Source of the DNA: Mesorhizobium sp. B2-7-1
GTDB lineage: Bacteria > Pseudomonadota > Alphaproteobacteria > Rhizobiales > Rhizobiaceae
NCBI RefSeq assembly: GCF_006440735.1
Contig: NZ_VFUA01000023.1
Span: 1-64,000, forward strand
DNA length: 64,000 nt
Reading direction: 5' to 3'
Under the pieces are notes generated by a model. The model had not been told where the DNA came from and did no database searches. It saw only the letters and a list, made by a program, of their open reading frames with translations. Within the stretch, counting starts at the first letter, position 1, and the number at the start of each line of letters is the position of its first letter. A program made the translations under genes and the position numbers. Below are positions 1-64,000 of the stretch, one piece after another.

Positions 1-33
1 GTTTTGGGGGGACGACATGCATCAAAACAAAGA

Positions 34-79
34 CTTAAAGCGCGTCGACTGAATCCTTTTCAGCGCGACGCGCTTTAAG
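34..79. repeat. Palindromic intergenic repeat (RIME-like), copy 1
   Basis: Perfect 14-bp arms at 34-47 (CTTAAAGCGCGTCG) and 66-79, with an inner CTGA/TCAG pair, form a long hairpin just upstream of the LapA-like gene. The preceding bases 1-33, with CGACATGC, look like the other half of the same two-module element. A related two-module copy lies at 32389-32492. It resembles the mosaic palindromic repeats common in rhizobial intergenic DNA; the family name is my inference. Confidence 0.7.
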
Positions 80-100
80 AAGCCTCTCCATGGAGATCTG

Positions 101-430
101 ATGTTCAATCGCGTCATCCTCGTCGTGGTCTTCGTGCCTCTGGCCATCATCCTGATCGCGCTCGCCGTCGCCAACCGCGGCGCCGTCGCCTTCACGCTCG
201 ATCCATTCCATCCCGGCAATCCCGCGCTGACGCTGAACCTGCCGCTTTTCATCTTCCTGTTCCTGGCCTTGGCCGTCGGCATGGTCGTCGGCAGCGTGGC
301 AACCTGGGTGAAGCAGGGGCGCTACCGCAAGCTCGCGCGCCAGCGCGGCCTGGAAGCCGAAAACCTGCGCCAGGCGGTGAGCCGCCCGCCCGCTGCATCC
401 AACGGACCGGCGCTGCCCAAGCCGAACTAG
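101..430 (+). CDS. LapA-domain (DUF1049) inner-membrane protein
   Basis: This 109-aa protein has two hydrophobic membrane segments (about residues 5-25 and 45-70) followed by a basic, helical cytoplasmic tail with KQGRYRKLARQ. That matches the LapA/DUF1049 family, small inner-membrane proteins tied to lipopolysaccharide assembly or envelope homeostasis. Length and topology fit the family. The C-terminus is Pro/Ala-rich and probably disordered. A GGAG-like motif sits just upstream of the ATG. The next gene starts 22 bases after the stop, so the two may be co-transcribed. The exact role in this organism is not shown by sequence. Confidence 0.8.
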   Translation: MFNRVILVVVFVPLAIILIALAVANRGAVAFTLDPFHPGNPALTLNLPLFIFLFLALAVGMVVGSVATWVKQGRYRKLARQRGLEAENLRQAVSRPPAASNGPALPKPN

Positions 431-452
431 CTAACGCCTCACGGAGCCTTCG

Positions 453-1415
453 ATGCTGACCATTTCGGCCGCCGAGGTCGATCGCGCGCTGACCTTTCCC
501 GGCCTTGTCGAGACGTTGCGCACCGCTTTCCGCGATGGCGCGGTGCAGCCGGTTCGCCACCATCATGGCGTCGAGCGGCCGGACGGCGCCGCCTCGACAC
601 TGCTTTTGATGCCGGCCTGGACCGACTTCAACGCCGCCGGCACCTCGGCGGGAGGCCATATCGGCGTCAAGATCGTCACCGTGTCGCCGGATAACAACAC
701 AAAAGGCAAGCCGGCGGTGACGGGCCTCTACCTCTTGCTCGACGGCGTCACCGGCGAGCCGCAAGCGCTCATCGACGGCCAGCGGCTGACGCAGTGGCGC
801 ACGACCTGCGCCTCGGCGCTCGCCGCCTCCTATCTCGCCCGCAAGGACGCCTCGCGGCTTCTGGTGATCGGCGCCGGCGCGCTGTCGCCCTTCCTTGCCA
901 AGGCGCATTCGGCGGTCCGGCCGATCACATCCATCCGCATCTGGAACCGCACGCCGGCCAACGCCGAAAAGGTCGCCGCCGCCTTGCGCGCCGAAGGCCT
1001 TCCGGCGAGCGCCGCCGTCGATCTCGACGCCGAGCTCGCCAAGGCCGACATCGTCGCCTCGGCGACGATCTCGAACACGCCCCTGGTCAAGGGCGCGCTG
1101 CTGAAACCGGGCGCCCATGTCGACCTCGTCGGCGGCTTCACGCCCGACATGCGCGAGGCCGATGACGACGCCATTTCCCGCGCCCGCGTCTATGTCGACA
1201 CCCGCGCCGGCGCCACCAAGGAAGCCGGCGACATCGTCCAGCCGCTGGCCTCGGGCGTGCTGAAGCCGGAAGCGATCGTCGCCGATCTGCACGAATTGGC
1301 GCGCGGAGAAAAGCAGGGCCGGCAGAGCGACAGCGAGATCACGCTGTTCAAGTCGGTCGGCGCCGCCCTCGAGGACCTCGCCGCCGGCATCGCGGTCTAC
1401 AAGGCGCTCAAATAG
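453..1415 (+). CDS. Ornithine cyclodeaminase / mu-crystallin family protein
   Basis: A 320-aa protein of the OCD/mu-crystallin family, which covers ornithine cyclodeaminase, pyrroline-2-carboxylate reductase and related imine reductases. The N-terminal part (about 1-110) carries the substrate and dimer region with GVKIVTVSPDN; the RLTQWRTTCASALAA segment follows. A Rossmann domain starts near residue 130 with VIGAGALSPFLAKA, and a DLVGGFTPDMRE segment lies near 225-240. It is full length for the family. The substrate cannot be read from sequence, so ornithine, proline-derived imines or ketimines all remain possible. It converges with the EVE-domain gene, leaving only 3 bp between stop codons. 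Confidence 0.85.
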   Translation: MLTISAAEVDRALTFPGLVETLRTAFRDGAVQPVRHHHGVERPDGAASTLLLMPAWTDFNAAGTSAGGHIGVKIVTVSPDNNTKGKPAVTGLYLLLDGVTGEPQALIDGQRLTQWRTTCASALAASYLARKDASRLLVIGAGALSPFLAKAHSAVRPITSIRIWNRTPANAEKVAAALRAEGLPASAAVDLDAELAKADIVASATISNTPLVKGALLKPGAHVDLVGGFTPDMREADDDAISRARVYVDTRAGATKEAGDIVQPLASGVLKPEAIVADLHELARGEKQGRQSDSEITLFKSVGAALEDLAAGIAVYKALK

Positions 1416-1418
1416 CCG

Positions 1419-1844
1419 CTAGGCCAGCTTGGTCCCCATCGCCTCGCCGATCAGCCGGAAATCATGCTCGCTGATTTCGAACAGGCCGAAACGAAGCTGA
1501 TAGCCCCAGTTCGGCTTGCCTGCGGTAAAGTCGAGCCGGTCGAGCAGGGACTTGATCGGCGCCTCCTTGGCGTCGACCCAGTCGACGTCGCGCCTGGCGG
1601 GCGTGAAACCGCCACCCATGACGCCCTCATACACCTCGCCTTGCCGCACCGTGCCGAGGGCCGTGAAGGATTGCAACCCGTCCTTCTCGCCGAGCACGGT
1701 GCTCGGCGAGTAATAGACGATGCCGTCGCCCGGCTTGATGCGGCGCAACGGCGCCGCCTTGCCGTGGTTGACCTGCATGAAGCCATCCTTGCGGCCGATC
1801 CGCACATGCTCGGCCGACGCGACGGCAACCCAGTAGGCGCTCAC
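1419..1844 (-). CDS. EVE domain-containing protein
   Basis: A 141-aa single-domain EVE (PUA-like) protein: YWVAVAS at the start, [24 protein letters not shown], then FTALGTV and a [13 protein letters not shown] segment near the C-terminus. EVE domains bind modified bases in DNA or RNA and also occur in restriction systems and thymocyte nuclear proteins. I chose the GTG at 1844, because homology begins at VSAYWVAV and the start overlaps the stop of the VOC gene by four bases (GTGA), the usual sign of translational coupling. It is the last gene of a WYL regulator-VOC-EVE operon. The target is unknown. Confidence 0.85.
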
Positions 1845-2221
1845 CCTTGCGCTCCCTCGAACGGCCAGTAGACGCGCAGGCGATGATTGTCCGGATCGAG
1901 CGCCACGAAAGTGCGGCCGAAATCGAGATCGGTTGGAGCCTGCAGTACGTTGATCCCCCTGCCAGTCCAATCCGCGTGGGTGGCGTCGACCGCTGCCGCG
2001 TTCTCGACGGCAAGCACGAGCTCGCCGCCACCGCCTGCAGCCGCCGCGGCCGGTTCGACCGTATGGCGCGACCAGAGACCGAGCTTGAAGCCCTTGTCGA
2101 GCACGAACATCGCGAAGGTCGGCGAGGTTTCGACCGGCTCGCGCCCAAGCAACGAGGCGTAGAACGCGCCGCTCTTTTCCGGGCTGTCGACATAGAGGAT
2201 GACGAAATTCGGCGTGGTCAT
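1841..2221 (-). CDS. VOC family (glyoxalase/bleomycin-resistance fold) protein
   Basis: A 126-aa protein with two beta-alpha-beta-beta-beta repeats typical of vicinal oxygen chelate proteins: [22 protein letters not shown] at the N-terminus, a Gly-rich linker in the middle, and [16 protein letters not shown] at the end. Members are metal-dependent dioxygenases, isomerases or drug-binding proteins; substrate and metal use are not evident here. The ATG at 2221 is chosen because homology starts at MTTPNF. The WYL regulator ends 70 bp upstream on the same strand, a pairing often seen for YafY-like regulators and VOC genes. The 3' end overlaps the EVE gene. Confidence 0.85.
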
Positions 2222-2291
2222 ATCTGATCTCCAAAGTGTCTGAACCTTGGAGACCATACGCAAACCTACTGTCAGATTCTGGCAGCAGCGA

Positions 2292-3002
2292 TCAGCGGGA
2301 AGCGTCTTTCGCGCCATTCGCGCCCGGCGCACCGAGCGTCGCCCGCCACTCCTTCAGCATGGCCTGGCGGCGGCGCGGATAGCGGATGTCGGTCGCTGTC
2401 AGGCCGGACATCCGGTCGGCGCGGAAATGCCGGAAATCCTGGCGCGTTTCGCACCACGCAACCATCACCCGCACCTTGTCGAAGAAGGCGAGCGCGAATG
2501 GCCAGACCAGGCGCTTCGATGCCGTTCCCCCGGCGTCACGATAGAGGAAGCCGAGCTTGCGCTCGTCGCGGATCGCCTGCCGCACGACACCGAGGTCGAT
2601 CGCTTCGGCATTCTCCGGGCCCGGCCCAACGAGCAGCGTCGTTGCATCGAGGTCTTCGCGCAAATCATCCGGCAGCACCGCCGCGATCTTGGCCAACGCA
2701 TCCGTCGCTGCCGCCGCCAGCCTTTTGTCAGGTTGCTTCGCCACCCAGCGCGATCCGAGCACGATCGCCTCGATCTCCTCGTCGCTGAACATCAGCGGCG
2801 GCAGCATGAAGCCGGGCTTCAGCACATAGCCAAGCCCCGCCTCGCCCTCGATCGGCGCGCCCTGCCCCTGCAGCGTCGCGATATCGCGATAGAGCGTGCG
2901 GATCGACACGCCCATCTCGTCCGCAAGCGTGCGGCCGCTCACCGGCCGGCGGTGGCGGCGCAGAATCTGGACGAGGTCGAGCAGGCGGGCTGAACGGGAC
3001 AT
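2292..3002 (-). CDS. YafY-type HTH/WYL-domain transcriptional regulator
   Basis: A 236-aa regulator. Residues about 1-60 form a DeoR-like winged helix (LLDLVQILRRHRRPVSGRTLADEMGVSIRTLYRDI), and residues about 135-210 form a WYL domain, with the usual central motif as LGFLYRD and a C-terminal RADRMSGL segment. WYL domains sense small ligands or nucleic-acid signals. As first gene of the operon it probably autoregulates and controls the VOC and EVE genes. It is divergent from the rRNA methyltransferase gene, with about 107 bp between starts. No clear operator palindrome was identified there. Confidence 0.85.
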   Translation of the reverse strand: MSRSARLLDLVQILRRHRRPVSGRTLADEMGVSIRTLYRDIATLQGQGAPIEGEAGLGYVLKPGFMLPPLMFSDEEIEAIVLGSRWVAKQPDKRLAAAATDALAKIAAVLPDDLREDLDATTLLVGPGPENAEAIDLGVVRQAIRDERKLGFLYRDAGGTASKRLVWPFALAFFDKVRVMVAWCETRQDFRHFRADRMSGLTATDIRYPRRRQAMLKEWRATLGAPGANGAKDASR

Positions 3003-3109
3003 AGTCGGTTTCGCGTCTCAAAAACTGGGTGCATCGCAGATGCGGGACCATTTTGTTGCGCGGCCCGAAGCCCTATGTCAAAAGCGGCCTGCCGTTCCGG
3101 AGACCGTTC

Positions 3110-4153
3110 TTGAAATCCTTTCGCGATCGAAACCGCGACAACCGCCCGCGCCAGCCTGCGAAAGCCAGCAGCGTCCAAGCACGTCCAGGTGAAGCGAGGC
3201 CGGAGCACCGGCAGGAAACCAAACCGGCGCCGCGCGTGCTTGCGCGCCGCGAGGGCGCGTTGCCCGCCGAACGCCTGCCATTGATCCTCGAAGTCGCGCC
3301 CAACGCCGATTATGCGCTGCTCGACAGCGGCGCCGGCGAGAAGCTCGAGCAATACGGCCCCTACCGCATCGTGCGCCCCGAAGGCCAGGCGATCTGGCAG
3401 CGGGCCCTCCCGGCCAAGGAATGGGAACGCGTCGACGCCATCTTCACCGGCGACACCGACGAGGAAGGCATCGGCCGCTGGCGCTTTCCGAAGGCGCCGC
3501 TCGGCGAGACCTGGCCGATGAAGCATGACGGCATAGATTATCTCGGCCGTTTCACCTCGTTCCGCCATGTCGGCGTCTTTCCGGAGCAGGCCTCGCACTG
3601 GGACCATATGGCGGGGCTGATCGCGGCGGCGAAGCGCCCGGTCAAGGTGCTCAACCTCTTCGGCTATACCGGCCTCGCCTCACTGGTTGCGGCCCGTGCC
3701 GGCGCCGAGGTCACCCATGTCGATGCCTCCAAGAAGGCGATCGGCTGGGCGCGCGAGAACCAGGAGATGGCCGGCCTTGCCGACAAGCCGATCCGCTGGA
3801 TCGTCGAGGACGCGGTGAAATTCGCCGAGCGCGAGGAGCGCCGTGGCAGCCGCTACGACATCGTGCTATTCGATCCGCCGGCCTATGGCCGCGGCCCCAA
3901 GGGCGAGGTCTGGCAATTGTTCGAGGATCTGCCGGGTCTTACCGACCTTTGCCGCTCGATCCTGACGCCGAAGCCGCTCGCCGTCGTCCTCACCGCCTAT
4001 TCGATCCGCGCCTCCTTCTTCGCCATCCATGCGCTGATGCGCGATACTTTCGCCGGCATGGGCGGCACGGTCGAGTCCGGCGAACTGATCATTCGCGAGA
4101 AATCCGCCGGCCGCGCGCTGTCGACCTCGCTGTTCTCGCGCTGGGTGGCCTGA
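3110..4153 (+). CDS. Class I SAM-dependent rRNA methyltransferase (RlmI/RlmK-like)
   Basis: A class I SAM methyltransferase related to 23S rRNA cytosine methyltransferases. The SAM-binding motif is VLNLFGYTGLASLVAARAG (roughly residues 180-200), followed by acidic VDASKKAIGWA and the catalytic-loop motif FDPPAYG. The frame is open from 3029 (374 aa), but the early residues look non-conserved. I chose the TTG at 3110 because GGAG lies 7 bases upstream and a basic, disordered N-terminal tail follows. Other starts are possible. The TrmH gene begins at the base after its stop, so the two RNA methyltransferases form one unit. The exact rRNA target is inference. Confidence 0.8.
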   Translation: MKSFRDRNRDNRPRQPAKASSVQARPGEARPEHRQETKPAPRVLARREGALPAERLPLILEVAPNADYALLDSGAGEKLEQYGPYRIVRPEGQAIWQRALPAKEWERVDAIFTGDTDEEGIGRWRFPKAPLGETWPMKHDGIDYLGRFTSFRHVGVFPEQASHWDHMAGLIAAAKRPVKVLNLFGYTGLASLVAARAGAEVTHVDASKKAIGWARENQEMAGLADKPIRWIVEDAVKFAEREERRGSRYDIVLFDPPAYGRGPKGEVWQLFEDLPGLTDLCRSILTPKPLAVVLTAYSIRASFFAIHALMRDTFAGMGGTVESGELIIREKSAGRALSTSLFSRWVA

Positions 4154-5014
4154 ATGACTGCACATGACGGCGCACGCCCTGTCGGGCAGGTCAAGGAAGT
4201 CACCAGCCTCGCCAATCCGCTGGTCAAGGACATCAAGGCGCTGGCGCTGAAGAAATTCCGCGACCAGCAGAACGCCTTCATGGCCGAAGGCCTGAAGCTG
4301 GTCATCGACGCCCTCGACCTCGGCTGGTCGATCAGAACCTTGGTCTTCGCCAAGGCCGGACGCGGCAATGCGGCCGTCGAGAAGGTCGCCGCCCGCACCG
4401 TCGCCGCCGGCGGCACAGTGCTCGAAGTCTCGGAAAAAGTGCTCGCGGCCATCACCCGCCGTGAAAACCCGCAAATGGTGGTGGGCGTCTTCGCGCAGCA
4501 GACCGTGCCGCTGAAAGACATCCGCGCCAGGGACGGCGACGTCTGGGTGGCGCTCGACCGGGTGCGCGACCCGGGCAATCTCGGCACCGTGATCCGCACC
4601 GTCGACGCCGTCGGCGCCAAGGGCGTCATCCTGGTCGGCGACACCACCGATCCGTTCTCGCTTGAGACGGTGCGCGCCACCATGGGCTCGATCTTCGCCG
4701 TGCCCATCGCCAGGGCGACCGAGCAGGCCTTCCTCGCCTGGCGGCGCGATTTTTCCGGCCTGGTCGCAGGAACGCACCTCAAGGGCGCGGTCGACTATCG
4801 CTCCGTCGATTTCTCCAGGGGGCCGGTCTTGCTATTGATGGGCAACGAGCAGCAGGGGCTGCCCGAGAGCCTCGCCGAAAGCTGCGACCGGCTGCTCAGA
4901 ATCCCCCAGGCAGGCCGCGCCGATTCGCTCAATCTGGCGGTCGCCACTGGCGTGATGCTGTTCGAGATCCGGCGCGGCGCATTGAAGCTCGATCCCGCCA
5001 ACGACATCCGATGA
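4154..5014 (+). CDS. TrmH/SpoU family RNA 2'-O-methyltransferase
   Basis: A 286-aa SPOUT methyltransferase. An N-terminal RNA-binding substrate domain (about 1-110: SLANPLVKDIKALALKKFRDQQNAFMAEG) precedes the trefoil-knot domain. That domain shows RDPGNLGTVIRT (motif 1), LLMGNEQQGLP (motif 2) and IPQAGRADSLNLAVATG (motif 3), all intact. It probably methylates a ribose 2'-OH in tRNA or 23S rRNA; RlmB-like and TrmH-like targets cannot be separated here. The ATG directly follows the stop of the upstream methyltransferase. lspA follows after 23 bp, so the three genes likely form an operon. Confidence 0.88.
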   Translation: MTAHDGARPVGQVKEVTSLANPLVKDIKALALKKFRDQQNAFMAEGLKLVIDALDLGWSIRTLVFAKAGRGNAAVEKVAARTVAAGGTVLEVSEKVLAAITRRENPQMVVGVFAQQTVPLKDIRARDGDVWVALDRVRDPGNLGTVIRTVDAVGAKGVILVGDTTDPFSLETVRATMGSIFAVPIARATEQAFLAWRRDFSGLVAGTHLKGAVDYRSVDFSRGPVLLLMGNEQQGLPESLAESCDRLLRIPQAGRADSLNLAVATGVMLFEIRRGALKLDPANDIR

Positions 5015-5037
5015 AGGCTGGCGATGAGGACTGCTAA

Positions 5038-5520
5038 GTGAAATCCTGGTCCCCTTATGTCGTGCTGGTCGTCATCGCCATTGCGTTCGACCAGTGGATC
5101 AAGCAGCTGGTCGAGAACGGCCTCGCCTTTCAGGAGAAGGTCGATCTGCTGCCGTTCCTGGCGCTGTTTCGCACCTACAACACCGGCATTGCCTTCTCGA
5201 TGTTCCAGTCCTTCGGCGATACCGGCCTGGTGGTTATCGCCGTGCTGGTCGTCGTCTTCGTGCTCTATCTCGCCACGCGCACGCCAGCAGGCCATGTCGT
5301 CGCCCGCATCGGCTTTGCGCTGATCATCGGCGGCGCGCTCGGCAACCTCATCGACCGTGCCGCCTACGGCCACGTCATCGACTACATCCTATTCCACACG
5401 CCGGTCTGGTCCTTCGCGGTGTTCAACCTCGCCGACGCTTTCATTTCGGTCGGCGCGGCGCTGGTCGTCTTCGACGAGCTGATCGGCTGGCGTCGCCAGC
5501 CGAAGCCGTCGCAAGATTGA
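5038..5520 (+). CDS. lspA: Lipoprotein signal peptidase (signal peptidase II)
   Basis: Inner-membrane aspartyl protease that cleaves the signal peptide of lipid-modified prolipoproteins. The 160-aa protein has four hydrophobic helices and the family signatures: DQWIK near residue 18, YNTGIAFS near 55, GGALGNLIDRAAYGHVIDYI with the first catalytic Asp, and FAVFNLADAFIS with the second. Length fits the family. The start is a GTG at 5038 with GAGGA upstream; no in-frame ATG precedes the first helix. It lies downstream of the two RNA methyltransferase genes with a 23-bp gap. Confidence 0.95.
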   Translation: MKSWSPYVVLVVIAIAFDQWIKQLVENGLAFQEKVDLLPFLALFRTYNTGIAFSMFQSFGDTGLVVIAVLVVVFVLYLATRTPAGHVVARIGFALIIGGALGNLIDRAAYGHVIDYILFHTPVWSFAVFNLADAFISVGAALVVFDELIGWRRQPKPSQD

Positions 5521-5574
5521 CCTCGAGCGGCGGTCGCCGCACAGTTGGTTCAGAGTTAAAACGAGGAGAAAAAA

Positions 5575-6564
5575 GTGTCGGATACCTTCAAAGCCATCCT
5601 CGTTTCGCGCGATGCGGACAAGAAGCAGTCCGTCGATATCGTCGACCTCACCGAGGCCGACCTGATGGAAGGCGATGTCACCGTCGCCGTCGAGGCCACC
5701 ACGGTGAACTACAAGGACGGGCTCGCCATCACCGGCAAGGCGCCAGTCGTGCGCCGATGGCCGCTGGTTCCAGGCATCGATTTCGCCGGCACCGTGATCT
5801 CCTCCTCGCATGCCGACTGGCGCAAGGGGGATAAGGTGATCCTCAACGGCTGGGGCGTCGGCGAGACGCATTACGGCGCCTATGCCGGCCGCGCCCGCGT
5901 CAAGGGTGACTGGCTGGTGCCACTGCCCGAGGGCATGAGCGCGCATGATGCGATGGCCGTCGGCACGGCAGGCTACACGGCCATGCTCTGCGTCATGGCG
6001 CTGGAGCGGCACGGCATCGTGCCCGACCGCGGCCCGGTGGTGGTCACGGGCGCCGCCGGCGGCGTCGGCTCGGTCGCCATCTCGATCCTGTCGAGCCTCG
6101 GCTACCATGTCATCGCCTCCACCGGCCGCAACGCCGAAAGCCCCTATCTGATCGACCTCGGCGCGGCCGAGGTGATCTCGCGCGAAGAGCTCAGCCAGCC
6201 CGCGAAGCCGCTCGCCAAGGAGCGCTGGGCAGGCGGCGTCGATTCGGTCGGCAGCCACACCTTGGCCAACGCGCTGTCGATGACCTCCTATGGCGGCGCG
6301 ATCGCCGCTTGCGGCCTGGCCGGCGGCATGGACCTGCCGGGAAGCGTCGCGCCCTTCATCCTGCGCGGAGTCTCGCTGCTCGGCATCGATTCGGTGATGG
6401 CGCCGAAAGCGGTCCGCCTGGAGGCATGGCGCCGCATCGGCACCGATCTCGACTTGAAGAAGCTGTCGACATTGTCGCGCACGGTCGGTTTCGACGGCAT
6501 CGTCGTCGCCGCGCGAGACATCGTCGAAGGCAAGGTCAGGGGCCGCGTCGTCGTCGATATGTAG
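5575..6564 (+). CDS. acuI: Acrylyl-CoA reductase (AcuI/YhdH-type MDR oxidoreductase)
   Basis: A 329-aa zinc-independent medium-chain dehydrogenase. The N-terminal catalytic domain shows TTVNYKDGLAITGKAPVVR and PGIDFAGTV; the NADPH-binding motif is VVTGAAGGVGSVAISIL (near residue 160), and STGRN follows for NADPH selectivity. That pattern is typical of AcuI/YhdH, which reduce acrylyl-CoA to propionyl-CoA, for example in 3-hydroxypropionate or DMSP metabolism, and remove toxic acryloyl groups. The start is a GTG with a strong GAGGAG site. A palindromic repeat begins two bases after the stop. Substrate is inferred from the family. Confidence 0.85.
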   Translation: MSDTFKAILVSRDADKKQSVDIVDLTEADLMEGDVTVAVEATTVNYKDGLAITGKAPVVRRWPLVPGIDFAGTVISSSHADWRKGDKVILNGWGVGETHYGAYAGRARVKGDWLVPLPEGMSAHDAMAVGTAGYTAMLCVMALERHGIVPDRGPVVVTGAAGGVGSVAISILSSLGYHVIASTGRNAESPYLIDLGAAEVISREELSQPAKPLAKERWAGGVDSVGSHTLANALSMTSYGGAIAACGLAGGMDLPGSVAPFILRGVSLLGIDSVMAPKAVRLEAWRRIGTDLDLKKLSTLSRTVGFDGIVVAARDIVEGKVRGRVVVDM

Positions 6565-6566
6565 CT

Positions 6567-6625
6567 GGAGCAATTCCAGGAAAAGTACGCGGCGGTTAGG
6601 CCCGTAGCCTTCCGTCCGCAATTGC
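6567..6625. repeat. Palindromic intergenic repeat (RIME-like), copy 2
   Basis: The element starts GGAGCAATTCCAGGAAAAG and ends CCGTCCGCAATTGC. The outer arms GCAATT/AATTGC and inner GGAA/TTCC pairs fold it into a hairpin. It is close in sequence to copies at 12011-12083 and 36171-36219. It lies between the acuI stop and the sensor kinase gene, where it may act as a transcript end or RNA-processing structure. Confidence 0.75.
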
Positions 6626-6757
6626 TTGGAAACAACGGCCAGACCCCGCAAAGTCCCGGTTTTGCCCGCGCATGCGGGCGGCCGGAATCCGCGCGATCGC
6701 TAAAATTCGAACGATCCCTCCCAGTGTTCCATAATTTCTGTCTGGCATGGTCTGCGC

Positions 6758-9037
6758 ATGGTCGCGGACTCCGACATCAGACAGGACAGCAAAGCCGCGG
6801 GCGCTGACAGGCTCATCCCCGATGCGCCGAAGCGGCAGGTGCTCGTCGCGCCGCCGCTGGCTCCCGAATTGCCCGCGGCCAGCCACGAAGGTCTGCCGTT
6901 CCTGACAATCGTCGCCATCGCCGTCCTGGCTGGCCTGGCGCATCTCACCGGAGCGCCGATCATCGTCACCATCGGCCTCGCCGCCGCGGCGCTTGCCGGC
7001 CTGGCCATGCATCTGCGCAACCGTCGCGACGAGCGGCGCACCGCAGCGCTTCTCGACGAGACCGCCGCCCGCAGCCGCGCCGAGATCGAGACTCTCGCCG
7101 ACCGCATGTGGGAGATGCAGGAGAGCGAGGAGCGCTTCCGCGGCCTGATCGACGCGCTTGGCGACCTCGTCGTCCATCGCGATCGCGACGGCCATATCGT
7201 TTATGCCAACACCGTCTTTGCCTCGCTTGTCGAGGTCGACGCGCGCGATCTTGCCGGCAAGACCTTGTCCGAGCTCGGCATCGATGTCGGCGTCGTTCCC
7301 GACGCCGCCTTCTCCGATCATGAATGTCTGAGTTCCACCGATGTCGCGATCCGCACCCCGAACGGGCCGCGCTGGTTCTCCTGGATCGAATTGTCGGTGC
7401 GCGACAAGGACACGGGCGCGGTCTCGCACCGGGCGATTGCCCGCGATATCACCGCCCGCAAGCGCGCCGAATCCTCGCTGATCACCGCGCGCGAGCGCGC
7501 CGAATACGCCAGCCAGGCCAAGTCGCGCTTCCTCGCCACCGTCAGCCATGAGATCCGCACGCCGATGAACGGCATCATGGGCATGGCGAAGCTGCTTGCC
7601 GACACCGACCTCTCGCCCGAACAGCGCACCTATGTCGGCGCCGTTTCCACCTCGGCCAGCGCGCTGCTCGCGCTTATCGAGGACCTGCTCGACTATTCCA
7701 AGATCGAGGCCGGCCGCTTCGAGCCCGAGCCGCAGCCGACCTCGCTGCGCGAAATCGCCGACAACATCATCGAGCTTCTGGCAGCAAAGGCTTTCGCCAA
7801 GAACATCGGCCTTGGCTGCCATGTCGAGCCCGACGTGCCGCAGATGATCACCGCCGATCCCGGCCGCGTGCGCCAGGTGCTGATCAACCTCATCGGCAAT
7901 GCGGTGAAGTTCACCGACACGGGCGGCGTGCTGCTCACCGTGGCGCGCGCCCGCACCGAGACCACCGACCGCATCTGCTTCACTGTCGCCGACACCGGTC
8001 CGGGCCTGCGTGAAGAGGACATGGAGCGCATCTTCGAGGAGTTCGAGCAGTCCGACGGCACCTCGACCAGGGTGCATGGCGGCGCGGGTCTCGGTCTTGC
8101 CATCTCGAAGCGGCTGGCCACCGCGATGGGCGGCACGATCTCGGTTTCGAGCCGGCTCGGCGAAGGGTCCGAATTCGTCCTCGAGCTTCCGGCGGTCGCG
8201 GCGACCGAGCCGCCGCCGCATCGCCACAACATCCTTGCCGACCGGCGGGCGGTGATCGTGTCGAAAAACGCCGTCGAGGCCGATGCCATCGCCCGCGCGA
8301 TCAGGGCCCATGGCGGCATCGTCGAGATCGCGGCGACACCAAGCCAGGCCGCTCCCTTCGCTGCCGGCTGCAACGTGCTCCTGATCGACGCCGCGCTCGA
8401 AAACAGCGACGGCAGGCTGCTCAAGCGGCTGCGCGACTCAGGCTTCGCCGACTGCGAGGCCATCACCCTGATCGCGCCGACGGATCGCGGCATGCTCGGC
8501 GAATTCCGCGCCAGCGGCTACGCCACTTTCCTCGCCAGGCCGGTGCGCGGCGAAACCCTGCTGCGGGTGCTGTTGACCAGCCATGGCTCCGCGCTTGCCC
8601 AGCCGCAGCCACAGCCGCGCGAGGCTTCCTCGGCGCGCAAGCGGGACCAGGGCCTGTCGGTGCTGATCGCGGAAGACAACGACATCAACGCCATGCTCGC
8701 CCGCGCCACGCTGCTCAAGGCCGGGCATCGCGTCAAGATCGTCGGCAACGGCAAGGCGGCGGTCGATGCCGTTACCGATGCCGGCCTGAAGTTCCGCTTC
8801 GACGTGGTGCTGATGGACCTGCATATGCCCGTCATGGATGGGCTGGACGCGATCGCCGCCATCCGTCGCCACGAAGAGTCGCTCGCCATGCCGCCGATCC
8901 CGATCATGGTGCTCTCTGCCGACAGCCAGGAAAAGACCCGGCATGCCGTGCTCGCCCACGGCGCCAGCGGTTTCGTCACCAAGCCGCTCGACCCGGACGC
9001 GCTCGTCCAGGCGGTCGAGGGCCAGGTTGCCGCCTGA
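6758..9037 (+). CDS. PAS-containing hybrid sensor histidine kinase/response regulator
   Basis: A 759-aa membrane-bound hybrid kinase. Order of parts: two transmembrane helices (about 50-90), a short coiled linker, a PAS domain (about 125-245), HisKA with [12 protein letters not shown] (phospho-His near 264), HATPase with N, G1 ([10 protein letters not shown]) and G2 (GGAGLGLAI) boxes, then two receiver-like domains. The first (about 497-615) is degenerate: it lacks the N-terminal acidic pair and has RPV where KP is usual. The second (about 637-755) is intact, with EDNDIN, the phosphoacceptor in [12 protein letters not shown], and KPL. No partner regulator lies nearby. The signal sensed is unknown. 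Confidence 0.9.
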
Positions 9038-9152
9038 GGAAATTTTTAACGCTTGAAACGCCTTGGCACGCTTGGCTTTCGCGGCCACAAGATAGCCGGT
9101 TGATGGTATTGCCCAGCCGACAAAGTATTGCCCGCCACGTCGTATCACGGTA

Positions 9153-9186
9153 CTGTCACAATCCTGTTGCACCTACACCGTATCCC
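9153..9186 (+). promoter_or_regulatory. Pho box and likely promoter of olsB
   Basis: CTGTCAC at 9153-9159, a 4-base spacer and CTGTTGC at 9164-9170 match the rhizobial PhoB box layout of two CTGTCAT repeats spaced by four bases, with 10 of 14 positions identical. A possible -10 (TATCCC, 9181-9186) lies 10 bases downstream, as expected when PhoB replaces -35 contacts. The GTG start of olsB is about 30 bases beyond. OlsB is known in Sinorhizobium to be induced by phosphate starvation through PhoB, which supports the call. Confidence 0.65.
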
Positions 9187-9221
9187 CGTGCCAAGAGGGA
9201 TGGCTCGAAGGAGAATCACTC

Positions 9222-10109
9222 GTGCATACAGTCGTGCCTGAATGTGACACTCGGCCGAATGCCGGCGGCGCCCTGCTCGCTGCCCGTAGCGCCGACGCCG
9301 TCGCAAGCGGTGCTCCGCTGGGCCGCATCGGCAATCTCGAAGTGCGGCTCGCCCGCAACGAGGCCGAGATCGCCGCCGCCCAGGAAGTCCGCTATCGGGT
9401 ATTCTACGACGAGCTTGGCGCGAGGAAGGACCTTTTCCAGGCGCAGGACCGGCGCGACGCCGACCGTTTCGACCCGCTCTGCGATCACCTTCTTGTGTTG
9501 GACACCTCCCTTCCCGGTCCCGAGCATCGCCGCATCGTCGGCACCTATCGCTTGCTGCGGCAGGAGATCGCCGCGACGGCCGGCGGCTTCTATTCCGAGG
9601 GCGAATTCGAGCTCACCAAGCTGATCGCCAGACACCCCGGCCAGCGCTTCCTCGAGCTCGGCCGCTCCTGCGTTCTGCCGGAATACCGCTCCAAGCGCAC
9701 CATCGAGGCGCTCTGGCAGGGCATCTGGGCCTATATCAACCACTACGACATCGGCGTGATGACCGGCTGCGCCTCCTTCCATGGCATCGTGCCGGCGGCG
9801 CATGCCGAGGCGCTGACCTATCTCGCCCATCATTGCCGCACCAACTCCGCCTGGGACGTTCGCGCGGTTCCGGGACGCTACTGCTCCATGGACCTGATGC
9901 CGATCGAGGCGGTGAACACCAAGGCGGCGATCGCCGCCATGCCGCCGCTGGTCAAGGGCTACCTACGCGTCGGCGCCCGCATCGGCGACGGCTGCGTCAT
10001 CGACCACGAATTCTCGACCGTCGACGTCTTCGTCGTCATGCCGGTCAAGGAGATCGGCGCCCGCTACGTCAATTACTATGGCGGCGAAGGGCAGCGCTTC
10101 GCCGCATAG
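9222..10109 (+). CDS. olsB: L-ornithine N-alpha-acyltransferase
   Basis: A 295-aa GNAT-fold acyltransferase of the OlsB type, which moves a 3-hydroxyacyl chain from ACP to ornithine, the first step of phosphate-free ornithine lipid synthesis. Visible signatures: VRLARNEAEIAAAQEVRYRVFYDELGA at the start of the core (residues 40-66), DHLLVLD, IVGTYRLLRQ, ELGRSCVLPEYR and GCASFHG. The GTG start has AAGGAG 8 bases upstream. olsA is not adjacent; ols genes are often unlinked. A Pho box precedes it. The TAG stop lies inside the first TAGCGAA unit of a heptad repeat. Confidence 0.9.
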   Translation: MHTVVPECDTRPNAGGALLAARSADAVASGAPLGRIGNLEVRLARNEAEIAAAQEVRYRVFYDELGARKDLFQAQDRRDADRFDPLCDHLLVLDTSLPGPEHRRIVGTYRLLRQEIAATAGGFYSEGEFELTKLIARHPGQRFLELGRSCVLPEYRSKRTIEALWQGIWAYINHYDIGVMTGCASFHGIVPAAHAEALTYLAHHCRTNSAWDVRAVPGRYCSMDLMPIEAVNTKAAIAAMPPLVKGYLRVGARIGDGCVIDHEFSTVDVFVVMPVKEIGARYVNYYGGEGQRFAA

Positions 10110-10212
10110 CGAATAGCGAATAGCGAATAGCGAATAGCGAATAGAAACGCTATCTCGGGTAATCTCTACTCGCTACTCCCTATTCGCTACTCCCTATTCG
10201 CTACTCGCTTAG
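10107..10212. repeat. TAGCGAA heptad inverted-repeat element, copy A
   Basis: Five tandem TAGCGAA units (10107-10141) are followed by a spacer and then by a complementary block (10167-10212) built on CTATTCGCTACTCC units. Together they fold into a long hairpin between convergent olsB and the TRIC gene. The left end supplies the TAG stop of olsB and the right end supplies the TAA stop of the TRIC gene, so the element acts as a bidirectional 3' end. A related copy lies at 10847-10944 on the other side of the TRIC gene. Confidence 0.85.
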
Positions 10213-10841
10213 GGGATGTCTTCCGGCCTCCGTCCCGGCCGGCTCTTATAGGCCGGAAACGACCAGCCGAATTTGAGCGCCCCGCCGCGCACCATGAACG
10301 CGCCAGCGAAGCCGAGCAGGCTGGAGGCCAGCGCCGGCAGGCCAGCGAGATCGCCAAGGGTGAAGATGGTGGCGCCGGCAAGGGCAGCCGTGACATAGAT
10401 TTCTGGCCTGAGCAGCACCGAAGGCTCGCCGGCAAGCAGGTCGCGCAAGATGCCGCCGAAGGTCGCCGTCAGCACGCCCATGACGACCGACACGACCGGC
10501 GAGCCGGTGATCGCCAGCCCCTTGGCCGCGCCCATCACGGAGAACGCGGCAAGTCCGATGGCGTCGAGCCAGAGAAGCAATTTGTAGCGCGATTCGAACC
10601 GGTGCGCGCTGAAGAAGACCAGCACCGCGACGACGGCGCAGATCAGCACATAGCCGCTGTTGGCGACCCAGAACACCGGCAGGTTGAGGATGGCGTCGCG
10701 CAACGTCCCGCCGCCGATGCCGGTGACGCTGGCCAGGAACAGAAAGCCGATGATGTCGAGCTCTTTGCGCGATGCGGCAAGCGCGCCCGTCGCCGCGAAG
10801 ACGGCGACGCCGGCATAGTCGAGCAACGCGATGGGGTTCAT
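10209..10841 (-). CDS. TRIC-type (UPF0126/YicG-like) trimeric cation channel family protein
   Basis: A 210-aa integral membrane protein made of two homologous three-helix halves plus a seventh helix. Each half carries the Gly-rich signature: GIGGGTLRD near residue 42 and TFGGILRD near residue 128. This is the bacterial/archaeal TRIC (formerly UPF0126) family, shown structurally to be trimeric cation channels; the physiological cargo in bacteria is not settled. Length is normal. Hairpin repeats of one family (10107-10212 and 10847-10944) bracket the gene and separate it from olsB and grpE, so it is probably transcribed alone. Confidence 0.88.
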   Translation of the reverse strand: MNPIALLDYAGVAVFAATGALAASRKELDIIGFLFLASVTGIGGGTLRDAILNLPVFWVANSGYVLICAVVAVLVFFSAHRFESRYKLLLWLDAIGLAAFSVMGAAKGLAITGSPVVSVVMGVLTATFGGILRDLLAGEPSVLLRPEIYVTAALAGATIFTLGDLAGLPALASSLLGFAGAFMVRGGALKFGWSFPAYKSRPGRRPEDIP

Positions 10842-10846
10842 TGGGT

Positions 10847-10944
10847 GAGCGAGTAGTGAGTAGCGAAAAGTGAGTAGAGGAATAGCACGAAGCCGCAGAG
10901 AAATATCAGTCCCCTACTCACTACTCCCTATTCGCTACTCATTA
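10847..10944. repeat. Heptad inverted-repeat element, copy B
   Basis: The left half (10847-10885) is built on GAGTAGTGAGTAGCGAAAAG-like units and the right half (10911-10944) on CTACTCACTACTCCCTATTC-like units. The halves pair into a hairpin with a loop of about 25 bases. It sits just after the grpE stop codon and just upstream of the TRIC gene. It is more diverged than copy A but shares the GAGTAG/GAATAG core. Confidence 0.8.
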
Positions 10945-11577
10945 TCAAGCATCCTTCTCGGCCTGCTCGTTCACCGGGCCCGGCTCGACCTTCGCCTCGC
11001 CGGTTGCCTTCGGGCCGCCCTTGGCGACGCCGACCATCGCCGGCCGCAGCACGCGCTCGCCGATCGAATAGCCAGGCTGCACCACCTGGACAACGGTACC
11101 GGCCGGAACTTCCGGATTCGGCACCTCGAACATCGCCTGGTGGAAGTTCGGATCGAACTTCTCGCCTTCGGGCGCGAGTTTCTTCACGCCATGGCGCTCC
11201 AGCGCCGAAAGCATGGCGCGCTCGGTGAGGTCGACGCCTTCGATCAGCGACTTGAAGCCGGCGTCGCCGCCAGCCTTCGCCTCGGCGGGGATCGCGTCCA
11301 GCGCGCGGCGCAGATTGTCGGACACCGACAACATGTCGCGCGCGAAATTGGCGACGGCGTAGGCGCGGGCGTCCTGAACGTCGCGCGCGGTGCGCCGCCG
11401 CAAATTCTCCATCTCGGCCGCGGTGCGCAGCGCGCGGTCCTTCAGTTCCTCGTTTTCCTTCAGCAGCCGCACCAGCGCTTCGTAGTCGCCGTCGACGCCA
11501 CCTTCCGCACGCTCGCCGGAAGCCTGGGTGGCTTCCATATCTTCGGGCGTGCGTTCGTCTTTTGCCTGGTCGCTCAT
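10945..11577 (-). CDS. grpE: Nucleotide exchange factor GrpE
   Basis: Cytoplasmic DnaK co-chaperone that speeds ADP release. The 210-aa protein has an acidic N-terminal tail, a long coiled coil ([32 protein letters not shown]) and the C-terminal beta domain with [33 protein letters not shown] and [13 protein letters not shown] signatures. I chose the ATG at 11577 (MSDQAKDE) over one five codons upstream. dnaK and hrcA are not in the window; in rhizobia grpE is often apart from dnaKJ. A heat-shock-like promoter may lie 40-70 bases upstream. A heptad repeat follows the stop. Confidence 0.95.
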
Positions 11578-11617
11578 CGCGTTTCCCGTCATTCGGATTG
11601 GTCTGGATTTGCGCCCG

Positions 11618-11645
11618 ATATCGAGGTTTGGGCGTCAAAAATCAA
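11618..11645 (-). promoter_or_regulatory. Possible RpoH-type promoter of grpE
   Basis: Read on the minus strand, CCCTTGATT ends at 11640 and CGATAT occupies 11623-11618, with a 16-base spacer. This resembles the alphaproteobacterial heat-shock sigma pattern (CTTGAA, then CCATAT-like) and lies about 40 bases upstream of the grpE ATG. Both boxes carry mismatches, so the call rests partly on grpE being a heat-shock gene. Confidence 0.4.
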
Positions 11646-11794
11646 GGGGTAAGCGCTGGCCGCGGATGTCGGGCCATCGTTTCAAATTAATTCAAATTTT
11701 ACCGTATCACACAGCTTTGCTTGCCCTCAAATGCCGTTGCGGGAACCATAAGCGGGCTGGAGGAGTTTCGAAGCCGACACAGGATTTTGGGACG

Positions 11795-11995
11795 ATGAAC
11801 GGCAACAACGGCAACAGGCGCGCCGAATTGGCCAACGATATCAGGCGGCAAGCGGGCAGCGAAGCGACGAAGCGCTTCATGCGCACCTTGCCGGCATTTC
11901 GCTTGGAAAAGAAGGTGCCCCAGCGGCTGAGCGACCTGCTTGACCGCCTCGACAACGCCGAGGCGAAGACTGCGGGCGGCGGAAGGCGTCAATAG
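11795..11995 (+). CDS. Hypothetical 66-aa basic protein
   Basis: A short basic reading frame (MNGNNGNRRAELANDIRRQ at the start, a predicted helix with RLSDLLDRLDNAE near the C-terminus, then GGGRRQ). It has no signal peptide or membrane segment and I do not recognise a domain. The ATG at 11795 has only a weak GGGA motif upstream, though GGAGGAG lies further up. It is divergent from grpE and its stop is followed by a palindromic repeat shared with the convergent DJ-1 gene. Protein-like composition supports coding, but the evidence is modest. Confidence 0.5.
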   Translation: MNGNNGNRRAELANDIRRQAGSEATKRFMRTLPAFRLEKKVPQRLSDLLDRLDNAEAKTAGGGRRQ

Positions 11996-12010
11996 CCGTA
12001 CGCCGCAATT

Positions 12011-12083
12011 AGAGCAATTCCAGGAAACGTGTGTAGCGGTTGGGCTCGGCGACTTCGCCGTAGCCTTCCGTCCGGAATTGCGC
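12011..12083. repeat. Palindromic intergenic repeat (RIME-like), copy 3
   Basis: It begins AGAGCAATTCCAGGAAA and ends CCGTCCGGAATTGCGC, with outer GCAATTCC/GGAATTGC arms. An extra inner stem-loop around GGCGACTTCGCC is absent from the copy at 36171. It fills the gap between the convergent 66-aa gene and DJ-1 gene. Confidence 0.75.
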
Positions 12084-12095
12084 AAAAAACAAGTT

Positions 12096-12716
12096 TCAGG
12101 CCGCCTTGCGGTCGTCACGCATCAGCGCTTCGCCGTGGCGGATCTCGGTGCCGAGCACTTTCAGGCATTCCCGCATGAAGGCGGCAAGGCCCGGCCAGCC
12201 CTTGGCTGAAACCAGATTGCCGTCGACATGCGCGCCGGTCGGCGCGACATCGATATAGATGCCGCCGGCAAGCGTCACTTCCGGCTCGCAGTAATGCAGC
12301 GCCGCGACTTCCTTGCCGCGCACCACGCCATCGACCGCGATCAGGATCTGAGCGCCATGGCAGATGGTGAAGATCGGCTTGCCTGTTTCATGGAAATGCC
12401 TGACCAGCGCCTGCACGCGCTTGTCGATGCGGATATATTCCGGCCCGCGCCCGCCCGCCGCGTAGACCGCGTCGTAGTCGGCAGGGTTCACCTCGGCGAA
12501 GGTCTTGTTGAGGATGTAGTCATGGCCGAGTTTTTCGGTATAGGTCTGGTGGCCCTCGAAGTCGTGCAATGAGGTCTTGAGCACATCGCCGGCCTTCTTG
12601 TCGGGACACACCACATGGACGGTGTGGCCGACCGCGTGCATGGCCTGTTCAAAGACGAAAATCTCGTACTCCTCGCTGAACTCGCCAACGAGCATCAATA
12701 TTTTCTTGCCTGCCAT
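12096..12716 (-). CDS. DJ-1/PfpI family protein
   Basis: A 206-aa protein of the DJ-1/PfpI superfamily (class I glutamine amidotransferase-like fold). It shows KKILMLVGEFSEEYE at the start with the conserved Glu, YDAVYAAGGRGPEYIR, and the nucleophile elbow FTICHGAQIL, with the reactive Cys near residue 119 followed by His. Members act as glyoxalases, deglycases, proteases or chaperones; which applies is not evident. A strong GGGAGGAAG site precedes the ATG. The upstream region holds one inverted repeat and two GntR-type operator-like palindromes, so expression is likely regulated. Confidence 0.88.
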   Translation of the reverse strand: MAGKKILMLVGEFSEEYEIFVFEQAMHAVGHTVHVVCPDKKAGDVLKTSLHDFEGHQTYTEKLGHDYILNKTFAEVNPADYDAVYAAGGRGPEYIRIDKRVQALVRHFHETGKPIFTICHGAQILIAVDGVVRGKEVAALHYCEPEVTLAGGIYIDVAPTGAHVDGNLVSAKGWPGLAAFMRECLKVLGTEIRHGEALMRDDRKAA

Positions 12717-12741
12717 GCTGCTTCCTCCCTTAGCTGGTTAT

Positions 12742-12762
12742 TTATTTCGGATCGCGAAATAA
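12742..12762. promoter_or_regulatory. Inverted repeat in the DJ-1 gene leader
   Basis: Perfect 8-bp arms TTATTTCG (12742-12749) and CGAAATAA (12755-12762) are separated by five bases. They lie about 25-45 bases upstream of the DJ-1 gene ATG in a local AT-rich island. It could be an operator or an mRNA hairpin close to the ribosome binding site. No family is assigned. Confidence 0.45.
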
Positions 12763-12813
12763 TAACTCTATCCTAAGGGCAAGAAGATCAAAGGGGAAGC
12801 ACGAATCGCATGG

Positions 12814-12826
12814 CTGGTCTGACCAG
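12814..12826. promoter_or_regulatory. FadR-like GntR operator candidate, site 1
   Basis: CTGGTC-T-GACCAG is a perfect 13-bp palindrome that matches the TGGTC(N)GACCA core bound by FadR-subfamily GntR regulators. It lies about 100 bases upstream of the DJ-1 gene start. A second copy of the core is centred 74 bases away. Confidence 0.55.
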
Positions 12827-12888
12827 ATGGATTTCGCACTATCGATTGGCGCGTAAAGAGAACGCTATGGAGGGAAAACCGAAGAGAC

Positions 12889-12899
12889 TGGTCCGACCA
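12889..12899. promoter_or_regulatory. FadR-like GntR operator candidate, site 2
   Basis: TGGTC-C-GACCA repeats the same core palindrome 74 bases (about seven helical turns) from site 1, so both sites face the same side of the DNA. It ends 12 bases from the stop codon of the broken GMC gene. No FadR-type gene lies next to it; the GntR gene at 50823-51725 is 38 kb away. Confidence 0.5.
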
Positions 12900-12911
12900 A
12901 GACCGGCAGGA

Positions 12912-14518
12912 TCAGGTCGCTGCCTGGATCATGTCCGCGGCCTTCTCCGCGATCATGATCGTGGGCGCATTGGTGTTGCCGCCGATCAAGGTAGGCATCA
13001 CCGAGGCATCGACCACACGCAGCCCTTCCAGCCCGCGAACCTTGAGCTTCGGATCGACCACGGCCATGTCGTCGATGCCCGTCTTGCAGGTGCCGGCAGG
13101 GTGGTAGATCGTGTCGGCGCGCGCCCTGATATGCGCCATCAGGTCGGCATCGCTTGAAGTGCCGGCGGTGTAGACTTCCCTGGCGCGATATTTCGCCAGC
13201 GCCGGCGCTTCCAATATGGCGCGCATCATCCGCACGCCCCTGAGTAGAAGGTCGGCGTCGCGCTCGTCCTCTAGGAAGCGCGGGTCGATGCGCGGCGGCG
13301 CTAGCGGATCCGCGCTCATCAGCCCCACCTCGCCGCGCGAATGCGGCCTCAGCACACAGACATGGCAGGAAAAGCCGTAGCCCATATGCAGCTTGCGGCC
13401 ATGGTCGTCGACGATGGCGATGCAGAAATGCAATTGCAGGTCGGGACGCTCGATCGCCGGGTCGGATTTGAGGAAAGCGCCGCCTTCGGCATAGGGGTGG
13501 CGATCATGCCGGGTGCCGTCCTTGCGCCAGCGTAGCATGTGCCTGATCAGGCCCGGCATGCCGCGCAGGCCGATGCCCATCAGATCCGTCTCCCGCGACT
13601 TCCAGGCGAGGATGAAATCGAGATGGTCCTGCAGATTCCGGCCGACGCCGGGCAATTCGTGGACGAGCGGAATACCATGCGCCGCGAGCTCGACCGCCGG
13701 ACCGATGCCCGAGAGCAGAAGCATCTGCGGCGAACCGAACGCCCCGCCGCACAGGATGACCTCGCGTCTGGCTTCCGCGACCGCTTCGCTCTTGCCGATA
13801 CGATAGCGCACGCCTGTGGCGCGCTTGCCGTCGAGGACGACGCGCGTCGCATGCGCGCCGGTGACCACGGTGAGGTTCGGCCGGCCGATCGCTGGATGCA
13901 GATAGGCGGCCGCCGCCGAGCAGCGCTCGCCGTTTCGGCCCTCGCCCCAGAACTGCGTCACCTGATAGCGGCCAGCCCCTTCCTGCTCCGGCCCGTTGAA
14001 GTCGTCGTTGCACCTGATCTGGTTTTCGCCGCAAGCCTCGACGAAAGCGCTGGAGATCGCGCGCGGTTCCTGCTGCTCGGCTACCCTGAGCCGCCCGTCG
14101 CCGCCATGCAGCGCGTCGGTGCCACGCTGGTTCCCTCGGCGCGCCGGAAATAGGGTAGCACCTCGTCCCACGACCAGCCATTGCAGCCGAGACCGGCCCA
14201 TTCGTCATAGTCGCGGCGGTTGCCGCGCGTGTAGAGCATGGCGTTTATGGCGCTCGATCCGCCCAATGCCTTGCCGCGCGGCTGGTAGCCGATCCGCCCA
14301 CCCAACCCCTGTTGCGGCACCGTCTGGAAGGCCCAGTTGTTGATCTTCGGACGGCCGGGCAACAGCGCAATAACACCGGCCGGCGCGCGGATCAGCAGAT
14401 CCTTGCCGGCGCCGCCCGCCTCGAGCAGGCAGACCGTCTTCGATGGGTCCTCGGAAAGCCTGGCGGCAAGCGCCGGGCCGGCGGAGCCGCCGCCGGCGAT
14501 GACATAGTCGTAGCGCAT
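12912..14518 (-). pseudogene. GMC family FAD-dependent oxidoreductase, frameshifted
   Basis: A choline-dehydrogenase-like GMC flavoprotein split over two frames. The first frame (14518 to about 14133) has the FAD dinucleotide motif DYVIAGGGSAGPALAARLSE, LLEAGG and GKALGGSSAINAMLYTRG. It should continue after PYFRRAEG. Instead homology moves to the next frame, which reads [17 protein letters not shown] and runs to 12912 through the [16 protein letters not shown] signature and the C-terminal HPAGTCKTG and [19 protein letters not shown] block. One extra G in the run at 14133-14135 would restore a 535-aa protein, the usual length. It is either a recent pseudogene or a sequencing error. Substrate unknown. 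Confidence 0.85.
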
Positions 14519-14596
14519 CTTCTCCCCCCGGCGGATGTTTCCGTCCGTTTACCCGAGAGAATGCCTGCCGGCGCGATTTGTAAAGATGCCGCTGCG

Positions 14597-15130
14597 TTAG
14601 CTGGGTCGCTTGCGCCGCCAGGAATATTTCGGCCCCTTGGGCTCCTGCTCCACGGCCGGCTGATAGTACACCGGCAGACCACCGGTCCGGCCTTCCTCAA
14701 GACGCTTCAACAGCACCGGGTTGGAGACCTCGAACTCGTCGAAGCCGAGCCGCAGCATATGCGGCAGCTGGTCGACCAGCACCTGGCCGGTGGCGCGCAC
14801 CGCGCCCTTGAAATGATGCCGGGCCCGCAGCAATTCGCCCTTGGAAAAGGAGCGGCCGTCATTGAAGGCCGGGAAGGCGAGCGCCACCATCGACAGCTGG
14901 TCCAGCAGGCCGGTTATCTTGTCGAGCTCGTCGCCCGGCTGCAGCAGGACGCCGAGGCGCTCGCGCGCCGACTTGCGGACCTCCTCATCAAGCCCGAGAA
15001 ACGCCTGCAGCGGCAGGATGAAGCGGCCATTGCCGGCGAGCGCCTCGGCGCCTTCGGCGTGGGTCCACTCGTCCTCGCGAAAACCGTCCGTGGTCCAGAG
15101 GCGGGTCCCCGCTGTCGTCGATCCAGTCAT
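14597..15130 (-). CDS. DUF934 protein of the sulfite reduction operon
   Basis: A 177-aa protein with the DUF934 pattern: LGVLLQPGDELDKITGLLDQLSMVALAFPAFNDGRSFS, then a C-terminal LRLGFDEFEV segment. DUF934 proteins are encoded with cysH and cysI across proteobacteria and are thought to serve sulfite reduction, perhaps electron supply or assembly; the biochemical role is not established. The ATG at 15130 has AGGA upstream. It is the last gene of cysG-DUF2849-cysI-cysH-DUF934, about 100 bp after cysH. Confidence 0.85.
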   Translation of the reverse strand: MTGSTTAGTRLWTTDGFREDEWTHAEGAEALAGNGRFILPLQAFLGLDEEVRKSARERLGVLLQPGDELDKITGLLDQLSMVALAFPAFNDGRSFSKGELLRARHHFKGAVRATGQVLVDQLPHMLRLGFDEFEVSNPVLLKRLEEGRTGGLPVYYQPAVEQEPKGPKYSWRRKRPS

Positions 15131-15230
15131 CAAAAATCCTAAAGTTCAAAATTGTCCCAGCGAACCGGCAGGCCGCCAGCAACCGGAAGCCGGCGCTTGC
15201 GAACCGGCATCACGTGGATAGCGATATACC

Positions 15231-15995
15231 CTAAAGTGAGGCGTCGGTCAGCGACTTCTCCAGGCCCGACAAATGGATGCCGCACTCTGTCTTGGCGTGG
15301 CCAGCCCAGCGGCCGCTGCGCGCATCCTCGCCCGGCTGCACCGGCTGCGTGCAGGGAAAGCAGCCGATCGAAAGATAGCCATAGGCGACCAGAGGATTTT
15401 CGCGCAGCGCGTGCGCACGCATATAGTCGGCCTGGTCCGACGTCGTCCAACGCGCCAGCGGGTTGATGCGGATGCGCGAGCCGACCGCCTCGAAGACCGG
15501 AAGTGCCGCCCGCGTCGAAGCCTGGAAGCGCTTGCGCCCGGTGAACCAGGCGCGGAACGGCTCGACGCCGCGCGCAAGCGGCTCGACCTTGCGCACGTTG
15601 CAGCAGGAATCGGTGTCGGTCTCATGTAGCCTGCCGGTCGGGTCGACACGTTCTAACGCCGCCTCCTCCGGCTTGATCACCCTGATATCGGTCAGGCCGA
15701 AATCGGCGACCAGCGCGTCGCGATAGCCGAGCGTCTCGTCGAAATGCTTGCCGGTGTCGAGGAAGATCACGGGCAGGGTACGGTCGATCTCCGAAATCAT
15801 GTGCAACAGCACGGCGGAGTCGGCGCCGAAGGACGACACGGCGGCGACCTCGCCGCGGAAGGCTTCGCGCACCGAGCGCCCGATGATCTCGATCGGCTTC
15901 AGATGGCCGTGCAGCGCGTCGAGCCCCGCCGCTTCCGCGGCAATGCCGGCCTCGACACCGCCCACCCGGTCAAGCGGCCTTGGTTTCGCCAGCAT
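15231..15995 (-). CDS. cysH: Adenylyl-sulfate (APS) reductase
   Basis: A 254-aa thioredoxin-dependent reductase of assimilatory sulfate reduction, reducing activated sulfate to sulfite. The substrate loop AVSSFGADSAVLLHM is present. The motifs TDSCCNVRKVEPL and IGCFPCTQPV supply the two Cys pairs that bind a 4Fe-4S cluster in APS-specific enzymes and are missing from PAPS-type CysH. This therefore looks like an APS reductase, and no APS kinase is needed for the step. The C-terminus has ECGIHLSG with the catalytic Cys. The start at 15995 overlaps cysI by 26 bases. Confidence 0.92.
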   Translation of the reverse strand: MLAKPRPLDRVGGVEAGIAAEAAGLDALHGHLKPIEIIGRSVREAFRGEVAAVSSFGADSAVLLHMISEIDRTLPVIFLDTGKHFDETLGYRDALVADFGLTDIRVIKPEEAALERVDPTGRLHETDTDSCCNVRKVEPLARGVEPFRAWFTGRKRFQASTRAALPVFEAVGSRIRINPLARWTTSDQADYMRAHALRENPLVAYGYLSIGCFPCTQPVQPGEDARSGRWAGHAKTECGIHLSGLEKSLTDASL

Positions 15996-17640
15996 AGAGC
16001 GCCTCCTTGAACGGCGCGGGACCGACACGGCGGTAGGCGTCGATAAAACGTTCGTCGGGATTGAGCCGAAGGCCGAGATAGGTATCGACGATCTGCTCGA
16101 TGGCATCGGTGATCTCTTCCGAGGAGAAGCCGCGGCCGATGATCTCGCCGACCGAGGTGTTCTCGTCGGCCGAGCCGCCAAGCGTCACCTGGTAGAGCTC
16201 GGAACCCTTCTTCTCCACACCCAGGATGCCGATATGGCCGACATGGTGGTGGCCGCAGGCGTTGATGCAGCCGGAGATCTTCAGCTTCAATTCGCCGATC
16301 TCACGCTGCCGCTCGAGCGAAGCGAAGCGGCGCGAGATTTCCTGCGCCACCGGAATGGAGCGTGCCGTGGCGAGCGCGCAATAATCGAGGCCCGGGCAGG
16401 AAATGATGTCGCTGATCAGGTTGGAATTGGCCGTCGACAGGCCGATCTCGACAAGCGCGTCATAGACCGCCTTGAGATCGGCGCGCGCCACATGCGGCAG
16501 GATCAGGTTCTGCTCGTGGCTGACCCGCAATTCGTCGAAGGCGTACTTCTCGGCGATGTCGGCGACGGCTTCCATCTGGCTGTCGGTGACGTCGCCGGGC
16601 ACCTCGCCGATGCCCTTGAGCGAAATCGTCACCGCCGCGTAGTCGGGGTGACGATGCGTCACGACATTCTGGTCGAGCCATTCCGAAAAGCTTTTGGAGT
16701 CGAGACGTGCCTGCTTGACGAGAGCATCGCCTTCCGGCCGTGCCGACAGCGCCGGCGGCGCGAAATAGGCGTTGATGGCCGCGATGTCGGCCTCCGGCAA
16801 CTTCAGCTCGGTGTCCTTGAGCTCCTGCCATTCGGCCTCGATCTGCCGTACGATCTCCTCGACGCCGGTCTCGTGCACCAGGATCTTGATGCGCGCCTTG
16901 TACTTGTTGTCGCGGCGGCCGTAGAGGTTGTACACGCGCAGGATCGCCGTGCAGTAGGACAGCAACTCGGCTTCCGGCAGGAAGTCGCGGATCTTCTTGG
17001 CGACCATCGGCGTGCGGCCCAAGCCGCCGCCGACATAGACGGCAAAACCCAGCTCGCCGGCCGCGTTCTTCTTCAGGTGCAGGCCGATGTCATGCGCCTG
17101 GATGGCAGCCCGGTCGCGCTCGGCCCCAGTCACCGCGATCTTGAACTTGCGCGGCAGGAACGAGAATTCCGGATGAACCGAGGACCATTGCCGCAGGATT
17201 TCGGCGTAGGGACGCGGATCGGCGACCTCGTCTGCGGCCGCCCCGGCGAAGTGGTCGGCGGTGACGTTGCGGATGCAATTGCCGCTGGTCTGGATGCAAT
17301 GCATCTCGACGCTGGCGAGATCGGCCAGGATCGCCGGAACGTCGGCGAGCGCCGGCCAGTGGAACTGCAGGTTCTGGCGCGTGGTGAAATGGCCGTAGCC
17401 CTTGTCGTATTTGCGCGCGATATGGCCGAGCATGCGCAATTGCCCACTGTTCAGCGTGCCGTAGGGCACCGCGATGCGCAGCATATAGGCATGCAGCTGC
17501 AGATAGACGCCGTTCATCAGCCGGAGCGGCCGGAACTGGTCCTCGCTGATCTCGCCGGCGAGCCGGCGCTTTACCTGGTCGCTGAACTCGGCGACGCGGG
17601 CCTGAACGAAATCGTGGTCGAACTCGTCGTAACGGTACAT
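15970..17640 (-). CDS. cysI: Sulfite/nitrite reductase hemoprotein (CysI-type)
   Basis: A 556-aa siroheme/4Fe-4S enzyme reducing sulfite to sulfide with six electrons. Two ferredoxin-like half repeats and two siroheme domains are seen: FTTRQNLQFHWPAL, TSGNCIRNVTADHFAG, CPGLDYCALATARSIP with two cluster Cys, and KISGCINACGHHHVGHIG with the other two. Its length matches ferredoxin-type NirA/CysI proteins rather than the E. coli NADPH enzyme. No CysJ flavoprotein gene is present, so the electron donor is probably ferredoxin or another operon product. The ATG at 17640 (MYRYDEFDHDF) is the homology start. Confidence 0.92.
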   Translation of the reverse strand: MYRYDEFDHDFVQARVAEFSDQVKRRLAGEISEDQFRPLRLMNGVYLQLHAYMLRIAVPYGTLNSGQLRMLGHIARKYDKGYGHFTTRQNLQFHWPALADVPAILADLASVEMHCIQTSGNCIRNVTADHFAGAAADEVADPRPYAEILRQWSSVHPEFSFLPRKFKIAVTGAERDRAAIQAHDIGLHLKKNAAGELGFAVYVGGGLGRTPMVAKKIRDFLPEAELLSYCTAILRVYNLYGRRDNKYKARIKILVHETGVEEIVRQIEAEWQELKDTELKLPEADIAAINAYFAPPALSARPEGDALVKQARLDSKSFSEWLDQNVVTHRHPDYAAVTISLKGIGEVPGDVTDSQMEAVADIAEKYAFDELRVSHEQNLILPHVARADLKAVYDALVEIGLSTANSNLISDIISCPGLDYCALATARSIPVAQEISRRFASLERQREIGELKLKISGCINACGHHHVGHIGILGVEKKGSELYQVTLGGSADENTSVGEIIGRGFSSEEITDAIEQIVDTYLGLRLNPDERFIDAYRRVGPAPFKEALYAGETKAA

Positions 17641-17683
17641 GCTTCGTCTTTCCAGGCGCGTCCGCCCGTTGCCTTCCTTGGAT

Positions 17684-17977
17684 TTAAGCGGCTCGTTCGG
17701 CTTGCTTGCCGAGATCGGGGTGGATGGTCGGGCCCGCGGCGCGGATCTTCTCGCGCAGCCGCACCGGCTCGACCAAACCATCGACAACCGTGACGTCGAT
17801 CACGTTGACGTCCAGGACTTCATTGTTGGCGGCGGCCGCGGCGCCGATCGCTTCCAGCCGGTCTTCCGCCGCCTTGTCATGGGCGATATCGGCATGACCG
17901 ACCATCTCCGCCCAGCCGCCATCGGCGTACCAGACGGCGATGCCGTCGGAGAGCCTGTTCGCGGTCAGTACCTTCAT
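17684..17977 (-). CDS. DUF2849 domain-containing protein
   Basis: A 97-aa soluble protein (MKVLTANRLSDGIAVWY at the start, ending HPDLGKQAERAA) that matches the DUF2849 family, found mainly in alphaproteobacteria between cysG and cysI. It starts four bases inside the cysG stop (ATGA overlap) and precedes cysI by 43 bp, so it is translationally coupled to siroheme synthesis. No catalytic motif or metal ligand set is obvious. A role in sulfite reductase assembly or electron delivery is a guess from context. Confidence 0.8.
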   Translation of the reverse strand: MKVLTANRLSDGIAVWYADGGWAEMVGHADIAHDKAAEDRLEAIGAAAAANNEVLDVNVIDVTVVDGLVEPVRLREKIRAAGPTIHPDLGKQAERAA

Positions 17978-19437
17978 TGCTCAACTCCTTCGGCGACGGC
18001 TGACGCCGCGCCCTCATGCCCCGTATCTTCACGTCTATGTGCCGCAAGCGGCTCGGATTGTTCAAAATTGGCGCCGGCAACGGCGTCGCCGATGATCGTC
18101 ATCACCGGGCCGGTGAGGTCGGCGCGCTCTTCCAGCGACGGCAGGTCGGCCAGCGTGCCGTGGAAACGGCGGCGGGTGCCGAGGCTGGCGTTCTCGACGA
18201 CGGCGACGGCGGTGTCCGGCGACAGTCCCGCTTCGATCAGCCGGCCGGCGACTTCGGCCGCGACCGAGCGGCCCATATAGACGGCGACGGTCGCACCCGA
18301 GATGGCAAGCTTTGCCCAGTCGGGCAGCGAATTGCCCTTGAGATCGTGGCCGGTGGTGAACACCATCGAGGACGAAACGCCGCGCAGCGTCAGCGGCAGC
18401 TCGAAATCGGCGGCGGCGGCGAAGGCGGCGGTGACGCCCGGAACCACCTCGTAGGCGATCCCGGCCTCGCGAAGCGCTGCCATTTCCTCGCCGGCGCGTC
18501 CGAACACCAGCGGATCGCCGGACTTCAGCCGCACCACGCGCTTGCCGGCGCGGCCCAGCTCGACGAGCAGCGCGTTGATCTCTTCCTGGCTCTTCGAATG
18601 GCAGCCCTTGCGCTTGCCGACCGGCAGCCGCTCGGCGTCGCGGCGGCCCATGCCGACGATCGCTTCCGGCACCAGCGCGTCGTAGACGATGGCATCGGCC
18701 TCCATCAGCAGGCGATGCGCGCGCAAGGTCAAAAGGTCCTCCGCTCCGGGACCGGCGCCGACCAGCGCGATATGTCCCTCGACCGGAGCATCCTGAGCCA
18801 GGAGCTCGAGCGCCGCGCCATGCGCTTCGGCGAGCTCGCCGGCTTCGACGGCCCTGGCCGGCGCGCCGGCGAAGAAATCGCTCCAGAAGCGACGGCGGCG
18901 ATTGCCCTTCGGCAGGCTCTCGGCTGAGGCGCGGAAGGACGCGGCAAGAGCCGCCAGCCGGCCGAGCGACGGCGACAGCATGCGGTCGATGCGCCCGCGC
19001 AGCATCTGCGCCAGCACCGGTCCCGCCCCTTCGGTGCCGATGGCAATGGCGACCGGCGCGCGGTTGACCAGCGCCGGGGTGAAGAAATCGCAGAGCTCCG
19101 GGCGATCCACGGCGTTGACCGCAATACCCAGCCGGCGCGCGTCCTCGACGACGCGGCGGTCGAGCGCCTCGTCGCCGCTCGCGGCGAATACCAGGGCGGC
19201 GCCTTGGAGATGCGCGGCCTCGTAGGCCGCATCGATGTGAACGGCGCCGGTCGACGCGATGAAATCCAGCAGGCTGCCGCCGGCATTGTCGGCAACGATG
19301 CGCAGCACCGCGCTCGATTGCGAAAGCAGCCGCGCCTTGGCAAGCGCTTCCTCGCCATTGCCGACGATGGCTACGGCTTCGCCGTCGACCCGCATGAAGA
19401 CGGGAAAGGTATTGAGCTTGGCGTTGGTTGGCGGCAT
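17974..19437 (-). CDS. cysG: Siroheme synthase (multifunctional)
   Basis: A 487-aa fusion. The N-terminal part (about 1-150) is the NAD-dependent precorrin-2 dehydrogenase/sirohydrochlorin ferrochelatase (FMRVDGEAVAIVGNGEEALAK, then ELCDFFTPALVNRAPVAIAIGTEG). The C-terminal part (about 215-460) is uroporphyrinogen-III C-methyltransferase, with VGAGPGAEDLLTLRA, VRLKSGDPLVFGRAGEE and GVTAAFAAAA. It makes the siroheme used by CysI. The ATG at 19437 is the only suitable start and has a weak ribosome site. The last four bases overlap DUF2849. It heads the operon; a palindromic candidate operator lies 240 bp upstream. Confidence 0.93.
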   Translation of the reverse strand: MPPTNAKLNTFPVFMRVDGEAVAIVGNGEEALAKARLLSQSSAVLRIVADNAGGSLLDFIASTGAVHIDAAYEAAHLQGAALVFAASGDEALDRRVVEDARRLGIAVNAVDRPELCDFFTPALVNRAPVAIAIGTEGAGPVLAQMLRGRIDRMLSPSLGRLAALAASFRASAESLPKGNRRRRFWSDFFAGAPARAVEAGELAEAHGAALELLAQDAPVEGHIALVGAGPGAEDLLTLRAHRLLMEADAIVYDALVPEAIVGMGRRDAERLPVGKRKGCHSKSQEEINALLVELGRAGKRVVRLKSGDPLVFGRAGEEMAALREAGIAYEVVPGVTAAFAAAADFELPLTLRGVSSSMVFTTGHDLKGNSLPDWAKLAISGATVAVYMGRSVAAEVAGRLIEAGLSPDTAVAVVENASLGTRRRFHGTLADLPSLEERADLTGPVMTIIGDAVAGANFEQSEPLAAHRREDTGHEGAASAVAEGVEQ

Positions 19438-19854
19438 GGCGATGAGCAATACTGGAACAGTTTGGCAGTTTTACGCGGCCACGCCAAAAACCAGAAGGCA
19501 AGCACTCGCGCGCCGCCGAACGGCAGGCAATCGCTTTTTCGCAACCGCGAAAGCCAAGAGAAAAAAATTCTACTTTGAGAATAAAACAGTCAGGGCAGCA
19601 TAAGAGACCGCCTTGATCCGCCGTAATTTTTAGCGCCGAACCGGGGAAGCCGCAAAACAGTTTTTTCTAAATTCTACTAAGTTAGTAGATTAAAGGCGAC
19701 CTTGCCGGATCGGCATCCGGCCTCGTCGATTGAGATCATCGAAGCGCCACCGCCAGATCGGAACAATCATGCTCCGCGGCTCGTTTGCCTAGCGATCCAT
19801 CCTGCCGGTCCCGAACTCCATCGGTCGGCAATCACGCGCACAAGGAGGAACGCC
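19438..19854. other. Intergenic region between cysG and the host-attachment gene
   Basis: 417 bases between divergent genes. The cysG-proximal part (19540-19700) is AT-rich compared with the surroundings and holds the 17-bp palindrome at 19673-19689, so it probably contains the cys operon promoter and a long leader. A GGAGG ribosome site precedes the + strand gene. No convincing small gene or known riboswitch was recognised. Confidence 0.6.
19673..19689. promoter_or_regulatory. 17-bp palindrome, candidate operator of the cys operon
   Basis: TCTACTAA-G-TTAGTAGA is a perfect palindrome with 8-bp arms and a single central base, in an AT-rich patch. Its size and form suit a dimeric regulator such as an Rrf2-type factor, a family that controls cysteine or iron-sulfur genes in some bacteria. 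Which of the two divergent genes it serves is not decided by sequence; cysG is more likely given the AT-rich flank. Confidence 0.55.
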
Positions 19855-20295
19855 ATGAGCATCAGGCTGAAGCACGGATTATGGGTCGTCGTGGCCGACG
19901 GCGAAAAGGCGCTCTTCCTTCGCAACCAGGGCGACAACAAGTTCCCGAACCTGGAAGTGGTGCAAGAGATGGAGCAGAAGAATCCGGCCACGCGCGAGCA
20001 AGGCAGCGACAAGCCGGGCCGCCAGAGCAACGAAGGCCCCCGCGGCGCCGTCGAAGAAACCGATTGGCACCGCCTCGGCAAGGAGCGCTTCGCTGTCGAG
20101 ATTGCCGACCGGCTGTACAAGCTTGCGCATCGCGGCGCGTTCGACGCGGTCGTGCTGATCGCGCCACCGCAGGTGCTTGGCGAGATGCGCCAGAAACTGC
20201 ACAAGGAGGTGAGCGGGAAGGTGCAGGCCGAAATCCCCAAGACGCTCACCAACCACACGGTTTCGGATATCGAGAACCTGTTGCAGGCGGCATAG
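19855..20295 (+). CDS. Host attachment family protein
   Basis: A 146-aa protein (RLKHGLWVVVADGEKALFLRN at the start, a central segment rich in charged residues, then FDAVVLIAPPQVLGEMR and a C-terminal helix). It fits the family annotated as required for attachment to host cells, named after an Agrobacterium protein; the fold resembles RNase/eRF1-like ADGxxARxF proteins. No signal peptide is visible, so a direct adhesin role is doubtful. The ATG at 19855 has an excellent AAGGAGG site. A hairpin follows at 20312. Confidence 0.8.
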   Translation: MSIRLKHGLWVVVADGEKALFLRNQGDNKFPNLEVVQEMEQKNPATREQGSDKPGRQSNEGPRGAVEETDWHRLGKERFAVEIADRLYKLAHRGAFDAVVLIAPPQVLGEMRQKLHKEVSGKVQAEIPKTLTNHTVSDIENLLQAA

Positions 20296-20311
20296 GGCGG
20301 CGAAAAGAAAG

Positions 20312-20350
20312 CGGCTTCGAGGCTGGATCACGTCTCGAAGCCGTCTCTTC
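20312..20350 (+). terminator. Hairpin terminator after the host-attachment gene
   Basis: Perfect 10-bp arms CGGCTTCGAG (20312-20321) and CTCGAAGCCG (20334-20343) with a 12-base loop are followed by TCTCTTC. The pyrimidine tail is short, so termination strength is uncertain. Confidence 0.5.
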
Positions 20351-20508
20351 GGCGTGGCGTCGATTTTGCGCGGCACACCCTGCTTCCGCGTCGATTTCTG
20401 CGCCGCGGTGGTTGCATCATCGCCGCTCCCTCCACCATATTGCCGAAGGCGACGGCCTCGGCGGGCGCCCATCCGACATCGCGAATCTCGAAAGGCGCTC
20501 CATAGACA

Positions 20509-22308
20509 ATGCCGCATGACACTCCCCTTATCGCCACCATCGTCGCCGGTCTGGGGCTTGCTTTCGTCTTCGGGGCTTTAGCCAACCGTTTCCGCATCCC
20601 GCCACTTGTCGGCTATCTCGTCGCCGGCGTCCTTGTCGGTCCGAACACGCCCGGCTTCGTCGCCGACGCCAGCCTTGCCAACGAGCTCGCGGAAATCGGC
20701 GTCATCCTTTTGATGTTCGGCGTCGGCCTGCATTTTTCGCTGAAGGACCTTCTATCCGTCCGCGCCATCGCCGTGCCGGGCGCCATCGTGCAGATCGGCT
20801 TTGCCACGCTGCTCGGTGTCGGGCTTGCCTGGTTGCTCGGCTGGTCGCTGGGCGCCGGCCTGGTCTTCGGCCTAGCGCTTTCGGTCGCTTCGACCGTGGT
20901 GCTTTTGCGCGCCCTGCAGGAGCGGCGGCTGATCGAGACCGAACGCGGCCGCATCGCCGTCGGCTGGCTGATCGTCGAGGATCTTGCCATGGTGCTGGCG
21001 CTGGTGCTGTTGCCGGCGCTCGCCGGTGTGCTCGGCGGCCAGCCGCAGGTCGATGACCATGCGAGCCTGCTTTCGCTGCCCGCCAGCTACGGCATATGGG
21101 GCGTGGTCGGCATCACGCTCGCCAAGGTCGCCGCCTTCGTCGTCGTCATGCTGGTGGTTGGCCGCAGGGTCATTCCGTGGATCCTGCATTACGTCGCCCA
21201 TACCGGCTCCCGCGAGCTGTTCCGGCTCTCCGTGCTGGCGATTGCGCTCGGCGTCGCCTTCGGCGCGGCGAAGCTGTTCGGCGTCTCGCTGGCGCTCGGC
21301 GCCTTCTTCGCCGGCATGATCATGAGCGAGTCCGAGCTCAGCCACCGCGCGGCGGAGGAATCGCTGCCACTGCGCGACGCCTTCTCGGTGCTGTTCTTCG
21401 TCTCGGTCGGCATGCTGTTCGACCCGTTCGGCCTGATCAGCAACGGCCTGCCGATCCTCGCCACCTTGGCCATCATCATCATCGGCAAGTCGATCGCGGC
21501 CTTCGTCATCGTGATCGCGTTTCGCTATCCGATCGCGACCGCGCTGATGATTTCGGCGAGCCTTGCCCAGATCGGCGAGTTTTCCTTCATCCTGGCCGAG
21601 CTTGGCGTCGGCCTGAAACTGTTGCCCGAACAGGGCCGCGACCTGATCCTGGCCGGCGCCATCCTGTCGATCCTGCTCAATCCGCTGATGTTCCTGGTCG
21701 TCGACTGGATGAAGCCGTGGCTCGAAAAACGCGCAGGCAAACCTGCCGCGCCCGAGGAGGTAAGGCCTATCGGTCCGGCGACCGAGCCCGGCCAGGTCGC
21801 TTCGGTCCAGGCAGTTCCGGGAAAGGACGACGGCCCGCCGCCGAAAACGGCGCTTGCCGGTCACTCCATCCTGATCGGTTATGGCCGCGTCGGCAGCCTG
21901 GTGGGGGTCGCGCTGAAGGAAGCCGCCCTGCCCTTCCTGGTCATCGAGGATGCCGACAAGACGCTGGCCAAGCTGAAGGCGGACGGCGTCGAAACCGTCG
22001 CCGGCAACGCTGCCAACGCCGACGTCTTCTCAGCCGCCAATCCGGAAGGCGCCAGGCGGCTGATCCTCGCCATCCCCAACGCCTTCGAGGCGGGGCAGGT
22101 TGTGCTCAGGGCCCGCGCGGCCAATCCGGCGATCAACGTCATTGCCCGCGCTCATTCCGACGCCGAGGTCGAGCACCTGAAAGGCCTCGGCGCCGACACC
22201 GTGATCATGGGCGAGCGCGAGATCGCCCGCGGGATTGTCGAGGTGGTGACCGGCAAGGTCACGATCCCGGTCAAGCCCGCCATCGAGGTCGACCCGCAAC
22301 CTGCCTGA
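20509..22308 (+). CDS. ybaL: YbaL/KefB-type monovalent cation:proton antiporter (CPA2)
   Basis: A 599-aa inner-membrane antiporter. About 12-13 transmembrane helices fill residues 5-395, with LIVEDLAMVLALVLLPAL and a FFVSVGMLFDP segment typical of CPA2 exchangers. A Pro-rich linker leads to an RCK_N/TrkA-N domain (about 445-565) that begins with the NAD-binding motif ILIGYGRVGSLVG and continues through VIARAHSDAEVEHLKGLGAD. Nucleotide or glutathione gating is expected from the family. The linker is a natural hinge between channel and sensor. It is convergent with the AraC gene, 6 bp apart. Confidence 0.9.
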   Translation: MPHDTPLIATIVAGLGLAFVFGALANRFRIPPLVGYLVAGVLVGPNTPGFVADASLANELAEIGVILLMFGVGLHFSLKDLLSVRAIAVPGAIVQIGFATLLGVGLAWLLGWSLGAGLVFGLALSVASTVVLLRALQERRLIETERGRIAVGWLIVEDLAMVLALVLLPALAGVLGGQPQVDDHASLLSLPASYGIWGVVGITLAKVAAFVVVMLVVGRRVIPWILHYVAHTGSRELFRLSVLAIALGVAFGAAKLFGVSLALGAFFAGMIMSESELSHRAAEESLPLRDAFSVLFFVSVGMLFDPFGLISNGLPILATLAIIIIGKSIAAFVIVIAFRYPIATALMISASLAQIGEFSFILAELGVGLKLLPEQGRDLILAGAILSILLNPLMFLVVDWMKPWLEKRAGKPAAPEEVRPIGPATEPGQVASVQAVPGKDDGPPPKTALAGHSILIGYGRVGSLVGVALKEAALPFLVIEDADKTLAKLKADGVETVAGNAANADVFSAANPEGARRLILAIPNAFEAGQVVLRARAANPAINVIARAHSDAEVEHLKGLGADTVIMGEREIARGIVEVVTGKVTIPVKPAIEVDPQPA

Positions 22309-22314
22309 TCGATA

Positions 22315-23121
22315 TCAGGCCACGAACGCGGAACCGCCGTTCTGCGCGATATCGCTGAGATATTTTGCCGGTGGCTTGCCCAGTGCCTTCTTGAACATGG
22401 TGATGAAGGCGGTGACGGACTCGTATCCGAGATCGCCCGACACCTGCTGCACGCTTGCGCCGGCGGACAGTTCCCTGAGCGCCACGATTAGATGCAGCTG
22501 CTGGCGCCAGCGGCCGAAACTCAAGCCCGTCTCCTTCACCACCAGGCGCGCCAGGCTGCTCTCGCTGAGCGCCACGTGGTCTGCCCATTGCGCCAAGGTG
22601 CGCCGGTCGGCGGGGTCGTCGGCCAGCGCTTCGGCGATCCGCCGCAGCCGCGGCTCGGCCGAGATCGGCAAATGCAATTGCTGAACCGGCATGAGCGGCA
22701 ACTCGGCAAGAAGGACTTTTCCCAGAAAATCGCATCTCGGCTCGTCCGGCGCGCATTCCGACAGCTCGATGATCAGCTCGCGCAGCAGCGGCGAGATCGA
22801 AAGCGTGCAGCACTGTTCCGACAGGTCGGTGGCGCCGGGCTCGATATAGACGAAGAAAATCCGGGCGTTCGCCGTCGCGACGTTGCTGTGTTCCATGCGG
22901 CTCGGCACCCACACCCCGCAGTGCGGCGGCACCATCCAAAGCCCGCTCGGAACGCGGCAGGTGACGCCGCCGCCGAGCGCGAAGACGAGCTGCCCTTTGC
23001 GATGCCAATGTGCCGGTACCTCGGCCCTTCTCTCGGTCACGTCGACGCCGACGACGATCGCCGGCGCGGCCACGTCGTCGACGTCGAAGTTCGACCAGGG
23101 CCAGCGTAGCGGCTGCCTCAT
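22315..23121 (-). CDS. AraC family transcriptional regulator with N-terminal cupin
   Basis: A 268-aa regulator. The N-terminal half is a cupin ligand domain (VPAHWHRKGQLVFALGGGV, then VPPHCGVWVPS). The C-terminal third has two helix-turn-helix units (LAQWADHVALSESSLARLVVKETG and VQQVSGDLGYESVTAFITMFKKALGKPPAKY), matching AraC/XylS. It is divergent from the quinone oxidoreductase gene, which it probably controls; an 18-bp palindrome lies in the 123-bp gap. The inducer is not known. Confidence 0.88.
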   Translation of the reverse strand: MRQPLRWPWSNFDVDDVAAPAIVVGVDVTERRAEVPAHWHRKGQLVFALGGGVTCRVPSGLWMVPPHCGVWVPSRMEHSNVATANARIFFVYIEPGATDLSEQCCTLSISPLLRELIIELSECAPDEPRCDFLGKVLLAELPLMPVQQLHLPISAEPRLRRIAEALADDPADRRTLAQWADHVALSESSLARLVVKETGLSFGRWRQQLHLIVALRELSAGASVQQVSGDLGYESVTAFITMFKKALGKPPAKYLSDIAQNGGSAFVA

Positions 23122-23199
23122 GCTTGACTGCTTTTAGCGATCATCTGGCTTTATCTCTAAATTCTTCAACCGCGAAAGTCGATAGGTTCGAGCCGTTCC

Positions 23200-23217
23200 G
23201 TCGCGATCGATCGCGAC
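23200..23217. promoter_or_regulatory. 18-bp perfect palindrome between AraC and oxidoreductase genes
   Basis: GTCGCGATC-GATCGCGAC is a perfect even palindrome 28 bases upstream of the oxidoreductase ATG. Its position fits an operator for the divergent pair. AraC regulators usually bind direct repeats, so another factor, or a chance palindrome of GATC/CGCG, is also possible. Confidence 0.4.
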
Positions 23218-23244
23218 TCCCAGGCGTCATTTCAAAGGTGGTCC

Positions 23245-24162
23245 ATGCTTGCTCTTGCTATCTCTTCAGACAGCTCCAACAGGCTGAAGCTCACCGAGGC
23301 TGACGAGCCAAACTGCAACGCGAATGAAGCATTGGTGACTGTTCATGCAACATCGTTGAATCGTGGTGAGCTGCGCCTGCTCGGCATGCGCCCCGACGGC
23401 TGGATACCTGGCCAGGACATTGTCGGCATCGTCGAACGCGCGGCGGCCGATGGCTCAGGCCCGGCCGCGGGCGCGCGGGTTGCGGCTTTGGTCGACCAGG
23501 CCGGCTGGGCCGAGCGCGTCGCCGTTCCGACCGACCGTCTCGCCGTGCTGCCGGACGCCGTCAGCTTCGCCTCCGCCGCCACGCTCCCGGTGGCGGGCAC
23601 GACAGCGCTGAGGACCTTGCGTCATGGCGGCGATCTCGCCGGCCAGCGGGTCCTGATCACCGGGGCAAGCGGGGCGGTCGGCCGCTTCCAGATCCAGATC
23701 GCCCGCGAGCAAGGCGCTTCGGTGACGGCGATCGCCTCGGCCCGGCACCATGATGATCTTCGCCATCTGGGTGCGGGACAGGTCGCCGAGTCGATCGAAC
23801 TGGCCGAGGGGCCGTTTTCGCTGATCACCGAGTCGGTCGGCGGCAAAAGCCTCGCCGATGCGATCGGACGCGTGGCGCCCGGCGGTACCATCGTCATGTT
23901 CGGCTCGAGCAGCGGCGAGCTCACGCCGGTTGGGTTCCGCCAGTTCGTTCCAGGGCACGAAGGCGCGAGGCTTCAGACTTTCGCCTACTACACGTCCGGT
24001 TCAGCCATCGGCGCCGACATCGCCTGGCTGCTTGGTTTGGTCGCGGCCGGCCGGCTCGAAACCCGCGTGGCCATAGCCATGCCGTGGACGGACATCGGCC
24101 AAGCCCTGGACGCGCTCAGACAGCGCAGCTTCAGCGGCAAGGCGGTCCTCACAATGGCCTGA
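23245..24162 (+). CDS. Quinone-oxidoreductase-like MDR dehydrogenase
   Basis: A 305-aa zinc-independent medium-chain dehydrogenase of the quinone oxidoreductase group. The catalytic domain shows ATSLNRGELRLLG and PGQDIVGIVE; the NADPH-binding motif is VLITGASGAVGRFQIQIA near residue 135, and IASARHHDDLRHLGA follows. A C-terminal LETRVAIAMPWTDIGQALDAL segment is typical. Substrate is unknown. It is divergent from an AraC regulator and convergent with an SDR gene 2 bp away. Confidence 0.85.
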   Translation: MLALAISSDSSNRLKLTEADEPNCNANEALVTVHATSLNRGELRLLGMRPDGWIPGQDIVGIVERAAADGSGPAAGARVAALVDQAGWAERVAVPTDRLAVLPDAVSFASAATLPVAGTTALRTLRHGGDLAGQRVLITGASGAVGRFQIQIAREQGASVTAIASARHHDDLRHLGAGQVAESIELAEGPFSLITESVGGKSLADAIGRVAPGGTIVMFGSSSGELTPVGFRQFVPGHEGARLQTFAYYTSGSAIGADIAWLLGLVAAGRLETRVAIAMPWTDIGQALDALRQRSFSGKAVLTMA

Positions 24163-24164
24163 CG

Positions 24165-24917
24165 TCACACGTGCTGGCCGCCATTGATGTGGATTTCCGA
24201 GCCGGTCACGTAGGACGACTGGCCGGAGCACAGGAAATAGATGATGTCTGCCACTTCCGACGTGGCGCCCAGCCTTCTCAGCGGGATCGCCTCGACTATT
24301 CTGTCGGTGCCGGGCGACAGGATCGCGGTGTCGATCTCGCCCGGCGCGATCGCGTTGACGCGGATGCCGTGCGGGCCGAAATCATGCGCCATCTCGCGCG
24401 TCAGCGAGCCGAGCGCCGCTTTGGATGTCGCATAGGCCGTGCCGGCGAACGGATGCACCCTGGTGCCGGCGATCGAGGTGACGTTGACGATCGAGCCCTT
24501 GGCGGTGGCGAGTTCCTTGAACAGTCCCCTGGCCAGCATGATCGGCGCGAAGAAATTGACCTGGAAGACGTCGCGCCAGACATGCATCGGCGTCTCGATC
24601 GAATTCATGCGGCTGTTGCCGTCCTTCAGCTTCGGCGAGATGCCGGCATTGTTGACCAGCGCGTTGAGCTGTCCGCCATGCGCCTCCAGCCGGTGACGGA
24701 TTTCCGAAACCGCGATGCCGACATCTTCCTGGTCGGCGAGATCGACCTTGATGTGGTCCTCGGGGCCGGCCGGCCACGGGCAATCCTCGGCGAAAGCCTG
24801 GCGCGAGCAGGTGATGACGCGCCAGCCCTCGCGCGAAAAGCGCTTGACTGTCGCATGGCCGATGCCCCGGCTGGCGCCGGTGAGCACGATGGTTTTTCTG
24901 CTGTCGATTTCGGCCAT
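24165..24917 (-). CDS. SDR family oxidoreductase
   Basis: A 250-aa classical short-chain dehydrogenase. It has the cofactor motif TGASRGIGHATV near residue 14, NNAGISP in the middle, the active-site pattern with Ser in NVTSIAG, Tyr in the YATSK tetrad, and IRVNAIAPGEIDT after it. All catalytic positions are present. The C-terminus ends SSYVTGSEIHINGG, standard for 3-ketoacyl-reductase-like SDRs. Substrate not predictable. It stands alone between an oxidoreductase and PBP1A. Confidence 0.88.
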   Translation of the reverse strand: MAEIDSRKTIVLTGASRGIGHATVKRFSREGWRVITCSRQAFAEDCPWPAGPEDHIKVDLADQEDVGIAVSEIRHRLEAHGGQLNALVNNAGISPKLKDGNSRMNSIETPMHVWRDVFQVNFFAPIMLARGLFKELATAKGSIVNVTSIAGTRVHPFAGTAYATSKAALGSLTREMAHDFGPHGIRVNAIAPGEIDTAILSPGTDRIVEAIPLRRLGATSEVADIIYFLCSGQSSYVTGSEIHINGGQHV

Positions 24918-24983
24918 GGGCTTGGTCTCCGGCCGGACATGTAGCCGAAGGCGCTTGCCATTACGAGAGGCGAAGTTGCCGCT

Positions 24984-27248
24984 CTAGCCACCGCCGAGGA
25001 TGTCGAGGATGGAAGTCTGCCGCTTCTTGGTCGGGCCGCCGACATTGCCGGGCGGCACCGGATGCTTGATCGAGGCGGTCGACCCCTTGTCGCTCGGCAT
25101 GTCGAAGCCGTCCGCATCGACGGTCTGGGCCGGGCGCGCCTGACGTACCGGCGCAGGCGCCGGAGCGACCGGCTGTGACTGGCCGACGGCCGCGGGCGGT
25201 GCTGGCGGCGGCTGCGAGGCGTCCGCCGACGGGATCTCGTCCGGCACGATCGTATCGGACGGCGTCGACTTCCAGGTGCCGGGCAGCGGCCTGACTGGAA
25301 CGCCCTCATGCGCGGCCACCATGAATTCGTGCCAGGCCTGCGCCGGCAAGGCGCCGCCGGTGACCTTCTTCATCGGGCTGCCGTCGTCATTGCCGAACCA
25401 CACGCCCGTGGTGAGATTGGCGGTGTAGCCGACGAACCAGGCGTCGCGCGAATTCTGGCTGGTGCCGGTCTTGCCGGCCGAAGGCCAGTTGAAGGCTGCC
25501 TTCCTCGCGGTGCCGACCTCGACCGTGCCGGTCATCATCGAGTTCATCATGCCGACGATATCGGCCTTGATGACGCGCGGCGCGCTGCCGGTGCTGCCCT
25601 CGTAGAGCACCTTGCCGCTGGCCGTGGTGATGCGCTGGATGAAGTGGATGTCAGGCTTGTAGCCGCCATTGGCGAAGGGCACATAGGCCGAGGTCAGTTC
25701 CAGCGGCGTCACTTCCGAGGTGCCGAGCGCGATCGAGGTGTTGGCCTGCAGGTCCGACTGGATGCCCATGCGATGCGCCGCCTCGACCACCGCATCGGGG
25801 CCGACTTCCATGGTGAGCTGCGCGGCCACCGAGTTCAGCGACTTGGCCAACGCGGTCGCCAGCGTGACCTTGCCGTAATATTTGCCGCCATAATTGTCCG
25901 GCGTCCATTTGCCTATTTTGATCGGCGCGTCGTTGCGGATGCTGTCCGGCGTGCGGCCGGCCTCGAGCGCCGCCATGTAGACGAAGGGCTTGAAGGCCGA
26001 GCCGGGTTGGCGGCGCGCTTCCGAGGCGCGGTCGAACTGGCTGGTCGAATAATCATAGCCGCCGACCATGGCGCGCACCGCGCCGGAATCGTCGATCGAC
26101 ACCAGCGCGCCTTGGCTGACGTTGAGCTTCTTGCCGCTCTCGTCGATCAGCCGGCGGATCGACTGTTCGGCAAGCTTCTGCAGGTTGAGGTCGACAGTGG
26201 TGTTGATGACGATGTCGCCGCGCACGTCGCCGATCAGGTCGGGAAGTTCGTCCATCACCGTGTCGGCGACGTAGTTTTCCGAGCCGGTCCAGTAGGACGG
26301 CGCGCGCGTCGCTGGCGCGCTCAGCGCGGTCTTGTATTCCTTGTCGCTGATCTTGCCTGTCTCGCGCATGGCCGCGAGCACGAGCTGCGCCCGCTCCTCG
26401 GCCGCCTTCGGATCGCGCGCCGGCGACAGCTTGGACGGCGCCTTGAGCAGGCCCGCCAGCAACGCGGCTTCCGAAAGCGTCACGTCGCGCGCGCTCTTGC
26501 CGAAATAGCGCCGCGAGGCCGCCTCGACGCCATAGGCGCCCGAGCCGAAATAGACCCGGTTGAGGTACATTTCGAGGATCTGGTCCTTGCTGTGCTTATG
26601 TTCGAGCCAGAGCGCGAGCAGCACTTCCTGCACCTTGCGCTCAAGCGTGCGGTCCGGCGTCAGGAACAGGTTCTTCGCCAGCTGCTGCGTCAGCGTCGAG
26701 CCGCCCTGCGAGAAATGCCCGCCTAGAAGGTTGGTGACCATGGCGCGCGACAGGCCGATCGGGTCGATGCCGAAATGCGAATAGAAGCGGCGGTCCTCGA
26801 TGGCGACGACGGCCTCCGGGATATAGGGCGACATCTCGTGCAGGCCGACGGCCTCGCCGCCCGACGCGCCGCGATTGGCGATCAGGTTGCCATCGACCGA
26901 GACGATCTTGATGTTGGGCGCGCGGTCGGGAACCGACCATGTGGTCGCCGCCGGCATCTTGGCGCCGTAGTAGACGACGACGCCGGCCGCCGCGATGCCG
27001 CCCCAGATGCACAGCACGAAGCACCAGTAGACCAGGCGGGTAGCGATGCCGAGCAGCCCGCGCCGGCTTTCGCTTCGACCACGGCCGCGGCCGCGCGATT
27101 TCGCCTTGGCGGATTTGCCCTTGGAAGCGGATTTACGGCTGCCCGGCACGACGCGATCCTCCTCGCTGACCGAAAAGCCTTCGGAGGATTTCGCGCGCGG
27201 CGATCCCTCGAAGCTCGGTTCGATGCGACTGTCTCTGCGGTTCGCCAT
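24984..27248 (-). CDS. Class A penicillin-binding protein (PBP1A-like)
   Basis: A 754-aa bifunctional peptidoglycan synthase. A basic cytoplasmic tail (1-65) precedes one membrane helix (about 67-92). The glycosyltransferase domain (about 125-300) has the catalytic Glu in EDRRFYSHFG and QGGSTLTQQLAKN. The transpeptidase domain (about 370-650) has GSAFKPF (SxxK), SLNS (SxN) and GKTGTSQ (KTG). A Pro/Ala-rich C-terminal tail of about 90 residues, probably disordered, ends the protein. All catalytic motifs are intact. It appears to be a single-gene unit. Confidence 0.92.
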   Translation of the reverse strand: MANRRDSRIEPSFEGSPRAKSSEGFSVSEEDRVVPGSRKSASKGKSAKAKSRGRGRGRSESRRGLLGIATRLVYWCFVLCIWGGIAAAGVVVYYGAKMPAATTWSVPDRAPNIKIVSVDGNLIANRGASGGEAVGLHEMSPYIPEAVVAIEDRRFYSHFGIDPIGLSRAMVTNLLGGHFSQGGSTLTQQLAKNLFLTPDRTLERKVQEVLLALWLEHKHSKDQILEMYLNRVYFGSGAYGVEAASRRYFGKSARDVTLSEAALLAGLLKAPSKLSPARDPKAAEERAQLVLAAMRETGKISDKEYKTALSAPATRAPSYWTGSENYVADTVMDELPDLIGDVRGDIVINTTVDLNLQKLAEQSIRRLIDESGKKLNVSQGALVSIDDSGAVRAMVGGYDYSTSQFDRASEARRQPGSAFKPFVYMAALEAGRTPDSIRNDAPIKIGKWTPDNYGGKYYGKVTLATALAKSLNSVAAQLTMEVGPDAVVEAAHRMGIQSDLQANTSIALGTSEVTPLELTSAYVPFANGGYKPDIHFIQRITTASGKVLYEGSTGSAPRVIKADIVGMMNSMMTGTVEVGTARKAAFNWPSAGKTGTSQNSRDAWFVGYTANLTTGVWFGNDDGSPMKKVTGGALPAQAWHEFMVAAHEGVPVRPLPGTWKSTPSDTIVPDEIPSADASQPPPAPPAAVGQSQPVAPAPAPVRQARPAQTVDADGFDMPSDKGSTASIKHPVPPGNVGGPTKKRQTSILDILGGG

Positions 27249-27438
27249 ACGCTCTTGCTTGCTGCCCCGGTGCCGATGGCGTTCGGGTTGAAGACTAGAT
27301 GCGGCGGTTTAAAGGCGGGTTAAAGCAGGGTTTATGCAGCCTTTTGAAAACCCTTACGATTTTCTGAATCACGTCTCGCGCTAGCTTTCGCAATCGGGTC
27401 GACCGCCTGCAGGGTGCCGTATCATTGCGAGTGGTTGC

Positions 27439-29406
27439 TCAAAGTCCCGCTGCCTTGGCCAGATAGGGAGCCAGCGCCAGGGCGTAGGTTGCCGTCAGAT
27501 GATGGTTGTCGCGCAAGACGACGATGTTGCCGACCACTGCCGGGCAGCTCTCCTTGCCGCATAGCGCATCGTTCATGTCGACCACGCTCACCCCCGCCAC
27601 GGACCGGGCGGCGAGCGCATAGATGTTTTCCCGTTCGACCTCGCTGCGCGGGTTGACGCATTTGCCGGGATCTGTCCCCAGGCAATTGCGCGGATCGAAC
27701 AGGCTGAAAGGTGTGTTGCGGATCGCGACGACGCGCATGCCCTGCCCGGTCAGCTCGCTCCAGACGCTGCGCAACCCCTCGATCATCGCGTCCTGCGCAA
27801 CGCTGGTATAATTGCTCTGGCTGGTGATAACGAAATCGGGCTTCAATTTTCCAATTTCGGCGAGAACCTTCTCCCGCCATAGCGCGCACTCTTCATACGG
27901 CCTGCCGTCGTTAAGGATAGTGACCCGGGTTACCGGGCATGCCGCCTTGGTGAAGGCGACGAGCTTCCATCTTCTGTCTTTGGCGATTTTGTCGACTGCC
28001 GGCACCCATTGCGCCGCGTGGGAATCGCCCATCACGACGATGGTCCTCGTCCCGGTCGGGTCCCCGAGCTTGCAACCGGTCGCGTCGATGCCCTTCCGCT
28101 CCTGATGACATTTCAACCTGTAAATGACGGGCAAGTCGCTGCCGATCTTGCTCAAGGGAGGTAGCGGCTTGACGCCCTCGGGGACGACGGCGTTCGCCAG
28201 CAAGGCCGCGGGCCCTGGATAATTCGGCGTTCCGATCAGGCTGATATCGATGGGCTGCCGGTCGATCGCATAGACAAGTCCGCCCGCCACCGCCACGCAC
28301 AACCCCACCGCAACCGTGCCGTCGATCAGCGGTCGCCACGCCAGGGACGAGCGCGAATGGCGATAGGGCTGTTCGACCAAGCGATAGGAGATGCCGGAAA
28401 CGGCCAGGGTGGCGATGATCAGCGCAACGCCATCGAGAAGGCCGATCGCGCCGCGCTGCGCCGCATAGAAAATGATCAGCGGCCAATGCCACAGATAAAT
28501 CGAATAGGAGCGATCGCCGATATAGCGCAGCGCGGCGATGTCGAGGCCACGGAAGCGGCCGATGCGTATGCTGCCGGCGGCAATGACCAAGGCCGCGCCG
28601 AGCGTCGGCAGCAGTGCCTTGAAGCCTGGAAAATCGGTCGACCTCGTAAACAGGATCGCCGACGCAAGCATCGCCAGCATGCCGGCGACAGCCATCCCCG
28701 TCCGGGCACGCCCGCTCGGCTGGAACCTGTCGAGGGTCAGCGCCAGCAGGCCGCCAAGGGCCAGTTCCCAGACCCGCGTGTGGGTGACGAAATAGGCCCA
28801 TGCCGGATCGGATCGGGTGAGAGCGACGGAAGCCGCGAGCGAGCCCGCCAGGATCGCGCCGAGCACGAAGGTGAGCATTTGCACCGGTGAATACCCGCGA
28901 CGCCTGGCCCACCACAGCGCGGCGATCATCAGCACTGGCCAGACGATGTAGAACTGCTCCTCGATCGACAGCGACCAGAAATGCTGCACCGGGCTCAGCG
29001 CATCCTCGGCGCCGAGATAGTCAACGGCCTGCTCGGCAAGCCGCCAGTTCTGCACGTAGAGTGCGCTTGCGATCACCTGCTTGGCGGTTTCTTCCCACCA
29101 GGCGTCCGATACGAACAGCAGCGTTCCCGCGAGCGTGACGAAGAGCGCGACGATCGCCGCCGGCAGCAACCGCCTGACCCGGCGCGTGTAAAAGCCGACA
29201 AGCGAGATGCCGCCGTCGCTGAGCGCCATGCGCGTGAGCAGCCCGGTGATAAGGAAGCCGGAGATAACGAAGAAGATGTCGACCCCGACATAACCGCCGG
29301 GAAGCGCTGTCGGCCAGATGTGGAAGATCACCACAAAGGCCACGGCAAGCCCGCGCAGCCCCTGTATTTCCGGCCGAAATCCCCCCGGCGCAATGTCGTC
29401 TCGCAA
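27439..29406 (-). CDS. Acyltransferase 3 / SGNH hydrolase fusion (OafA-like)
   Basis: A 655-aa two-part protein that O-acylates a surface polysaccharide or related glycan. Residues about 10-360 hold an acyltransferase-3 membrane domain with some ten helices: RPEIQGLRGLAVAFVVIFH with the catalytic His, FFVISGFLITG, RRVRRLLPA and FWSLSIEEQFYIVWP. The periplasmic SGNH domain (about 415-655) has GDSHAAQW and DNHHLT near the end with Asp and His. This arrangement is typical of OafA/LPS O-acetylases. The glycan acceptor is not known and no polysaccharide genes lie nearby. Confidence 0.9.
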   Translation of the reverse strand: MRDDIAPGGFRPEIQGLRGLAVAFVVIFHIWPTALPGGYVGVDIFFVISGFLITGLLTRMALSDGGISLVGFYTRRVRRLLPAAIVALFVTLAGTLLFVSDAWWEETAKQVIASALYVQNWRLAEQAVDYLGAEDALSPVQHFWSLSIEEQFYIVWPVLMIAALWWARRRGYSPVQMLTFVLGAILAGSLAASVALTRSDPAWAYFVTHTRVWELALGGLLALTLDRFQPSGRARTGMAVAGMLAMLASAILFTRSTDFPGFKALLPTLGAALVIAAGSIRIGRFRGLDIAALRYIGDRSYSIYLWHWPLIIFYAAQRGAIGLLDGVALIIATLAVSGISYRLVEQPYRHSRSSLAWRPLIDGTVAVGLCVAVAGGLVYAIDRQPIDISLIGTPNYPGPAALLANAVVPEGVKPLPPLSKIGSDLPVIYRLKCHQERKGIDATGCKLGDPTGTRTIVVMGDSHAAQWVPAVDKIAKDRRWKLVAFTKAACPVTRVTILNDGRPYEECALWREKVLAEIGKLKPDFVITSQSNYTSVAQDAMIEGLRSVWSELTGQGMRVVAIRNTPFSLFDPRNCLGTDPGKCVNPRSEVERENIYALAARSVAGVSVVDMNDALCGKESCPAVVGNIVVLRDNHHLTATYALALAPYLAKAAGL

Positions 29407-29456
29407 AGTCAGTCTAGCCCCTCACGGCGCCGGCTCGTCCCGGCCGGCCACCGTGG

Positions 29457-29603
29457 TCAATTCTGCTGGATCGAAATACCCTTGTCGTCGATCTTGAGCT
29501 CGACGCCTTTCGGCTTGGTCTGCTCGCGATAGACATAGATGCCGAGCGCGATGATCACCGCGATCAGCGCCCCGATGATGAGATAGAGCGTGTTCTGCCT
29601 CAT
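29457..29603 (-). CDS. Small single-pass membrane protein (48 aa)
   Basis: A 48-residue frame: MRQNTLYLIIGALIAVIIAL forms the membrane helix, followed by YVYREQTKPKGVELKIDDKGISIQQN on one side. Hydrophobic helix plus a charged, conserved-looking tail, a consistent ATG and a TGA stop all suggest a real gene. I recall similar short proteins in other rhizobia but cannot assign a function. It lies between the acyltransferase and a 66-aa gene on the same strand, 50-55 bp from each. Confidence 0.7.
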   Translation of the reverse strand: MRQNTLYLIIGALIAVIIALGIYVYREQTKPKGVELKIDDKGISIQQN

Positions 29604-29657
29604 TGCGTCCCCTTGTTTCGGTCGAGACCCGCCTTGAAGCTCGCAGGCGGCGGTCGC

Positions 29658-29858
29658 CTACTGGTCGTCGTCCTCGGATGCCGGACGCCAGCTCGTCGGG
29701 TCGACCTTCTTTTGCGTGTCGCTGTCGGTGTAGACCCACCAGCCGCCGTCGCGATACTGGCCGATGGATTCGTTGACGACGCCGTCGCCGTCCTTCCACA
29801 GGATGGTGACCTTCGAGCCGTCCTTCGGCGCGCTTTCTATCGGTTTGCGCTCTGCCAT
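29658..29858 (-). CDS. Hypothetical 66-aa protein
   Basis: A small soluble acidic protein (MAERKPIESAPKDGSKVTIL at the start, then WWVYTDSDTQKKVDPTSWRP). The PIESAPKDG start and W-rich core look like small uncharacterised proteins common in Rhizobiales. The ATG at 29858 is chosen with a GGAGG-like motif just upstream; an in-frame ATG 13 codons earlier has less support. No domain or function recognised. Confidence 0.65.
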   Translation of the reverse strand: MAERKPIESAPKDGSKVTILWKDGDGVVNESIGQYRDGGWWVYTDSDTQKKVDPTSWRPASEDDDQ

Positions 29859-29924
29859 CTCACTTCCTCCACGAACCGGCCCTCCATAGGCCGGCATGAA
29901 CGTATCCGGACGCGCCGGGTTCCG

Positions 29925-30548
29925 TCAGCTGTGCGCGAAGATGTCTTCCTCGGCCCAGCCCATCAGGTCCAGCTTGGCGCGCGTCGGCAGGAAACGGAAG
30001 CAGGCGTCCGCCTCCTTGGTGCGGTTTTCGCGCGCCAGGCGCGCCGCCAGCACCTCGCGCAGGCGATGCAGGTAGAGCACGTCGGAAGCGGCATATTCGA
30101 GCTGTTCGGGCGAGAGCGTTTCCGTCGCCCAGTCCGAGGATTGCTGCGCCTTGGACAGGCCGATGCCGAGCAGCTCGTTGCACAGATCCTTCAGCCCGTG
30201 GCGGTCGGTATAGGTACGGGTCAGCCGCGAGGCGATCTTGGTGCAGAACACCGGCTCCGCCATGACGCCGAAGGCATTGTAGAGCACGGCGATGTCGAAG
30301 CGGCCGTAGTGGAACAGCTTGGTGATCGCGCGGTTCCTGAGCAGGCTGACGAGGTTCGGCGCCTTCTTCTGGCCAGGCGCGATCTGGATGACGTCGGCGC
30401 TGCCGTCGCCCGGCGAGATCTGCACCACGCAGAGCCGGTCGCGATGCGGGTTGAGCCCCAGCGTTTCCGTGTCGATGGCGACCGCCCCGACATTGTAGCG
30501 GGTGAGGTCGGGCAAATCGTTTTTATGGAAACGGATGTCTGCGGTCAT
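29925..30548 (-). CDS. rnd: Ribonuclease D (short form)
   Basis: A 207-aa DEDD-family 3'-5' exoribonuclease. The catalytic acids are in AIDTETLGL (Exo I), HYGRFDIAVL (Exo II) and YAASDVLYLHRLRE (Exo III with the Tyr and Asp of DEDDy). There are no C-terminal HRDC domains, so it is the short version usual in Rhizobiales, acting in tRNA 3' maturation or RNA decay. The ATG at 30548 has GGAGAAGAG just upstream. It follows the M20 dipeptidase gene on the same strand. Confidence 0.9.
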   Translation of the reverse strand: MTADIRFHKNDLPDLTRYNVGAVAIDTETLGLNPHRDRLCVVQISPGDGSADVIQIAPGQKKAPNLVSLLRNRAITKLFHYGRFDIAVLYNAFGVMAEPVFCTKIASRLTRTYTDRHGLKDLCNELLGIGLSKAQQSSDWATETLSPEQLEYAASDVLYLHRLREVLAARLARENRTKEADACFRFLPTRAKLDLMGWAEEDIFAHS

Positions 30549-30672
30549 TCTCTTCTCCGGATCGCGATCTGCAGCGCCGCGCATCTCTTGGGATGCGGCA
30601 AAGGACGCTGTATAAAAACTAGAAAGCCCGTCCTTGCCGCGATCCGGTGAAAAATCAACCAAAACTTGTCGT

Positions 30673-32058
30673 TTAGCGTGTCAGCGCATCGAGGATTCGC
30701 GCCCAGGACCGCTGCCCCTTGTGGAAGGAGGTCAGCTCGTATTTCTCGTTCGGCGAGTGGATGCGGTCGTCGTCGAGGCCGAAGCCGACCAGCAGCGATT
30801 CCATGCCGAGATAGGTCTGGAAATCGCCGACCACGGGAATCGAGCCGCCGCCGCCGGTGGTGATCGCCTGCTTTTCCCATTCGTCGGACAGGGCGTCCTT
30901 GGCCTTGGCCAGGAACGGCGAGTCGTAGGAAAGCTGGATCGCCGGCGAGCCGCCATGCGGGTGGAATTCGACCGAGCAGTCGCCGGGGATGCGTTCGCGC
31001 ACGAAGGCCTGGAAGGCGGCGCGGATTTTCTTCGGATCCTGCTTGTGGACGAGCCGGAACGATACTTTGGCCGACGCTTCCGCCGCGATCACCGTCTTGA
31101 AACCCTTGCCGGTGTAGCCGCCGATGATACCGTTGAATTCCGCCGTCGGCCGCGCCCAGGTGAGCTCGAGCACCGAGCGGCCCTTTTCGCCGGCCGGAAT
31201 GGAGAGACCGACCGGTCGGAGGAAGGTCTCGGCCGTCTCGCCGAGCCCTTCCCAGGACTTCAGCACCTGCGAAGGCGTCTCCTCGACCCCGTCATAGAAG
31301 CCTGGAATCGTGACGTGGCCGTCCTTATCGTGAACATCGGCCAGCACCTTGGCCAGGACGCGGATCGGATTGGCGGCGGGACCGCCATACAGGCCCGAAT
31401 GCAGGTCGCGGTTGGCCGCCTTGACGGTGACCTCCTCGCCCACCATGCCGCGCAGCGACACGCAGATCGACGGCGTCTCGCGGTTCCACATGCTGGTGTC
31501 GCAGACCAGCGCGAAATCCGCCTTCAGCTCGGCGGCGTTGGCTTCCAGGAACGGCTTCAGCGACGGCGAGCCGGATTCCTCCTCGCCCTCGAACAGGATG
31601 GTGACGCGGCACGGCAGGTTGCCATGCACCTGCTTCCAGGCGCGGCATGCCTCGACGAAGGTCATCAGCTGTCCCTTGTCGTCGGCCGAGCCGCGGCCGG
31701 TGATCACCTTGCGTCCAGGCTCGGTCTCCTTGATCGAGGGCGCGAACGGATCGGTTTCCCACAATTCGATCGGATCGACCGGCTGGACGTCGTAGTGGCC
31801 GTAGAACAGCACATGCGGGGAGCCTGCCGGTCCCTCGTGATGCGCCACCACCATCGGATGTCCGGGCGTGTCGCGGATACTGGCATCGAAGCCGATCAAC
31901 TTCAGCTCGGCGACCAGCCATTCCGCGCCCTTGCGGCAGTCGGCGGCAAAGGCCGGGTCGGTGGAAATCGACTTGATGCCGAGCAGGCCGAACAGCCGCT
32001 CCAGGCTCTGGTCGAGATTCTGGTCGAGACGGTCGAGGACAGGGGCGATTCTGGACAT
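30673..32058 (-). CDS. M20 family dipeptidase
   Basis: A 461-aa zinc metallopeptidase. Metal ligands and catalytic residues are seen in VLFYGHYDVQPVD (His and Asp), TGRGSADDKGQ (Asp), LFEGEEESGSPS (catalytic Glu pair) and near the C-terminus DDDRIHSPNEKYE (His). A dimerisation domain occupies about 210-360. Close relatives (DUG1/CNDP-like) act as cytosolic dipeptidases; substrate choice is inferred. It is preceded on the same strand by a probable small RNA with its own terminator. Confidence 0.9.
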   Translation of the reverse strand: MSRIAPVLDRLDQNLDQSLERLFGLLGIKSISTDPAFAADCRKGAEWLVAELKLIGFDASIRDTPGHPMVVAHHEGPAGSPHVLFYGHYDVQPVDPIELWETDPFAPSIKETEPGRKVITGRGSADDKGQLMTFVEACRAWKQVHGNLPCRVTILFEGEEESGSPSLKPFLEANAAELKADFALVCDTSMWNRETPSICVSLRGMVGEEVTVKAANRDLHSGLYGGPAANPIRVLAKVLADVHDKDGHVTIPGFYDGVEETPSQVLKSWEGLGETAETFLRPVGLSIPAGEKGRSVLELTWARPTAEFNGIIGGYTGKGFKTVIAAEASAKVSFRLVHKQDPKKIRAAFQAFVRERIPGDCSVEFHPHGGSPAIQLSYDSPFLAKAKDALSDEWEKQAITTGGGGSIPVVGDFQTYLGMESLLVGFGLDDDRIHSPNEKYELTSFHKGQRSWARILDALTR

Positions 32059-32155
32059 TGGCGGGCCTTTCGATTTTTCGGGCCGACCCTAAAGGTCCGC
32101 GCCGGAAACGAAAAGCCGCGATCGTTGGACCAAGCGCGGGAATGCCTGCCGGAAC

Positions 32156-32305
32156 ATAAAAGAAGACCGCCGTGGTGGAGGGGGAACCACGGCGGTCTCT
32201 ACTCGAAACGATGCGGCAGCCCGGAGAGGGGGGATAGGCTGCCGCAGTTTGCCCGGGATAGGCGGGGGACGGGCCTTACTCCGGACTTCGGCGAAAACTG
32301 CCGAT
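32156..32305 (-). ncRNA. Candidate trans-acting sRNA with C-rich loops (alpha-r14/cuckoo-like)
   Basis: On the minus strand three hairpins follow each other: stems GCCCG (32251-32255/32270-32274), TGCGGCAGCC (32212-32221/32237-32246) and a perfect 13-bp AGACCGCCGTGGT stem (32164-32176/32186-32198). The last is followed by TTCTTTTAT, a Rho-independent terminator. Each loop is C-rich (TCCCCCGCC, TATCCCCCCTCTCC, TCCCCCTCC), able to pair with Shine-Dalgarno sequences. That design is known from rhizobial alpha-r14 (NfeR1) and cuckoo RNAs. A possible promoter is TTGAAT (32340-32335), 17 bases, CAAATA (32317-32312). The 5' end is an estimate. Confidence 0.55.
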
Positions 32306-32340
32306 GACGTGTATTTGGGTCTTTGAACATGGCGATTCAA

Positions 32341-32372
32341 GGGCATGAAAATTACACTTTTGTAACATGCCC
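32341..32372. promoter_or_regulatory. Double inverted repeat upstream of the sRNA
   Basis: Outer arms GGGCATG (32341-32347) and CATGCCC (32366-32372) enclose inner arms TTACA (32352-32356) and TGTAA (32361-32365), with an AAAA bulge on one side. It lies directly upstream of the putative -35 box of the small RNA. It could be an operator or a cruciform-prone element. Confidence 0.4.
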
Positions 32373-32388
32373 GTGAGCGGCGGATTCC

Positions 32389-32492
32389 GTGCATGTCGCC
32401 CAAAAGTGTGAAGCGGTTTTGGGAAAACGACATGCACGAAGAAAAATGACCCAAAGCGCGTCTCCTGAATCCGTTTCCGCGCGACGCGTCTT
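32389..32492. repeat. Two-module palindromic intergenic repeat (RIME-like), copy 4
   Basis: Module one has arms GTGCATGTCG (32389-32398) and CGACATGCAC (32428-32437) around AAGCGGTTTTGGG. Module two (32453-32492) reads AAAGCGCGTCTCCTGAATCC then CGCGCGACGCGTCTT. The order matches the element at 1-79. Confidence 0.75.
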
Positions 32493-32586
32493 GCCGGACA
32501 GGATCTGTCAGGGGTGTTGCCCGAACCGGTGGGTTCCTCCGCCTTTGGCATGGACCGCGAGGCCCTGCCGCGCTATCCCTGCCGGC

Positions 32587-35541
32587 ATGAAAAAAGGCGA
32601 TCACCTCTTCCTCGTCGACGGCTCCGGCTACATTTTTCGCGCCTATCATGCGCTGCCGCCGCTCAACCGCAAATCCGACGGCCTGCCGACCAACGCCGTG
32701 CTCGGCTTCTGCAACATGGTTTGGAAGCTGGTGCAGGACGCCCGCAACACCAATGTGGGTGTGGTGCCGACGCATTTCGCCGTCATCTTCGACTATTCCT
32801 CGAAAACCTTCCGCAGCGAGCTCTATCCCGAGTACAAGGCGAACCGTTCGGCGCCGCCGGAAGACCTGATCCCGCAATTCGGCTTGATCCGCCAGGCGAC
32901 CGTGGCCTTCAACCTGCCCTGCATCGAGATGGAAGGCTTCGAGGCCGACGACATCATCGCCACCTATTCCCGGCTCGCTCGTGAAGCCGGCGCCGACGCC
33001 ACCATCATCTCGTCGGACAAGGATTTGATGCAACTGGTTGGTCCGACGGTCGGCATGTACGACCCGATGAAGGACCGCCAGATCGGCATTCCCGAGGTGA
33101 TCGAGAAATGGGGCGTGCCGCCCGAGAAGATGATCGACCTGCAGGCCCTGACCGGCGACTCGGTCGATAATGTACCGGGCGTGCCCGGCATCGGCCCGAA
33201 GACCGCGGCGCAATTGCTGGAACAGTTCGGCGACCTCGACGGGCTCCTGGCGCGTGCCGGCGAGATCAAGCAGGACAAGCGGCGCGAGACCATCATCGCC
33301 AATGCCGACAAGGCGCGCATCTCGCGCGAGCTGGTGACGCTGAAGAACGACGTGCCGATGAAGGAAGGGCTTGACGACCTGGTCCTGCATGATCCGGACG
33401 GGCCCAGGCTGATCGGCTTCCTGAAGACGATGGAATTCACCACCCTGACGCGACGCGTCGCCGAGGCGACCGCGACCGAGATCGGCGATGTCCAGGCTTC
33501 CGCCGTCACCGTCGAGCGCGCCGATACCGCGCATGGTCCCGATGTCGGCGCCGGCGCACCGCCGAGACAGCCGGCACCTGAATCGAACGGCGCCGCGAAA
33601 CCTGCCATAAGGGGCGAGGACGCGCCGCCGCAGGGCGATACCCCATCGCTCCTCTCGGCGCTGCGGCTGGAACAGGCGACCTCGCGCAAGATCGACCCCT
33701 CGGCCTATGGCGCCATCCGCGATGCGGCGGCGCTCAAGGCCTGGATTGCCGAAGCCCGCGACGCCGGCGTCGTTGCTTTGGACGCCGAGACCTCCTCGTC
33801 CGACCCGATGCAGGCCGACCTCATCGGCCTTTCGATCGCGATCGCGCCGGGCCGCGCAGCCTATGTGCCGCTCGCCCACAAGAGCGGCAACGGCGACCTG
33901 CTCGGTGGCGGCATGCTGGAGAACCAGATCCCGGTCCGCGAGGCGCTGGCGCTGCTCAAGCCGCTGCTCGAGGACCGTTCGGTCCTGAAAATCGTGCAGG
34001 ATATGAAATACGACATCGTCGTGATGAGCCGGCACGGCATCGAGGTCGGGCCGTTCGACGACACGATGCTGATCTCCTACGTGCTCGACGCCGGCACCTC
34101 CGGCGGCCACGATCTCGCCTCGCTTTCGGAAAAGTGGCTCGGCCACGCGCCGGCGGTGAAAAAGGAACTCGCCGGTTCGGGCAAGAACGCCATCGGCTTC
34201 GACCAGGTCGATATCGAGCGTGCGACGAAATATGCTGCCGAGCAAGCCGACCTGGCGCTGCAGCTGTGGCAGGTGCTGAAGCCGAGGCTCGCGGCCAAGG
34301 GGCTGGTTTCCGTCTACGAACGGCTGGAACGGCCGCTGGTGCCCGTGCTGGCCCGCATGGAGCAGCGCGGCATTTCGGTCGATCGCCAGATCCTGTCGCG
34401 ACTTTCGGGCGAATTGGCGCAGGGCGCTGCCCGCGCCGAGGAAGAGATCTACGGGCTCGTCGGCGAGCGCATCAACATCGGCTCGCCGAAGCAGCTCGGC
34501 GACATATTGTTCGGCAAGATGGGCCTGCCGGGCGGCTCGAAGACCAAGACCGGCCAATGGTCGACCTCGGCGCAGCTGTTGGAAGACCTCGCCGCCGAAG
34601 GCCACGAGCTGCCGCGCAAGATCGTCGACTGGCGCCAGCTGACCAAGCTGAAATCGACCTATACCGACGCGCTGCCGGGCTTCATCAATCCAAGCACCAA
34701 ACGCGTCCACACCTCATACGCGCTCGCCGCGACCACGACCGGGCGGCTGTCGTCCTCCGATCCCAATCTGCAGAACATTCCGGTGCGCACGGCCGAAGGC
34801 CGCAAGATCAGGACCGCCTTCATCGCCGAAAAGGGCCACAAGCTGGTCTCGGCCGATTACAGCCAGATCGAGTTGCGCGTGCTCGCCCATGTCGCCGAGA
34901 TCCCGCAGCTCAAGCAGGCTTTCGCCGACGGCGCCGACATCCATGCCATCACCGCGTCGGAGATGTTCAACGTGCCGGTCGAGGGCATGCCGTCGGAAGT
35001 GCGCCGCCGCGCCAAGGCGATCAATTTCGGCATCATCTACGGCATCTCGGCCTTCGGCCTCGCCAACCAGCTGTCGATCCCGCGCGACGAGGCGAGCGCC
35101 TACATCAAGCGCTATTTCGAGCGTTTCCCGGGCATCCGCGACTATATCGAGGAAACCAAGGCCTATGCGCGCGAGCACGGCTTCGTCGAAACCATCTTCG
35201 GCCGCCGCATCCACTATCCGGAGATAAGGTCGTCCAACCCGTCGATCCGCGCCTTCAACGAGCGCGCCTCGATCAACGCCAGGCTGCAGGGCACCGCCGC
35301 CGACATCATCCGCCGCGCCATGGTGCATATGGAAGAAGCGCTGGACAAGGCGAAGCTGTCGGCCCGCATGCTGTTGCAGGTGCATGACGAACTGATCTTC
35401 GAGACGGTGGAAGCGGAGGTCGAAGCGACGATTCCCGTGGTGCGCAAGGTTATGGAGAACGCGCCGATGCCGGCGGTCTCGATGTCGGTGCCGCTGCATG
35501 TCGATGCGCGCGCGGCGAACAACTGGGACGAGGCGCACTGA
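32587..35541 (+). CDS. polA: DNA polymerase I
   Basis: A 984-aa three-domain enzyme for Okazaki-fragment processing and repair. Residues 1-290 are the 5'-3' exonuclease (FLVDGSGYIFRAYHAL, EADDIIATYSR, SSDKDLMQL, LTGDSVDNVPGVPGIGPKTA). About 365-560 is the 3'-5' proofreading domain, with an intact DAETSS motif and VLKIVQDMKYD. About 600-984 is the polymerase, with DYSQIELRVLAH (motif A), RRAKAINFGIIYGIS (motif B) and LQVHDELIFE (motif C). All three activities look intact. The ATG at 32587 (MKKGDHLFLVDG) is the homology start. A LysE gene begins one base after the stop. Confidence 0.95.
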   Translation: MKKGDHLFLVDGSGYIFRAYHALPPLNRKSDGLPTNAVLGFCNMVWKLVQDARNTNVGVVPTHFAVIFDYSSKTFRSELYPEYKANRSAPPEDLIPQFGLIRQATVAFNLPCIEMEGFEADDIIATYSRLAREAGADATIISSDKDLMQLVGPTVGMYDPMKDRQIGIPEVIEKWGVPPEKMIDLQALTGDSVDNVPGVPGIGPKTAAQLLEQFGDLDGLLARAGEIKQDKRRETIIANADKARISRELVTLKNDVPMKEGLDDLVLHDPDGPRLIGFLKTMEFTTLTRRVAEATATEIGDVQASAVTVERADTAHGPDVGAGAPPRQPAPESNGAAKPAIRGEDAPPQGDTPSLLSALRLEQATSRKIDPSAYGAIRDAAALKAWIAEARDAGVVALDAETSSSDPMQADLIGLSIAIAPGRAAYVPLAHKSGNGDLLGGGMLENQIPVREALALLKPLLEDRSVLKIVQDMKYDIVVMSRHGIEVGPFDDTMLISYVLDAGTSGGHDLASLSEKWLGHAPAVKKELAGSGKNAIGFDQVDIERATKYAAEQADLALQLWQVLKPRLAAKGLVSVYERLERPLVPVLARMEQRGISVDRQILSRLSGELAQGAARAEEEIYGLVGERINIGSPKQLGDILFGKMGLPGGSKTKTGQWSTSAQLLEDLAAEGHELPRKIVDWRQLTKLKSTYTDALPGFINPSTKRVHTSYALAATTTGRLSSSDPNLQNIPVRTAEGRKIRTAFIAEKGHKLVSADYSQIELRVLAHVAEIPQLKQAFADGADIHAITASEMFNVPVEGMPSEVRRRAKAINFGIIYGISAFGLANQLSIPRDEASAYIKRYFERFPGIRDYIEETKAYAREHGFVETIFGRRIHYPEIRSSNPSIRAFNERASINARLQGTAADIIRRAMVHMEEALDKAKLSARMLLQVHDELIFETVEAEVEATIPVVRKVMENAPMPAVSMSVPLHVDARAANNWDEAH

Positions 35542-35542
35542 T

Positions 35543-36172
35543 GTGAGCGAGATGCTGCCGCTCTCGACGGCCACATTGCTCTCCTTTGCGCTGGCAGCCC
35601 TGCTGATCGAGCTGACGCCCGGGCCGAACATGACCTATCTGGCGCTGGTTTCGGCCAATGACGGCCGTCGCGCCGGCTTCGCCACGGTCGCCGGCATTGC
35701 GCTGGGGCTCGCCGTCATCGGTGGCATCGCCGCCTTCGGTGTCGCCGAGCTGATCCAGGCTTCCAGGCTGCTCTACGAAGGTCTTCGCTGGGCGGGCACG
35801 CTGTTTCTTCTCTATCTGGCCTGGGAAGGCTGGACGGCCGGCACGGATGTGGTATCGGCCAAGAGCGTGCCGGACGGCAAGTATTTCAGGCGCGGACTTG
35901 TCACCAACCTGCTTAACCCGAAAGCAGCGATCTTCTACATCGCGGTGCTTCCGACATTCGTCGAGGCCGACCGGCCGGCACTGGCCCAGACCGCATTGCT
36001 GACGACCATCTATGTCGCCATTGCGACCGCCATCCATGCGATCATCGTGATTTTGGCGGGAACCTTGGAACCATTCCTCAACGATCCGCGCCACGAAAGC
36101 ATCGCACGCAAGGTTCTCTCCGCCATGCTGGCGCTGGTGGCGATCTGGTTCGCCTGGTCGACGGCGCGCTAG
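35543..36172 (+). CDS. LysE/RhtB family amino-acid exporter
   Basis: A 209-aa inner-membrane protein with about six hydrophobic helices. The family signature ELTPGPNMTYLALVSANDGRRAGF lies near residue 25, and LVTNLLNPKAAIFYIAVLPTFV near 120. LysE/RhtB proteins export amino acids such as homoserine, threonine or lysine; the substrate here is unknown. The start is a GTG one base after the polA stop, or alternatively the ATG at 35552. Its TAG stop is within the first bases of a palindromic repeat. Confidence 0.85.
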   Translation: MSEMLPLSTATLLSFALAALLIELTPGPNMTYLALVSANDGRRAGFATVAGIALGLAVIGGIAAFGVAELIQASRLLYEGLRWAGTLFLLYLAWEGWTAGTDVVSAKSVPDGKYFRRGLVTNLLNPKAAIFYIAVLPTFVEADRPALAQTALLTTIYVAIATAIHAIIVILAGTLEPFLNDPRHESIARKVLSAMLALVAIWFAWSTAR

Positions 36173-36219
36173 AGCAATTCCAGGAAAAGTGCGCAGCGGT
36201 TTTCCGTCCGGAATCGCGC
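36171..36219. repeat. Palindromic intergenic repeat (RIME-like), copy 5
   Basis: It begins AGAGCAATTCCAGGAAAAG, passes GCGCAGCGGTTTTCC and ends GTCCGGAATCGCGC. It is the shortest copy and nearest to a family core. It overlaps the LysE stop codon and lies between convergent LysE and zur-like genes. Confidence 0.8.
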
Positions 36220-36269
36220 AAGAACAAAGAGCTGGAGCAGGGCAGCGATTCTTTAGCCGCCCAGATATT

Positions 36270-36674
36270 TCAGGCAGCCTCGGCCCTACACTTGGCGCAA
36301 ACACCGCGAAACTCGATCACGGCCTTCTTGGCGGCAAAGCCTGTCGAGCGCACCCATTCGTCCAGCCGATGGTCGACGTCGTGGTCGGACATCTCGGTCA
36401 CCTGGCCGCAATTGTCGCAGATGGCGAAGGCGGTCATCGAATGGCTGTGGTCATGCGGCTCGGCGCAGGCGACGAAGGAGTTGAGGCTTTCCAGCCGGTG
36501 CACGAAACCGGACTTCACCAGCGTGTCGAGCGCGCGATAGACCTGCAACGGGGCGCGGAAACCGCGCTCGCGCAGCTGGTCGAGCAGCGTATAGGCGCTG
36601 AGCGGCCCGCTCGACGCCTCGAGCTTCTCGAGCACGCAGAGCTGGTTCTTGGTCAGCGCATCTCTTGCCGTCAT
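36270..36674 (-). CDS. Fur family transcriptional repressor, Zur-like
   Basis: A 134-aa Fur-superfamily regulator. The N-terminal winged helix includes QLCVLEKLEASSGPLSAYTLLDQLRERGFRAPLQVYRALDTLVKSGFVHRLES; the dimerisation domain has HDHSHSMTAFAICDNCGQV and ends with VCAKCR. The two CxxC pairs form the structural zinc site and the His-rich HDHSHS supplies the sensory site; the pattern is closest to Zur, the zinc-uptake repressor. No znuABC genes are adjacent, so its regulon is elsewhere. Zur versus other Fur types is inference. Confidence 0.82.
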   Translation of the reverse strand: MTARDALTKNQLCVLEKLEASSGPLSAYTLLDQLRERGFRAPLQVYRALDTLVKSGFVHRLESLNSFVACAEPHDHSHSMTAFAICDNCGQVTEMSDHDVDHRLDEWVRSTGFAAKKAVIEFRGVCAKCRAEAA

Positions 36675-36821
36675 CTTGTTCGCCCAACCGACGCTCGCGC
36701 GAAATCTCGCATGCGAACGACTTCAATTCCCCTGAGATAGCGACGAACGAGTGATTTTGCCACTGTTTCCGCAGCGTGTCGTTTCCAAGGCGCGGGGACA
36801 GAGATGGTGCGCGGCTAATCG

Positions 36822-37868
36822 CTACTTGCGCGGCGGCCCCTTGCGTTCGGCCGAAGCCGCCCAAAGATTGATGTCGGACTCGCGCGCGTAAGTGTCGATC
36901 TCCGCGAGCTCGGCATCGGAGAACTCGAGCGCCTTGAGCGCGCCGACGCAATCCTCGACCTGTTCCGGCCGGCTGGCGCCGATCAGCGCCGTGGTCACGC
37001 GACCCTTGCGCAGCACCCAGGCCAGCGCCATCTGCGCCAGCGTCTGGCCGCGGCGGGCGGCAATAGCGTTGAGTGCCTTGATGTTGGCGATCGACTTGTC
37101 GTTAATGAAGGCTGGCTTGAGCGACTTGCCCTGGCTGGCGCGGCTGCCTTCGGGAATGCCGCCGAGATATTTGTCGGTCAGCATGCCCTGCGCCAGCGGC
37201 GAGAACACGATCGAGCCGATGCCGAGCCCCTCCAGCGTGTCGAGCAGCCCGTCCTCCTCGACCCAGCGGTTGAGCATGGAATAGCTCGGCTGGTGGATGA
37301 GGCATGGCGTGCCGAGCCGCCGAAGGATATCGGCCGCTTCCCGCGTGCGCTGCGAATTGTAGGAGGAGATGCCGGCATAGAGCGCCTTGCCCGAGCGCAC
37401 CGCATGGTCGAGCGCGCCCATCGTTTCTTCGATCGGCGTCTCGGGATCGAAACGGTGCGAATAGAAGATGTCGACATAGTCGAGCCCCATGCGCTTGAGG
37501 CTCTGGTCGAGGCTGGCCAGCACATATTTGCGGCTGCCCCATTCGCCGTAGGGGCCGGCCCACATCTCGTAGCCGGCCTTGGTCGAGATGATCAGCTCGT
37601 CGCGGTAAGGGGCAAAATCGGTGCGCAGGATCTCGCCGAACGCGGTTTCCGCCGAGCCGGGCGGCGGGCCGTAATTGTTGGCGAGGTCGAAATGCGTGAT
37701 GCCGAGATCGAAAGCCTTGCGCACGAGCGCCTGCTTGGTCTTGTGCGGCGTGTCGTTGCCGAAATTGTGCCACAGCCCGAGCGAGATCGCCGGCAGCTTC
37801 AGGCCGGACCGCCCGCAGCGGTTATAGATCATTTTCTCGTAGCGGTTCTCGGCGGCGACATAGGGCAT
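36822..37868 (-). CDS. Aldo/keto reductase (YghZ / L-glyceraldehyde 3-phosphate reductase-like)
   Basis: A 348-aa NADPH-dependent aldo/keto reductase of the AKR14/YghZ group. It shows THFDLANNYGPPPGSAE with catalytic Asp and Tyr, Lys in ISTKAGYEMWAGPYG, His in FYSHRFD, and SPLAQGMLTDKYLGGIPEGSRA typical of YghZ. In E. coli YghZ detoxifies L-glyceraldehyde 3-phosphate and methylglyoxal. The C-terminal GASRPEQVEDCVGAL cofactor loop is present. A palindromic repeat lies 40 bp upstream of its start. Confidence 0.88.
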   Translation of the reverse strand: MPYVAAENRYEKMIYNRCGRSGLKLPAISLGLWHNFGNDTPHKTKQALVRKAFDLGITHFDLANNYGPPPGSAETAFGEILRTDFAPYRDELIISTKAGYEMWAGPYGEWGSRKYVLASLDQSLKRMGLDYVDIFYSHRFDPETPIEETMGALDHAVRSGKALYAGISSYNSQRTREAADILRRLGTPCLIHQPSYSMLNRWVEEDGLLDTLEGLGIGSIVFSPLAQGMLTDKYLGGIPEGSRASQGKSLKPAFINDKSIANIKALNAIAARRGQTLAQMALAWVLRKGRVTTALIGASRPEQVEDCVGALKALEFSDAELAEIDTYARESDINLWAASAERKGPPRK

Positions 37869-37908
37869 GGCAATCCTCGGGGTCGGAACGGCGCGGCGGT
37901 CGCCGCTG

Positions 37909-37957
37909 GAGCATGATGCCGAAGAGCGTGGAGCGGTTTTCGGACGACATCATGCTC
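37909..37957. repeat. Palindromic intergenic repeat, GAGCATGATG type
   Basis: Arms GAGCATGATG (37909-37918) and CATCATGCTC (37948-37957) enclose AGCGTGGAGCGGTTTTCGG. It shares the AGCGGTTTT core with the repeat at 32389 but has different arm sequences, as if the arms co-vary. It lies between two minus-strand genes. Confidence 0.75.
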
Positions 37958-38030
37958 TGGTGTGAATTGAATCGATGCTTGCCCCTGATCATTACCCTCT
38001 CCGCGCCGAAACGGGGAGAGGGGTTGCCAC

Positions 38031-39173
38031 CTAGTTTTTCTTCGCCAGCAGCGCCTTCGCGTCCTTGACGCCGAGTGCGGCCGGCCGCTCGCAGCTCGTC
38101 TGCATGGCGACATATTTGCCGTTTTCGCCGGAACGCAGGATGCCGGTCATCACGTCGACGGCATGCAGCGCCAGTTCCATCGAGCAGCGATGCGGCCGCC
38201 CTTCGGCGATCGCCACCGCCATGTCGGCAAGGCCGGCGGTGCGGTAATTGGCCATCATGCCATGGCCATGCATCTCGTTCGGTATGCCGAACGGATGGTT
38301 CCATTTCGGCAGTTTCTTCACCGGCTTGGCCGAGTCGGTGAAGCGCACCTCGCCGCCGAAGAAATTGGGGTCCGGCACGAAGACGGTGCCCAATTCGCCG
38401 TAGAGCTCCATCGGCGCGTGGCCATGGCTCCAGACGTCCCAGGAAGTGTTGAGCGTGATCACCGCGCCGTTTGCGAATTCAAGCAGCGCATGGATGGTGG
38501 TCGGCGTGTTCACCGGGATCTTTTCGCCCGCACGCGGCTTCGACGAGATCGTACGCTCCTTGGCCGGCGTCGTTGCGAAGGCCGCCACCTGCTTCACCGG
38601 CCCGATCAGCTGGACCAGGTTGGTGACATAATACGGCCCGATGTCCAGCACCGGACCGGCGCCCGGCTGGAAGAAGAAGTCCGGATTGGGGTGCCAGTGC
38701 TCCATGCCGTGGCCCATCACATGGCAGGTGCCGCTGGTGATGGCGCCGAGCTTGCCGCTGTCGATCAGCTCGCGCACCAGCTGGTGCGCGCCGCCGAGGA
38801 ACGTGTCCGGCGCCGAGCCGATGCGCAGGCCTTTCTTCTCGGCTCGGTTTTTGAGATCGAGCCCTTCCTTAATCGACAGCACGAAGGGTTTTTCCGAATA
38901 GACGTGCTTGCCGGCGTCGAGCACCGCTTTCGACACTTCATAGTGCACGGCCGGAATCGTCAGGTTGACGATGATGTCGATCTCGTCGTCCTTGAGGAGG
39001 TCGTCGACCGTCTCGGCGCGCAGCTTGAACTCCTTTGCCCGCGCCTTCGCCGCGTCCATGTTGATATCCGCGCAGGCGCGCATCTTGATGCCGCGGAACA
39101 GCGGCGCCAACGAGAAATACGCCTTCGAGATGTTGCCGCAGCCGATGACGCCGACGCCAAGTTTGTCTGCCAT
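38031..39173 (-). CDS. Gfo/Idh/MocA family oxidoreductase
   Basis: A 380-aa NAD(P)-dependent sugar or polyol dehydrogenase. The Rossmann motif VGVIGCGNISKAYFSLA starts at residue 6, EKPFVLSIKEG carries the catalytic Lys, and DIGPYYVTNLVQLIGPVKQV lies near 190-210. The C-terminal alpha/beta domain covers about 130-350. It is the last gene of the CUT1 sugar operon and follows the isomerase by 5 bp, so it probably oxidises the imported sugar or a derivative. Exact substrate unknown. Confidence 0.88.
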   Translation of the reverse strand: MADKLGVGVIGCGNISKAYFSLAPLFRGIKMRACADINMDAAKARAKEFKLRAETVDDLLKDDEIDIIVNLTIPAVHYEVSKAVLDAGKHVYSEKPFVLSIKEGLDLKNRAEKKGLRIGSAPDTFLGGAHQLVRELIDSGKLGAITSGTCHVMGHGMEHWHPNPDFFFQPGAGPVLDIGPYYVTNLVQLIGPVKQVAAFATTPAKERTISSKPRAGEKIPVNTPTTIHALLEFANGAVITLNTSWDVWSHGHAPMELYGELGTVFVPDPNFFGGEVRFTDSAKPVKKLPKWNHPFGIPNEMHGHGMMANYRTAGLADMAVAIAEGRPHRCSMELALHAVDVMTGILRSGENGKYVAMQTSCERPAALGVKDAKALLAKKN

Positions 39174-39178
39174 TTCGA

Positions 39179-39931
39179 TTACTCCTGCCAGCTCTTGGCT
39201 GCCGCGATCGAGCGACGGGCATAGCGCTCGATGTCGTTGGGGTTGTCCTGCTCCATGATGAAGTACTGCGCCGCGCTCTTGGCGCGCAATGTCTTGAACA
39301 GGCCCGCCCAGTCGATCGTGCCGTGACCGACATCGGACCAGCCGTCCTCGTCCAGCCCCTCGCCCGGCTTGGCCATATCCTTGACATGCACGGCGCTGAT
39401 GCGCTTGCCGTGCTTTTCGATCCAGGGCAGCGGATCGGCGCCGCCGCGGATCACCCAGGCGACATCCATTTCCCAGCCGATGTCGGGCGCGGCGGACAGG
39501 ATATGATCCTGGGGCAGCGAGCCGTCGGCGAGCGCCTTGAACTCGAAATCGTGGTTGTGCCAGGCAAAGCCGTAGCCGAGCTTCTTCGCGGTCTCGCCGA
39601 CCTTGGCGAGACGTTCGCCGAAGCCGCGCCAGCCGGCGGCGTCGGACGGGCGCTGGTCGGGCATCAGATAGGGGCAGACCAGCAGCGTGATGCCGAGCGC
39701 GTCGGCGATCTTGCGCACGCCGTCGAAATCGTTTTCCAGCGCGTCGATCGAGAAATGCCCGGTCGGCATCGCAAGCCCGTTCTTGTCGAGCTCGGCGCGG
39801 AAGGCCTTCGGGTCGTCATAGACGCCGCCAAAGCCCTCGACTTGGCTGTAGCCGAGCTCGCCGAGCATCTTCACCACGCCGTTCCATGGCTGGAAATTGC
39901 GGGCGCTGTAGAGTTGGAATGACCAGTTCAT
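39179..39931 (-). CDS. Sugar phosphate isomerase/epimerase (TIM barrel)
   Basis: A 250-aa xylose-isomerase-like TIM-barrel protein. Metal-binding motifs include FAWHNHDFEF, WEMDVAWV, SAVHVKDMA and FIMEQDN. Members epimerise or isomerise sugars and keto-sugar intermediates, often next to Gfo/Idh/MocA dehydrogenases as here. It lies between the operon ATPase gene (31 bp) and the dehydrogenase gene (5 bp). Substrate not determined. Confidence 0.87.
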   Translation of the reverse strand: MNWSFQLYSARNFQPWNGVVKMLGELGYSQVEGFGGVYDDPKAFRAELDKNGLAMPTGHFSIDALENDFDGVRKIADALGITLLVCPYLMPDQRPSDAAGWRGFGERLAKVGETAKKLGYGFAWHNHDFEFKALADGSLPQDHILSAAPDIGWEMDVAWVIRGGADPLPWIEKHGKRISAVHVKDMAKPGEGLDEDGWSDVGHGTIDWAGLFKTLRAKSAAQYFIMEQDNPNDIERYARRSIAAAKSWQE

Positions 39932-39962
39932 CTGTCCTGTCCGTTCTGTTGGTCCTGGGAGG

Positions 39963-41069
39963 TTAAATTCGGTTGCCGGTTTGAGCGTCGAACAGCGAGG
40001 CGCGCAGCGGATCGAAGCCGATGCCGACCGTATCCCCGTTTTTCGGCGTGCGTTCGGAGGTGACGCGCACGGTGAAGTTCTGTTGACCGAGCTTCAGCCA
40101 CACCAGCGTGTCGGAACCCATCGGCTCGACGACCTCGACATTGGCCGTCGCGGTGAACGGCCAGCCCGTGCCGCTATTGAAGGCGACATGCTCGGGCCGG
40201 ATGCCGAACACGGCTGGACCCGGCGTCGGCTCCTTCTCGAAGCCATAGGTTGCCAGCGGGATGCGCAAATCCTCGACGGCAAAGTGCCAGTCGCCGCTGT
40301 CTTTCTCCAGCCTGCCGTCGATGAAATTCATCGCCGGCGAGCCGAGGAAACCGGCGACAAAGCGGTTGACGGGGCGGTTGTAGATCGTCTGTGGCGCGTC
40401 GAGTTGCTGGATCACCCCGCCCTTCATCACCGCGATACGGTCGGCCAGCGTCATCGCCTCGATCTGGTCGTGGGTGACGTAGATCATGGTGTTCTCGAGC
40501 TTGCGATGCAGAAGCTTGATCTCGACGCGCAGCTCCGAGCGCAGCTTGGCGTCGAGGTTGGAGAGCGGCTCGTCGAACAGGAAGACATCGACGTCGCGCA
40601 CCAATGCGCGCCCGATCGCCACGCGCTGGCGCTGGCCGCCGGACAGCGCCGAGGGCTTCCTTTGCAGCAGCGGCTCGATCTGCAGGATCTCGGCGGCGCG
40701 GGCGATGCGTTTGGCGATCTCGTCCTTCGCCACGCCGGCGACGCGCAGGCCGAAGGAAAGGTTCCTCTCCACCGTCATCTGCGGATAGAGCGCGTAGGAC
40801 TGGAACACCATGCCGATGCCGCGGTCCTTCGGTTCCTCCCAGGTGACATTCTTGCCCTTGATGAAGATGCGCCCGTCCGAAATGTCGAGCAGCCCGGCGA
40901 TGCAGTTGAGCAAGGTCGACTTGCCGCAGCCGGACGGACCGAGCAGCACGATGAACTCGCCGTCGGCGACATCCAGGTTGAGCGTCTGCAGCACCGAGAC
41001 GGCGCCGAAATTGAGCGACAGGTCCTGGATCGAAACGCTGGGGCTGGCGATTTCAGCTTCCATCATCAT
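39963..41069 (-). CDS. Sugar ABC transporter ATP-binding protein (UgpC/MalK type)
   Basis: A 368-aa ATPase. Walker A GPSGCGKST lies near residue 45, the signature LSGGQRQR near 143, Walker B VFLFDEPLSNLD near 165, and a C-terminal TOBE/OB regulatory domain covers about 245-368 (PAVFGIRPEHV). It powers import through the two permeases upstream. Three ATG codons in a row begin the gene; the first overlaps the permease stop by four bases, while AAAGG spacing favours the third (41063). Confidence 0.92.
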   Translation of the reverse strand: MMMEAEIASPSVSIQDLSLNFGAVSVLQTLNLDVADGEFIVLLGPSGCGKSTLLNCIAGLLDISDGRIFIKGKNVTWEEPKDRGIGMVFQSYALYPQMTVERNLSFGLRVAGVAKDEIAKRIARAAEILQIEPLLQRKPSALSGGQRQRVAIGRALVRDVDVFLFDEPLSNLDAKLRSELRVEIKLLHRKLENTMIYVTHDQIEAMTLADRIAVMKGGVIQQLDAPQTIYNRPVNRFVAGFLGSPAMNFIDGRLEKDSGDWHFAVEDLRIPLATYGFEKEPTPGPAVFGIRPEHVAFNSGTGWPFTATANVEVVEPMGSDTLVWLKLGQQNFTVRVTSERTPKNGDTVGIGFDPLRASLFDAQTGNRI

Positions 41070-41998
41070 CCTTTCACCGCGCCGGCGGCAATGCCGCGCA
41101 CGAAGAGCTTGCCGGAAATGAAGTAGACGATGAGCGGAACCAGCCCGGTCAGGATGGTTGCGGCCATGTTGACGTTGTATTCCTTCACCCCCTGGACCGA
41201 GTTGACGATGTTGTTGAGCTGCACCGTCATCGGGTAGGTGTCGGGGCGCGTGTAGACGACGCCGAACAGGAAGTCGTTCCAGATGCCGGTCACCTGCAGG
41301 ATGATGGCGACGACGAAGATCGGCAGCGACATCGGCAGCATGATGCGCAGATAGATGCCCCAGAAGCCGGCGCCGTCGACGCGCGCGGCGCGGAACAGCT
41401 CCTCCGGCATCGAGGTGAAGTAGTTGCGGAACAAGAGCGTCAGGATCGGCATGCCGAAGATCGAATGCACGATCACCAGCCCGGTCAACGTGCCGTAGAT
41501 GCCGATCTCGCGCAGGATGATGACGATCGGATAGATCATCACCTGATAGGGGATGAAGGCGCCGACGATCAGGATGATGAAGAAGGTGTCGGCGCCCTTG
41601 AAGCGCCAGTTGGCCAGGGCATAGCCGTTCACCGAGGCGATCGCGATCGAGAGCAACACCGACGGCACTGTGATGCGCACCGAATTCCAGAAGCCGCGCG
41701 AGAGCCCGTCGCAGTTGAGTCCGGTGCAGGCGGTGGCCCAGGCTTTGACCCAGGGTTCGAAGGTGATCTCCATCGGCGGCGAGAAGATGTTGCCGAGGCG
41801 GATTTCCGGCATGCCCTTCAGCGACGTGACGACCATGACGTAGAGCGGCAGCAGGTAATAGAGCGCCACGACGATCAGCGTGCCGTAGAGGAAGATGTTG
41901 CGGCGCGACAGCACGTGCCGCGGCTTCGGCCCGCTCGGGCCGGAGGCATCGCGCCTGAGCGCCTCGGCGCCGCTGGACAGGGAGGCGACGTCAACCAT
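41066..41998 (-). CDS. Sugar ABC transporter permease (MalG type)
   Basis: A 310-aa inner-membrane permease with six main helices; the EAA loop ELFRAARVDGAGFWGIYLRIMLP contacts the ATPase. The N-terminal 35 residues are cytoplasmic and Ser/Arg-rich. The start overlaps the upstream permease by 8 bases and the end overlaps the ATPase gene by four, showing tight coupling. It forms the CUT1 pore with the MalF-type partner. Confidence 0.9.
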   Translation of the reverse strand: MVDVASLSSGAEALRRDASGPSGPKPRHVLSRRNIFLYGTLIVVALYYLLPLYVMVVTSLKGMPEIRLGNIFSPPMEITFEPWVKAWATACTGLNCDGLSRGFWNSVRITVPSVLLSIAIASVNGYALANWRFKGADTFFIILIVGAFIPYQVMIYPIVIILREIGIYGTLTGLVIVHSIFGMPILTLLFRNYFTSMPEELFRAARVDGAGFWGIYLRIMLPMSLPIFVVAIILQVTGIWNDFLFGVVYTRPDTYPMTVQLNNIVNSVQGVKEYNVNMAATILTGLVPLIVYFISGKLFVRGIAAGAVKG

Positions 41999-42884
41999 GC
42001 TTGCGGCCTCCGAATTCGAGATAGGCCCATGGCACGATGACGATTATCACCGACAGCAGCATCATGGTCGAGGCGGCGAAACCCTGGCCGAGATTCTGGG
42101 CAAAGAACATGTAGTCGTAGACATATTTGGCCGGCACTTCGGAGGCGATGCCGGGGCCGCCGCTGGTCTGCGCCACGACCAGGTCATAGACCTTGACGAT
42201 ACCGGCCGCGATGATCACCAGCGTGGTGATGAAGACCGGCCGCATCATCGGGATGACGACGAAGAGATAGGTCTTCCACGTCGGTATGCCGTCCACCCTC
42301 GCCGCCTTCCAGATGTCCTCGTCGATGCCGCGCAGGCCGGCGAGCATCAGGCACATGATGAGCCCCGTGCCCTGCCAGAGCGCGGCGATCGAGATGCCGT
42401 AGATGACGATGCTGGAATTGTAGAGCGGGTCGAAGCTGAAGCTCGTCCAGCCGAGGTCGCGCACGACGCGCTGCACGCCGAAATCCGGGTTGAGCAGCCA
42501 TTGCCACACCAGCCCGGTGACGATGAAGGACAGCGCGAAGGGATAGAGGAAGATGGTGCGGAACGTGTCTTCGAAGCGGATCTTCTGGTCGAGAAGGGCT
42601 GCGAGCAGGAAGCCGATGACCAGCGAGAACACCAGCGAGATGACGCCGTAGATCAAAAGGTTCTCGATCGATACCAGCCAGCGCGATGTCGACCAGAGCC
42701 GGTGATACTGGTCGAGCCCGACGAAGTTGAGCCGCGGCAACAGCTTCGAATTGGTGAAGGAATAGAGCACCGTCCACGCCGTGCCGCCGACGAACACCAC
42801 CAGCGCGGTGAGAACCATCGGAATCGATGCGACCTTGGCGTTCAGGTTGCGGAAAAGCTTACTCGGGCGTTCGCTGTTGCTCAT
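41991..42884 (-). CDS. Sugar ABC transporter permease (MalF type)
   Basis: A 297-aa permease with six helices and the EAA loop EDIWKAARVDGIPTWKTYLFVVIP. It is the first permease of the operon. An 85-bp gap containing a strong hairpin separates it from the binding-protein gene, a layout that usually allows more binding protein than membrane components. Confidence 0.9.
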   Translation of the reverse strand: MSNSERPSKLFRNLNAKVASIPMVLTALVVFVGGTAWTVLYSFTNSKLLPRLNFVGLDQYHRLWSTSRWLVSIENLLIYGVISLVFSLVIGFLLAALLDQKIRFEDTFRTIFLYPFALSFIVTGLVWQWLLNPDFGVQRVVRDLGWTSFSFDPLYNSSIVIYGISIAALWQGTGLIMCLMLAGLRGIDEDIWKAARVDGIPTWKTYLFVVIPMMRPVFITTLVIIAAGIVKVYDLVVAQTSGGPGIASEVPAKYVYDYMFFAQNLGQGFAASTMMLLSVIIVIVPWAYLEFGGRKHG

Positions 42885-42918
42885 CTCGGCAGCCGGGCTG
42901 GGACAATGAGGGCGTCAC

Positions 42919-42951
42919 GCTCCCGACCCCCGATAGGCTGGGGCCGGGAGC
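42919..42951 (-). other. Intercistronic hairpin after the binding-protein gene
   Basis: Arms GCTCCCG (42919-42925) and CGGGAGC (42945-42951) with inner CCCC/GGGG pairing form a GC-rich hairpin with no U-tract. It probably stabilises the binding-protein mRNA 3' end or attenuates read-through into the permease genes. Confidence 0.55.
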
Positions 42952-42969
42952 CGGCGGGGGCGCCGGTCG

Positions 42970-44208
42970 TCAGTCCGCCGAACCGATGATCTCGGCGAAG
43001 CGCTTCTGCGCCTCTTCCACGGTCATGTCGGGCTTGGCGAAGAACTCGGAGAACAGGTCTTCCTTCTGTTTCTGGGTGTCCTGCGAAAGCAGCTGGTCCG
43101 TCCACGGAATGACGGCGCCCTTGGCAAGGATGGCGAGACCCTTCTTCATGCAGTCATTGGCCGTGTCGAGGTCGACGTCGCCACGCACCGGCAGAGAACC
43201 CTTCTTGAGATTGAAGGCGACCTGGGTCTTCGGATCGAGCAGTGTCTCGGCCAGGACTTCCTGCGCCTTGGCCTTGTCGGCATCCTTGAGCAGCGGGAAG
43301 TAGAAGGCGTCGCCGCCGGTGGCGATGACTTCGTTCAGGCCAAGGCCGGGCAGGCAGGTATAGTCCTTGCCGGCGGTCTTGCCGGCGACCTGGAATTCGC
43401 CCTGCGCCCAGTCACCCATGATCTGGCCGCCGGCCTTTCCGGTGATGACCAGATTGGTCGCCTGGTTCCAGTCCTGCACATTGGTGTTCTTGGCCATCTT
43501 GCGGGCATCGTCCGCCGCCTTGAACACCTTGGCGATCTCAGGGCCGGCCGCGAAGGTGGCGTCCTTGTCCTTGTAGACCTTGAGGAACGTGTCCGTGCCG
43601 CCGACAGCGGCCATCAGCACGTCGAAGGCACCCGAGGCCTGCCAGGCTTGTCCGCCGACGGCAAGCGGAATGATGCCGGCCTTCTCCAGCGCCGGAGCGG
43701 CGGCCACGAATTCGTTCCAGTCCTTCGGCAGCGGCACGCCGGCCTTCTGGAAGGCTTCGTTCGACAGCCACAGCCACTGCCAGGAGTGGATATTGACGGG
43801 CACGCAGTAGATCTTGCCGTCGATGGTGCAGCTATCGAGCAGGCTCTTCGGCCGCACGACTTCCGTCCACTTGCCCTTGGTGGCGATGTCGGTGAGGTCG
43901 CGCATCAGCCCGGCCTGCACCAGTTCCTCGGCCTGGCGGCCGTGGTTGAACTGGGTGGCGCCCATCGGATCGCCACCGGTGATGCGGCTGATCATGATCG
44001 GCCGCGCCGTGCCGCCGGAGCCGGCGATGGCGCCGTCGACCCAGTGATTGCCCGTCGCGTCGAATGCCTTGGCAAGCTCGGCCACCGCCGCCGCCTCGCC
44101 GCCGGAAGTCCACCAATGGGTGACTTCCAGGTCGGTCGCGGCCGCCGGACCGGCGAAGTTGAGCGCAACCGTCGCGGCAAACGCAGCGGTCAGAAATTTG
44201 TATCGCAT
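42970..44208 (-). CDS. Sugar ABC transporter substrate-binding protein (CUT1)
   Basis: A 412-aa periplasmic protein with a signal peptide (MRYKFLTAAFAATVALNFAG, cleavage expected after AAA before TDLEV). The mature start LEVTHWWTSGGEAAAVAEL and VPVNIHSWQWLWLSNEAF resemble glucose/mannose-type binding proteins, so the ligand may be a hexose or related sugar; this is inference. It is the first gene of the operon. A LacI-type operator lies 20-33 bases upstream of the ATG. Confidence 0.9.
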   Translation of the reverse strand: MRYKFLTAAFAATVALNFAGPAAATDLEVTHWWTSGGEAAAVAELAKAFDATGNHWVDGAIAGSGGTARPIMISRITGGDPMGATQFNHGRQAEELVQAGLMRDLTDIATKGKWTEVVRPKSLLDSCTIDGKIYCVPVNIHSWQWLWLSNEAFQKAGVPLPKDWNEFVAAAPALEKAGIIPLAVGGQAWQASGAFDVLMAAVGGTDTFLKVYKDKDATFAAGPEIAKVFKAADDARKMAKNTNVQDWNQATNLVITGKAGGQIMGDWAQGEFQVAGKTAGKDYTCLPGLGLNEVIATGGDAFYFPLLKDADKAKAQEVLAETLLDPKTQVAFNLKKGSLPVRGDVDLDTANDCMKKGLAILAKGAVIPWTDQLLSQDTQKQKEDLFSEFFAKPDMTVEEAQKRFAEIIGSAD

Positions 44209-44227
44209 TTCGGCTTCCTCCCAGAAT

Positions 44228-44241
44228 CTGAAACGTTACAG
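44228..44241. promoter_or_regulatory. LacI-type operator O1 near the binding-protein gene
   Basis: CTGAAACGTTACAG is the reverse complement of the site at 44482, with a central ACGT as in LacI/GalR operators. With flanks the shared sequence is 16 bases (ATCTGTAACGTTTCAG). It lies in the leader of the sugar operon, a repressing position. Confidence 0.75.
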
Positions 44242-44481
44242 ATTTTCGATACGGCAAATGATCCGCATAGGCAACCCCTCGCTTTGAAGCCGGTCGAGAT
44301 TTTTTCGAGACATGAACAAAATCTTTCTCTCAAGGGGGCAATGTCAATGTCAAAGCGGCTGATCTCCGCCGAAACTGGCCCAAAACCGATATTTCCTTGT
44401 GATTCCAGGGGTTTTCGGTCCACCTCCACGCCCGGACCGCAAAGTTCGCGACCGTGCCGGTTAATCACGAAGATTGGCAAT

Positions 44482-44495
44482 CTGTAACGTTTCAG
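44482..44495. promoter_or_regulatory. LacI-type operator O2 near the regulator gene
   Basis: CTGTAACGTTTCAG, same core as O1 in opposite orientation, 254 bases away and about 100 bases upstream of the regulator ATG. It suggests autoregulation or looping between the two operators. Confidence 0.75.
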
Positions 44496-44594
44496 TATAT
44501 TGAACCAGGCCGCAGGCCAAGGGTCGCGCAATTGTCAACGCCGCACGATTGCCGGCCGACCCTGCGGCTGCTATGCGGCTGACGGGCGGGACGA

Positions 44595-45641
44595 ATGGAT
44601 AGACGGGTACCGAAGAAGGGCGACGATGATGCGTCGGGCAAGGAGCGGCCGACGCTGAAGACGCTTGCCTTCATGACCGGGCTTGGCGTCACGACGGTCT
44701 CGCGCGCGCTGAAGGATGCGCCCGAGATTGGCGCCGAGACCAGGCGCCGCGTCCAGCTCGTCGCCAAGCAGATCGGCTATCGTCCGAACCGCGCCGGCGT
44801 ACGCTTGAGGACCGGCAAGACCAACGTCATCTCGCTCGTCCTGAACACCGAGCACGAGCTGATGAGCTTCGTCTCGGACATCATCTACGGCGTCACCGAG
44901 GTGATCGCCGACACGCCTTACCACTTGATCGTCACGCCCTATTCGCGCTCGCAGGATCCGCTCGACCCGGTGCGCTATCTGGTCGAGACGGGTTCAGCCG
45001 ACGGCGTCATCATCTCGCGCACCCAGCCCAACGATCCGCGGGCGCGCTACATGCTGGAGCGCGGCATTCCCTTCGCCACGCACGGCCGCACCGACATGGG
45101 CCTGGTGCATCCCTATCACGACTTCGACAATTACGCCTTCGCCGGCGAAGCCGTGCGCTATCTCGCCGGCAGGGGCCGTAGCCGGCTGGCGCTTGTCACC
45201 CCGCCGCTCGGCCTCACCTATTACGGCCATACGGTGAACGGCTTTGCCGATGCGCTGAGCGAAGTGGGCGCCAGCGAAGTGCCGTTCAACACCGTCTCCA
45301 TCGACCAGTCGATCGAGCAGATCAGGACGCGGACCGCGCAGTTGATGCGGCGCAAGGACCGGCCGGACGGTTTCGTCAGCAGCGCCGCCGCCGCGACGCT
45401 CGCCATCGTCGCCGGCATCGAGGACGCCGGGCTGAAGCTCGGCCGCGACGTCGACGTTGTGTCGAAACAGTCCTCGGAACTGCTGCATCTGTTCCGGCGC
45501 GAGCTGCTCGTCGTCAACGAGAACTTCCGGCTGGCAGGCTCCGAGCTTGCCCGGGCCGTGCTCGGCTGGATCGGCGGCGCCGACCCAGGTTCGTTGCAGT
45601 CGCTCAGCACGCCGAGCGAGGTTCTGCCCTATCGGGGTTAG
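44595..45641 (+). CDS. LacI family transcriptional regulator
   Basis: A 348-aa repressor. The helix-turn-helix and hinge lie at about 20-75 (TLKTLAFMTGLGVTTVSRALKDAPEIGAETRRRVQLVAKQIGYRPN), and the periplasmic-binding-protein-like effector domain covers 80-348 (VISLVLNTEHELMSFVSDIIYGVTEV, GVIISRTQPNDPRARYMLERGIPFATHGR). It sits divergent from the CUT1 sugar operon and is the likely binder of the two matching operators between them. The effector is probably the transported sugar or a metabolite of it. Confidence 0.9.
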   Translation: MDRRVPKKGDDDASGKERPTLKTLAFMTGLGVTTVSRALKDAPEIGAETRRRVQLVAKQIGYRPNRAGVRLRTGKTNVISLVLNTEHELMSFVSDIIYGVTEVIADTPYHLIVTPYSRSQDPLDPVRYLVETGSADGVIISRTQPNDPRARYMLERGIPFATHGRTDMGLVHPYHDFDNYAFAGEAVRYLAGRGRSRLALVTPPLGLTYYGHTVNGFADALSEVGASEVPFNTVSIDQSIEQIRTRTAQLMRRKDRPDGFVSSAAAATLAIVAGIEDAGLKLGRDVDVVSKQSSELLHLFRRELLVVNENFRLAGSELARAVLGWIGGADPGSLQSLSTPSEVLPYRG

Positions 45642-45657
45642 CTCTGGTTCTCAGCTT

Positions 45658-45857
45658 CGTCATCCACGGGCGGAGCGGGAGCGAAGCGGACGCGCAGACC
45701 CGAGGATCCATTCCGTGAATTCCGAGAGCTGCAGCGATGCAGACAAGGCGCTATCGGAGCGCTTTTCTGGACCGCTGCATTCCATGGCGGACGTCACGGC
45801 ATGGATCCTCAGGTCTGCGCCGCGTCGCTTCGCTCCTTGCTTCGCCCGTGGATGACG
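45658..45857. repeat. Large imperfect inverted repeat between convergent genes
   Basis: The left arm starts CGTCATCCACGGGCGGAGCG at 45658 and runs to about 45718. The right arm (45794-45857) is its imperfect reverse complement, ending CGCCCGTGGATGACG. Arms of about 60 bases surround a 75-base loop. It lies between convergent lacI and gnd, and may act as a bidirectional terminator or be a MITE-like element. A short relative lies at 58676-58729. Confidence 0.8.
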
Positions 45858-45881
45858 ACGGGAGAGCCGTCTGAGCCGAAC

Positions 45882-47306
45882 CTAAGCGGCGCCACTCCCC
45901 CAGGGTCCGTGAAACGCCCCCTCTTCCCCGATGCGCTCAAAACCATGCGCGCCGAAGAAATCGCGCTGCGCCTGGATGAGGTTCGAGGTGCCGCGTCCCT
46001 GGCGGTAGCTGTCGAAATAGGCGAGCGCCGAGGACAGCGCCGGCACCGGCGAGCCGGCCTCGGAGGCGCGCGCCACGATGCGCCTCAGCGACGGATGCGC
46101 TTCCTTCATCATGGCGATGAAGGCCGGCGCCATCAGGAGGTTGGTGGAAGCGCTCCCCGAGCCGAAGGCTTCGGCCATCGTGTCCAGCATCTGCGAGCGG
46201 ATGATGCAGCCGGCGCGCCAGATCTTGGCGATGGTCGGCATCGGCAGGTTCCAGTTGAATTCCTTCGAGGCACCGCTCATCACGGCAAAACCCTGCGCAT
46301 AAGCCGCGATCTTGCCGGCGAACAAGGCCAGCTCCAGGTCCTTGAGCAGCGCGGCCTTGTCGCCGGCGATCTTCTCGACACCGATATTGCCGTAGGCCTT
46401 TTCCGCCGCCTGCCGCTCGTCCTTGATCGAGGAAAGCACGCGCGCCGCGACCGCCGCCTCGATCGCCGTCGCCGGAATGCCGAGCTGCTGCGCCTCGATC
46501 ACCGACCATTTACCGGTGCCCTTCTGCCCGGCGCGGTCGAGGATGATGTCGACCACCGGCTTGCCGGTCTTCGGGTCGTCGGCGGCCAGCACTTTGGCGG
46601 TGATCTCGATCAGGTAGGAGTTGAGCCGGCCCTTGTTCCATTCCTCGAAGACCTTGCCGATCTCCTGGGGCGCCATGCCGAGCCCGTCGCGCAATATGCC
46701 GTAGATCTCGGCGATCATCTGCATGTCGGCATATTCGATGCCGTTGTGGATGGTCTTGACGAAATGGCCGGCGCCGTCAGTGCCGAGCCAGGCGGCGCAA
46801 GGCTCGTCCTTGAACTTGGCCGAGATGGCCGTCAGCACCTTCTCGACCCGCTTCCAGGACTCTTCGGTGCCGCCGACCATGATCGACGGGCCATGGCGCG
46901 CGCCTTCCTCGCCGCCCGAAACGCCCATGCCGATGAAGGTCAGGCCCGAGCCGGACAGTTCCGAGAAGCGGCGCATCGTGTCGCGGAAATTGGCGTTGCC
47001 GGCATCGATGACGATGTCGTTGTTGGAGAGCACGCCGCGCAGCGCCGCGATCTGCTCGTCGACCGGCTTGCCGGCCAGCACCATGATGATGATCGGACGC
47101 GGCGGGCGGATGGCGGCGGCAAGCTCCTCCAGGCTGTAGCAGGGAACGACCATGTCCCTCAGCGAACCGGCGCTCTCGACGAACGCGTCGGTGCGCGCCC
47201 TGGTGCGGTTGAAGACGGCGATGCGGTGGCCGTGCTCGGCGATGTTGAGCGCGAGGTTGGAACCCATCGTGCCAAGGCCGATCAGGCCGATTTCGGCTTT
47301 TTCCAT
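45882..47306 (-). CDS. gnd: 6-phosphogluconate dehydrogenase, decarboxylating
   Basis: A 474-aa NADP-dependent enzyme of the pentose phosphate pathway, converting 6-phosphogluconate to ribulose 5-phosphate and CO2. It shows IGLIGLGTMGSNLALNIAEHG, VFNRTRARTDAFV for NADP, the substrate motif GMGVSGGEEGARHGPSIMVGG, and KTIHNGIEYADMQMIAEIY with the catalytic Lys. The C-terminal all-helical dimer domain is full length with HGPWG near the end. It is a single-gene unit. Confidence 0.95.
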   Translation of the reverse strand: MEKAEIGLIGLGTMGSNLALNIAEHGHRIAVFNRTRARTDAFVESAGSLRDMVVPCYSLEELAAAIRPPRPIIIMVLAGKPVDEQIAALRGVLSNNDIVIDAGNANFRDTMRRFSELSGSGLTFIGMGVSGGEEGARHGPSIMVGGTEESWKRVEKVLTAISAKFKDEPCAAWLGTDGAGHFVKTIHNGIEYADMQMIAEIYGILRDGLGMAPQEIGKVFEEWNKGRLNSYLIEITAKVLAADDPKTGKPVVDIILDRAGQKGTGKWSVIEAQQLGIPATAIEAAVAARVLSSIKDERQAAEKAYGNIGVEKIAGDKAALLKDLELALFAGKIAAYAQGFAVMSGASKEFNWNLPMPTIAKIWRAGCIIRSQMLDTMAEAFGSGSASTNLLMAPAFIAMMKEAHPSLRRIVARASEAGSPVPALSSALAYFDSYRQGRGTSNLIQAQRDFFGAHGFERIGEEGAFHGPWGSGAA

Positions 47307-47458
47307 CGTTTCTTCCCTGCTTCGGATCTTTTGTTGAAGGTGGCATTCTGGAGAACGCCTTTCCCAGATGAATGACGGGCCGAGGCGACGGCGTCAACCG
47401 TCTCGCCGAATTGTGTCAGGCGGCGGCAGATCGGATTGGGGCCGGCATCGCCGGAATC

Positions 47459-49087
47459 TCATTCGCCACGGATTTCGATCGGAGCCTCGACCTTCACCAA
47501 ATCAAAATCCGAAACGAGGATGTCGAGCCGGGCATTCCAGCGCCCGGGAATTGGAATGAGGAGATTGTCGACGCGCCAGGTGCCGTCGCCCGGCTTGGTC
47601 GCCGGCCGCTTGATCGGCTCGATGCCGGAATCCGGCTTCGACAGCACCAGCGTCACCTCCTTGGCGTCGAGCGGGCCGAAATCGCCGGTCATGATCACCA
47701 TCGAAGCCGCGACCTCGCCGGCATGTCCGGGCGTGATGCTCAAATCGGCCATCGCCTTCAGCGTGTGGATGTGGATCGACACCGGCCGCGCGGCGGCGAT
47801 CGCCAGCGCGCGCGGCGGCGGGGTGAAGCGCCAGCCGGCAGCGACGCCGAAGATGGCGAGCACGATGGCCACCTCGATACCGATCGAGCGAACCAGCCGT
47901 CGCTGCACTTCCGTGTCGCCTGCCTCGGCGGGCGCGGTCAACGTCCAGCGATTGACCGCGGCAAGCGTGAACAGGAAAAGTAGCAGAGCCAGCTTCAAGA
48001 GCAGCAGCCGGCCATAGGATGTGTTGATCAACGCTGCCGGCTGCTCAACCTGGATGATCGCCAGCACGGTGCCGCTTGCGGCAAGCGCGATGACGACCGG
48101 CAGGATCGCGCGGGAGAAGCGGCGCAGAAAGACTTTTGCTTCCGCCGGCTCCCGCCGCAATGCCAGACCGAGCGGCGCCAGCGAACCGGCCCAGAAGGCG
48201 ATTGCGGCCCCGTGCAGGAACACAAGCGGCCGCGTCAGCCATTGCGGTTCGGCGGCGCTGGCGTGACCGCTGGCGGCAAGCGCGCCGCCGACACCGAGCA
48301 GTGCTGCGCTTGCCGACAGCTTGCGAAGACCTGACGGCCCGGCAAGCGACAGCAGCGCGAGACCAAGCGCGATCAGGCCGATCAGCACCGTCCAGACGTA
48401 GCTCGTCTCCAGCGCGGTCTTCCAGACCGTCGGCGCCGCAAACCGGGCAAGCGGCGCGCCAAGCCCATCCAGCCCCTGCAGGCCGAGCGACAACGGCGCG
48501 CCGACGAGACCGAGAAGCAGTGCCGCGGCGACAAAGCGCTGGCCGCAGCGCCGGTCCTCGGCCAGCCAGGCGAGCGCGAATGCGCCGCCGACGCCGAGAA
48601 AGAGGCCGGCATAAAGAAGCAGCCTGGCCGCCCAGATCGCCGCGCGCAGCGTCCAGTCGACGGCTTCGCCCGCCACCGGCGCGGCGCTTGGCGCGCCAAT
48701 GGAAAACAGCGCCGAACCGGCGACCGGATGGCCATCGACCGACACCACCCGCCAGCTCAGCACATGCGTGCCGGATTTGAGCGTTTCGGGATTGTCGATC
48801 TCGACCGTCTGGTCCTTGAGACGGAAGGATGTCAGCGCAAGTTGCGAGCCGTCCGGCCGCACAAGCGTCAGAACCAGCGGCGAGACGGGCTCGCTGAAGG
48901 TGAGCGAAAATTGCGCCGGACTTTGCGTGAGCACCGTGCCGTCGGCCGGATCGGTCGCGACCAGCGCCGCATGCGCGAAAGCGCGGCCGGGCATGGCCAA
49001 GACCGCCATCGCCACGAGCACTGCCGCCAGCCAGGCAAGCGGGCCGGTATGCGGGCGGATCGTCGAGGAAGACTGTGCTGCGTTCAT
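47459..49087 (-). CDS. CopC-CopD fusion, copper resistance membrane protein
   Basis: A 542-aa protein. A signal-like segment (to AFAHAALV) is followed by a CopC beta-barrel with the N-terminal His after cleavage and the family pattern ATDPADGTVLTQSPAQFSLTFSEPV. Then comes a CopD membrane domain with about eight helices (residues 150-425), and a C-terminal periplasmic YtkA/FixH-like beta domain (about 430-540). The fused layout suggests copper capture and import or trafficking for cuproenzymes. The ATG at 49087 is chosen because upstream sequence is not protein-like. It is last in the copper cluster. Confidence 0.88.
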   Translation of the reverse strand: MNAAQSSSTIRPHTGPLAWLAAVLVAMAVLAMPGRAFAHAALVATDPADGTVLTQSPAQFSLTFSEPVSPLVLTLVRPDGSQLALTSFRLKDQTVEIDNPETLKSGTHVLSWRVVSVDGHPVAGSALFSIGAPSAAPVAGEAVDWTLRAAIWAARLLLYAGLFLGVGGAFALAWLAEDRRCGQRFVAAALLLGLVGAPLSLGLQGLDGLGAPLARFAAPTVWKTALETSYVWTVLIGLIALGLALLSLAGPSGLRKLSASAALLGVGGALAASGHASAAEPQWLTRPLVFLHGAAIAFWAGSLAPLGLALRREPAEAKVFLRRFSRAILPVVIALAASGTVLAIIQVEQPAALINTSYGRLLLLKLALLLFLFTLAAVNRWTLTAPAEAGDTEVQRRLVRSIGIEVAIVLAIFGVAAGWRFTPPPRALAIAAARPVSIHIHTLKAMADLSITPGHAGEVAASMVIMTGDFGPLDAKEVTLVLSKPDSGIEPIKRPATKPGDGTWRVDNLLIPIPGRWNARLDILVSDFDLVKVEAPIEIRGE

Positions 49088-49139
49088 GCCGTCGTAACAG
49101 GAGATGGTGGCGCGCCCCGATGGAGCGCGCCAACAAAGA

Positions 49140-49658
49140 TCATTTCTTCGGCAGCAATTTGATGCCGGGCGCCGGAGTTTCCACGGCGTCCTCATCCTGG
49201 CCTGCCGCCGGGATCTCGATCCAGCGATCGGTGGCGTCGCCGCACTCCTGCACCACCGGGAAATAGAGCATTTGGCCGGCCGGCAGATCGGCCGCCAGCG
49301 AGGCGCGGAAGACGAACTCGTCGTAGAACTCGTCGGGCAGGTTGCCGCCGCTCCAGTCGACTTCCTTGACGCCGGTGGTCAGCGTCTCGCCGTAGAGCTG
49401 GTAGGATTTCTCATACTTGCCCTTCTTGGTCTGCAGCGTCCAGCCGGGCTTGGGCATCGGCTTCACCGCGATGACGCCTTCGGGGATCTGCACGCGCACG
49501 GCGGTCGTCGCCTTGCCCTCGCAGCCATGCGGCACGCGCAACACGGCCTTGTAGGTGGAGCCGACAGTCGCTTCCTGTGTTTCGAGCGTGATGTGGGCGA
49601 GCGCGGCATTGGTCCCGAGCGCGCAAAGCATGCCCGCCGCCAAAAGATATTTCATCAT
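49140..49658 (-). CDS. YcnI-like (DUF1775) periplasmic protein
   Basis: A 172-aa exported protein with a signal peptide (to AALA) giving a mature N-terminal His in HITLE, a copper ligand in YcnI proteins. The DUF1775 motifs VPHGCEGKATTAVRVQIPEGV and KPMPKPGW follow. YcnI family proteins bind copper and accompany CopC/CopD and PCuAC, as here. It precedes copCD by 52 bp. Confidence 0.88.
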   Translation of the reverse strand: MMKYLLAAGMLCALGTNAALAHITLETQEATVGSTYKAVLRVPHGCEGKATTAVRVQIPEGVIAVKPMPKPGWTLQTKKGKYEKSYQLYGETLTTGVKEVDWSGGNLPDEFYDEFVFRASLAADLPAGQMLYFPVVQECGDATDRWIEIPAAGQDEDAVETPAPGIKLLPKK

Positions 49659-49689
49659 GGAATTGTCCCTCTTGTTTCGAATTGGCGGA

Positions 49690-50241
49690 TTACTCGGCGT
49701 GATCCATGTCCATATCGTCGCTGCCCATCTCGCCCATGCCTTCGACGGCGAACTCGACCTTGACGCTGCCGGCCTTCTCGAAGGTCAGCGTCGCCGGAAA
49801 TTTCTCGCCCTGCTTCGGCTGCCGCTTCAGGCCGGTGAACATCAAATGATAGGCGCCCGGCTTCAGAGCGACCTTGCCGCCGGCCGGGATCTCCAGCCCG
49901 CCCTCGACCGGCCGCATGGTCATGACGCCGTCCTTGACGCCCATCTCATGCAACTCGGCCTTGGCGGAGATGTCGGAGGAAATCGACAGCAGCCGGTCCG
50001 GCGCGCTGCCCTTGTTGATCACGGTGAAGTAGCCGCCGGCCACCTTGGCGCCGGGCGGCGTCGCCCGCGACCAGGGGTGCTCGATCTCGAGATCGCCGAC
50101 CTTGAATTCGTGCGCGATGGCCGCTGGAATGCAGGCAAGCAGGAGAAGAAGAACGCACAATGCAAGGCTGAGACGTTGCAGGCTGGGTAGCGGCGCGCCA
50201 CGAAGCGCGAAGGCTTGCGGCTTGGGAAGAAGATTGGACAT
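49690..50241 (-). CDS. PCu(A)C copper chaperone
   Basis: A 183-aa periplasmic copper chaperone with an N-terminal signal or anchor (about 20-43). The Cu(I) site H(M)x10Mx21HxM is visible: LHEMGVKDGVMTMRP and, near residue 139, YHLMFTGL. A C-terminal Met/His-rich tail (GEMGSDDMDMDHAE) adds metal ligands. It probably delivers copper to cytochrome oxidase assembly. It lies between the DUF2946 and YcnI genes. Confidence 0.9.
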   Translation of the reverse strand: MSNLLPKPQAFALRGAPLPSLQRLSLALCVLLLLLACIPAAIAHEFKVGDLEIEHPWSRATPPGAKVAGGYFTVINKGSAPDRLLSISSDISAKAELHEMGVKDGVMTMRPVEGGLEIPAGGKVALKPGAYHLMFTGLKRQPKQGEKFPATLTFEKAGSVKVEFAVEGMGEMGSDDMDMDHAE

Positions 50242-50330
50242 GGTTGCTCCATGGATATGAGGATCGCGCCGCTTTGCGGCCGCGAGCAGTCTGATCTTTG
50301 GATGAATGCGCCCGCGAAAAGTTCCGCGGA

Positions 50331-50705
50331 TCAGGCCGTTGCCGGCGGCGCGCGCGGATTGGCCGGAGAGCGGTCGCGGGCGAAATCCTGGTGCTGGAAG
50401 GCCGGAAGCTGGAAGGCGACCGCCTCGAAAAGCTGGGTTCCGGCCAGCGCGCCTGCTTCCGGCGGCGGCAGATGCGCCGGCGAAACCATGTTGCAGCCGA
50501 GCGAGCAGCAGGCCGGCATGTGTTGCTGGTGTTGATCGCCGCCGGGGAGCTTTACAGCGCCTTCATGCGTGCAGATGACGTTGCCGAAGGCGTCGAGCTG
50601 CGAAGGCGCGCCGAAGGCGAACGCACCGAGGGAGGACTGAAGCAATAGAAGCAGCGCCGCGACGAACGCGGCGGGCATGCTCCATCGTTTCAGCCTTATA
50701 TCCAA
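50331..50705 (-). CDS. DUF2946-like small exported/membrane protein
   Basis: A 124-aa protein with one N-terminal hydrophobic segment (about 10-32) followed by a Cys/His-rich patch (ICTHEGAV, QHQQHMPACCSLGC) resembling DUF2946, a family found beside copper genes. The C-terminal Pro/Ala-rich tail is not recognised. It is the first gene of the copper cluster, with 89 bp to the PCuAC gene. Metal binding by the Cys/His patch is inference. Confidence 0.72.
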   Translation of the reverse strand: MDIRLKRWSMPAAFVAALLLLLQSSLGAFAFGAPSQLDAFGNVICTHEGAVKLPGGDQHQQHMPACCSLGCNMVSPAHLPPPEAGALAGTQLFEAVAFQLPAFQHQDFARDRSPANPRAPPATA

Positions 50706-50822
50706 CGCAAAGCCTCTCCCGGAAACTTGATCGACCCTAACATGGACGATGCGGCCGGAAAATCGGCAAAACCGCGCTGCGGCAACGCGGCGCGATATCG
50801 GTCAAACGCGCAAATCCGCCTG

Positions 50823-51725
50823 TCAGGCAAGTTGCGCCTGCCGTCCTTCGGGAATCGAGCTCAGCAGCGTCAGGCGCGCCGACTTCAGGTGCTTGCGGCA
50901 GGCGGCGTCCACCTTGCCGGGATCGCGCGATTTGAGCGCCGCGATATAGGCGAGATGCTCCTGCACCGCGACCTCGTTGCGCTGGCGTTCCTCGGCCTTG
51001 TTCCACTGATAGTGGTAGTGGAAGATCATCGCGATGACGTCGTAGAAGTCGACGATGAAGCGGTTGTGCGAGGCGCGGTGGATGAGCCGGTGGAAGCGCT
51101 CGTCGAGCTCGGAGAATTCGTTGAAACGGGTGGCGATTTCGCTGGCGAGCTGGCGGTGTTGGACCTCCAGCATGTCGAGGTCGACCCAGACCGCGCTGTC
51201 TTCCGGCAGCGCGGCGAAAGCCGCCGCCGAGCGCAATTCGAACATCTCGCGGATCTCGGTCAGCTCCAGCGCGAAGGCTCGCGTGAAACCCTTCAGCACC
51301 CAGTGGCTGTTGCGCCGCTTCTCGATCAGCCCGAAGCGCGAGAAACGGATCAGGAATTCCCGCACGCTGGTGGTGCCGACGCCGATCTCGCGCGCCAGCT
51401 CGAGCTCGTTGATCTGCATGCCGGCCTCAGCGCCCTCGGCAAGCAGACGCCGCATGAAGGAGCGCTCGATGATCTCGGCCAGCGAGTCGGTCTCCTCCTC
51501 GGGAAAGAAATCCTCCGGCCGCGGCGCCCTGAGCACCGTCTTGTTACGCTTGTTCCAGGCGATCAGCCCGGTTTCTTCCATGCGGGCAAGGATGCTGCGC
51601 ACGGTGGTGCGGCTGACGCCGAGCAGCGTGCCGAGTTCCGGTTCCGAAGGCAGGCTCTTGGTTTCGTCGAGCAGCCGCAGGCAGCGGTTGAAAGCGTCCT
51701 TGTAGACGTTGTTGCTCTTCGACAT
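50823..51725 (-). CDS. GntR-type regulator with two HTH segments and FCD domain
   Basis: A 300-aa regulator. Residues about 1-60 look like one winged helix (SLPSEPELGTLLGVSRTTVRSILARMEETGLI), and about 80-160 contain a second GntR-like one (LELAREIGVGTTSVREFLIRFSRFGLIEKRR). The C-terminal FCD ligand domain (about 160-290) has the metal-binding pattern DERFHRLIHRASHN and EHLAYIAALKSRD. Two DNA-binding units in one chain are unusual. It is divergent from the UxaA-type gene and probably controls that locus. The ATG at 51725 (MSKSNN) is the chosen start. Confidence 0.85.
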   Translation of the reverse strand: MSKSNNVYKDAFNRCLRLLDETKSLPSEPELGTLLGVSRTTVRSILARMEETGLIAWNKRNKTVLRAPRPEDFFPEEETDSLAEIIERSFMRRLLAEGAEAGMQINELELAREIGVGTTSVREFLIRFSRFGLIEKRRNSHWVLKGFTRAFALELTEIREMFELRSAAAFAALPEDSAVWVDLDMLEVQHRQLASEIATRFNEFSELDERFHRLIHRASHNRFIVDFYDVIAMIFHYHYQWNKAEERQRNEVAVQEHLAYIAALKSRDPGKVDAACRKHLKSARLTLLSSIPEGRQAQLA

Positions 51726-51873
51726 GCCCCGTATCCCCCAACGCTTGCGGCGGCTGGCCGGAAACGCGATATGATGGGTCTTCCTAGCGCAAGCCTCCGA
51801 AAAGCGGAACGTTTTTCGCCGGCTTGCCAAACGGGCAGGCGCGGGCGTCTATAAGGCGCGCGCTACCCGCAGC

Positions 51874-51904
51874 GAAAAAACAATTGACGCAAAAATGTTT
51901 TTTC
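51874..51904. promoter_or_regulatory. Inverted repeat overlapping the UxaA-gene promoter
   Basis: Perfect 9-bp arms GAAAAAACA (51874-51882) and TGTTTTTTC (51896-51904) are spaced by 13 bases and overlap the -35 and spacer of the downstream promoter. The right arm recurs before the binding-protein gene at 53740. It is a good operator candidate for the divergent GntR protein. Confidence 0.6.
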
Positions 51905-51912
51905 CCGATAAA
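51884..51912 (+). promoter_or_regulatory. Sigma70-type promoter of the UxaA-like gene
   Basis: TTGACG (51884-51889), a 17-base spacer and GATAAA (51907-51912) form a good housekeeping promoter. The start codon is about 69 bases downstream. Confidence 0.6.
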
Positions 51913-51980
51913 AGACATTACCTTTAAACGGGCGCAAGTCAATCCGCCCGCCTCCCAGGAATCACCCAGGACAGCCGCCC

Positions 51981-53486
51981 GTGACCAGTGCAAACATCAT
52001 CCTCCTCTCCCCCTCCGACAACGTCGCCGTTGCCAATGGCCGCATCGAGATCGGCACCGCATTGCCAGGCGGTGCCGAGGCGGTCGCGGCGATCGAGCCC
52101 GGCCACAAGGTGGCGATCAGGCCGATCGCCGCGGGCGAAGCGGTGGTGAAATACGCGCAGGCGATCGGCCGCGCCACGCAAGCCATCGCGGCCGGCGAGC
52201 ACGTCCATTCACACAATCTGGTCTTTGAGAGCGGCCGCCTGCCGGTGGTGCCGCCAAGCGAGGCCGAGCACGCCACCGAGGCAGACCGCAAGCGCACCTT
52301 CATGGGCTACCGCCGCGCCGACGGCCGCGCAGGCACGCGCAACTTCATCGGCATCGTCGCCAGCGTCAATTGTTCGGCCACCGTCTGCCACGCCATTGCC
52401 GACGAAGCCAACCGCACGATTCTGCCGAAATATCCCGGCATCGACGGCTTCGTGCCGATCGTCCATGGCCAAGGCTGCGGCATGAGCGGCACCGGTGACG
52501 GCATGATGGTTCTGCACCGCACGCTCGCCGGCTATGCGCGCCATCCGAATTTCGGCGGCGTGATGATGGTGGGGCTCGGCTGCGAGGTCAACCAGCTCAC
52601 CCTTTACGGCCAGAAGGGCGTGGCGGCGGGAAAACGTCATTTCAACATCCAGGAGGCCGGTGGCTCGCGCAAATCGGTCGAGAAGGCGATGGGCGTGCTC
52701 ACCGAGATCGCCGAGGAAGTCGGCCACCTCAAGCGCGAGCCCATCCCGGTCAGCGAGATCGTCGTCGGCCTGCAATGCGGCGGCTCGGACGGCATGTCGG
52801 GCATCACCGCTAACCCGGCGTTGGGCGCCGCTGTCGACATCCTGGCCGGCTGCGGCGGCATCGGCATCCTGTCGGAAACGACCGAGATCTACGGCGCCGA
52901 GCATCTGCTTGCCTATCGCGCCGCCTCGCCCGAGATCGCCGCCAAGCTCGACGGCTTCGTGAAATGGTGGGAGGAGCACACCGCCAAGCACGGCGCCTCG
53001 ATCGACAACAACCCCTCGCCCGGCAACAAGCGCGGCGGCCTGACCACGATCCTCGAGAAGTCGCTGGGCGCGGTCGCCAAGGGCGGCCAGACGCCGCTCA
53101 ACGGCGTCTTCGGCTATGCCGAGAAGGTTTCGGGCCACGGCCTGGTGTTCATGGACACGCCCGGCTACGACCCGGTCTCGGCCACCGGCCAGGTCGCCGG
53201 CGGCGCCAATATCATCGTCTTCACCACAGGCCGCGGTTCCTGCTTTGGCTGCCGCCCGACGCCATCGATCAAGGTCGCCACCAACTCGACCATGTACCAC
53301 CAGATGGAAGAGGACATGGACGTCAATTGCGGCGTCATCGCCTCGGGCGAGAAGACCATTGCCGGCATGGGCCGCGAGATCTTCGAACTGATCATCGATA
53401 CGGCGTCCGGCCACAAGACCAAGAGCGAAGCGTTCGGCTACGGCGACAACGAATTCGTGCCCTGGCATCTCGGCGCGACGCTTTAG
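51981..53486 (+). CDS. UxaA family dehydratase (altronate dehydratase-like)
   Basis: A 501-aa dehydratase. An N-terminal SAF domain (about 1-90) with DNVAVANGRIEIG precedes the catalytic part, which shows GYRRADGRAGTRNFIGIVASVNCSATV, HGQGCGMSGTGD, GLQCGGSDGMSGITANPALG and FTTGRGSCFGCRPTPSIKVATNS. UxaA enzymes dehydrate D-altronate; relatives act on galactarate or other sugar acids. The start is a GTG with CCAGGA upstream. No uxaB or uxaC lies nearby, so the actual sugar acid is open. Confidence 0.85.
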   Translation: MTSANIILLSPSDNVAVANGRIEIGTALPGGAEAVAAIEPGHKVAIRPIAAGEAVVKYAQAIGRATQAIAAGEHVHSHNLVFESGRLPVVPPSEAEHATEADRKRTFMGYRRADGRAGTRNFIGIVASVNCSATVCHAIADEANRTILPKYPGIDGFVPIVHGQGCGMSGTGDGMMVLHRTLAGYARHPNFGGVMMVGLGCEVNQLTLYGQKGVAAGKRHFNIQEAGGSRKSVEKAMGVLTEIAEEVGHLKREPIPVSEIVVGLQCGGSDGMSGITANPALGAAVDILAGCGGIGILSETTEIYGAEHLLAYRAASPEIAAKLDGFVKWWEEHTAKHGASIDNNPSPGNKRGGLTTILEKSLGAVAKGGQTPLNGVFGYAEKVSGHGLVFMDTPGYDPVSATGQVAGGANIIVFTTGRGSCFGCRPTPSIKVATNSTMYHQMEEDMDVNCGVIASGEKTIAGMGREIFELIIDTASGHKTKSEAFGYGDNEFVPWHLGATL

Positions 53487-53828
53487 CCCGACGACCTTTA
53501 TCGCCGCGGAAGCGCTGCCAACTGCAAGGACGCCGGCCTTCACGACCGCGCAACCTCATGATGGAATGAATATTCCATATTGACAGTTTGGTGAAATTAT
53601 CGTTCCATATCGTCAAGGAGGAACGGAAGCGCCCATGTGCTGCCGGGGAGGAGCCGGCCAAAGCTCATCCCGCATCACACAAACGGCAACAGACACCGCT
53701 TGCATCGGCCATGGCGATGCTCTATCAAAAAGCGGCATCTGTTTTTTATTGATAAAGTTCTGTTTGGGCCGCGCCTATCCAGATGGAGCTTCCGAAACCT
53801 TCACCAGGCGACTTTAGGGAGGAACCTA
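53487..53828. other. Leader region of the ribose-type ABC operon
   Basis: 342 bases without a credible gene. It holds a palindrome with an adjacent -35-like TTGACA (53561-53611) and, closer to the gene, TGTTTTTT-ATT-GATAAA (53740-53756). The latter matches the UxaA promoter element in 14 of 17 positions, allowing the three-base gap. A strong GGGAGGAA site precedes the binding-protein ATG. Confidence 0.6.
53561..53611 (+). promoter_or_regulatory. Operator-promoter of the ribose-type ABC operon
   Basis: ATGGAAT-GAAT-ATTCCAT (53561-53578) is a palindrome directly followed by TTGACA (53580-53585). The half-site TTCCATAT recurs 30 bases later (53603-53610), in the -10 area. Two half-site repeats straddling a -35 box suggest a regulated promoter. 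The -10 itself is not clear. Confidence 0.5.
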
Positions 53829-54824
53829 ATGAAATTCGTGACCAGCCTTCTCAACCGCCGTGCTTTCGTGGCCCTGGCCGCCGCATCGATGCTTGCCGGC
53901 GTGATGCATTCCGCGCCCGCTTCGGCGGCGGATGTGACCATTCCGATCATCGTCAAGGATACGACCTCCTTCTACTGGCAGATCGTTCTGGCCGGCGCCC
54001 GCAAGGCCGGCAAGGATCTCGGCATCAACGTGCCGGAGCTCGGCGCCCAGGCCGAAACCGACGTCAACGGCCAGATCTCGATCCTCGAAAACGCCGTCGC
54101 CAGCAATCCGGCGGCCATCGTCATCTCGCCGACCGAGTTCAAGGCGCTCGGCAAGCCGATCGACGAGGCGGCTTCCAAGGTCAAGGTCATCGGCATCGAC
54201 TCCGGCGCCGACTCCAAGGCTTTCACCTCCTTCCTCACTACAGACAACGTCCAGGGCGGCCGCGTCGCCGCTGACGGTCTGGCCGCCGCGATCGGCGCCG
54301 CCAATGGCGGCAAGGTCGAAGGCAAGGTCGCGCTGATCACGGCTCTTCCCGGCGCCGGTTCGCTCGAGCAGCGCAAGCAGGGCTTCATCGAACAGATCAA
54401 GGCCAAGTATCCGGGCCTCCAGCTCGTCGCCGACAAATACGCCGACGGCCAGGCCACCACCGGCCTCAACATCGCGACCGACCTGATCACCGCCAATCCG
54501 GACCTCAAGGGCATCTTCGCCTCCAACCTGATCATGGCGCAGGGCGTCGGCCAGGCGATCGCCGAGAACAATCTCGGCGGCAAGGTGGCGCTGATCGGCT
54601 TCGACAGCGACGAGAAGCTGATCAAGTTCCTGAATGACGGCGTCATCTCCGGCCTCGTCGTCCAGGACCCGTACCGGATGGGCTATGACGGCATCAAGAC
54701 CGCCTTGGCCGCCTCGAAGGGCGAAAAGGTGGAGGCCAATGTCGATACCGGCGCCAACCTCGTCACCAAGGACAATATGAAGGATCCCAAGATCGACGCG
54801 CTGCTCAACCCGAAGCTCAACTGA
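53829..54824 (+). CDS. Sugar ABC transporter substrate-binding protein (CUT2, ribose type)
   Basis: A 331-aa periplasmic binding protein with a signal peptide ending about residue 34 (SAPASA before ADVT). The mature part is a type I periplasmic-binding fold (IPIIVKDTTSFYWQIVLAGARKAGKDLG, AIVISPTEFKALGKPIDEA, GSLEQRKQGFIEQIKAKYPG). The sequence resembles ribose/allose-type proteins; ligand not certain. It is the first of the binding protein-ATPase-permease set. The ATG at 53829 has GGGAGGAA upstream. Confidence 0.9.
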   Translation: MKFVTSLLNRRAFVALAAASMLAGVMHSAPASAADVTIPIIVKDTTSFYWQIVLAGARKAGKDLGINVPELGAQAETDVNGQISILENAVASNPAAIVISPTEFKALGKPIDEAASKVKVIGIDSGADSKAFTSFLTTDNVQGGRVAADGLAAAIGAANGGKVEGKVALITALPGAGSLEQRKQGFIEQIKAKYPGLQLVADKYADGQATTGLNIATDLITANPDLKGIFASNLIMAQGVGQAIAENNLGGKVALIGFDSDEKLIKFLNDGVISGLVVQDPYRMGYDGIKTALAASKGEKVEANVDTGANLVTKDNMKDPKIDALLNPKLN

Positions 54825-54841
54825 GCGGCGTCGCGACAATC

Positions 54842-54895
54842 GTTTCCGGGGCCTCGCGCCTCGGAAACATCCATCAGGCGATTTCGAAATTCGCC
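54842..54895 (+). other. Intercistronic hairpins after the binding-protein gene
   Basis: GTTTCCG/CGGAAAC arms (54842-54848 and 54862-54868) with inner GGC/GCC pairing, then a near-palindrome GGCGATTTCGAAATTCGCC at 54877-54895. Neither has a U-tract. They probably stabilise the binding-protein mRNA or reduce read-through to the ATPase gene. Confidence 0.5.
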
Positions 54896-54980
54896 GGGCT
54901 GATTTAGGCTCCGACTCCAAGATGCGCGTCAGACGCATCGCTGCGTACCCAATGGTTGAGACCAATCTGGGAGGATTGTC

Positions 54981-56534
54981 ATGACGTCGACGGCGCAGGA
55001 CCTGCACCCCGCCCCAACGCTGCAGCCGGGCAGGACGATCCTCGAGCTCAACGGGCTGGAAAAGCGCTATCCCGGCACGCATGCGCTGAAGCCCGTGCAC
55101 CTTGCCTTCAAGGCGGGCGAGATCCACGCCATCGTCGGCGAGAACGGCGCCGGCAAGTCGACCCTCATCAAGCTTCTGACCGGCGTCATGCCGCGCACCT
55201 CGGGCGAGGTCATCTGGGAAGGCAAGCCGGCGGCTTTGGCCACCCCGTACGAGGCGATGGCGCTGGGCATCAACGCCGTCCACCAGGAGGTGGTGCTGTG
55301 CCGCCACCTCACCGTGGCCGCCAACATGTTCCTCGGCGAGGAAGAGTCCCGCTTCGGCCTGCTGCAGCAGCGCGCCATGGTCAAGGAAGCGCAGAAGATC
55401 ATCGACGGGCTGGGCTTCGACCTGCCGGCGCATGTCGTGCTCGGCGACCTCACCATCGGCCAGCAGCAGCTGATCGCCGCCGCCCGCGCCACCGTGCGCG
55501 GCACGAAATTCCTGATCTTCGACGAACCGACCGCCTACCTCACCCGCAAGGAAGCCGACCAGCTCTTCAAGCTGATCCGCCGGCTGAAGGGCGAAGGCGT
55601 CACCATCATCTATATCAGCCACCGCATGGAGGAAGTGTTCGAGCTCGCCGACCGTGTCTCCGTGCTGCGCGACGGCACTTTGGTCGGCACCCGCAACATC
55701 GCCGAGACCGATGAGCCCGAGCTGGTCAAGCTGATGATCAACCGCTCGATCGAGCAGATCTACCACAAGGAGCATTTCACCCCCGGCGCCACGATCGTCG
55801 AGACGAGGAACCTCTCGGGCAAAGGCTTCGAGAACGTCTCGGTGACCGTTCGCGCCGGCGAGATCATCGGCCTCTACGGCCTGATCGGCGCCGGCCGCAG
55901 CGAGTTCGTCACCACGCTCTACGGCCGCCACAAAAAGTCTGCCGGCCAGATTTTTTGGCAAGGCAAGGAGGTCCAGGTCAATTCCGAGCACGATGCTATA
56001 AGGCTCGGCATGGCGCTGGCGCCGGAAAGCCGCCGCGACCAGGGCCTGTGCCTCAACCTGCCGGTCGGCATGAACCTCAACCTGCCGATCTACAAGCGCA
56101 TCTCGAGCAACCTGCTGATCTCCGGTGCCAAGGAGAAGGTGGAAGCCGATCGGCAGATCGCCGACCTGCGCATCAAGACGCCGACGCGCAATGCGCTCGC
56201 CTCCAGCCTGTCGGGCGGCAACCAGCAGAAGATAGTCATCGGCAAATGGCTGGCGCATGGCGCCAAGCTGTTCATCTTCGACGAGCCCACGGTGGGCGTC
56301 GATGTCGGCACCAAGGCCGAGATCTACCGCCTTTTCTCGACGTTGTTGTCCAAGGGCGCCGGCATCATCCTGATCTCGTCCTATCTGCCGGAAGTCTACG
56401 AGCTTGCCGACACGCTGCACGTGTTCCGGCGCGGCAAGCTGGTCGCCACGCATGGGTTCCGCACCGCGAGCCACGAGGACATTTTGGGTCAGGCTCTGGC
56501 CGAGAAACAAGAAAAGTCGGGAGGACAAAAATGA
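54981..56534 (+). CDS. Sugar ABC transporter ATP-binding protein (RbsA type)
   Basis: A 517-aa tandem ATPase. The first domain has GENGAGKST, a variant signature LTIGQQQ and FDEPTAYLT. The second has the usual degenerate Walker A GAGRSEF, a good LSGGNQQK signature and FDEPTVGVD. One canonical and one degenerate site is normal for RbsA-type CUT2 transporters. The ATG at 54981 follows GGGAGG. The stop overlaps the permease start by four bases. Confidence 0.92.
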   Translation: MTSTAQDLHPAPTLQPGRTILELNGLEKRYPGTHALKPVHLAFKAGEIHAIVGENGAGKSTLIKLLTGVMPRTSGEVIWEGKPAALATPYEAMALGINAVHQEVVLCRHLTVAANMFLGEEESRFGLLQQRAMVKEAQKIIDGLGFDLPAHVVLGDLTIGQQQLIAAARATVRGTKFLIFDEPTAYLTRKEADQLFKLIRRLKGEGVTIIYISHRMEEVFELADRVSVLRDGTLVGTRNIAETDEPELVKLMINRSIEQIYHKEHFTPGATIVETRNLSGKGFENVSVTVRAGEIIGLYGLIGAGRSEFVTTLYGRHKKSAGQIFWQGKEVQVNSEHDAIRLGMALAPESRRDQGLCLNLPVGMNLNLPIYKRISSNLLISGAKEKVEADRQIADLRIKTPTRNALASSLSGGNQQKIVIGKWLAHGAKLFIFDEPTVGVDVGTKAEIYRLFSTLLSKGAGIILISSYLPEVYELADTLHVFRRGKLVATHGFRTASHEDILGQALAEKQEKSGGQK

Positions 56535-57496
56535 GCACCGAGGCGATCCCCGCCGAAAAACCCAAGCGCAATTTCAACGCGCTCTTCGGCCTGACCCTGC
56601 TTGGCCTTCTGCTCCTGATGTGGATCGTGCTGGCTTTCGCCACGCCGTCCTTCGCCACGGCGCTCAACATCACCAATCTTTTGCGCCAGGGCTCGCTGAT
56701 CGCCATCCTGGCCGTCGGCCAGACTTTCGTCATCATCACCGGCGGCATCGACCTTTCGGTCGGCGCCATCGTCGGCTTCACCACCGTCATCGTCGCCCTG
56801 CTCATCAATGCAGGCTGGCCGATCTGGGCCGCCGTGTTCGTTACCTTGCTCGTCGGCGTCGCCATCGGCCTGTTCCATGGTTTCGGCATCGTCAAGATGG
56901 GCCTGCCGCCTTTCATCATCACGCTTGCCACGATGACGTCGCTGCGCGGCATCGGCTTGCTCATGACCAACGGCAACTCGATCTCGATCAACAGCGATCC
57001 GTTCCAGGCGTTCTCGCGCGGCTCGCTGGCCGGCATCCCCTACCTGTTCTGGATGGTGATCCTGGTCGCCGTGCCGTCCTATATCTTCCTGCATCACACG
57101 CGTTGGGGCCGCTATCTTTTCTCGGTAGGCTCCAATGCGGAGGCGGCGCGCCTGTCGGGCGTCAACGTGCCGCGCACCATTTACATGGCCTATGTCCTGT
57201 CCGGCCTGCTGGCTGCCTTCGTCGGCGTGTTGCTCGCCTCGCGCATCGGCATCGGGAACCCGACACAGGGCGACACATACGAGCTTCAGGCCATCGCCTC
57301 GTCGGTCATCGGCGGCACCTCGCTGTTCGGCGCCATCGGTTCCGTGCATGGGCCGCTGATCGGCTCCTTCATCCTTTCGACGATCAACAACGGCGCCAAC
57401 CTGCTCAACGTCAACACCTTCTGGCAGCGCGTCATCACCGGAGCACTGATCATCGTCATCGTCTACTTCGACGGCCTGCGCCGCCGGGGCAAATGA
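56531..57496 (+). CDS. Sugar ABC transporter permease (RbsC type)
   Basis: A 321-aa CUT2 permease with about ten hydrophobic segments and the family signature TGGIDLSVGAIVGFTTVIVA near residue 72. GDTYELQAIASSVIGGTSLFGAIGSVHG lies near 255-282. It pairs with itself to form the pore for the RbsA-type ATPase. The ATG overlaps the ATPase stop. A Rho-independent terminator follows at 57515. Confidence 0.92.
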   Translation: MSTEAIPAEKPKRNFNALFGLTLLGLLLLMWIVLAFATPSFATALNITNLLRQGSLIAILAVGQTFVIITGGIDLSVGAIVGFTTVIVALLINAGWPIWAAVFVTLLVGVAIGLFHGFGIVKMGLPPFIITLATMTSLRGIGLLMTNGNSISINSDPFQAFSRGSLAGIPYLFWMVILVAVPSYIFLHHTRWGRYLFSVGSNAEAARLSGVNVPRTIYMAYVLSGLLAAFVGVLLASRIGIGNPTQGDTYELQAIASSVIGGTSLFGAIGSVHGPLIGSFILSTINNGANLLNVNTFWQRVITGALIIVIVYFDGLRRRGK

Positions 57497-57514
57497 CTTC
57501 TCCCTGAAACTAAC

Positions 57515-57552
57515 GCGCCGGCCCGGCCAGACCGAGGCCGGCGCCCTTTTTT
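57515..57552 (+). terminator. Rho-independent terminator after the permease gene
   Basis: GCGCCGGCC (57515-57523) and GGCCGGCGC (57536-57544) form a strong 9-bp stem, with six T residues at 57547-57552. It stands only 15 bases before the dehydrogenase ATG, so that gene is either expressed by read-through or has a weak promoter overlapping the terminator. Confidence 0.8.
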
Positions 57553-57566
57553 GCTGGATCTGTTCA

Positions 57567-58583
57567 ATGAAAGCCGTCGTTTGCCGCTCGCCCGGCGACC
57601 TTATCCTTGAAGACCGCGCCGCGCCTGGCGCGCCGCCGCCCGGCTGGGCGCGCGTCGCGGTCAGCCATGTCGGCATCTGCGGCACCGACTACCACATCTT
57701 CGAAGGTAAGCATCCCTTCCTCGCCTATCCGCGCGTCATGGGCCACGAGGTTTCCGGCATTATCGTCGAGAAGGGCGAAGGCGTCGATCTCGCCGTCGGC
57801 GAACCGGTCGTCATCAACCCCTATCTTTCATGCGGCAAATGCATCGCCTGCCGGCACGGCAAGCCGAATTGCTGCATGAAGATCGAGGTGCTGGGCGTCC
57901 ACCGCGACGGCGCCATGTGCGAGGAAGTCCTGGTTCCGGCGCAGAACCTTTATCCGGCAAACGGCCTGTCGCTGGCCGACGCCGCGGCGGTGGAATTCCT
58001 TGCCATCGGCGCGCATGCGGTGCGCCGCTCGCTTGGCGCGCCCGGTGCGCGAACGCTGGTCATCGGCGCCGGACCGATCGGCCTCGGCACGGCGATCTTC
58101 GCGCGCATCGCCGGACTGGATGTCAGCCTGCTCGACATGAGCGCCGAGCGTCTCGGCTTCGCCGAAAAGGAACTCGGCTTCGCCCCGCTGGACAGCTCGA
58201 AGGCGACAGCCGCCGACCTGGTGAGCCGGGCGACCGGCGGCGAAGGGTTCGACCTCGTGTTCGACGCGACCGGCAACACGGCGTCGGTTCAATCGGCCTT
58301 CGCCCACGTCGCGCATGGCGGCACGCTGGTGCTTGTCAGCGTCGTCAAGGACGACATCACCTTCTCAGACCCCGAATTCCACAAGCGCGAGATGACGCTG
58401 GTCGGCAGCCGCAACGCGCTGAAGGCCGATTTCGAGCATGTCGCGGCCTCGATCCGCAACGGCGCCGTGCCGTTGGGCAAGCTCGTCACCCATCGCACCA
58501 CGCTCGCCGCAACGCCGCGCGATCTCGCCAGATGGACGCATGAGAAGTCGGGGCTGATTAAGGCTGTCATCGAGGTGGGGTAG
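57567..58583 (+). CDS. Zinc-dependent alcohol dehydrogenase (sugar-acid/polyol type)
   Basis: A 338-aa zinc MDR dehydrogenase. Catalytic zinc ligands are in GICGTDYH and GHEVSG; four structural zinc Cys lie in CGKCIACRHGKPNCC (residues about 90-104). The Rossmann motif is VIGAGPIGLGTAIFARIAG near residue 165. Close families oxidise L-galactonate, L-idonate or related sugar acids and polyols. The ATG follows the terminator closely and has no strong ribosome site. Context suggests that it works with the UxaA-like dehydratase. Confidence 0.85.
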   Translation: MKAVVCRSPGDLILEDRAAPGAPPPGWARVAVSHVGICGTDYHIFEGKHPFLAYPRVMGHEVSGIIVEKGEGVDLAVGEPVVINPYLSCGKCIACRHGKPNCCMKIEVLGVHRDGAMCEEVLVPAQNLYPANGLSLADAAAVEFLAIGAHAVRRSLGAPGARTLVIGAGPIGLGTAIFARIAGLDVSLLDMSAERLGFAEKELGFAPLDSSKATAADLVSRATGGEGFDLVFDATGNTASVQSAFAHVAHGGTLVLVSVVKDDITFSDPEFHKREMTLVGSRNALKADFEHVAASIRNGAVPLGKLVTHRTTLAATPRDLARWTHEKSGLIKAVIEVG

Positions 58584-58675
58584 GACACGGCTCTTCTGAC
58601 GCAAACATTCGGTAGTGACGGTGCGGGGATTTGGCAGAGCGCATGCCTTTGCGGTTAGCCGAAACCTTTGTCGTC

Positions 58676-58729
58676 TCGTCATCCTCGGGTCTGCGCTCCG
58701 CTTCGCGTCGCTCCGCCCGTGGATGACGA
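58676..58729. repeat. Short inverted repeat related to the element at 45658
   Basis: TCGTCATCC (58676-58684) and GGATGACGA (58721-58729) are perfect arms. The interior, CGGGTCTGCG then CGCTCCGCCCG, matches the right arm of the 200-base element at 45658-45857. It lies between the convergent dehydrogenase and phnF genes. Confidence 0.75.
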
Positions 58730-58768
58730 CCTCTGGGGTTATCGTCCGAAGATGACGATGCCGAAGAC

Positions 58769-59515
58769 CTAATCGCCAGCCGACAGCCTGAGCTCCACCC
58801 GCTCCGCCGGAAAGCGCGACTCCGCGAACTGGATCGGCTGGCCGTCGAGCGTGACGTTGACGGCGACGGTGACCAGCACGATGGCGCCAGGCTGCAACTC
58901 CATCGCCACAAGGTCGTCGGCATCGGCATGGCGTGCCGACAGCACCGTCGATTGCCGCAGATAATCGTTGATGCCGAAACGCTTGAGCGAGGCGGTGATC
59001 GATCCCGTTTCGGCCATTGCCGCCTCGATGCCGGCGAAGCGCTTGGCGTCGAACCAGGTCGTCGCGCGCGACACCGGGTGTCCGTCGGCCTCGCCGCGCG
59101 TCTCCAGGCGGATGACGGCTGCTCCCTTGGCAAGGCCCAGCGCCTCGGCGATGCGCCGGCTGGCCGGTTCCGTCGCGGATGACAGCAGCGCGATGTGCCG
59201 TTCGCTCGTCTGCCCCTGCAGCCCCGTCGAGAAGCGCGTGCGCGCGCCGATGGGATAGGAGAGCCGCTTGCGCGACAAGACGAAGGTGCCGCGCCCCTGC
59301 TCGGCCCTCAGCACGCCATCCTGCACAAGCGCGGCAATGGCGCTGCGCACCGTATGACGGTTGACGCCGTAACGTTCGGCCAGCGCCATTTCCGGCGGCA
59401 GCGCTGCATTCTCGGCGAAATCGCCGCCCGCGATCCCCTGCAATATCTTGTCGGCGATCTGCCGCCACAGCGACACGCCGTTGCGCCTTTCGATGCTGCT
59501 CGCCAATCCAGCCAT
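58769..59515 (-). CDS. phnF: Phosphonate operon regulator PhnF (GntR/HutC subfamily)
   Basis: A 248-aa regulator with an N-terminal GntR winged helix (LWRQIADKILQGIAGGDFAENAALPPEMALAERYGVNRHTVRSAIAALVQDGVLRAEQGRGTFVLS) and a C-terminal UTRA ligand domain (about 90-240). It is divergent from phnG and probably represses the C-P lyase operon through the palindrome at 59611-59630. I chose the ATG at 59515, with GGGGGG just upstream, over one four codons earlier. Confidence 0.9.
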   Translation of the reverse strand: MAGLASSIERRNGVSLWRQIADKILQGIAGGDFAENAALPPEMALAERYGVNRHTVRSAIAALVQDGVLRAEQGRGTFVLSRKRLSYPIGARTRFSTGLQGQTSERHIALLSSATEPASRRIAEALGLAKGAAVIRLETRGEADGHPVSRATTWFDAKRFAGIEAAMAETGSITASLKRFGINDYLRQSTVLSARHADADDLVAMELQPGAIVLVTVAVNVTLDGQPIQFAESRFPAERVELRLSAGD

Positions 59516-59557
59516 TGATCCCCCCATTTCTTCGCCAGCCCGGGCAATTTTCCGCGC

Positions 59558-59575
59558 CTGTCATCCACCCGTCAT
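59558..59575 (+). promoter_or_regulatory. Pho box of the phn operon
   Basis: CTGTCAT (59558-59564), CCAC, CCGTCAT (59569-59575): 13 of 14 repeat positions match the PhoB box of two CTGTCAT units spaced by four. A TATAAT box lies at 59597-59602, 21 bases further on. It lies between divergent phnF and phnG. Confidence 0.8.
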
Positions 59576-59610
59576 GGACTCTCGGTAGGAGGTAAGTATA
59601 ATTTGTATAG

Positions 59611-59630
59611 TTGTCTATATCAATAGACAA
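59611..59630. promoter_or_regulatory. Candidate PhnF operator
   Basis: Perfect 8-bp arms TTGTCTAT (59611-59618) and ATAGACAA (59623-59630) with a 4-base spacer, just downstream of the TATAAT box, so bound protein would block transcription start. An extra TGTATAG half-site lies at 59604-59610. Confidence 0.7.
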
Positions 59631-59656
59631 ATTTTATGGATGCAGGGAGCGATGCC

Positions 59657-60118
59657 ATGCGAGGACAGGAAGCGCGCGAGCAGGCCGGGCGAAAGGCCTT
59701 GATGGCGACGCTGGCGCATGCCGCGGCCGATGAGATCGCCCGTCTCTGGAACGAGTCGGGCCTGCCTTCCGAGGCCGAGCTTCTGCGCGGCCCGGAGACC
59801 GGATTGGTGACGGTGCGCGGGCGGATCGGCGGCGGCGGCGCGCCCTTCAATGTCGGCGAGGCGACCGTCACCCGCGCCACGGTGCGGCTGCCGTCCGGAC
59901 AGGTCGGCCATTCCTATGCGCTCGGCCGCGACAAGGGCAAGGCCAGGCTCGCGGCGATCGCCGACGCGCTCTGGCAGGACCCGGCGCATCGCGAAGCGGT
60001 CGAGACGAAGCTGGCCGCACCCTTGCGTGCGGCGCTCGATGCGGCGCGCGAGACCCGGCGTGTCGAGACGGCGGCCACGAAAGTGGATTTCTTCACCATG
60101 GTGCGCGGAGAGGACTGA
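59657..60118 (+). CDS. phnG: Carbon-phosphorus lyase subunit PhnG
   Basis: A 153-aa subunit of the PhnGHIJ core complex that attaches and cleaves phosphonates on a ribose-triphosphate carrier. The family pattern is visible: GLVTVRGRIGGGGAPFNVGEATVTRATVRL and GHSYALGRDKGKARLAAIADALWQD. The frame is open from 59636, but that start lies against the operator and lacks a ribosome site. The ATG at 59657 has GGGAG 7 bases upstream, so I chose it. It overlaps phnH by one base. Confidence 0.93.
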   Translation: MRGQEAREQAGRKALMATLAHAAADEIARLWNESGLPSEAELLRGPETGLVTVRGRIGGGGAPFNVGEATVTRATVRLPSGQVGHSYALGRDKGKARLAAIADALWQDPAHREAVETKLAAPLRAALDAARETRRVETAATKVDFFTMVRGED

Positions 60119-60729
60119 TGAACATCGCCACGCAATCGATCGATGGCGGCTTCACCGAGCCGGTCTTCAACGCGCAAGTCGTGTTCCGCGCCATCATGGA
60201 CGCGATGGCGCGCCCTGGCTCCGTCCAGGCCCTGCCGCAGCTCGCGCGCCCGCCGGCGCCGCTGTCGGCGACGGCCGGCGCCGTGGCGCTGGCGCTCTGC
60301 GACAACGACACGCCGGTCTGGCTCGATCAGGCACTGCAGGCGGAAGCTTCGGTCAAGGCCTGGCTCGGCTTCCACACCGGCGCGCCTTTGGCCAACACGC
60401 CCACGGACGCGCATTTCGCCCTGATCGCCAATCCGAAGGAGATGCCGGCGCTCGACGGTTTTGCGCAAGGCACGCAGGAATATCCCGACCGCTCGACGAC
60501 GCTGATCCTGCTCACCGGCGATCTCGGCTCCGGCCCGACGCTGCTGCTCGAAGGCCCCGGCATCGAGAAGACGGCGATGATCGCGCCGACCGGCATGCCG
60601 CGCCATTTCGTCGAGCAGTGGAAGCAGAACAACCAGCGTTTCCCGCGTGGGGTCGACATCATCCTGGCGGCGCCCGGCAGCCTCGCCTGCCTGCCGCGCA
60701 CCACCCGCATCAGAACGATGGAGGCATGA
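60118..60729 (+). CDS. phnH: Carbon-phosphorus lyase subunit PhnH
   Basis: A 203-aa core subunit with a degenerate PLP-transferase-like fold. Typical sequence: FTEPVFNAQVVFRAIMDAMARPGSV at the start, CDNDTPVWLDQ in the middle, and LEGPGIEKTAMIAPTG and FPRGVDIILAAPGSLACLPRTTRI near the end. It joins PhnG, PhnI and PhnJ in the lyase complex. Start overlaps the phnG stop (TGATG), and phnI follows one base after its stop, showing a compact operon. Confidence 0.93.
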   Translation: MNIATQSIDGGFTEPVFNAQVVFRAIMDAMARPGSVQALPQLARPPAPLSATAGAVALALCDNDTPVWLDQALQAEASVKAWLGFHTGAPLANTPTDAHFALIANPKEMPALDGFAQGTQEYPDRSTTLILLTGDLGSGPTLLLEGPGIEKTAMIAPTGMPRHFVEQWKQNNQRFPRGVDIILAAPGSLACLPRTTRIRTMEA

Positions 60730-60730
60730 C

Positions 60731-61846
60731 ATGTATGTCGCGGTAAAGGGCGGTGAGGCCGCCATTGCCAATGCGCATCGCCTGCTTGCCGATCGCCGTC
60801 GCGGCGACCGCACGGTGCCGGCGCTGCGCCTCGACCAGATCGTCGAGCAGTTGGCGCTCGGCGTCGACCGCGTGATGAGCGAAGGTTCGCTCTATGACCG
60901 CGAGCTGGCGGCACTGGCCGTCGTCCAGGCGCGCGGCGACATGATCGAGGCGATCTTCCTGGTGCGCGCCTACCGCACCACGCTGCCGCGCTTCGGCTAC
61001 ACCAATCCGGTCGATACTGGCGCGATGCAGCTCGAGCGGCGCGTATCGGCCACCTACAAGGACCTACCCGGCGGGCAGGTGCTCGGCCCGACCTTCGACT
61101 ATACCCACCGCCTGCTCGATCCCGAGCTTGCCGCCGGCGCCGACGTCGAGACACCGGCGCAACGTTCGGCCGAAGTCGAAGCCATGCCGCGCGTCTCCGC
61201 GATCCTTGCCCATGAAGGCCTGATCGAGGTCGACGGCGAGATGCCGCTTGACCATGTGCCCGGCGACATAACGCGCGAGCCGCTGCAATTCCCGATGGCG
61301 CGCGACATCCGCCTGCAGGCGCTGTCGCGCGGTGACGAAGGCTTCCTGCTGGCGCTCGGCTATTCGACGCAGCGCGGCTACGCCCGCAACCACCCCTTTG
61401 TCGGCGAGGTGCGCATCGGCGAGGTCGAGCTGGAGCTGGACGTGCCGGAGCTGCCTTTCGCCGTGCCGCTCGGCTCCATCCGCGTCACCGAATGCCAGAT
61501 GGTCAACCAGTTCAAGGGCTCGGCCAAGGCGCCGCCGCAGTTCACCCGCGGCTACGGCCTGGTCTTCGGCCAGAGCGAGCGCAAGGCGATGGCCATGGCG
61601 CTGTGCGATCGGGCGCTGCGCGCCGGCGAGCTTGGCGAGGATGTCGTCGCCGCCGCGCAGGACGAGGAGTTCGTCATCTCGCATTCCGACAATGTCCAGG
61701 CGACCGGCTTCGTCGAGCATCTGAAGCTGCCGCATTATGTCGACTTCCAGGCCGAACTCGGCCTGGTTCGCCGCATGCGCGCCGAATATGAAGCTCGCGA
61801 AAACGAGGACAAGGCCGCCGAGGAAAAGCGGGAGGCGGCGGAATGA
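60731..61846 (+). CDS. phnI: Carbon-phosphorus lyase subunit PhnI
   Basis: A 371-aa subunit that, with PhnG, H and L, exchanges the adenine of ATP for phosphonate to make ribose-1-phosphonate triphosphate. The protein starts MYVAVKGGEAAIANAHRLL and shows ARGDMIEAIFLVRAYRTTLPRFGYTNPV, HEGLIEVDG, SRGDEGFLLALGYSTQRGYARNHPFVGEVR and TECQMVNQFKGSAKAPPQFTRGYGLVFGQSERKAM, all typical. An acidic charged tail ends it. A gene on the opposite strand separates it from phnJ. Confidence 0.95.
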   Translation: MYVAVKGGEAAIANAHRLLADRRRGDRTVPALRLDQIVEQLALGVDRVMSEGSLYDRELAALAVVQARGDMIEAIFLVRAYRTTLPRFGYTNPVDTGAMQLERRVSATYKDLPGGQVLGPTFDYTHRLLDPELAAGADVETPAQRSAEVEAMPRVSAILAHEGLIEVDGEMPLDHVPGDITREPLQFPMARDIRLQALSRGDEGFLLALGYSTQRGYARNHPFVGEVRIGEVELELDVPELPFAVPLGSIRVTECQMVNQFKGSAKAPPQFTRGYGLVFGQSERKAMAMALCDRALRAGELGEDVVAAAQDEEFVISHSDNVQATGFVEHLKLPHYVDFQAELGLVRRMRAEYEARENEDKAAEEKREAAE

Positions 61847-61848
61847 GC

Positions 61849-62046
61849 TTAATGACCGCTACCGGAATGTCCGCCGCCGCCATCGAAGGAACCGCCGCCG
61901 GAGCCGGAGCCACTGACGCCGGCGACGGTCTCGCCGTGCGGAGGATCCTTTGGCGCCGGGAGAAACATCTTCCGCAGCGCGAAAGCCGCAACGCCGGCGA
62001 AGACCAGCAACAGCACGCCAAGATGCATCCAACCGGTAGAATCCAT
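61849..62046 (-). CDS. Small membrane protein with Gly/His-rich tail, inside the phn operon on the opposite strand
   Basis: A 65-aa frame on the strand opposite to phn. It has a single membrane helix (HLGVLLLVFAGVAAFALRKMF, about 8-28) and a tail of mixed Gly, Ser, Asp and His (SGSGGGSFDGGGGHSGSGH). The ATG at 62046 has GGGAG well placed upstream. It fills the 259-bp gap between phnI and phnJ. Function unknown; no family is recognised with confidence. Transcription against the phn message could create antisense effects. Confidence 0.6.
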   Translation of the reverse strand: MDSTGWMHLGVLLLVFAGVAAFALRKMFLPAPKDPPHGETVAGVSGSGSGGGSFDGGGGHSGSGH

Positions 62047-62105
62047 GTGGATCTGCTCCCGCGTCTTGAGCGTCAAATCCTTACCACAGAGCGGACGTGA
62101 TCGCC

Positions 62106-63005
62106 ATGACCGACATCGCCACCTACAACTTCGCCTATCTCGACGAGCAGACCAAAAGGATGATCCGCCGCGCCATCCTGAAAGGCATCGCCATTCCCGG
62201 CTACCAGGTGCCTTTCGCCTCGCGCGAGATGCCGATGCCCTATGGCTGGGGCACCGGCGGCGTCCAGGTCACCGCCTCGATCATCGGCCCGGATGACGTG
62301 CTGAAAGTCATCGACCAGGGCGCCGACGACACCACAAACGCCGTCTCGATCCGCGCCTTCTTCAAGAAGGTCGCCAACGTCGCCGTGACCACCGAAACCG
62401 CGACGGCGACCATCATCCAGACCAGGCACCGCATCCCCGAGCATCCGCTCAACGCGGGCCAGGTGCTGGTCTTCCAGGTGCCGATCCCCGAGCCGCTGCG
62501 CTTCCTCGAGCCGCGCGAGACCGAGACACGAAAGATGCATGCGCTGGAGGAATACGGCCTCATGCATGTGAAGCTCTACGAGGACATCGCCAGGCACGGC
62601 CGCATCGCCACCACCTATGCCTATCCGGTCAAGGTCGAGGGCCGCTATGTGATGGACCCCTCGCCGACGCCGAAATTCGATAATCCAAAGATGCATCGCT
62701 CGCCGGCTTTGCAGCTGTTCGGCGCCGGCCGTGAGAAGCGCATCTACGCGGTACCGCCCCTCACCGACGTCGTCAGCCTCGACTTCGAGGATCATCCCTT
62801 CGAGGTCCAGACCTTCGACCAGCCCTGCGCGCTCTGCGGCGCCGAGAATGTCTATCTCGACGAGGTCATCCTCGACGACCATGGCGGCCACATGTTCGTC
62901 TGCTCGGACACCGACCATTGCGAGAAGCGGCGCGAAGATGGCCATCACGGCCACCTCGCCGCCGAAACCAATCTTGCCTCTGGGAAAACGGAGCCGGCAG
63001 AATGA
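62106..63005 (+). CDS. phnJ: Carbon-phosphorus lyase, radical SAM subunit PhnJ
   Basis: A 299-aa radical-SAM enzyme that breaks the C-P bond. The N-terminal DIATYNFAYLDEQTKRMIRRAILKGIAIPGYQVPF is typical. Near the C-terminus CALCG supplies two cluster Cys, and CSDTDHC supplies the third cluster ligand and the final Cys that in E. coli acts as the thiyl radical. All four are present. I chose the ATG at 62106 over a GTG three codons earlier. It overlaps phnK by four bases. His/acid-rich C-terminal extension after the Cys set. Confidence 0.95.
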   Translation: MTDIATYNFAYLDEQTKRMIRRAILKGIAIPGYQVPFASREMPMPYGWGTGGVQVTASIIGPDDVLKVIDQGADDTTNAVSIRAFFKKVANVAVTTETATATIIQTRHRIPEHPLNAGQVLVFQVPIPEPLRFLEPRETETRKMHALEEYGLMHVKLYEDIARHGRIATTYAYPVKVEGRYVMDPSPTPKFDNPKMHRSPALQLFGAGREKRIYAVPPLTDVVSLDFEDHPFEVQTFDQPCALCGAENVYLDEVILDDHGGHMFVCSDTDHCEKRREDGHHGHLAAETNLASGKTEPAE

Positions 63006-63778
63006 CCGACGAACCGCTGCTGCGCGTCTCCGCGCTGTCCAAATTCTACGGCTCGCGCGTCGGCTGCGAGAACGTCACTTTCGACCTTTGGCCGGGCGAG
63101 GTCCTGGCGGTGGTCGGCGAGTCCGGCTCCGGCAAGACGACGCTGCTCAACTGCCTGTCGACCAGGCTGCTGCCCTCCTCCGGCACCGCGAGCTACCGCA
63201 TGCGCGACGGCCAGTGGCGCGAGCTCTACCGGATGAGCGAGGCCGAGCGCCGCTTCCTGATGCGCACCGACTGGGGTTTCGTCCATCAGAACCCGGCCGA
63301 CGGGCTGCGCATGACGGTGTCGGCCGGCGCCAATGTCGGCGAAAGGCTGATGGCGGTCGGCGATCGCCACTATGGCAAGATCCGCGCCACCGCCGTCGAT
63401 TGGCTGTCGCGCGTCGAGATCGACGAGGACCGCATCGACGACGAGCCGCGCGCCTTTTCCGGCGGCATGCGCCAGCGCCTGCAGATCGCCCGCAACCTGG
63501 TGACCGGCCCGCGGCTCGTCTTCATGGACGAGCCGACCGGCGGCCTCGACGTATCGGTGCAGGCGCGACTGCTCGATCTGTTGCGCGGGCTGGTCACCGA
63601 CCTCGGGCTGGCCGCGATCGTCGTCACCCACGACCTCGCCGTGGCGCGGCTCCTGTCGCAGCGCATGATGGTGATGAAGGACGGCCGCGTGGTCGAAAGC
63701 GGCCTCACCGACCGCGTGCTCGACGATCCGCGCGCGCCTTATACCCAGTTGCTCGTTTCTTCGATCCTGCAGGTGTGA
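63002..63778 (+). CDS. phnK: Phosphonate C-P lyase system ATPase PhnK
   Basis: A 258-aa ABC-type ATPase that binds the PhnGHIJ core. Walker A GESGSGKTT near residue 38, signature FSGGMRQR near 157, Walker B LVFMDEPTGGLD near 177 and switch VVTHDLAVAR near 210. It has no membrane partner and is not a classical importer subunit. The ATG overlaps the phnJ stop by four bases and its stop overlaps the phnL start. Confidence 0.94.
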   Translation: MTDEPLLRVSALSKFYGSRVGCENVTFDLWPGEVLAVVGESGSGKTTLLNCLSTRLLPSSGTASYRMRDGQWRELYRMSEAERRFLMRTDWGFVHQNPADGLRMTVSAGANVGERLMAVGDRHYGKIRATAVDWLSRVEIDEDRIDDEPRAFSGGMRQRLQIARNLVTGPRLVFMDEPTGGLDVSVQARLLDLLRGLVTDLGLAAIVVTHDLAVARLLSQRMMVMKDGRVVESGLTDRVLDDPRAPYTQLLVSSILQV

Positions 63779-64000
63779 TGATGGCTACGCCTCTCGTCGT
63801 TTCCGATGTCGCCAAGAGCTTCACCATGCATCTGCGCGACGGCGTCACGCTGCCGGTGGTGGCGGGCGTCTCCTTCTCGATCCGCGCCGGCGAATGCGCC
63901 GTGCTCGGCGGCCCTTCCGGTGCGGGAAAAAGCTCGATCCTGAAGATGCTCTACGGCAACTACGCCGTCGATGAAGGCCAGATCATCGTCCAGCATGGCG
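63778..64000 (+). CDS. phnL: Phosphonate C-P lyase system protein PhnL (partial, cut by window end)
   Basis: The first 74 residues of a second ABC-type ATPase, with VVSDVAKSFTMHLRDGVTLPVVAGVSFSI and Walker A GGPSGAGKSS. PhnL supports the nucleotide-exchange step with PhnGHI. Two adjacent ATG codons (63778, 63781) are available; the first overlaps the phnK stop as TGATG. The rest, and probably phnM and phnN, lie beyond the window. Confidence 0.9.
   Translation, partial: MMATPLVVSDVAKSFTMHLRDGVTLPVVAGVSFSIRAGECAVLGGPSGAGKSSILKMLYGNYAVDEGQIIVQHG

Follow-up and report, generated by a model that had tools for sequence, protein, structure and literature searches.

The window (the whole 64-kb stretch of DNA analyzed here) carries on its minus strand a gene of the alpha-r7 (Smr7C) small RNA family; the family is already catalogued in rhizobia, and the locus is not a new kind of RNA. 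The Rfam ar7 model (RF02342) matches the minus strand at 32306-32161 over its full length (model positions 1-145 of 145) with 117.4 bits against a cut-off of 60, and RF02342 is the only Rfam family that exceeds its cut-off anywhere in the window. Synonyms of RF02342 are ar7 and alpha-r7, and Smr7C, SmrC7, sra03 and SmelC023 for the RNA of Sinorhizobium meliloti; the family has been in print since 2007 (PMC2780559, PMC2245857). A regulatory small RNA on this strand, ahead of an M20 peptidase gene, had been proposed from the sequence, and both its coordinates and its strand were right.

The window RNA shares with alpha-r7 its loops, the divergent polA gene, a similar size and a terminator, and nothing essential differs. 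Copies vary in their 5' hairpin and in the spacer that separates them from polA, and in the genome studied here a repeat lies between the RNA gene and polA. The published alpha-r7 model likewise has a variable 5' part; behind it come two hairpins whose loops are highly conserved, and then a hairpin that serves as terminator (PMC3927594). The features of the locus are as follows.

32158-32306, minus strand: alpha-r7 (ar7/Smr7C) RNA gene; full-length Rfam RF02342 match of 117.4 bits, and 128 bits with our own model R1, in which the window copy is itself one of the sequences
32289-32303, minus strand: 5' hairpin (helix 1), from the fold; 95.4% of cells paired
32251-32286, minus strand: hairpin 1, loop GUCCCCCG at 32270-32263, from the fold, loop conservation and covariation
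32213-32245, minus strand: hairpin 2, loop AUCCCCCCUCUCC at 32235-32223; 10 of 10 pairs with compensatory changes
32156-32197, minus strand: hairpin 3, a Rho-independent terminator, loop UUCCCCCUCC at 32186-32177, with U-rich tail; 10 of 11 pairs with compensatory changes
32313-32343, minus strand: candidate promoter CCCTTGAA-N17-CCAAAT, sigma-32/RpoH-like and overlapping a sigma-70 type, from a motif match
30673-32058, minus strand: M20 family peptidase (PRK09104), downstream neighbor on the same strand as the RNA; Pfam PF01546/PF07687, NCBIfam NF006579 at 819 bits
32587-35541, plus strand: DNA polymerase I (polA), divergent neighbor; NCBIfam NF004397 at 1186.9 bits, TIGR00593 at 926.1 bits
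32390-32488, no strand assigned: interspersed repeat lying outside the RNA, in the spacer that separates its gene from polA; at least 41 matches in the same genome, itself included

Distribution of alpha-r7

Searches with the Rfam model found ar7 in 36 of 37 same-genus genomes, the sole miss (G007) being 86% complete. Of 199 genomes searched across the family, 166 have it at E<=1e-3 and 134 have it above the cut-off. No match was found in 24 genomes from other families of the same order. In a class-wide draw of 289 genomes, with stricter filters, only the genome studied here exceeded the ar7 cut-off, and the loci of two weak matches (39.2 and 31 bits) had no polA match at E<=1. One published statement is that Smr7C was not found in Mesorhizobium huakuii 7653R (PMC5596092).

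We examined 117 distinct copies: 30 from the 36 same-genus genomes with matches, and 87 from the family search, one genome (G509) supplying two. The 87 comprise the 27 best new copies and 60 selected among the lower scores, a choice that gives weak members more than their natural share. The window copy and 84 of the 87 family copies were aligned with MAFFT (85 copies, 84 distinct), leaving out three copies without polA or M20 nearby and the other 29 same-genus copies. The model R1 was built from this alignment. Alpha-r7 is single-copy in the genome studied here, and the next match to R1 there reaches 19.5 bits (E 0.48).

R1 was also run on the polA loci of 18 family genomes that were negative with Rfam (20 of the 33 negatives were taken, and two had no polA match). 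Five of the 18 gave matches (E 1.8e-9, 2.9e-5, 4.3e-5, 2.4e-4 and 8.9e-4), each divergent from the polA match and some 110-310 nt ahead of it; two of them come from genomes that measure 1.4 and 1.5 Mb. Because two loci that are not beside polA score similarly (L031, E 6.9e-5; L032, E 1.3e-3), the four weaker cases rest on position and not on score.

At 60 polA loci from outside the family, R1 gave nothing at E 0.5 (best E 0.58, inside polA), and the hairpin scan found two-hairpin groups only and no group of three. These loci are a non-random sample, made up of the 30 best polA scores from a search with matches in 111 genomes and the 30 best from a second search with matches in 91, and each reaches no further than about 1.5 kb past polA. 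Within the limits of this sample and this sensitivity, polA-linked C-loop RNAs were thus not seen in other alphaproteobacterial families, which gives a provisional answer to the question raised in PMC3771888 about polA-linked RNAs elsewhere.

Two observations lie to the side of this distribution. Two genomes of one genus (G431 and G509; loci L127, L130 and L137, two of them from G509) have ar7-like matches of 52.9-64.2 bits with neither polA nor M20 within about 1.5 kb. In another family of the class, the stretch L031:1501-1623, just downstream of an Hsp20 gene (PF00011), contains runs of CCCCCCC and CCCCTCTCC and ends like a terminator; it scores 39.2 bits with ar7, below the cut-off, and 29.6 with R1, and is possibly an unrelated C-loop RNA.

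Conserved loops on covarying stems

Alpha-r7 displays three conserved C-rich loops on freely covarying stems. The window copy folds with a minimum free energy of -71.5 kcal/mol, against a mean of -46.36 (sd 3.89) for shuffled sequences (z -6.46; none of 200 shuffles was as stable). The fold confirms the three minus-strand C-loop hairpins of the original prediction, the last of them a terminator, and adds a short 5' hairpin (32303-32289) that the prediction had missed. The loop cores had been described as C-only, which is correct for loop 1 alone, since loop 2 has CUCUCC and loop 3 has CCUCC. By the criteria of our hairpin scan of both strands, no other place in the window has three neighboring C-loop hairpins; one other group has two. 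The stem-loop of hairpin 3 proper spans 32197-32165, its U-tract runs to about 32158, and a U-rich tail follows the terminator hairpin in 111 of the 117 copies.

Conservation of the stems in relatives had been proposed as a check, and covariation is indeed present. With the fold of the window copy as reference structure, 94.0% of 2861 cells in the 85-copy alignment are paired (82.9% when shuffled), and 32 of 35 pairs are changed on both sides in some copies (21.8 when shuffled). The covariation score is 0.417, compared with 0.220 for the shuffled alignment and 0.061-0.122 for slid controls. The loops hardly change. Loop 1, GUCCCCCG (as DNA, GTCCCCCG), is present in 115 of the 117 copies (30/30 same-genus, 85/87 family), and loop 2, CCCCCTCTCC, in all 30 same-genus and 69 of the 87 family copies. 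For loop 3, CCTCC or CCCC occurs in the last 45 nt of 30/30 same-genus and 84/87 family copies.

Promoter, transcript and processing

The sequence upstream of the RNA start, at 32343-32313, is CCCTTGAATCGCCATGTTCAAAGACCCAAAT. It fits CNCTTGAA-N17-CCANAT, which we take to be the rhizobial sigma-32 (RpoH) consensus. Judged from its sequence, the promoter looks heat-shock-sigma-like, and the RNA may be under the control of a stress sigma factor. CTTGAA-N17-CCANAT matches once on the two strands of the window, at ar7. In 202 loci (832,029 bases, both strands) it matches 40 times, always at ar7 starts: 39 matches belong to the 117 examined copies, and one precedes a diverged copy found with R1 (L188), which has CTTGAA-N17-CCAAAT just upstream. 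Of the 30 same-genus copies, all have CTTGAA with the 17-nt spacer and 21 have the full motif; of the 87 family copies, 18 have the full motif and nine lack any CTTGWW in the scanned stretch. For the S. meliloti RNA, a review table enters SmelC023 as 'RpoD RpoH1/2' (PMC7143759), and a sigma-70 promoter alone was predicted in PMC2780559; PMC3616915 warns that sigma-70 and RpoH promoter motifs overlap.

The predicted primary transcript is about 148 nt long, from about 32306-32304 to the U-tract at about 32158, with its exact ends inferred from RACE data on Smr7C. Smr7C itself is a primary RNA of 148-150 nt that is processed to 106 nt and is about 13-fold up in nodules (PMC2780559), and a listing in PMC2873474 gives it as confirmed by deep sequencing and northern blot. 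It gave no signal in Hfq co-immunoprecipitation, an absence that weak binding may explain according to the authors (PMC2848018).

The reported ends of Smr7C (starts at 201679/201681, processed 5' end at 201723; PMC2780559) were mapped on the sequence of S. meliloti 4H41 (L312), which served here in place of strain 1021. Two pairs of start Gs are possible on this sequence. With the final U of the run as the 3' end, one pair reproduces lengths of 148 and 106 nt and puts the cleavage at GUC/CCCCG in loop 1; the other pair puts it two bases further along, which is within the C-run as well. The cleavage site corresponds to about 32268/32267 in the window, inside the loop of hairpin 1.

Mode of action and targets

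We consider it probable that this single-copy RNA, with a promoter and a terminator of its own, acts in trans as an antisense RNA through its C-rich loops on G-rich mRNA sites, because the loops are conserved on stems that vary freely, Smr7C is a discrete transcript, and sX13 of Xanthomonas offers an analogue. Alpha-r7 would be transcribed independently from the CTTGAA-N17-CCAAAT promoter, divergently from polA, and transcription would end at its own terminator, ahead of the M20 peptidase gene. One of the loops (GUCCCCCG, CCCCCUCUCC or CCCCUCC) would then pair with G-rich sites at or near the ribosome-binding sites of several mRNAs and alter their translation or decay, probably without a need for strong Hfq binding. 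The cut in loop 1 of the bench-studied relative suggests that target contact and turnover of the RNA may be linked.

The RNA could instead be a decoy for a C-binding RNA-binding protein, which its repeated C-rich loops would titrate. Three similar loops on freely varying stems are what repeated protein sites would look like, and the 6C RNA model matches weakly (31.5 bits). Nevertheless, the three loops are not identical and each keeps its own conserved form, Smr7C showed no association with Hfq (PMC2848018), and we found no partner protein in the open-licence literature. We therefore regard a decoy as unlikely.

For the antisense reading, a search of the open-licence literature returned no tested target of alpha-r7. 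The complement of loop 2, GGAGAGGGGG, is not enriched in the genome studied here, with 24 sites (one of them ar7 itself) against 23 for the reversed control. Two contexts recur among these sites, resembling AAGCCGAGACGGAGAGGGGG or CGAAGCGGACGGAGAGGGGG; together they hold 19 of the 24 and look like a second dispersed repeat.

The zapA leader has been predicted as a target of Smr7C (PMC2245857). We found no support for it among 30 zapA loci, the top scorers from a set of 60 genomes that have a ZapA match. In 18 of the 30, the G-run (GGGG or GGGGG) precedes a promoter-like element of the zapA operon, TTGA[C/T]-TAA[T/G], by 21-23 nt and is thus probably outside the transcript, which makes the leader an unlikely target. 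As a separate observation, this G-run, about 370-550 nt upstream of zapA in 18 of the 30 family loci (L204-L233), is a conserved DNA element.

A more specific version of the antisense reading is one that we put forward tentatively and hold to be rather doubtful as a whole. Alpha-r7 would be a family-wide, single-copy, RpoH-linked 'consumable' antisense RNA, in which loop 1 is both the seed for G-rich sites and the cut site (GUC/CCCCG), so that use is coupled to turnover. The 106-nt form, with loops 2 and 3 only, would have a different target range. The polA-linked C-loop design would have arisen separately in Rhizobiaceae (alpha-r7) and Xanthomonadaceae (sX13), a suggestion made because none was seen at the 60 polA loci from other alphaproteobacterial families.

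Gene neighborhood

The RNA gene lies between a divergent polA and a downstream M20 gene in 90 of the 117 loci; polA is divergent on its 5' side in 101 and M20 is downstream in 103. Both neighbors are present in 29 of the 30 same-genus loci, and M20 alone in one. Among the 87 family loci, 72 have polA, 73 have M20, 61 have both and three have neither. The distance from ar7 to polA is 164-202 nt in 23 of the 29 same-genus loci where it was measured. In S. meliloti, the flanking genes are polA and SMc02851 (PMC2245857, PMC2573895).

Given this arrangement, the RNA might be a cis-acting leader or attenuator of the M20 gene, in which hairpin 3 stops transcription unless a signal permits read-on. 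It is on the same strand as M20 and ends in a terminator, and in 80 of the 103 loci with M20 that gene follows it at a distance of 56-226 nt. In another 22 of the 103, however, the M20 match begins more than 370 nt away, and 11 of the 87 family loci have ar7 next to polA but lack an M20 match over about 1.5 kb. Moreover, Smr7C accumulates as a discrete RNA of 148-150 nt (PMC2780559), and constant loops on variable stems suit pairing better than a switch between terminator and antiterminator. A leader function is therefore very unlikely, and we retain the trans-acting antisense RNA as the preferred reading.

The double inverted repeat that had been noted upstream of the RNA is real: 32388-32398 pairs with 32428-32438, and 32354-32362 with 32401-32409. 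It is mostly part of the interspersed repeat, and its arms are found upstream of only four of the 30 same-genus ar7 loci, those with a polA distance of 279-282 nt. Since matches to other copies of the repeat begin at 32384-32391 or later (the query began at 32370, and 40 of 155 candidates were scored), three of the four arms are in the repeat or at its edge, and the arm at 32354-32362 is outside. Two Brucella sRNA models match the repeat at 32390-32488 below their cut-offs (BASRCI27, 42.8 of 59.8 bits; BASRCI408, 27.3 of 398), and those Rfam families may thus contain dispersed-repeat sequence.

Comparison with other C-loop RNAs

The original prediction had placed the RNA near the alpha-r14 (NfeR1) and cuckoo RNAs, as a diverged member or a separate family. 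It is separate, and it is the known ar7/Smr7C family. Covariance searches with the Rfam models of alpha-r14 and cuckoo, which the prediction had recommended, both stayed below cut-off at the locus: 41.2 of 58.8 bits for ar14 (RF02344; E 4.2e-6 for an 801-base search) and 19.1 of 65.3 for CcsR1 (RF02791). The alpha-r14 and cuckoo RNAs do share with ar7 three hairpins with exposed C-rich loops, a terminator and a rhizobial distribution. Alpha-r14 differs in that the unpaired stretch of each of its hairpins carries CCUCCUCCC (PMC10746234), and in having four genes in the genome studied here, whereas ar7 has the loops GUCCCCCG, CCCCCUCUCC and CCCCUCC and a single copy beside polA. The CCUCCUCCC motif (as DNA, CCTCCTCCC) occurs in none of the 117 ar7 copies, the window copy included. 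Two of the four ar14 genes are about 100 nt apart on one contig (contigs G000:C201 = L290, C177 and C192). A diverged alpha-r14 or cuckoo/CcsR RNA acting through CCUCCUCCC anti-Shine-Dalgarno loops is thus extremely unlikely and was rejected, despite the common hairpin plan and the sub-threshold matches, because both models are under cut-off where ar7 is far above its own, the loop motif is absent, and the four true ar14 genes lie elsewhere, all over cut-off (96.6-72.2 bits).

A functional parallel to alpha-r7 is sX13 of Xanthomonas, which is also polA-linked, has three stem-loops with apical C-rich (4C) motifs and can dispense with Hfq; the likeness is already in print (PMC3771888). According to the same source, sX13 has no sequence similarity to alpha-r7 and is limited to Xanthomonadaceae, and it lies downstream of polA instead of divergently upstream. 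For sX13, the C-motifs and the G-rich target motifs are both required for repression, and exchanging both partners failed to restore control (PMC3771888); direct pairing is thus unproven for sX13 too.

Among the others, 6C RNA (RF01066) and CcsR1 share C-rich loops in consecutive hairpins, the former scoring 31.5 of 47 bits at the locus. PmaR of Agrobacterium shares a C-rich loop for target pairing (PMC6234868) and, going by its description, differs in its spoon-like single long stem with one loop.

Meaning for the family

The assignment to alpha-r7 corrects a label and adds no new kind of RNA, because the RNA belongs to a catalogued family. That family is widespread (166 of 199 family genomes), with nearly unchanging loops. 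The heat-shock-type promoter and the mapped cut within a conserved loop are two concrete handles on alpha-r7. If the consumable-antisense reading were true, loop 1, as both seed and cut site, would couple the use of alpha-r7 to its turnover.
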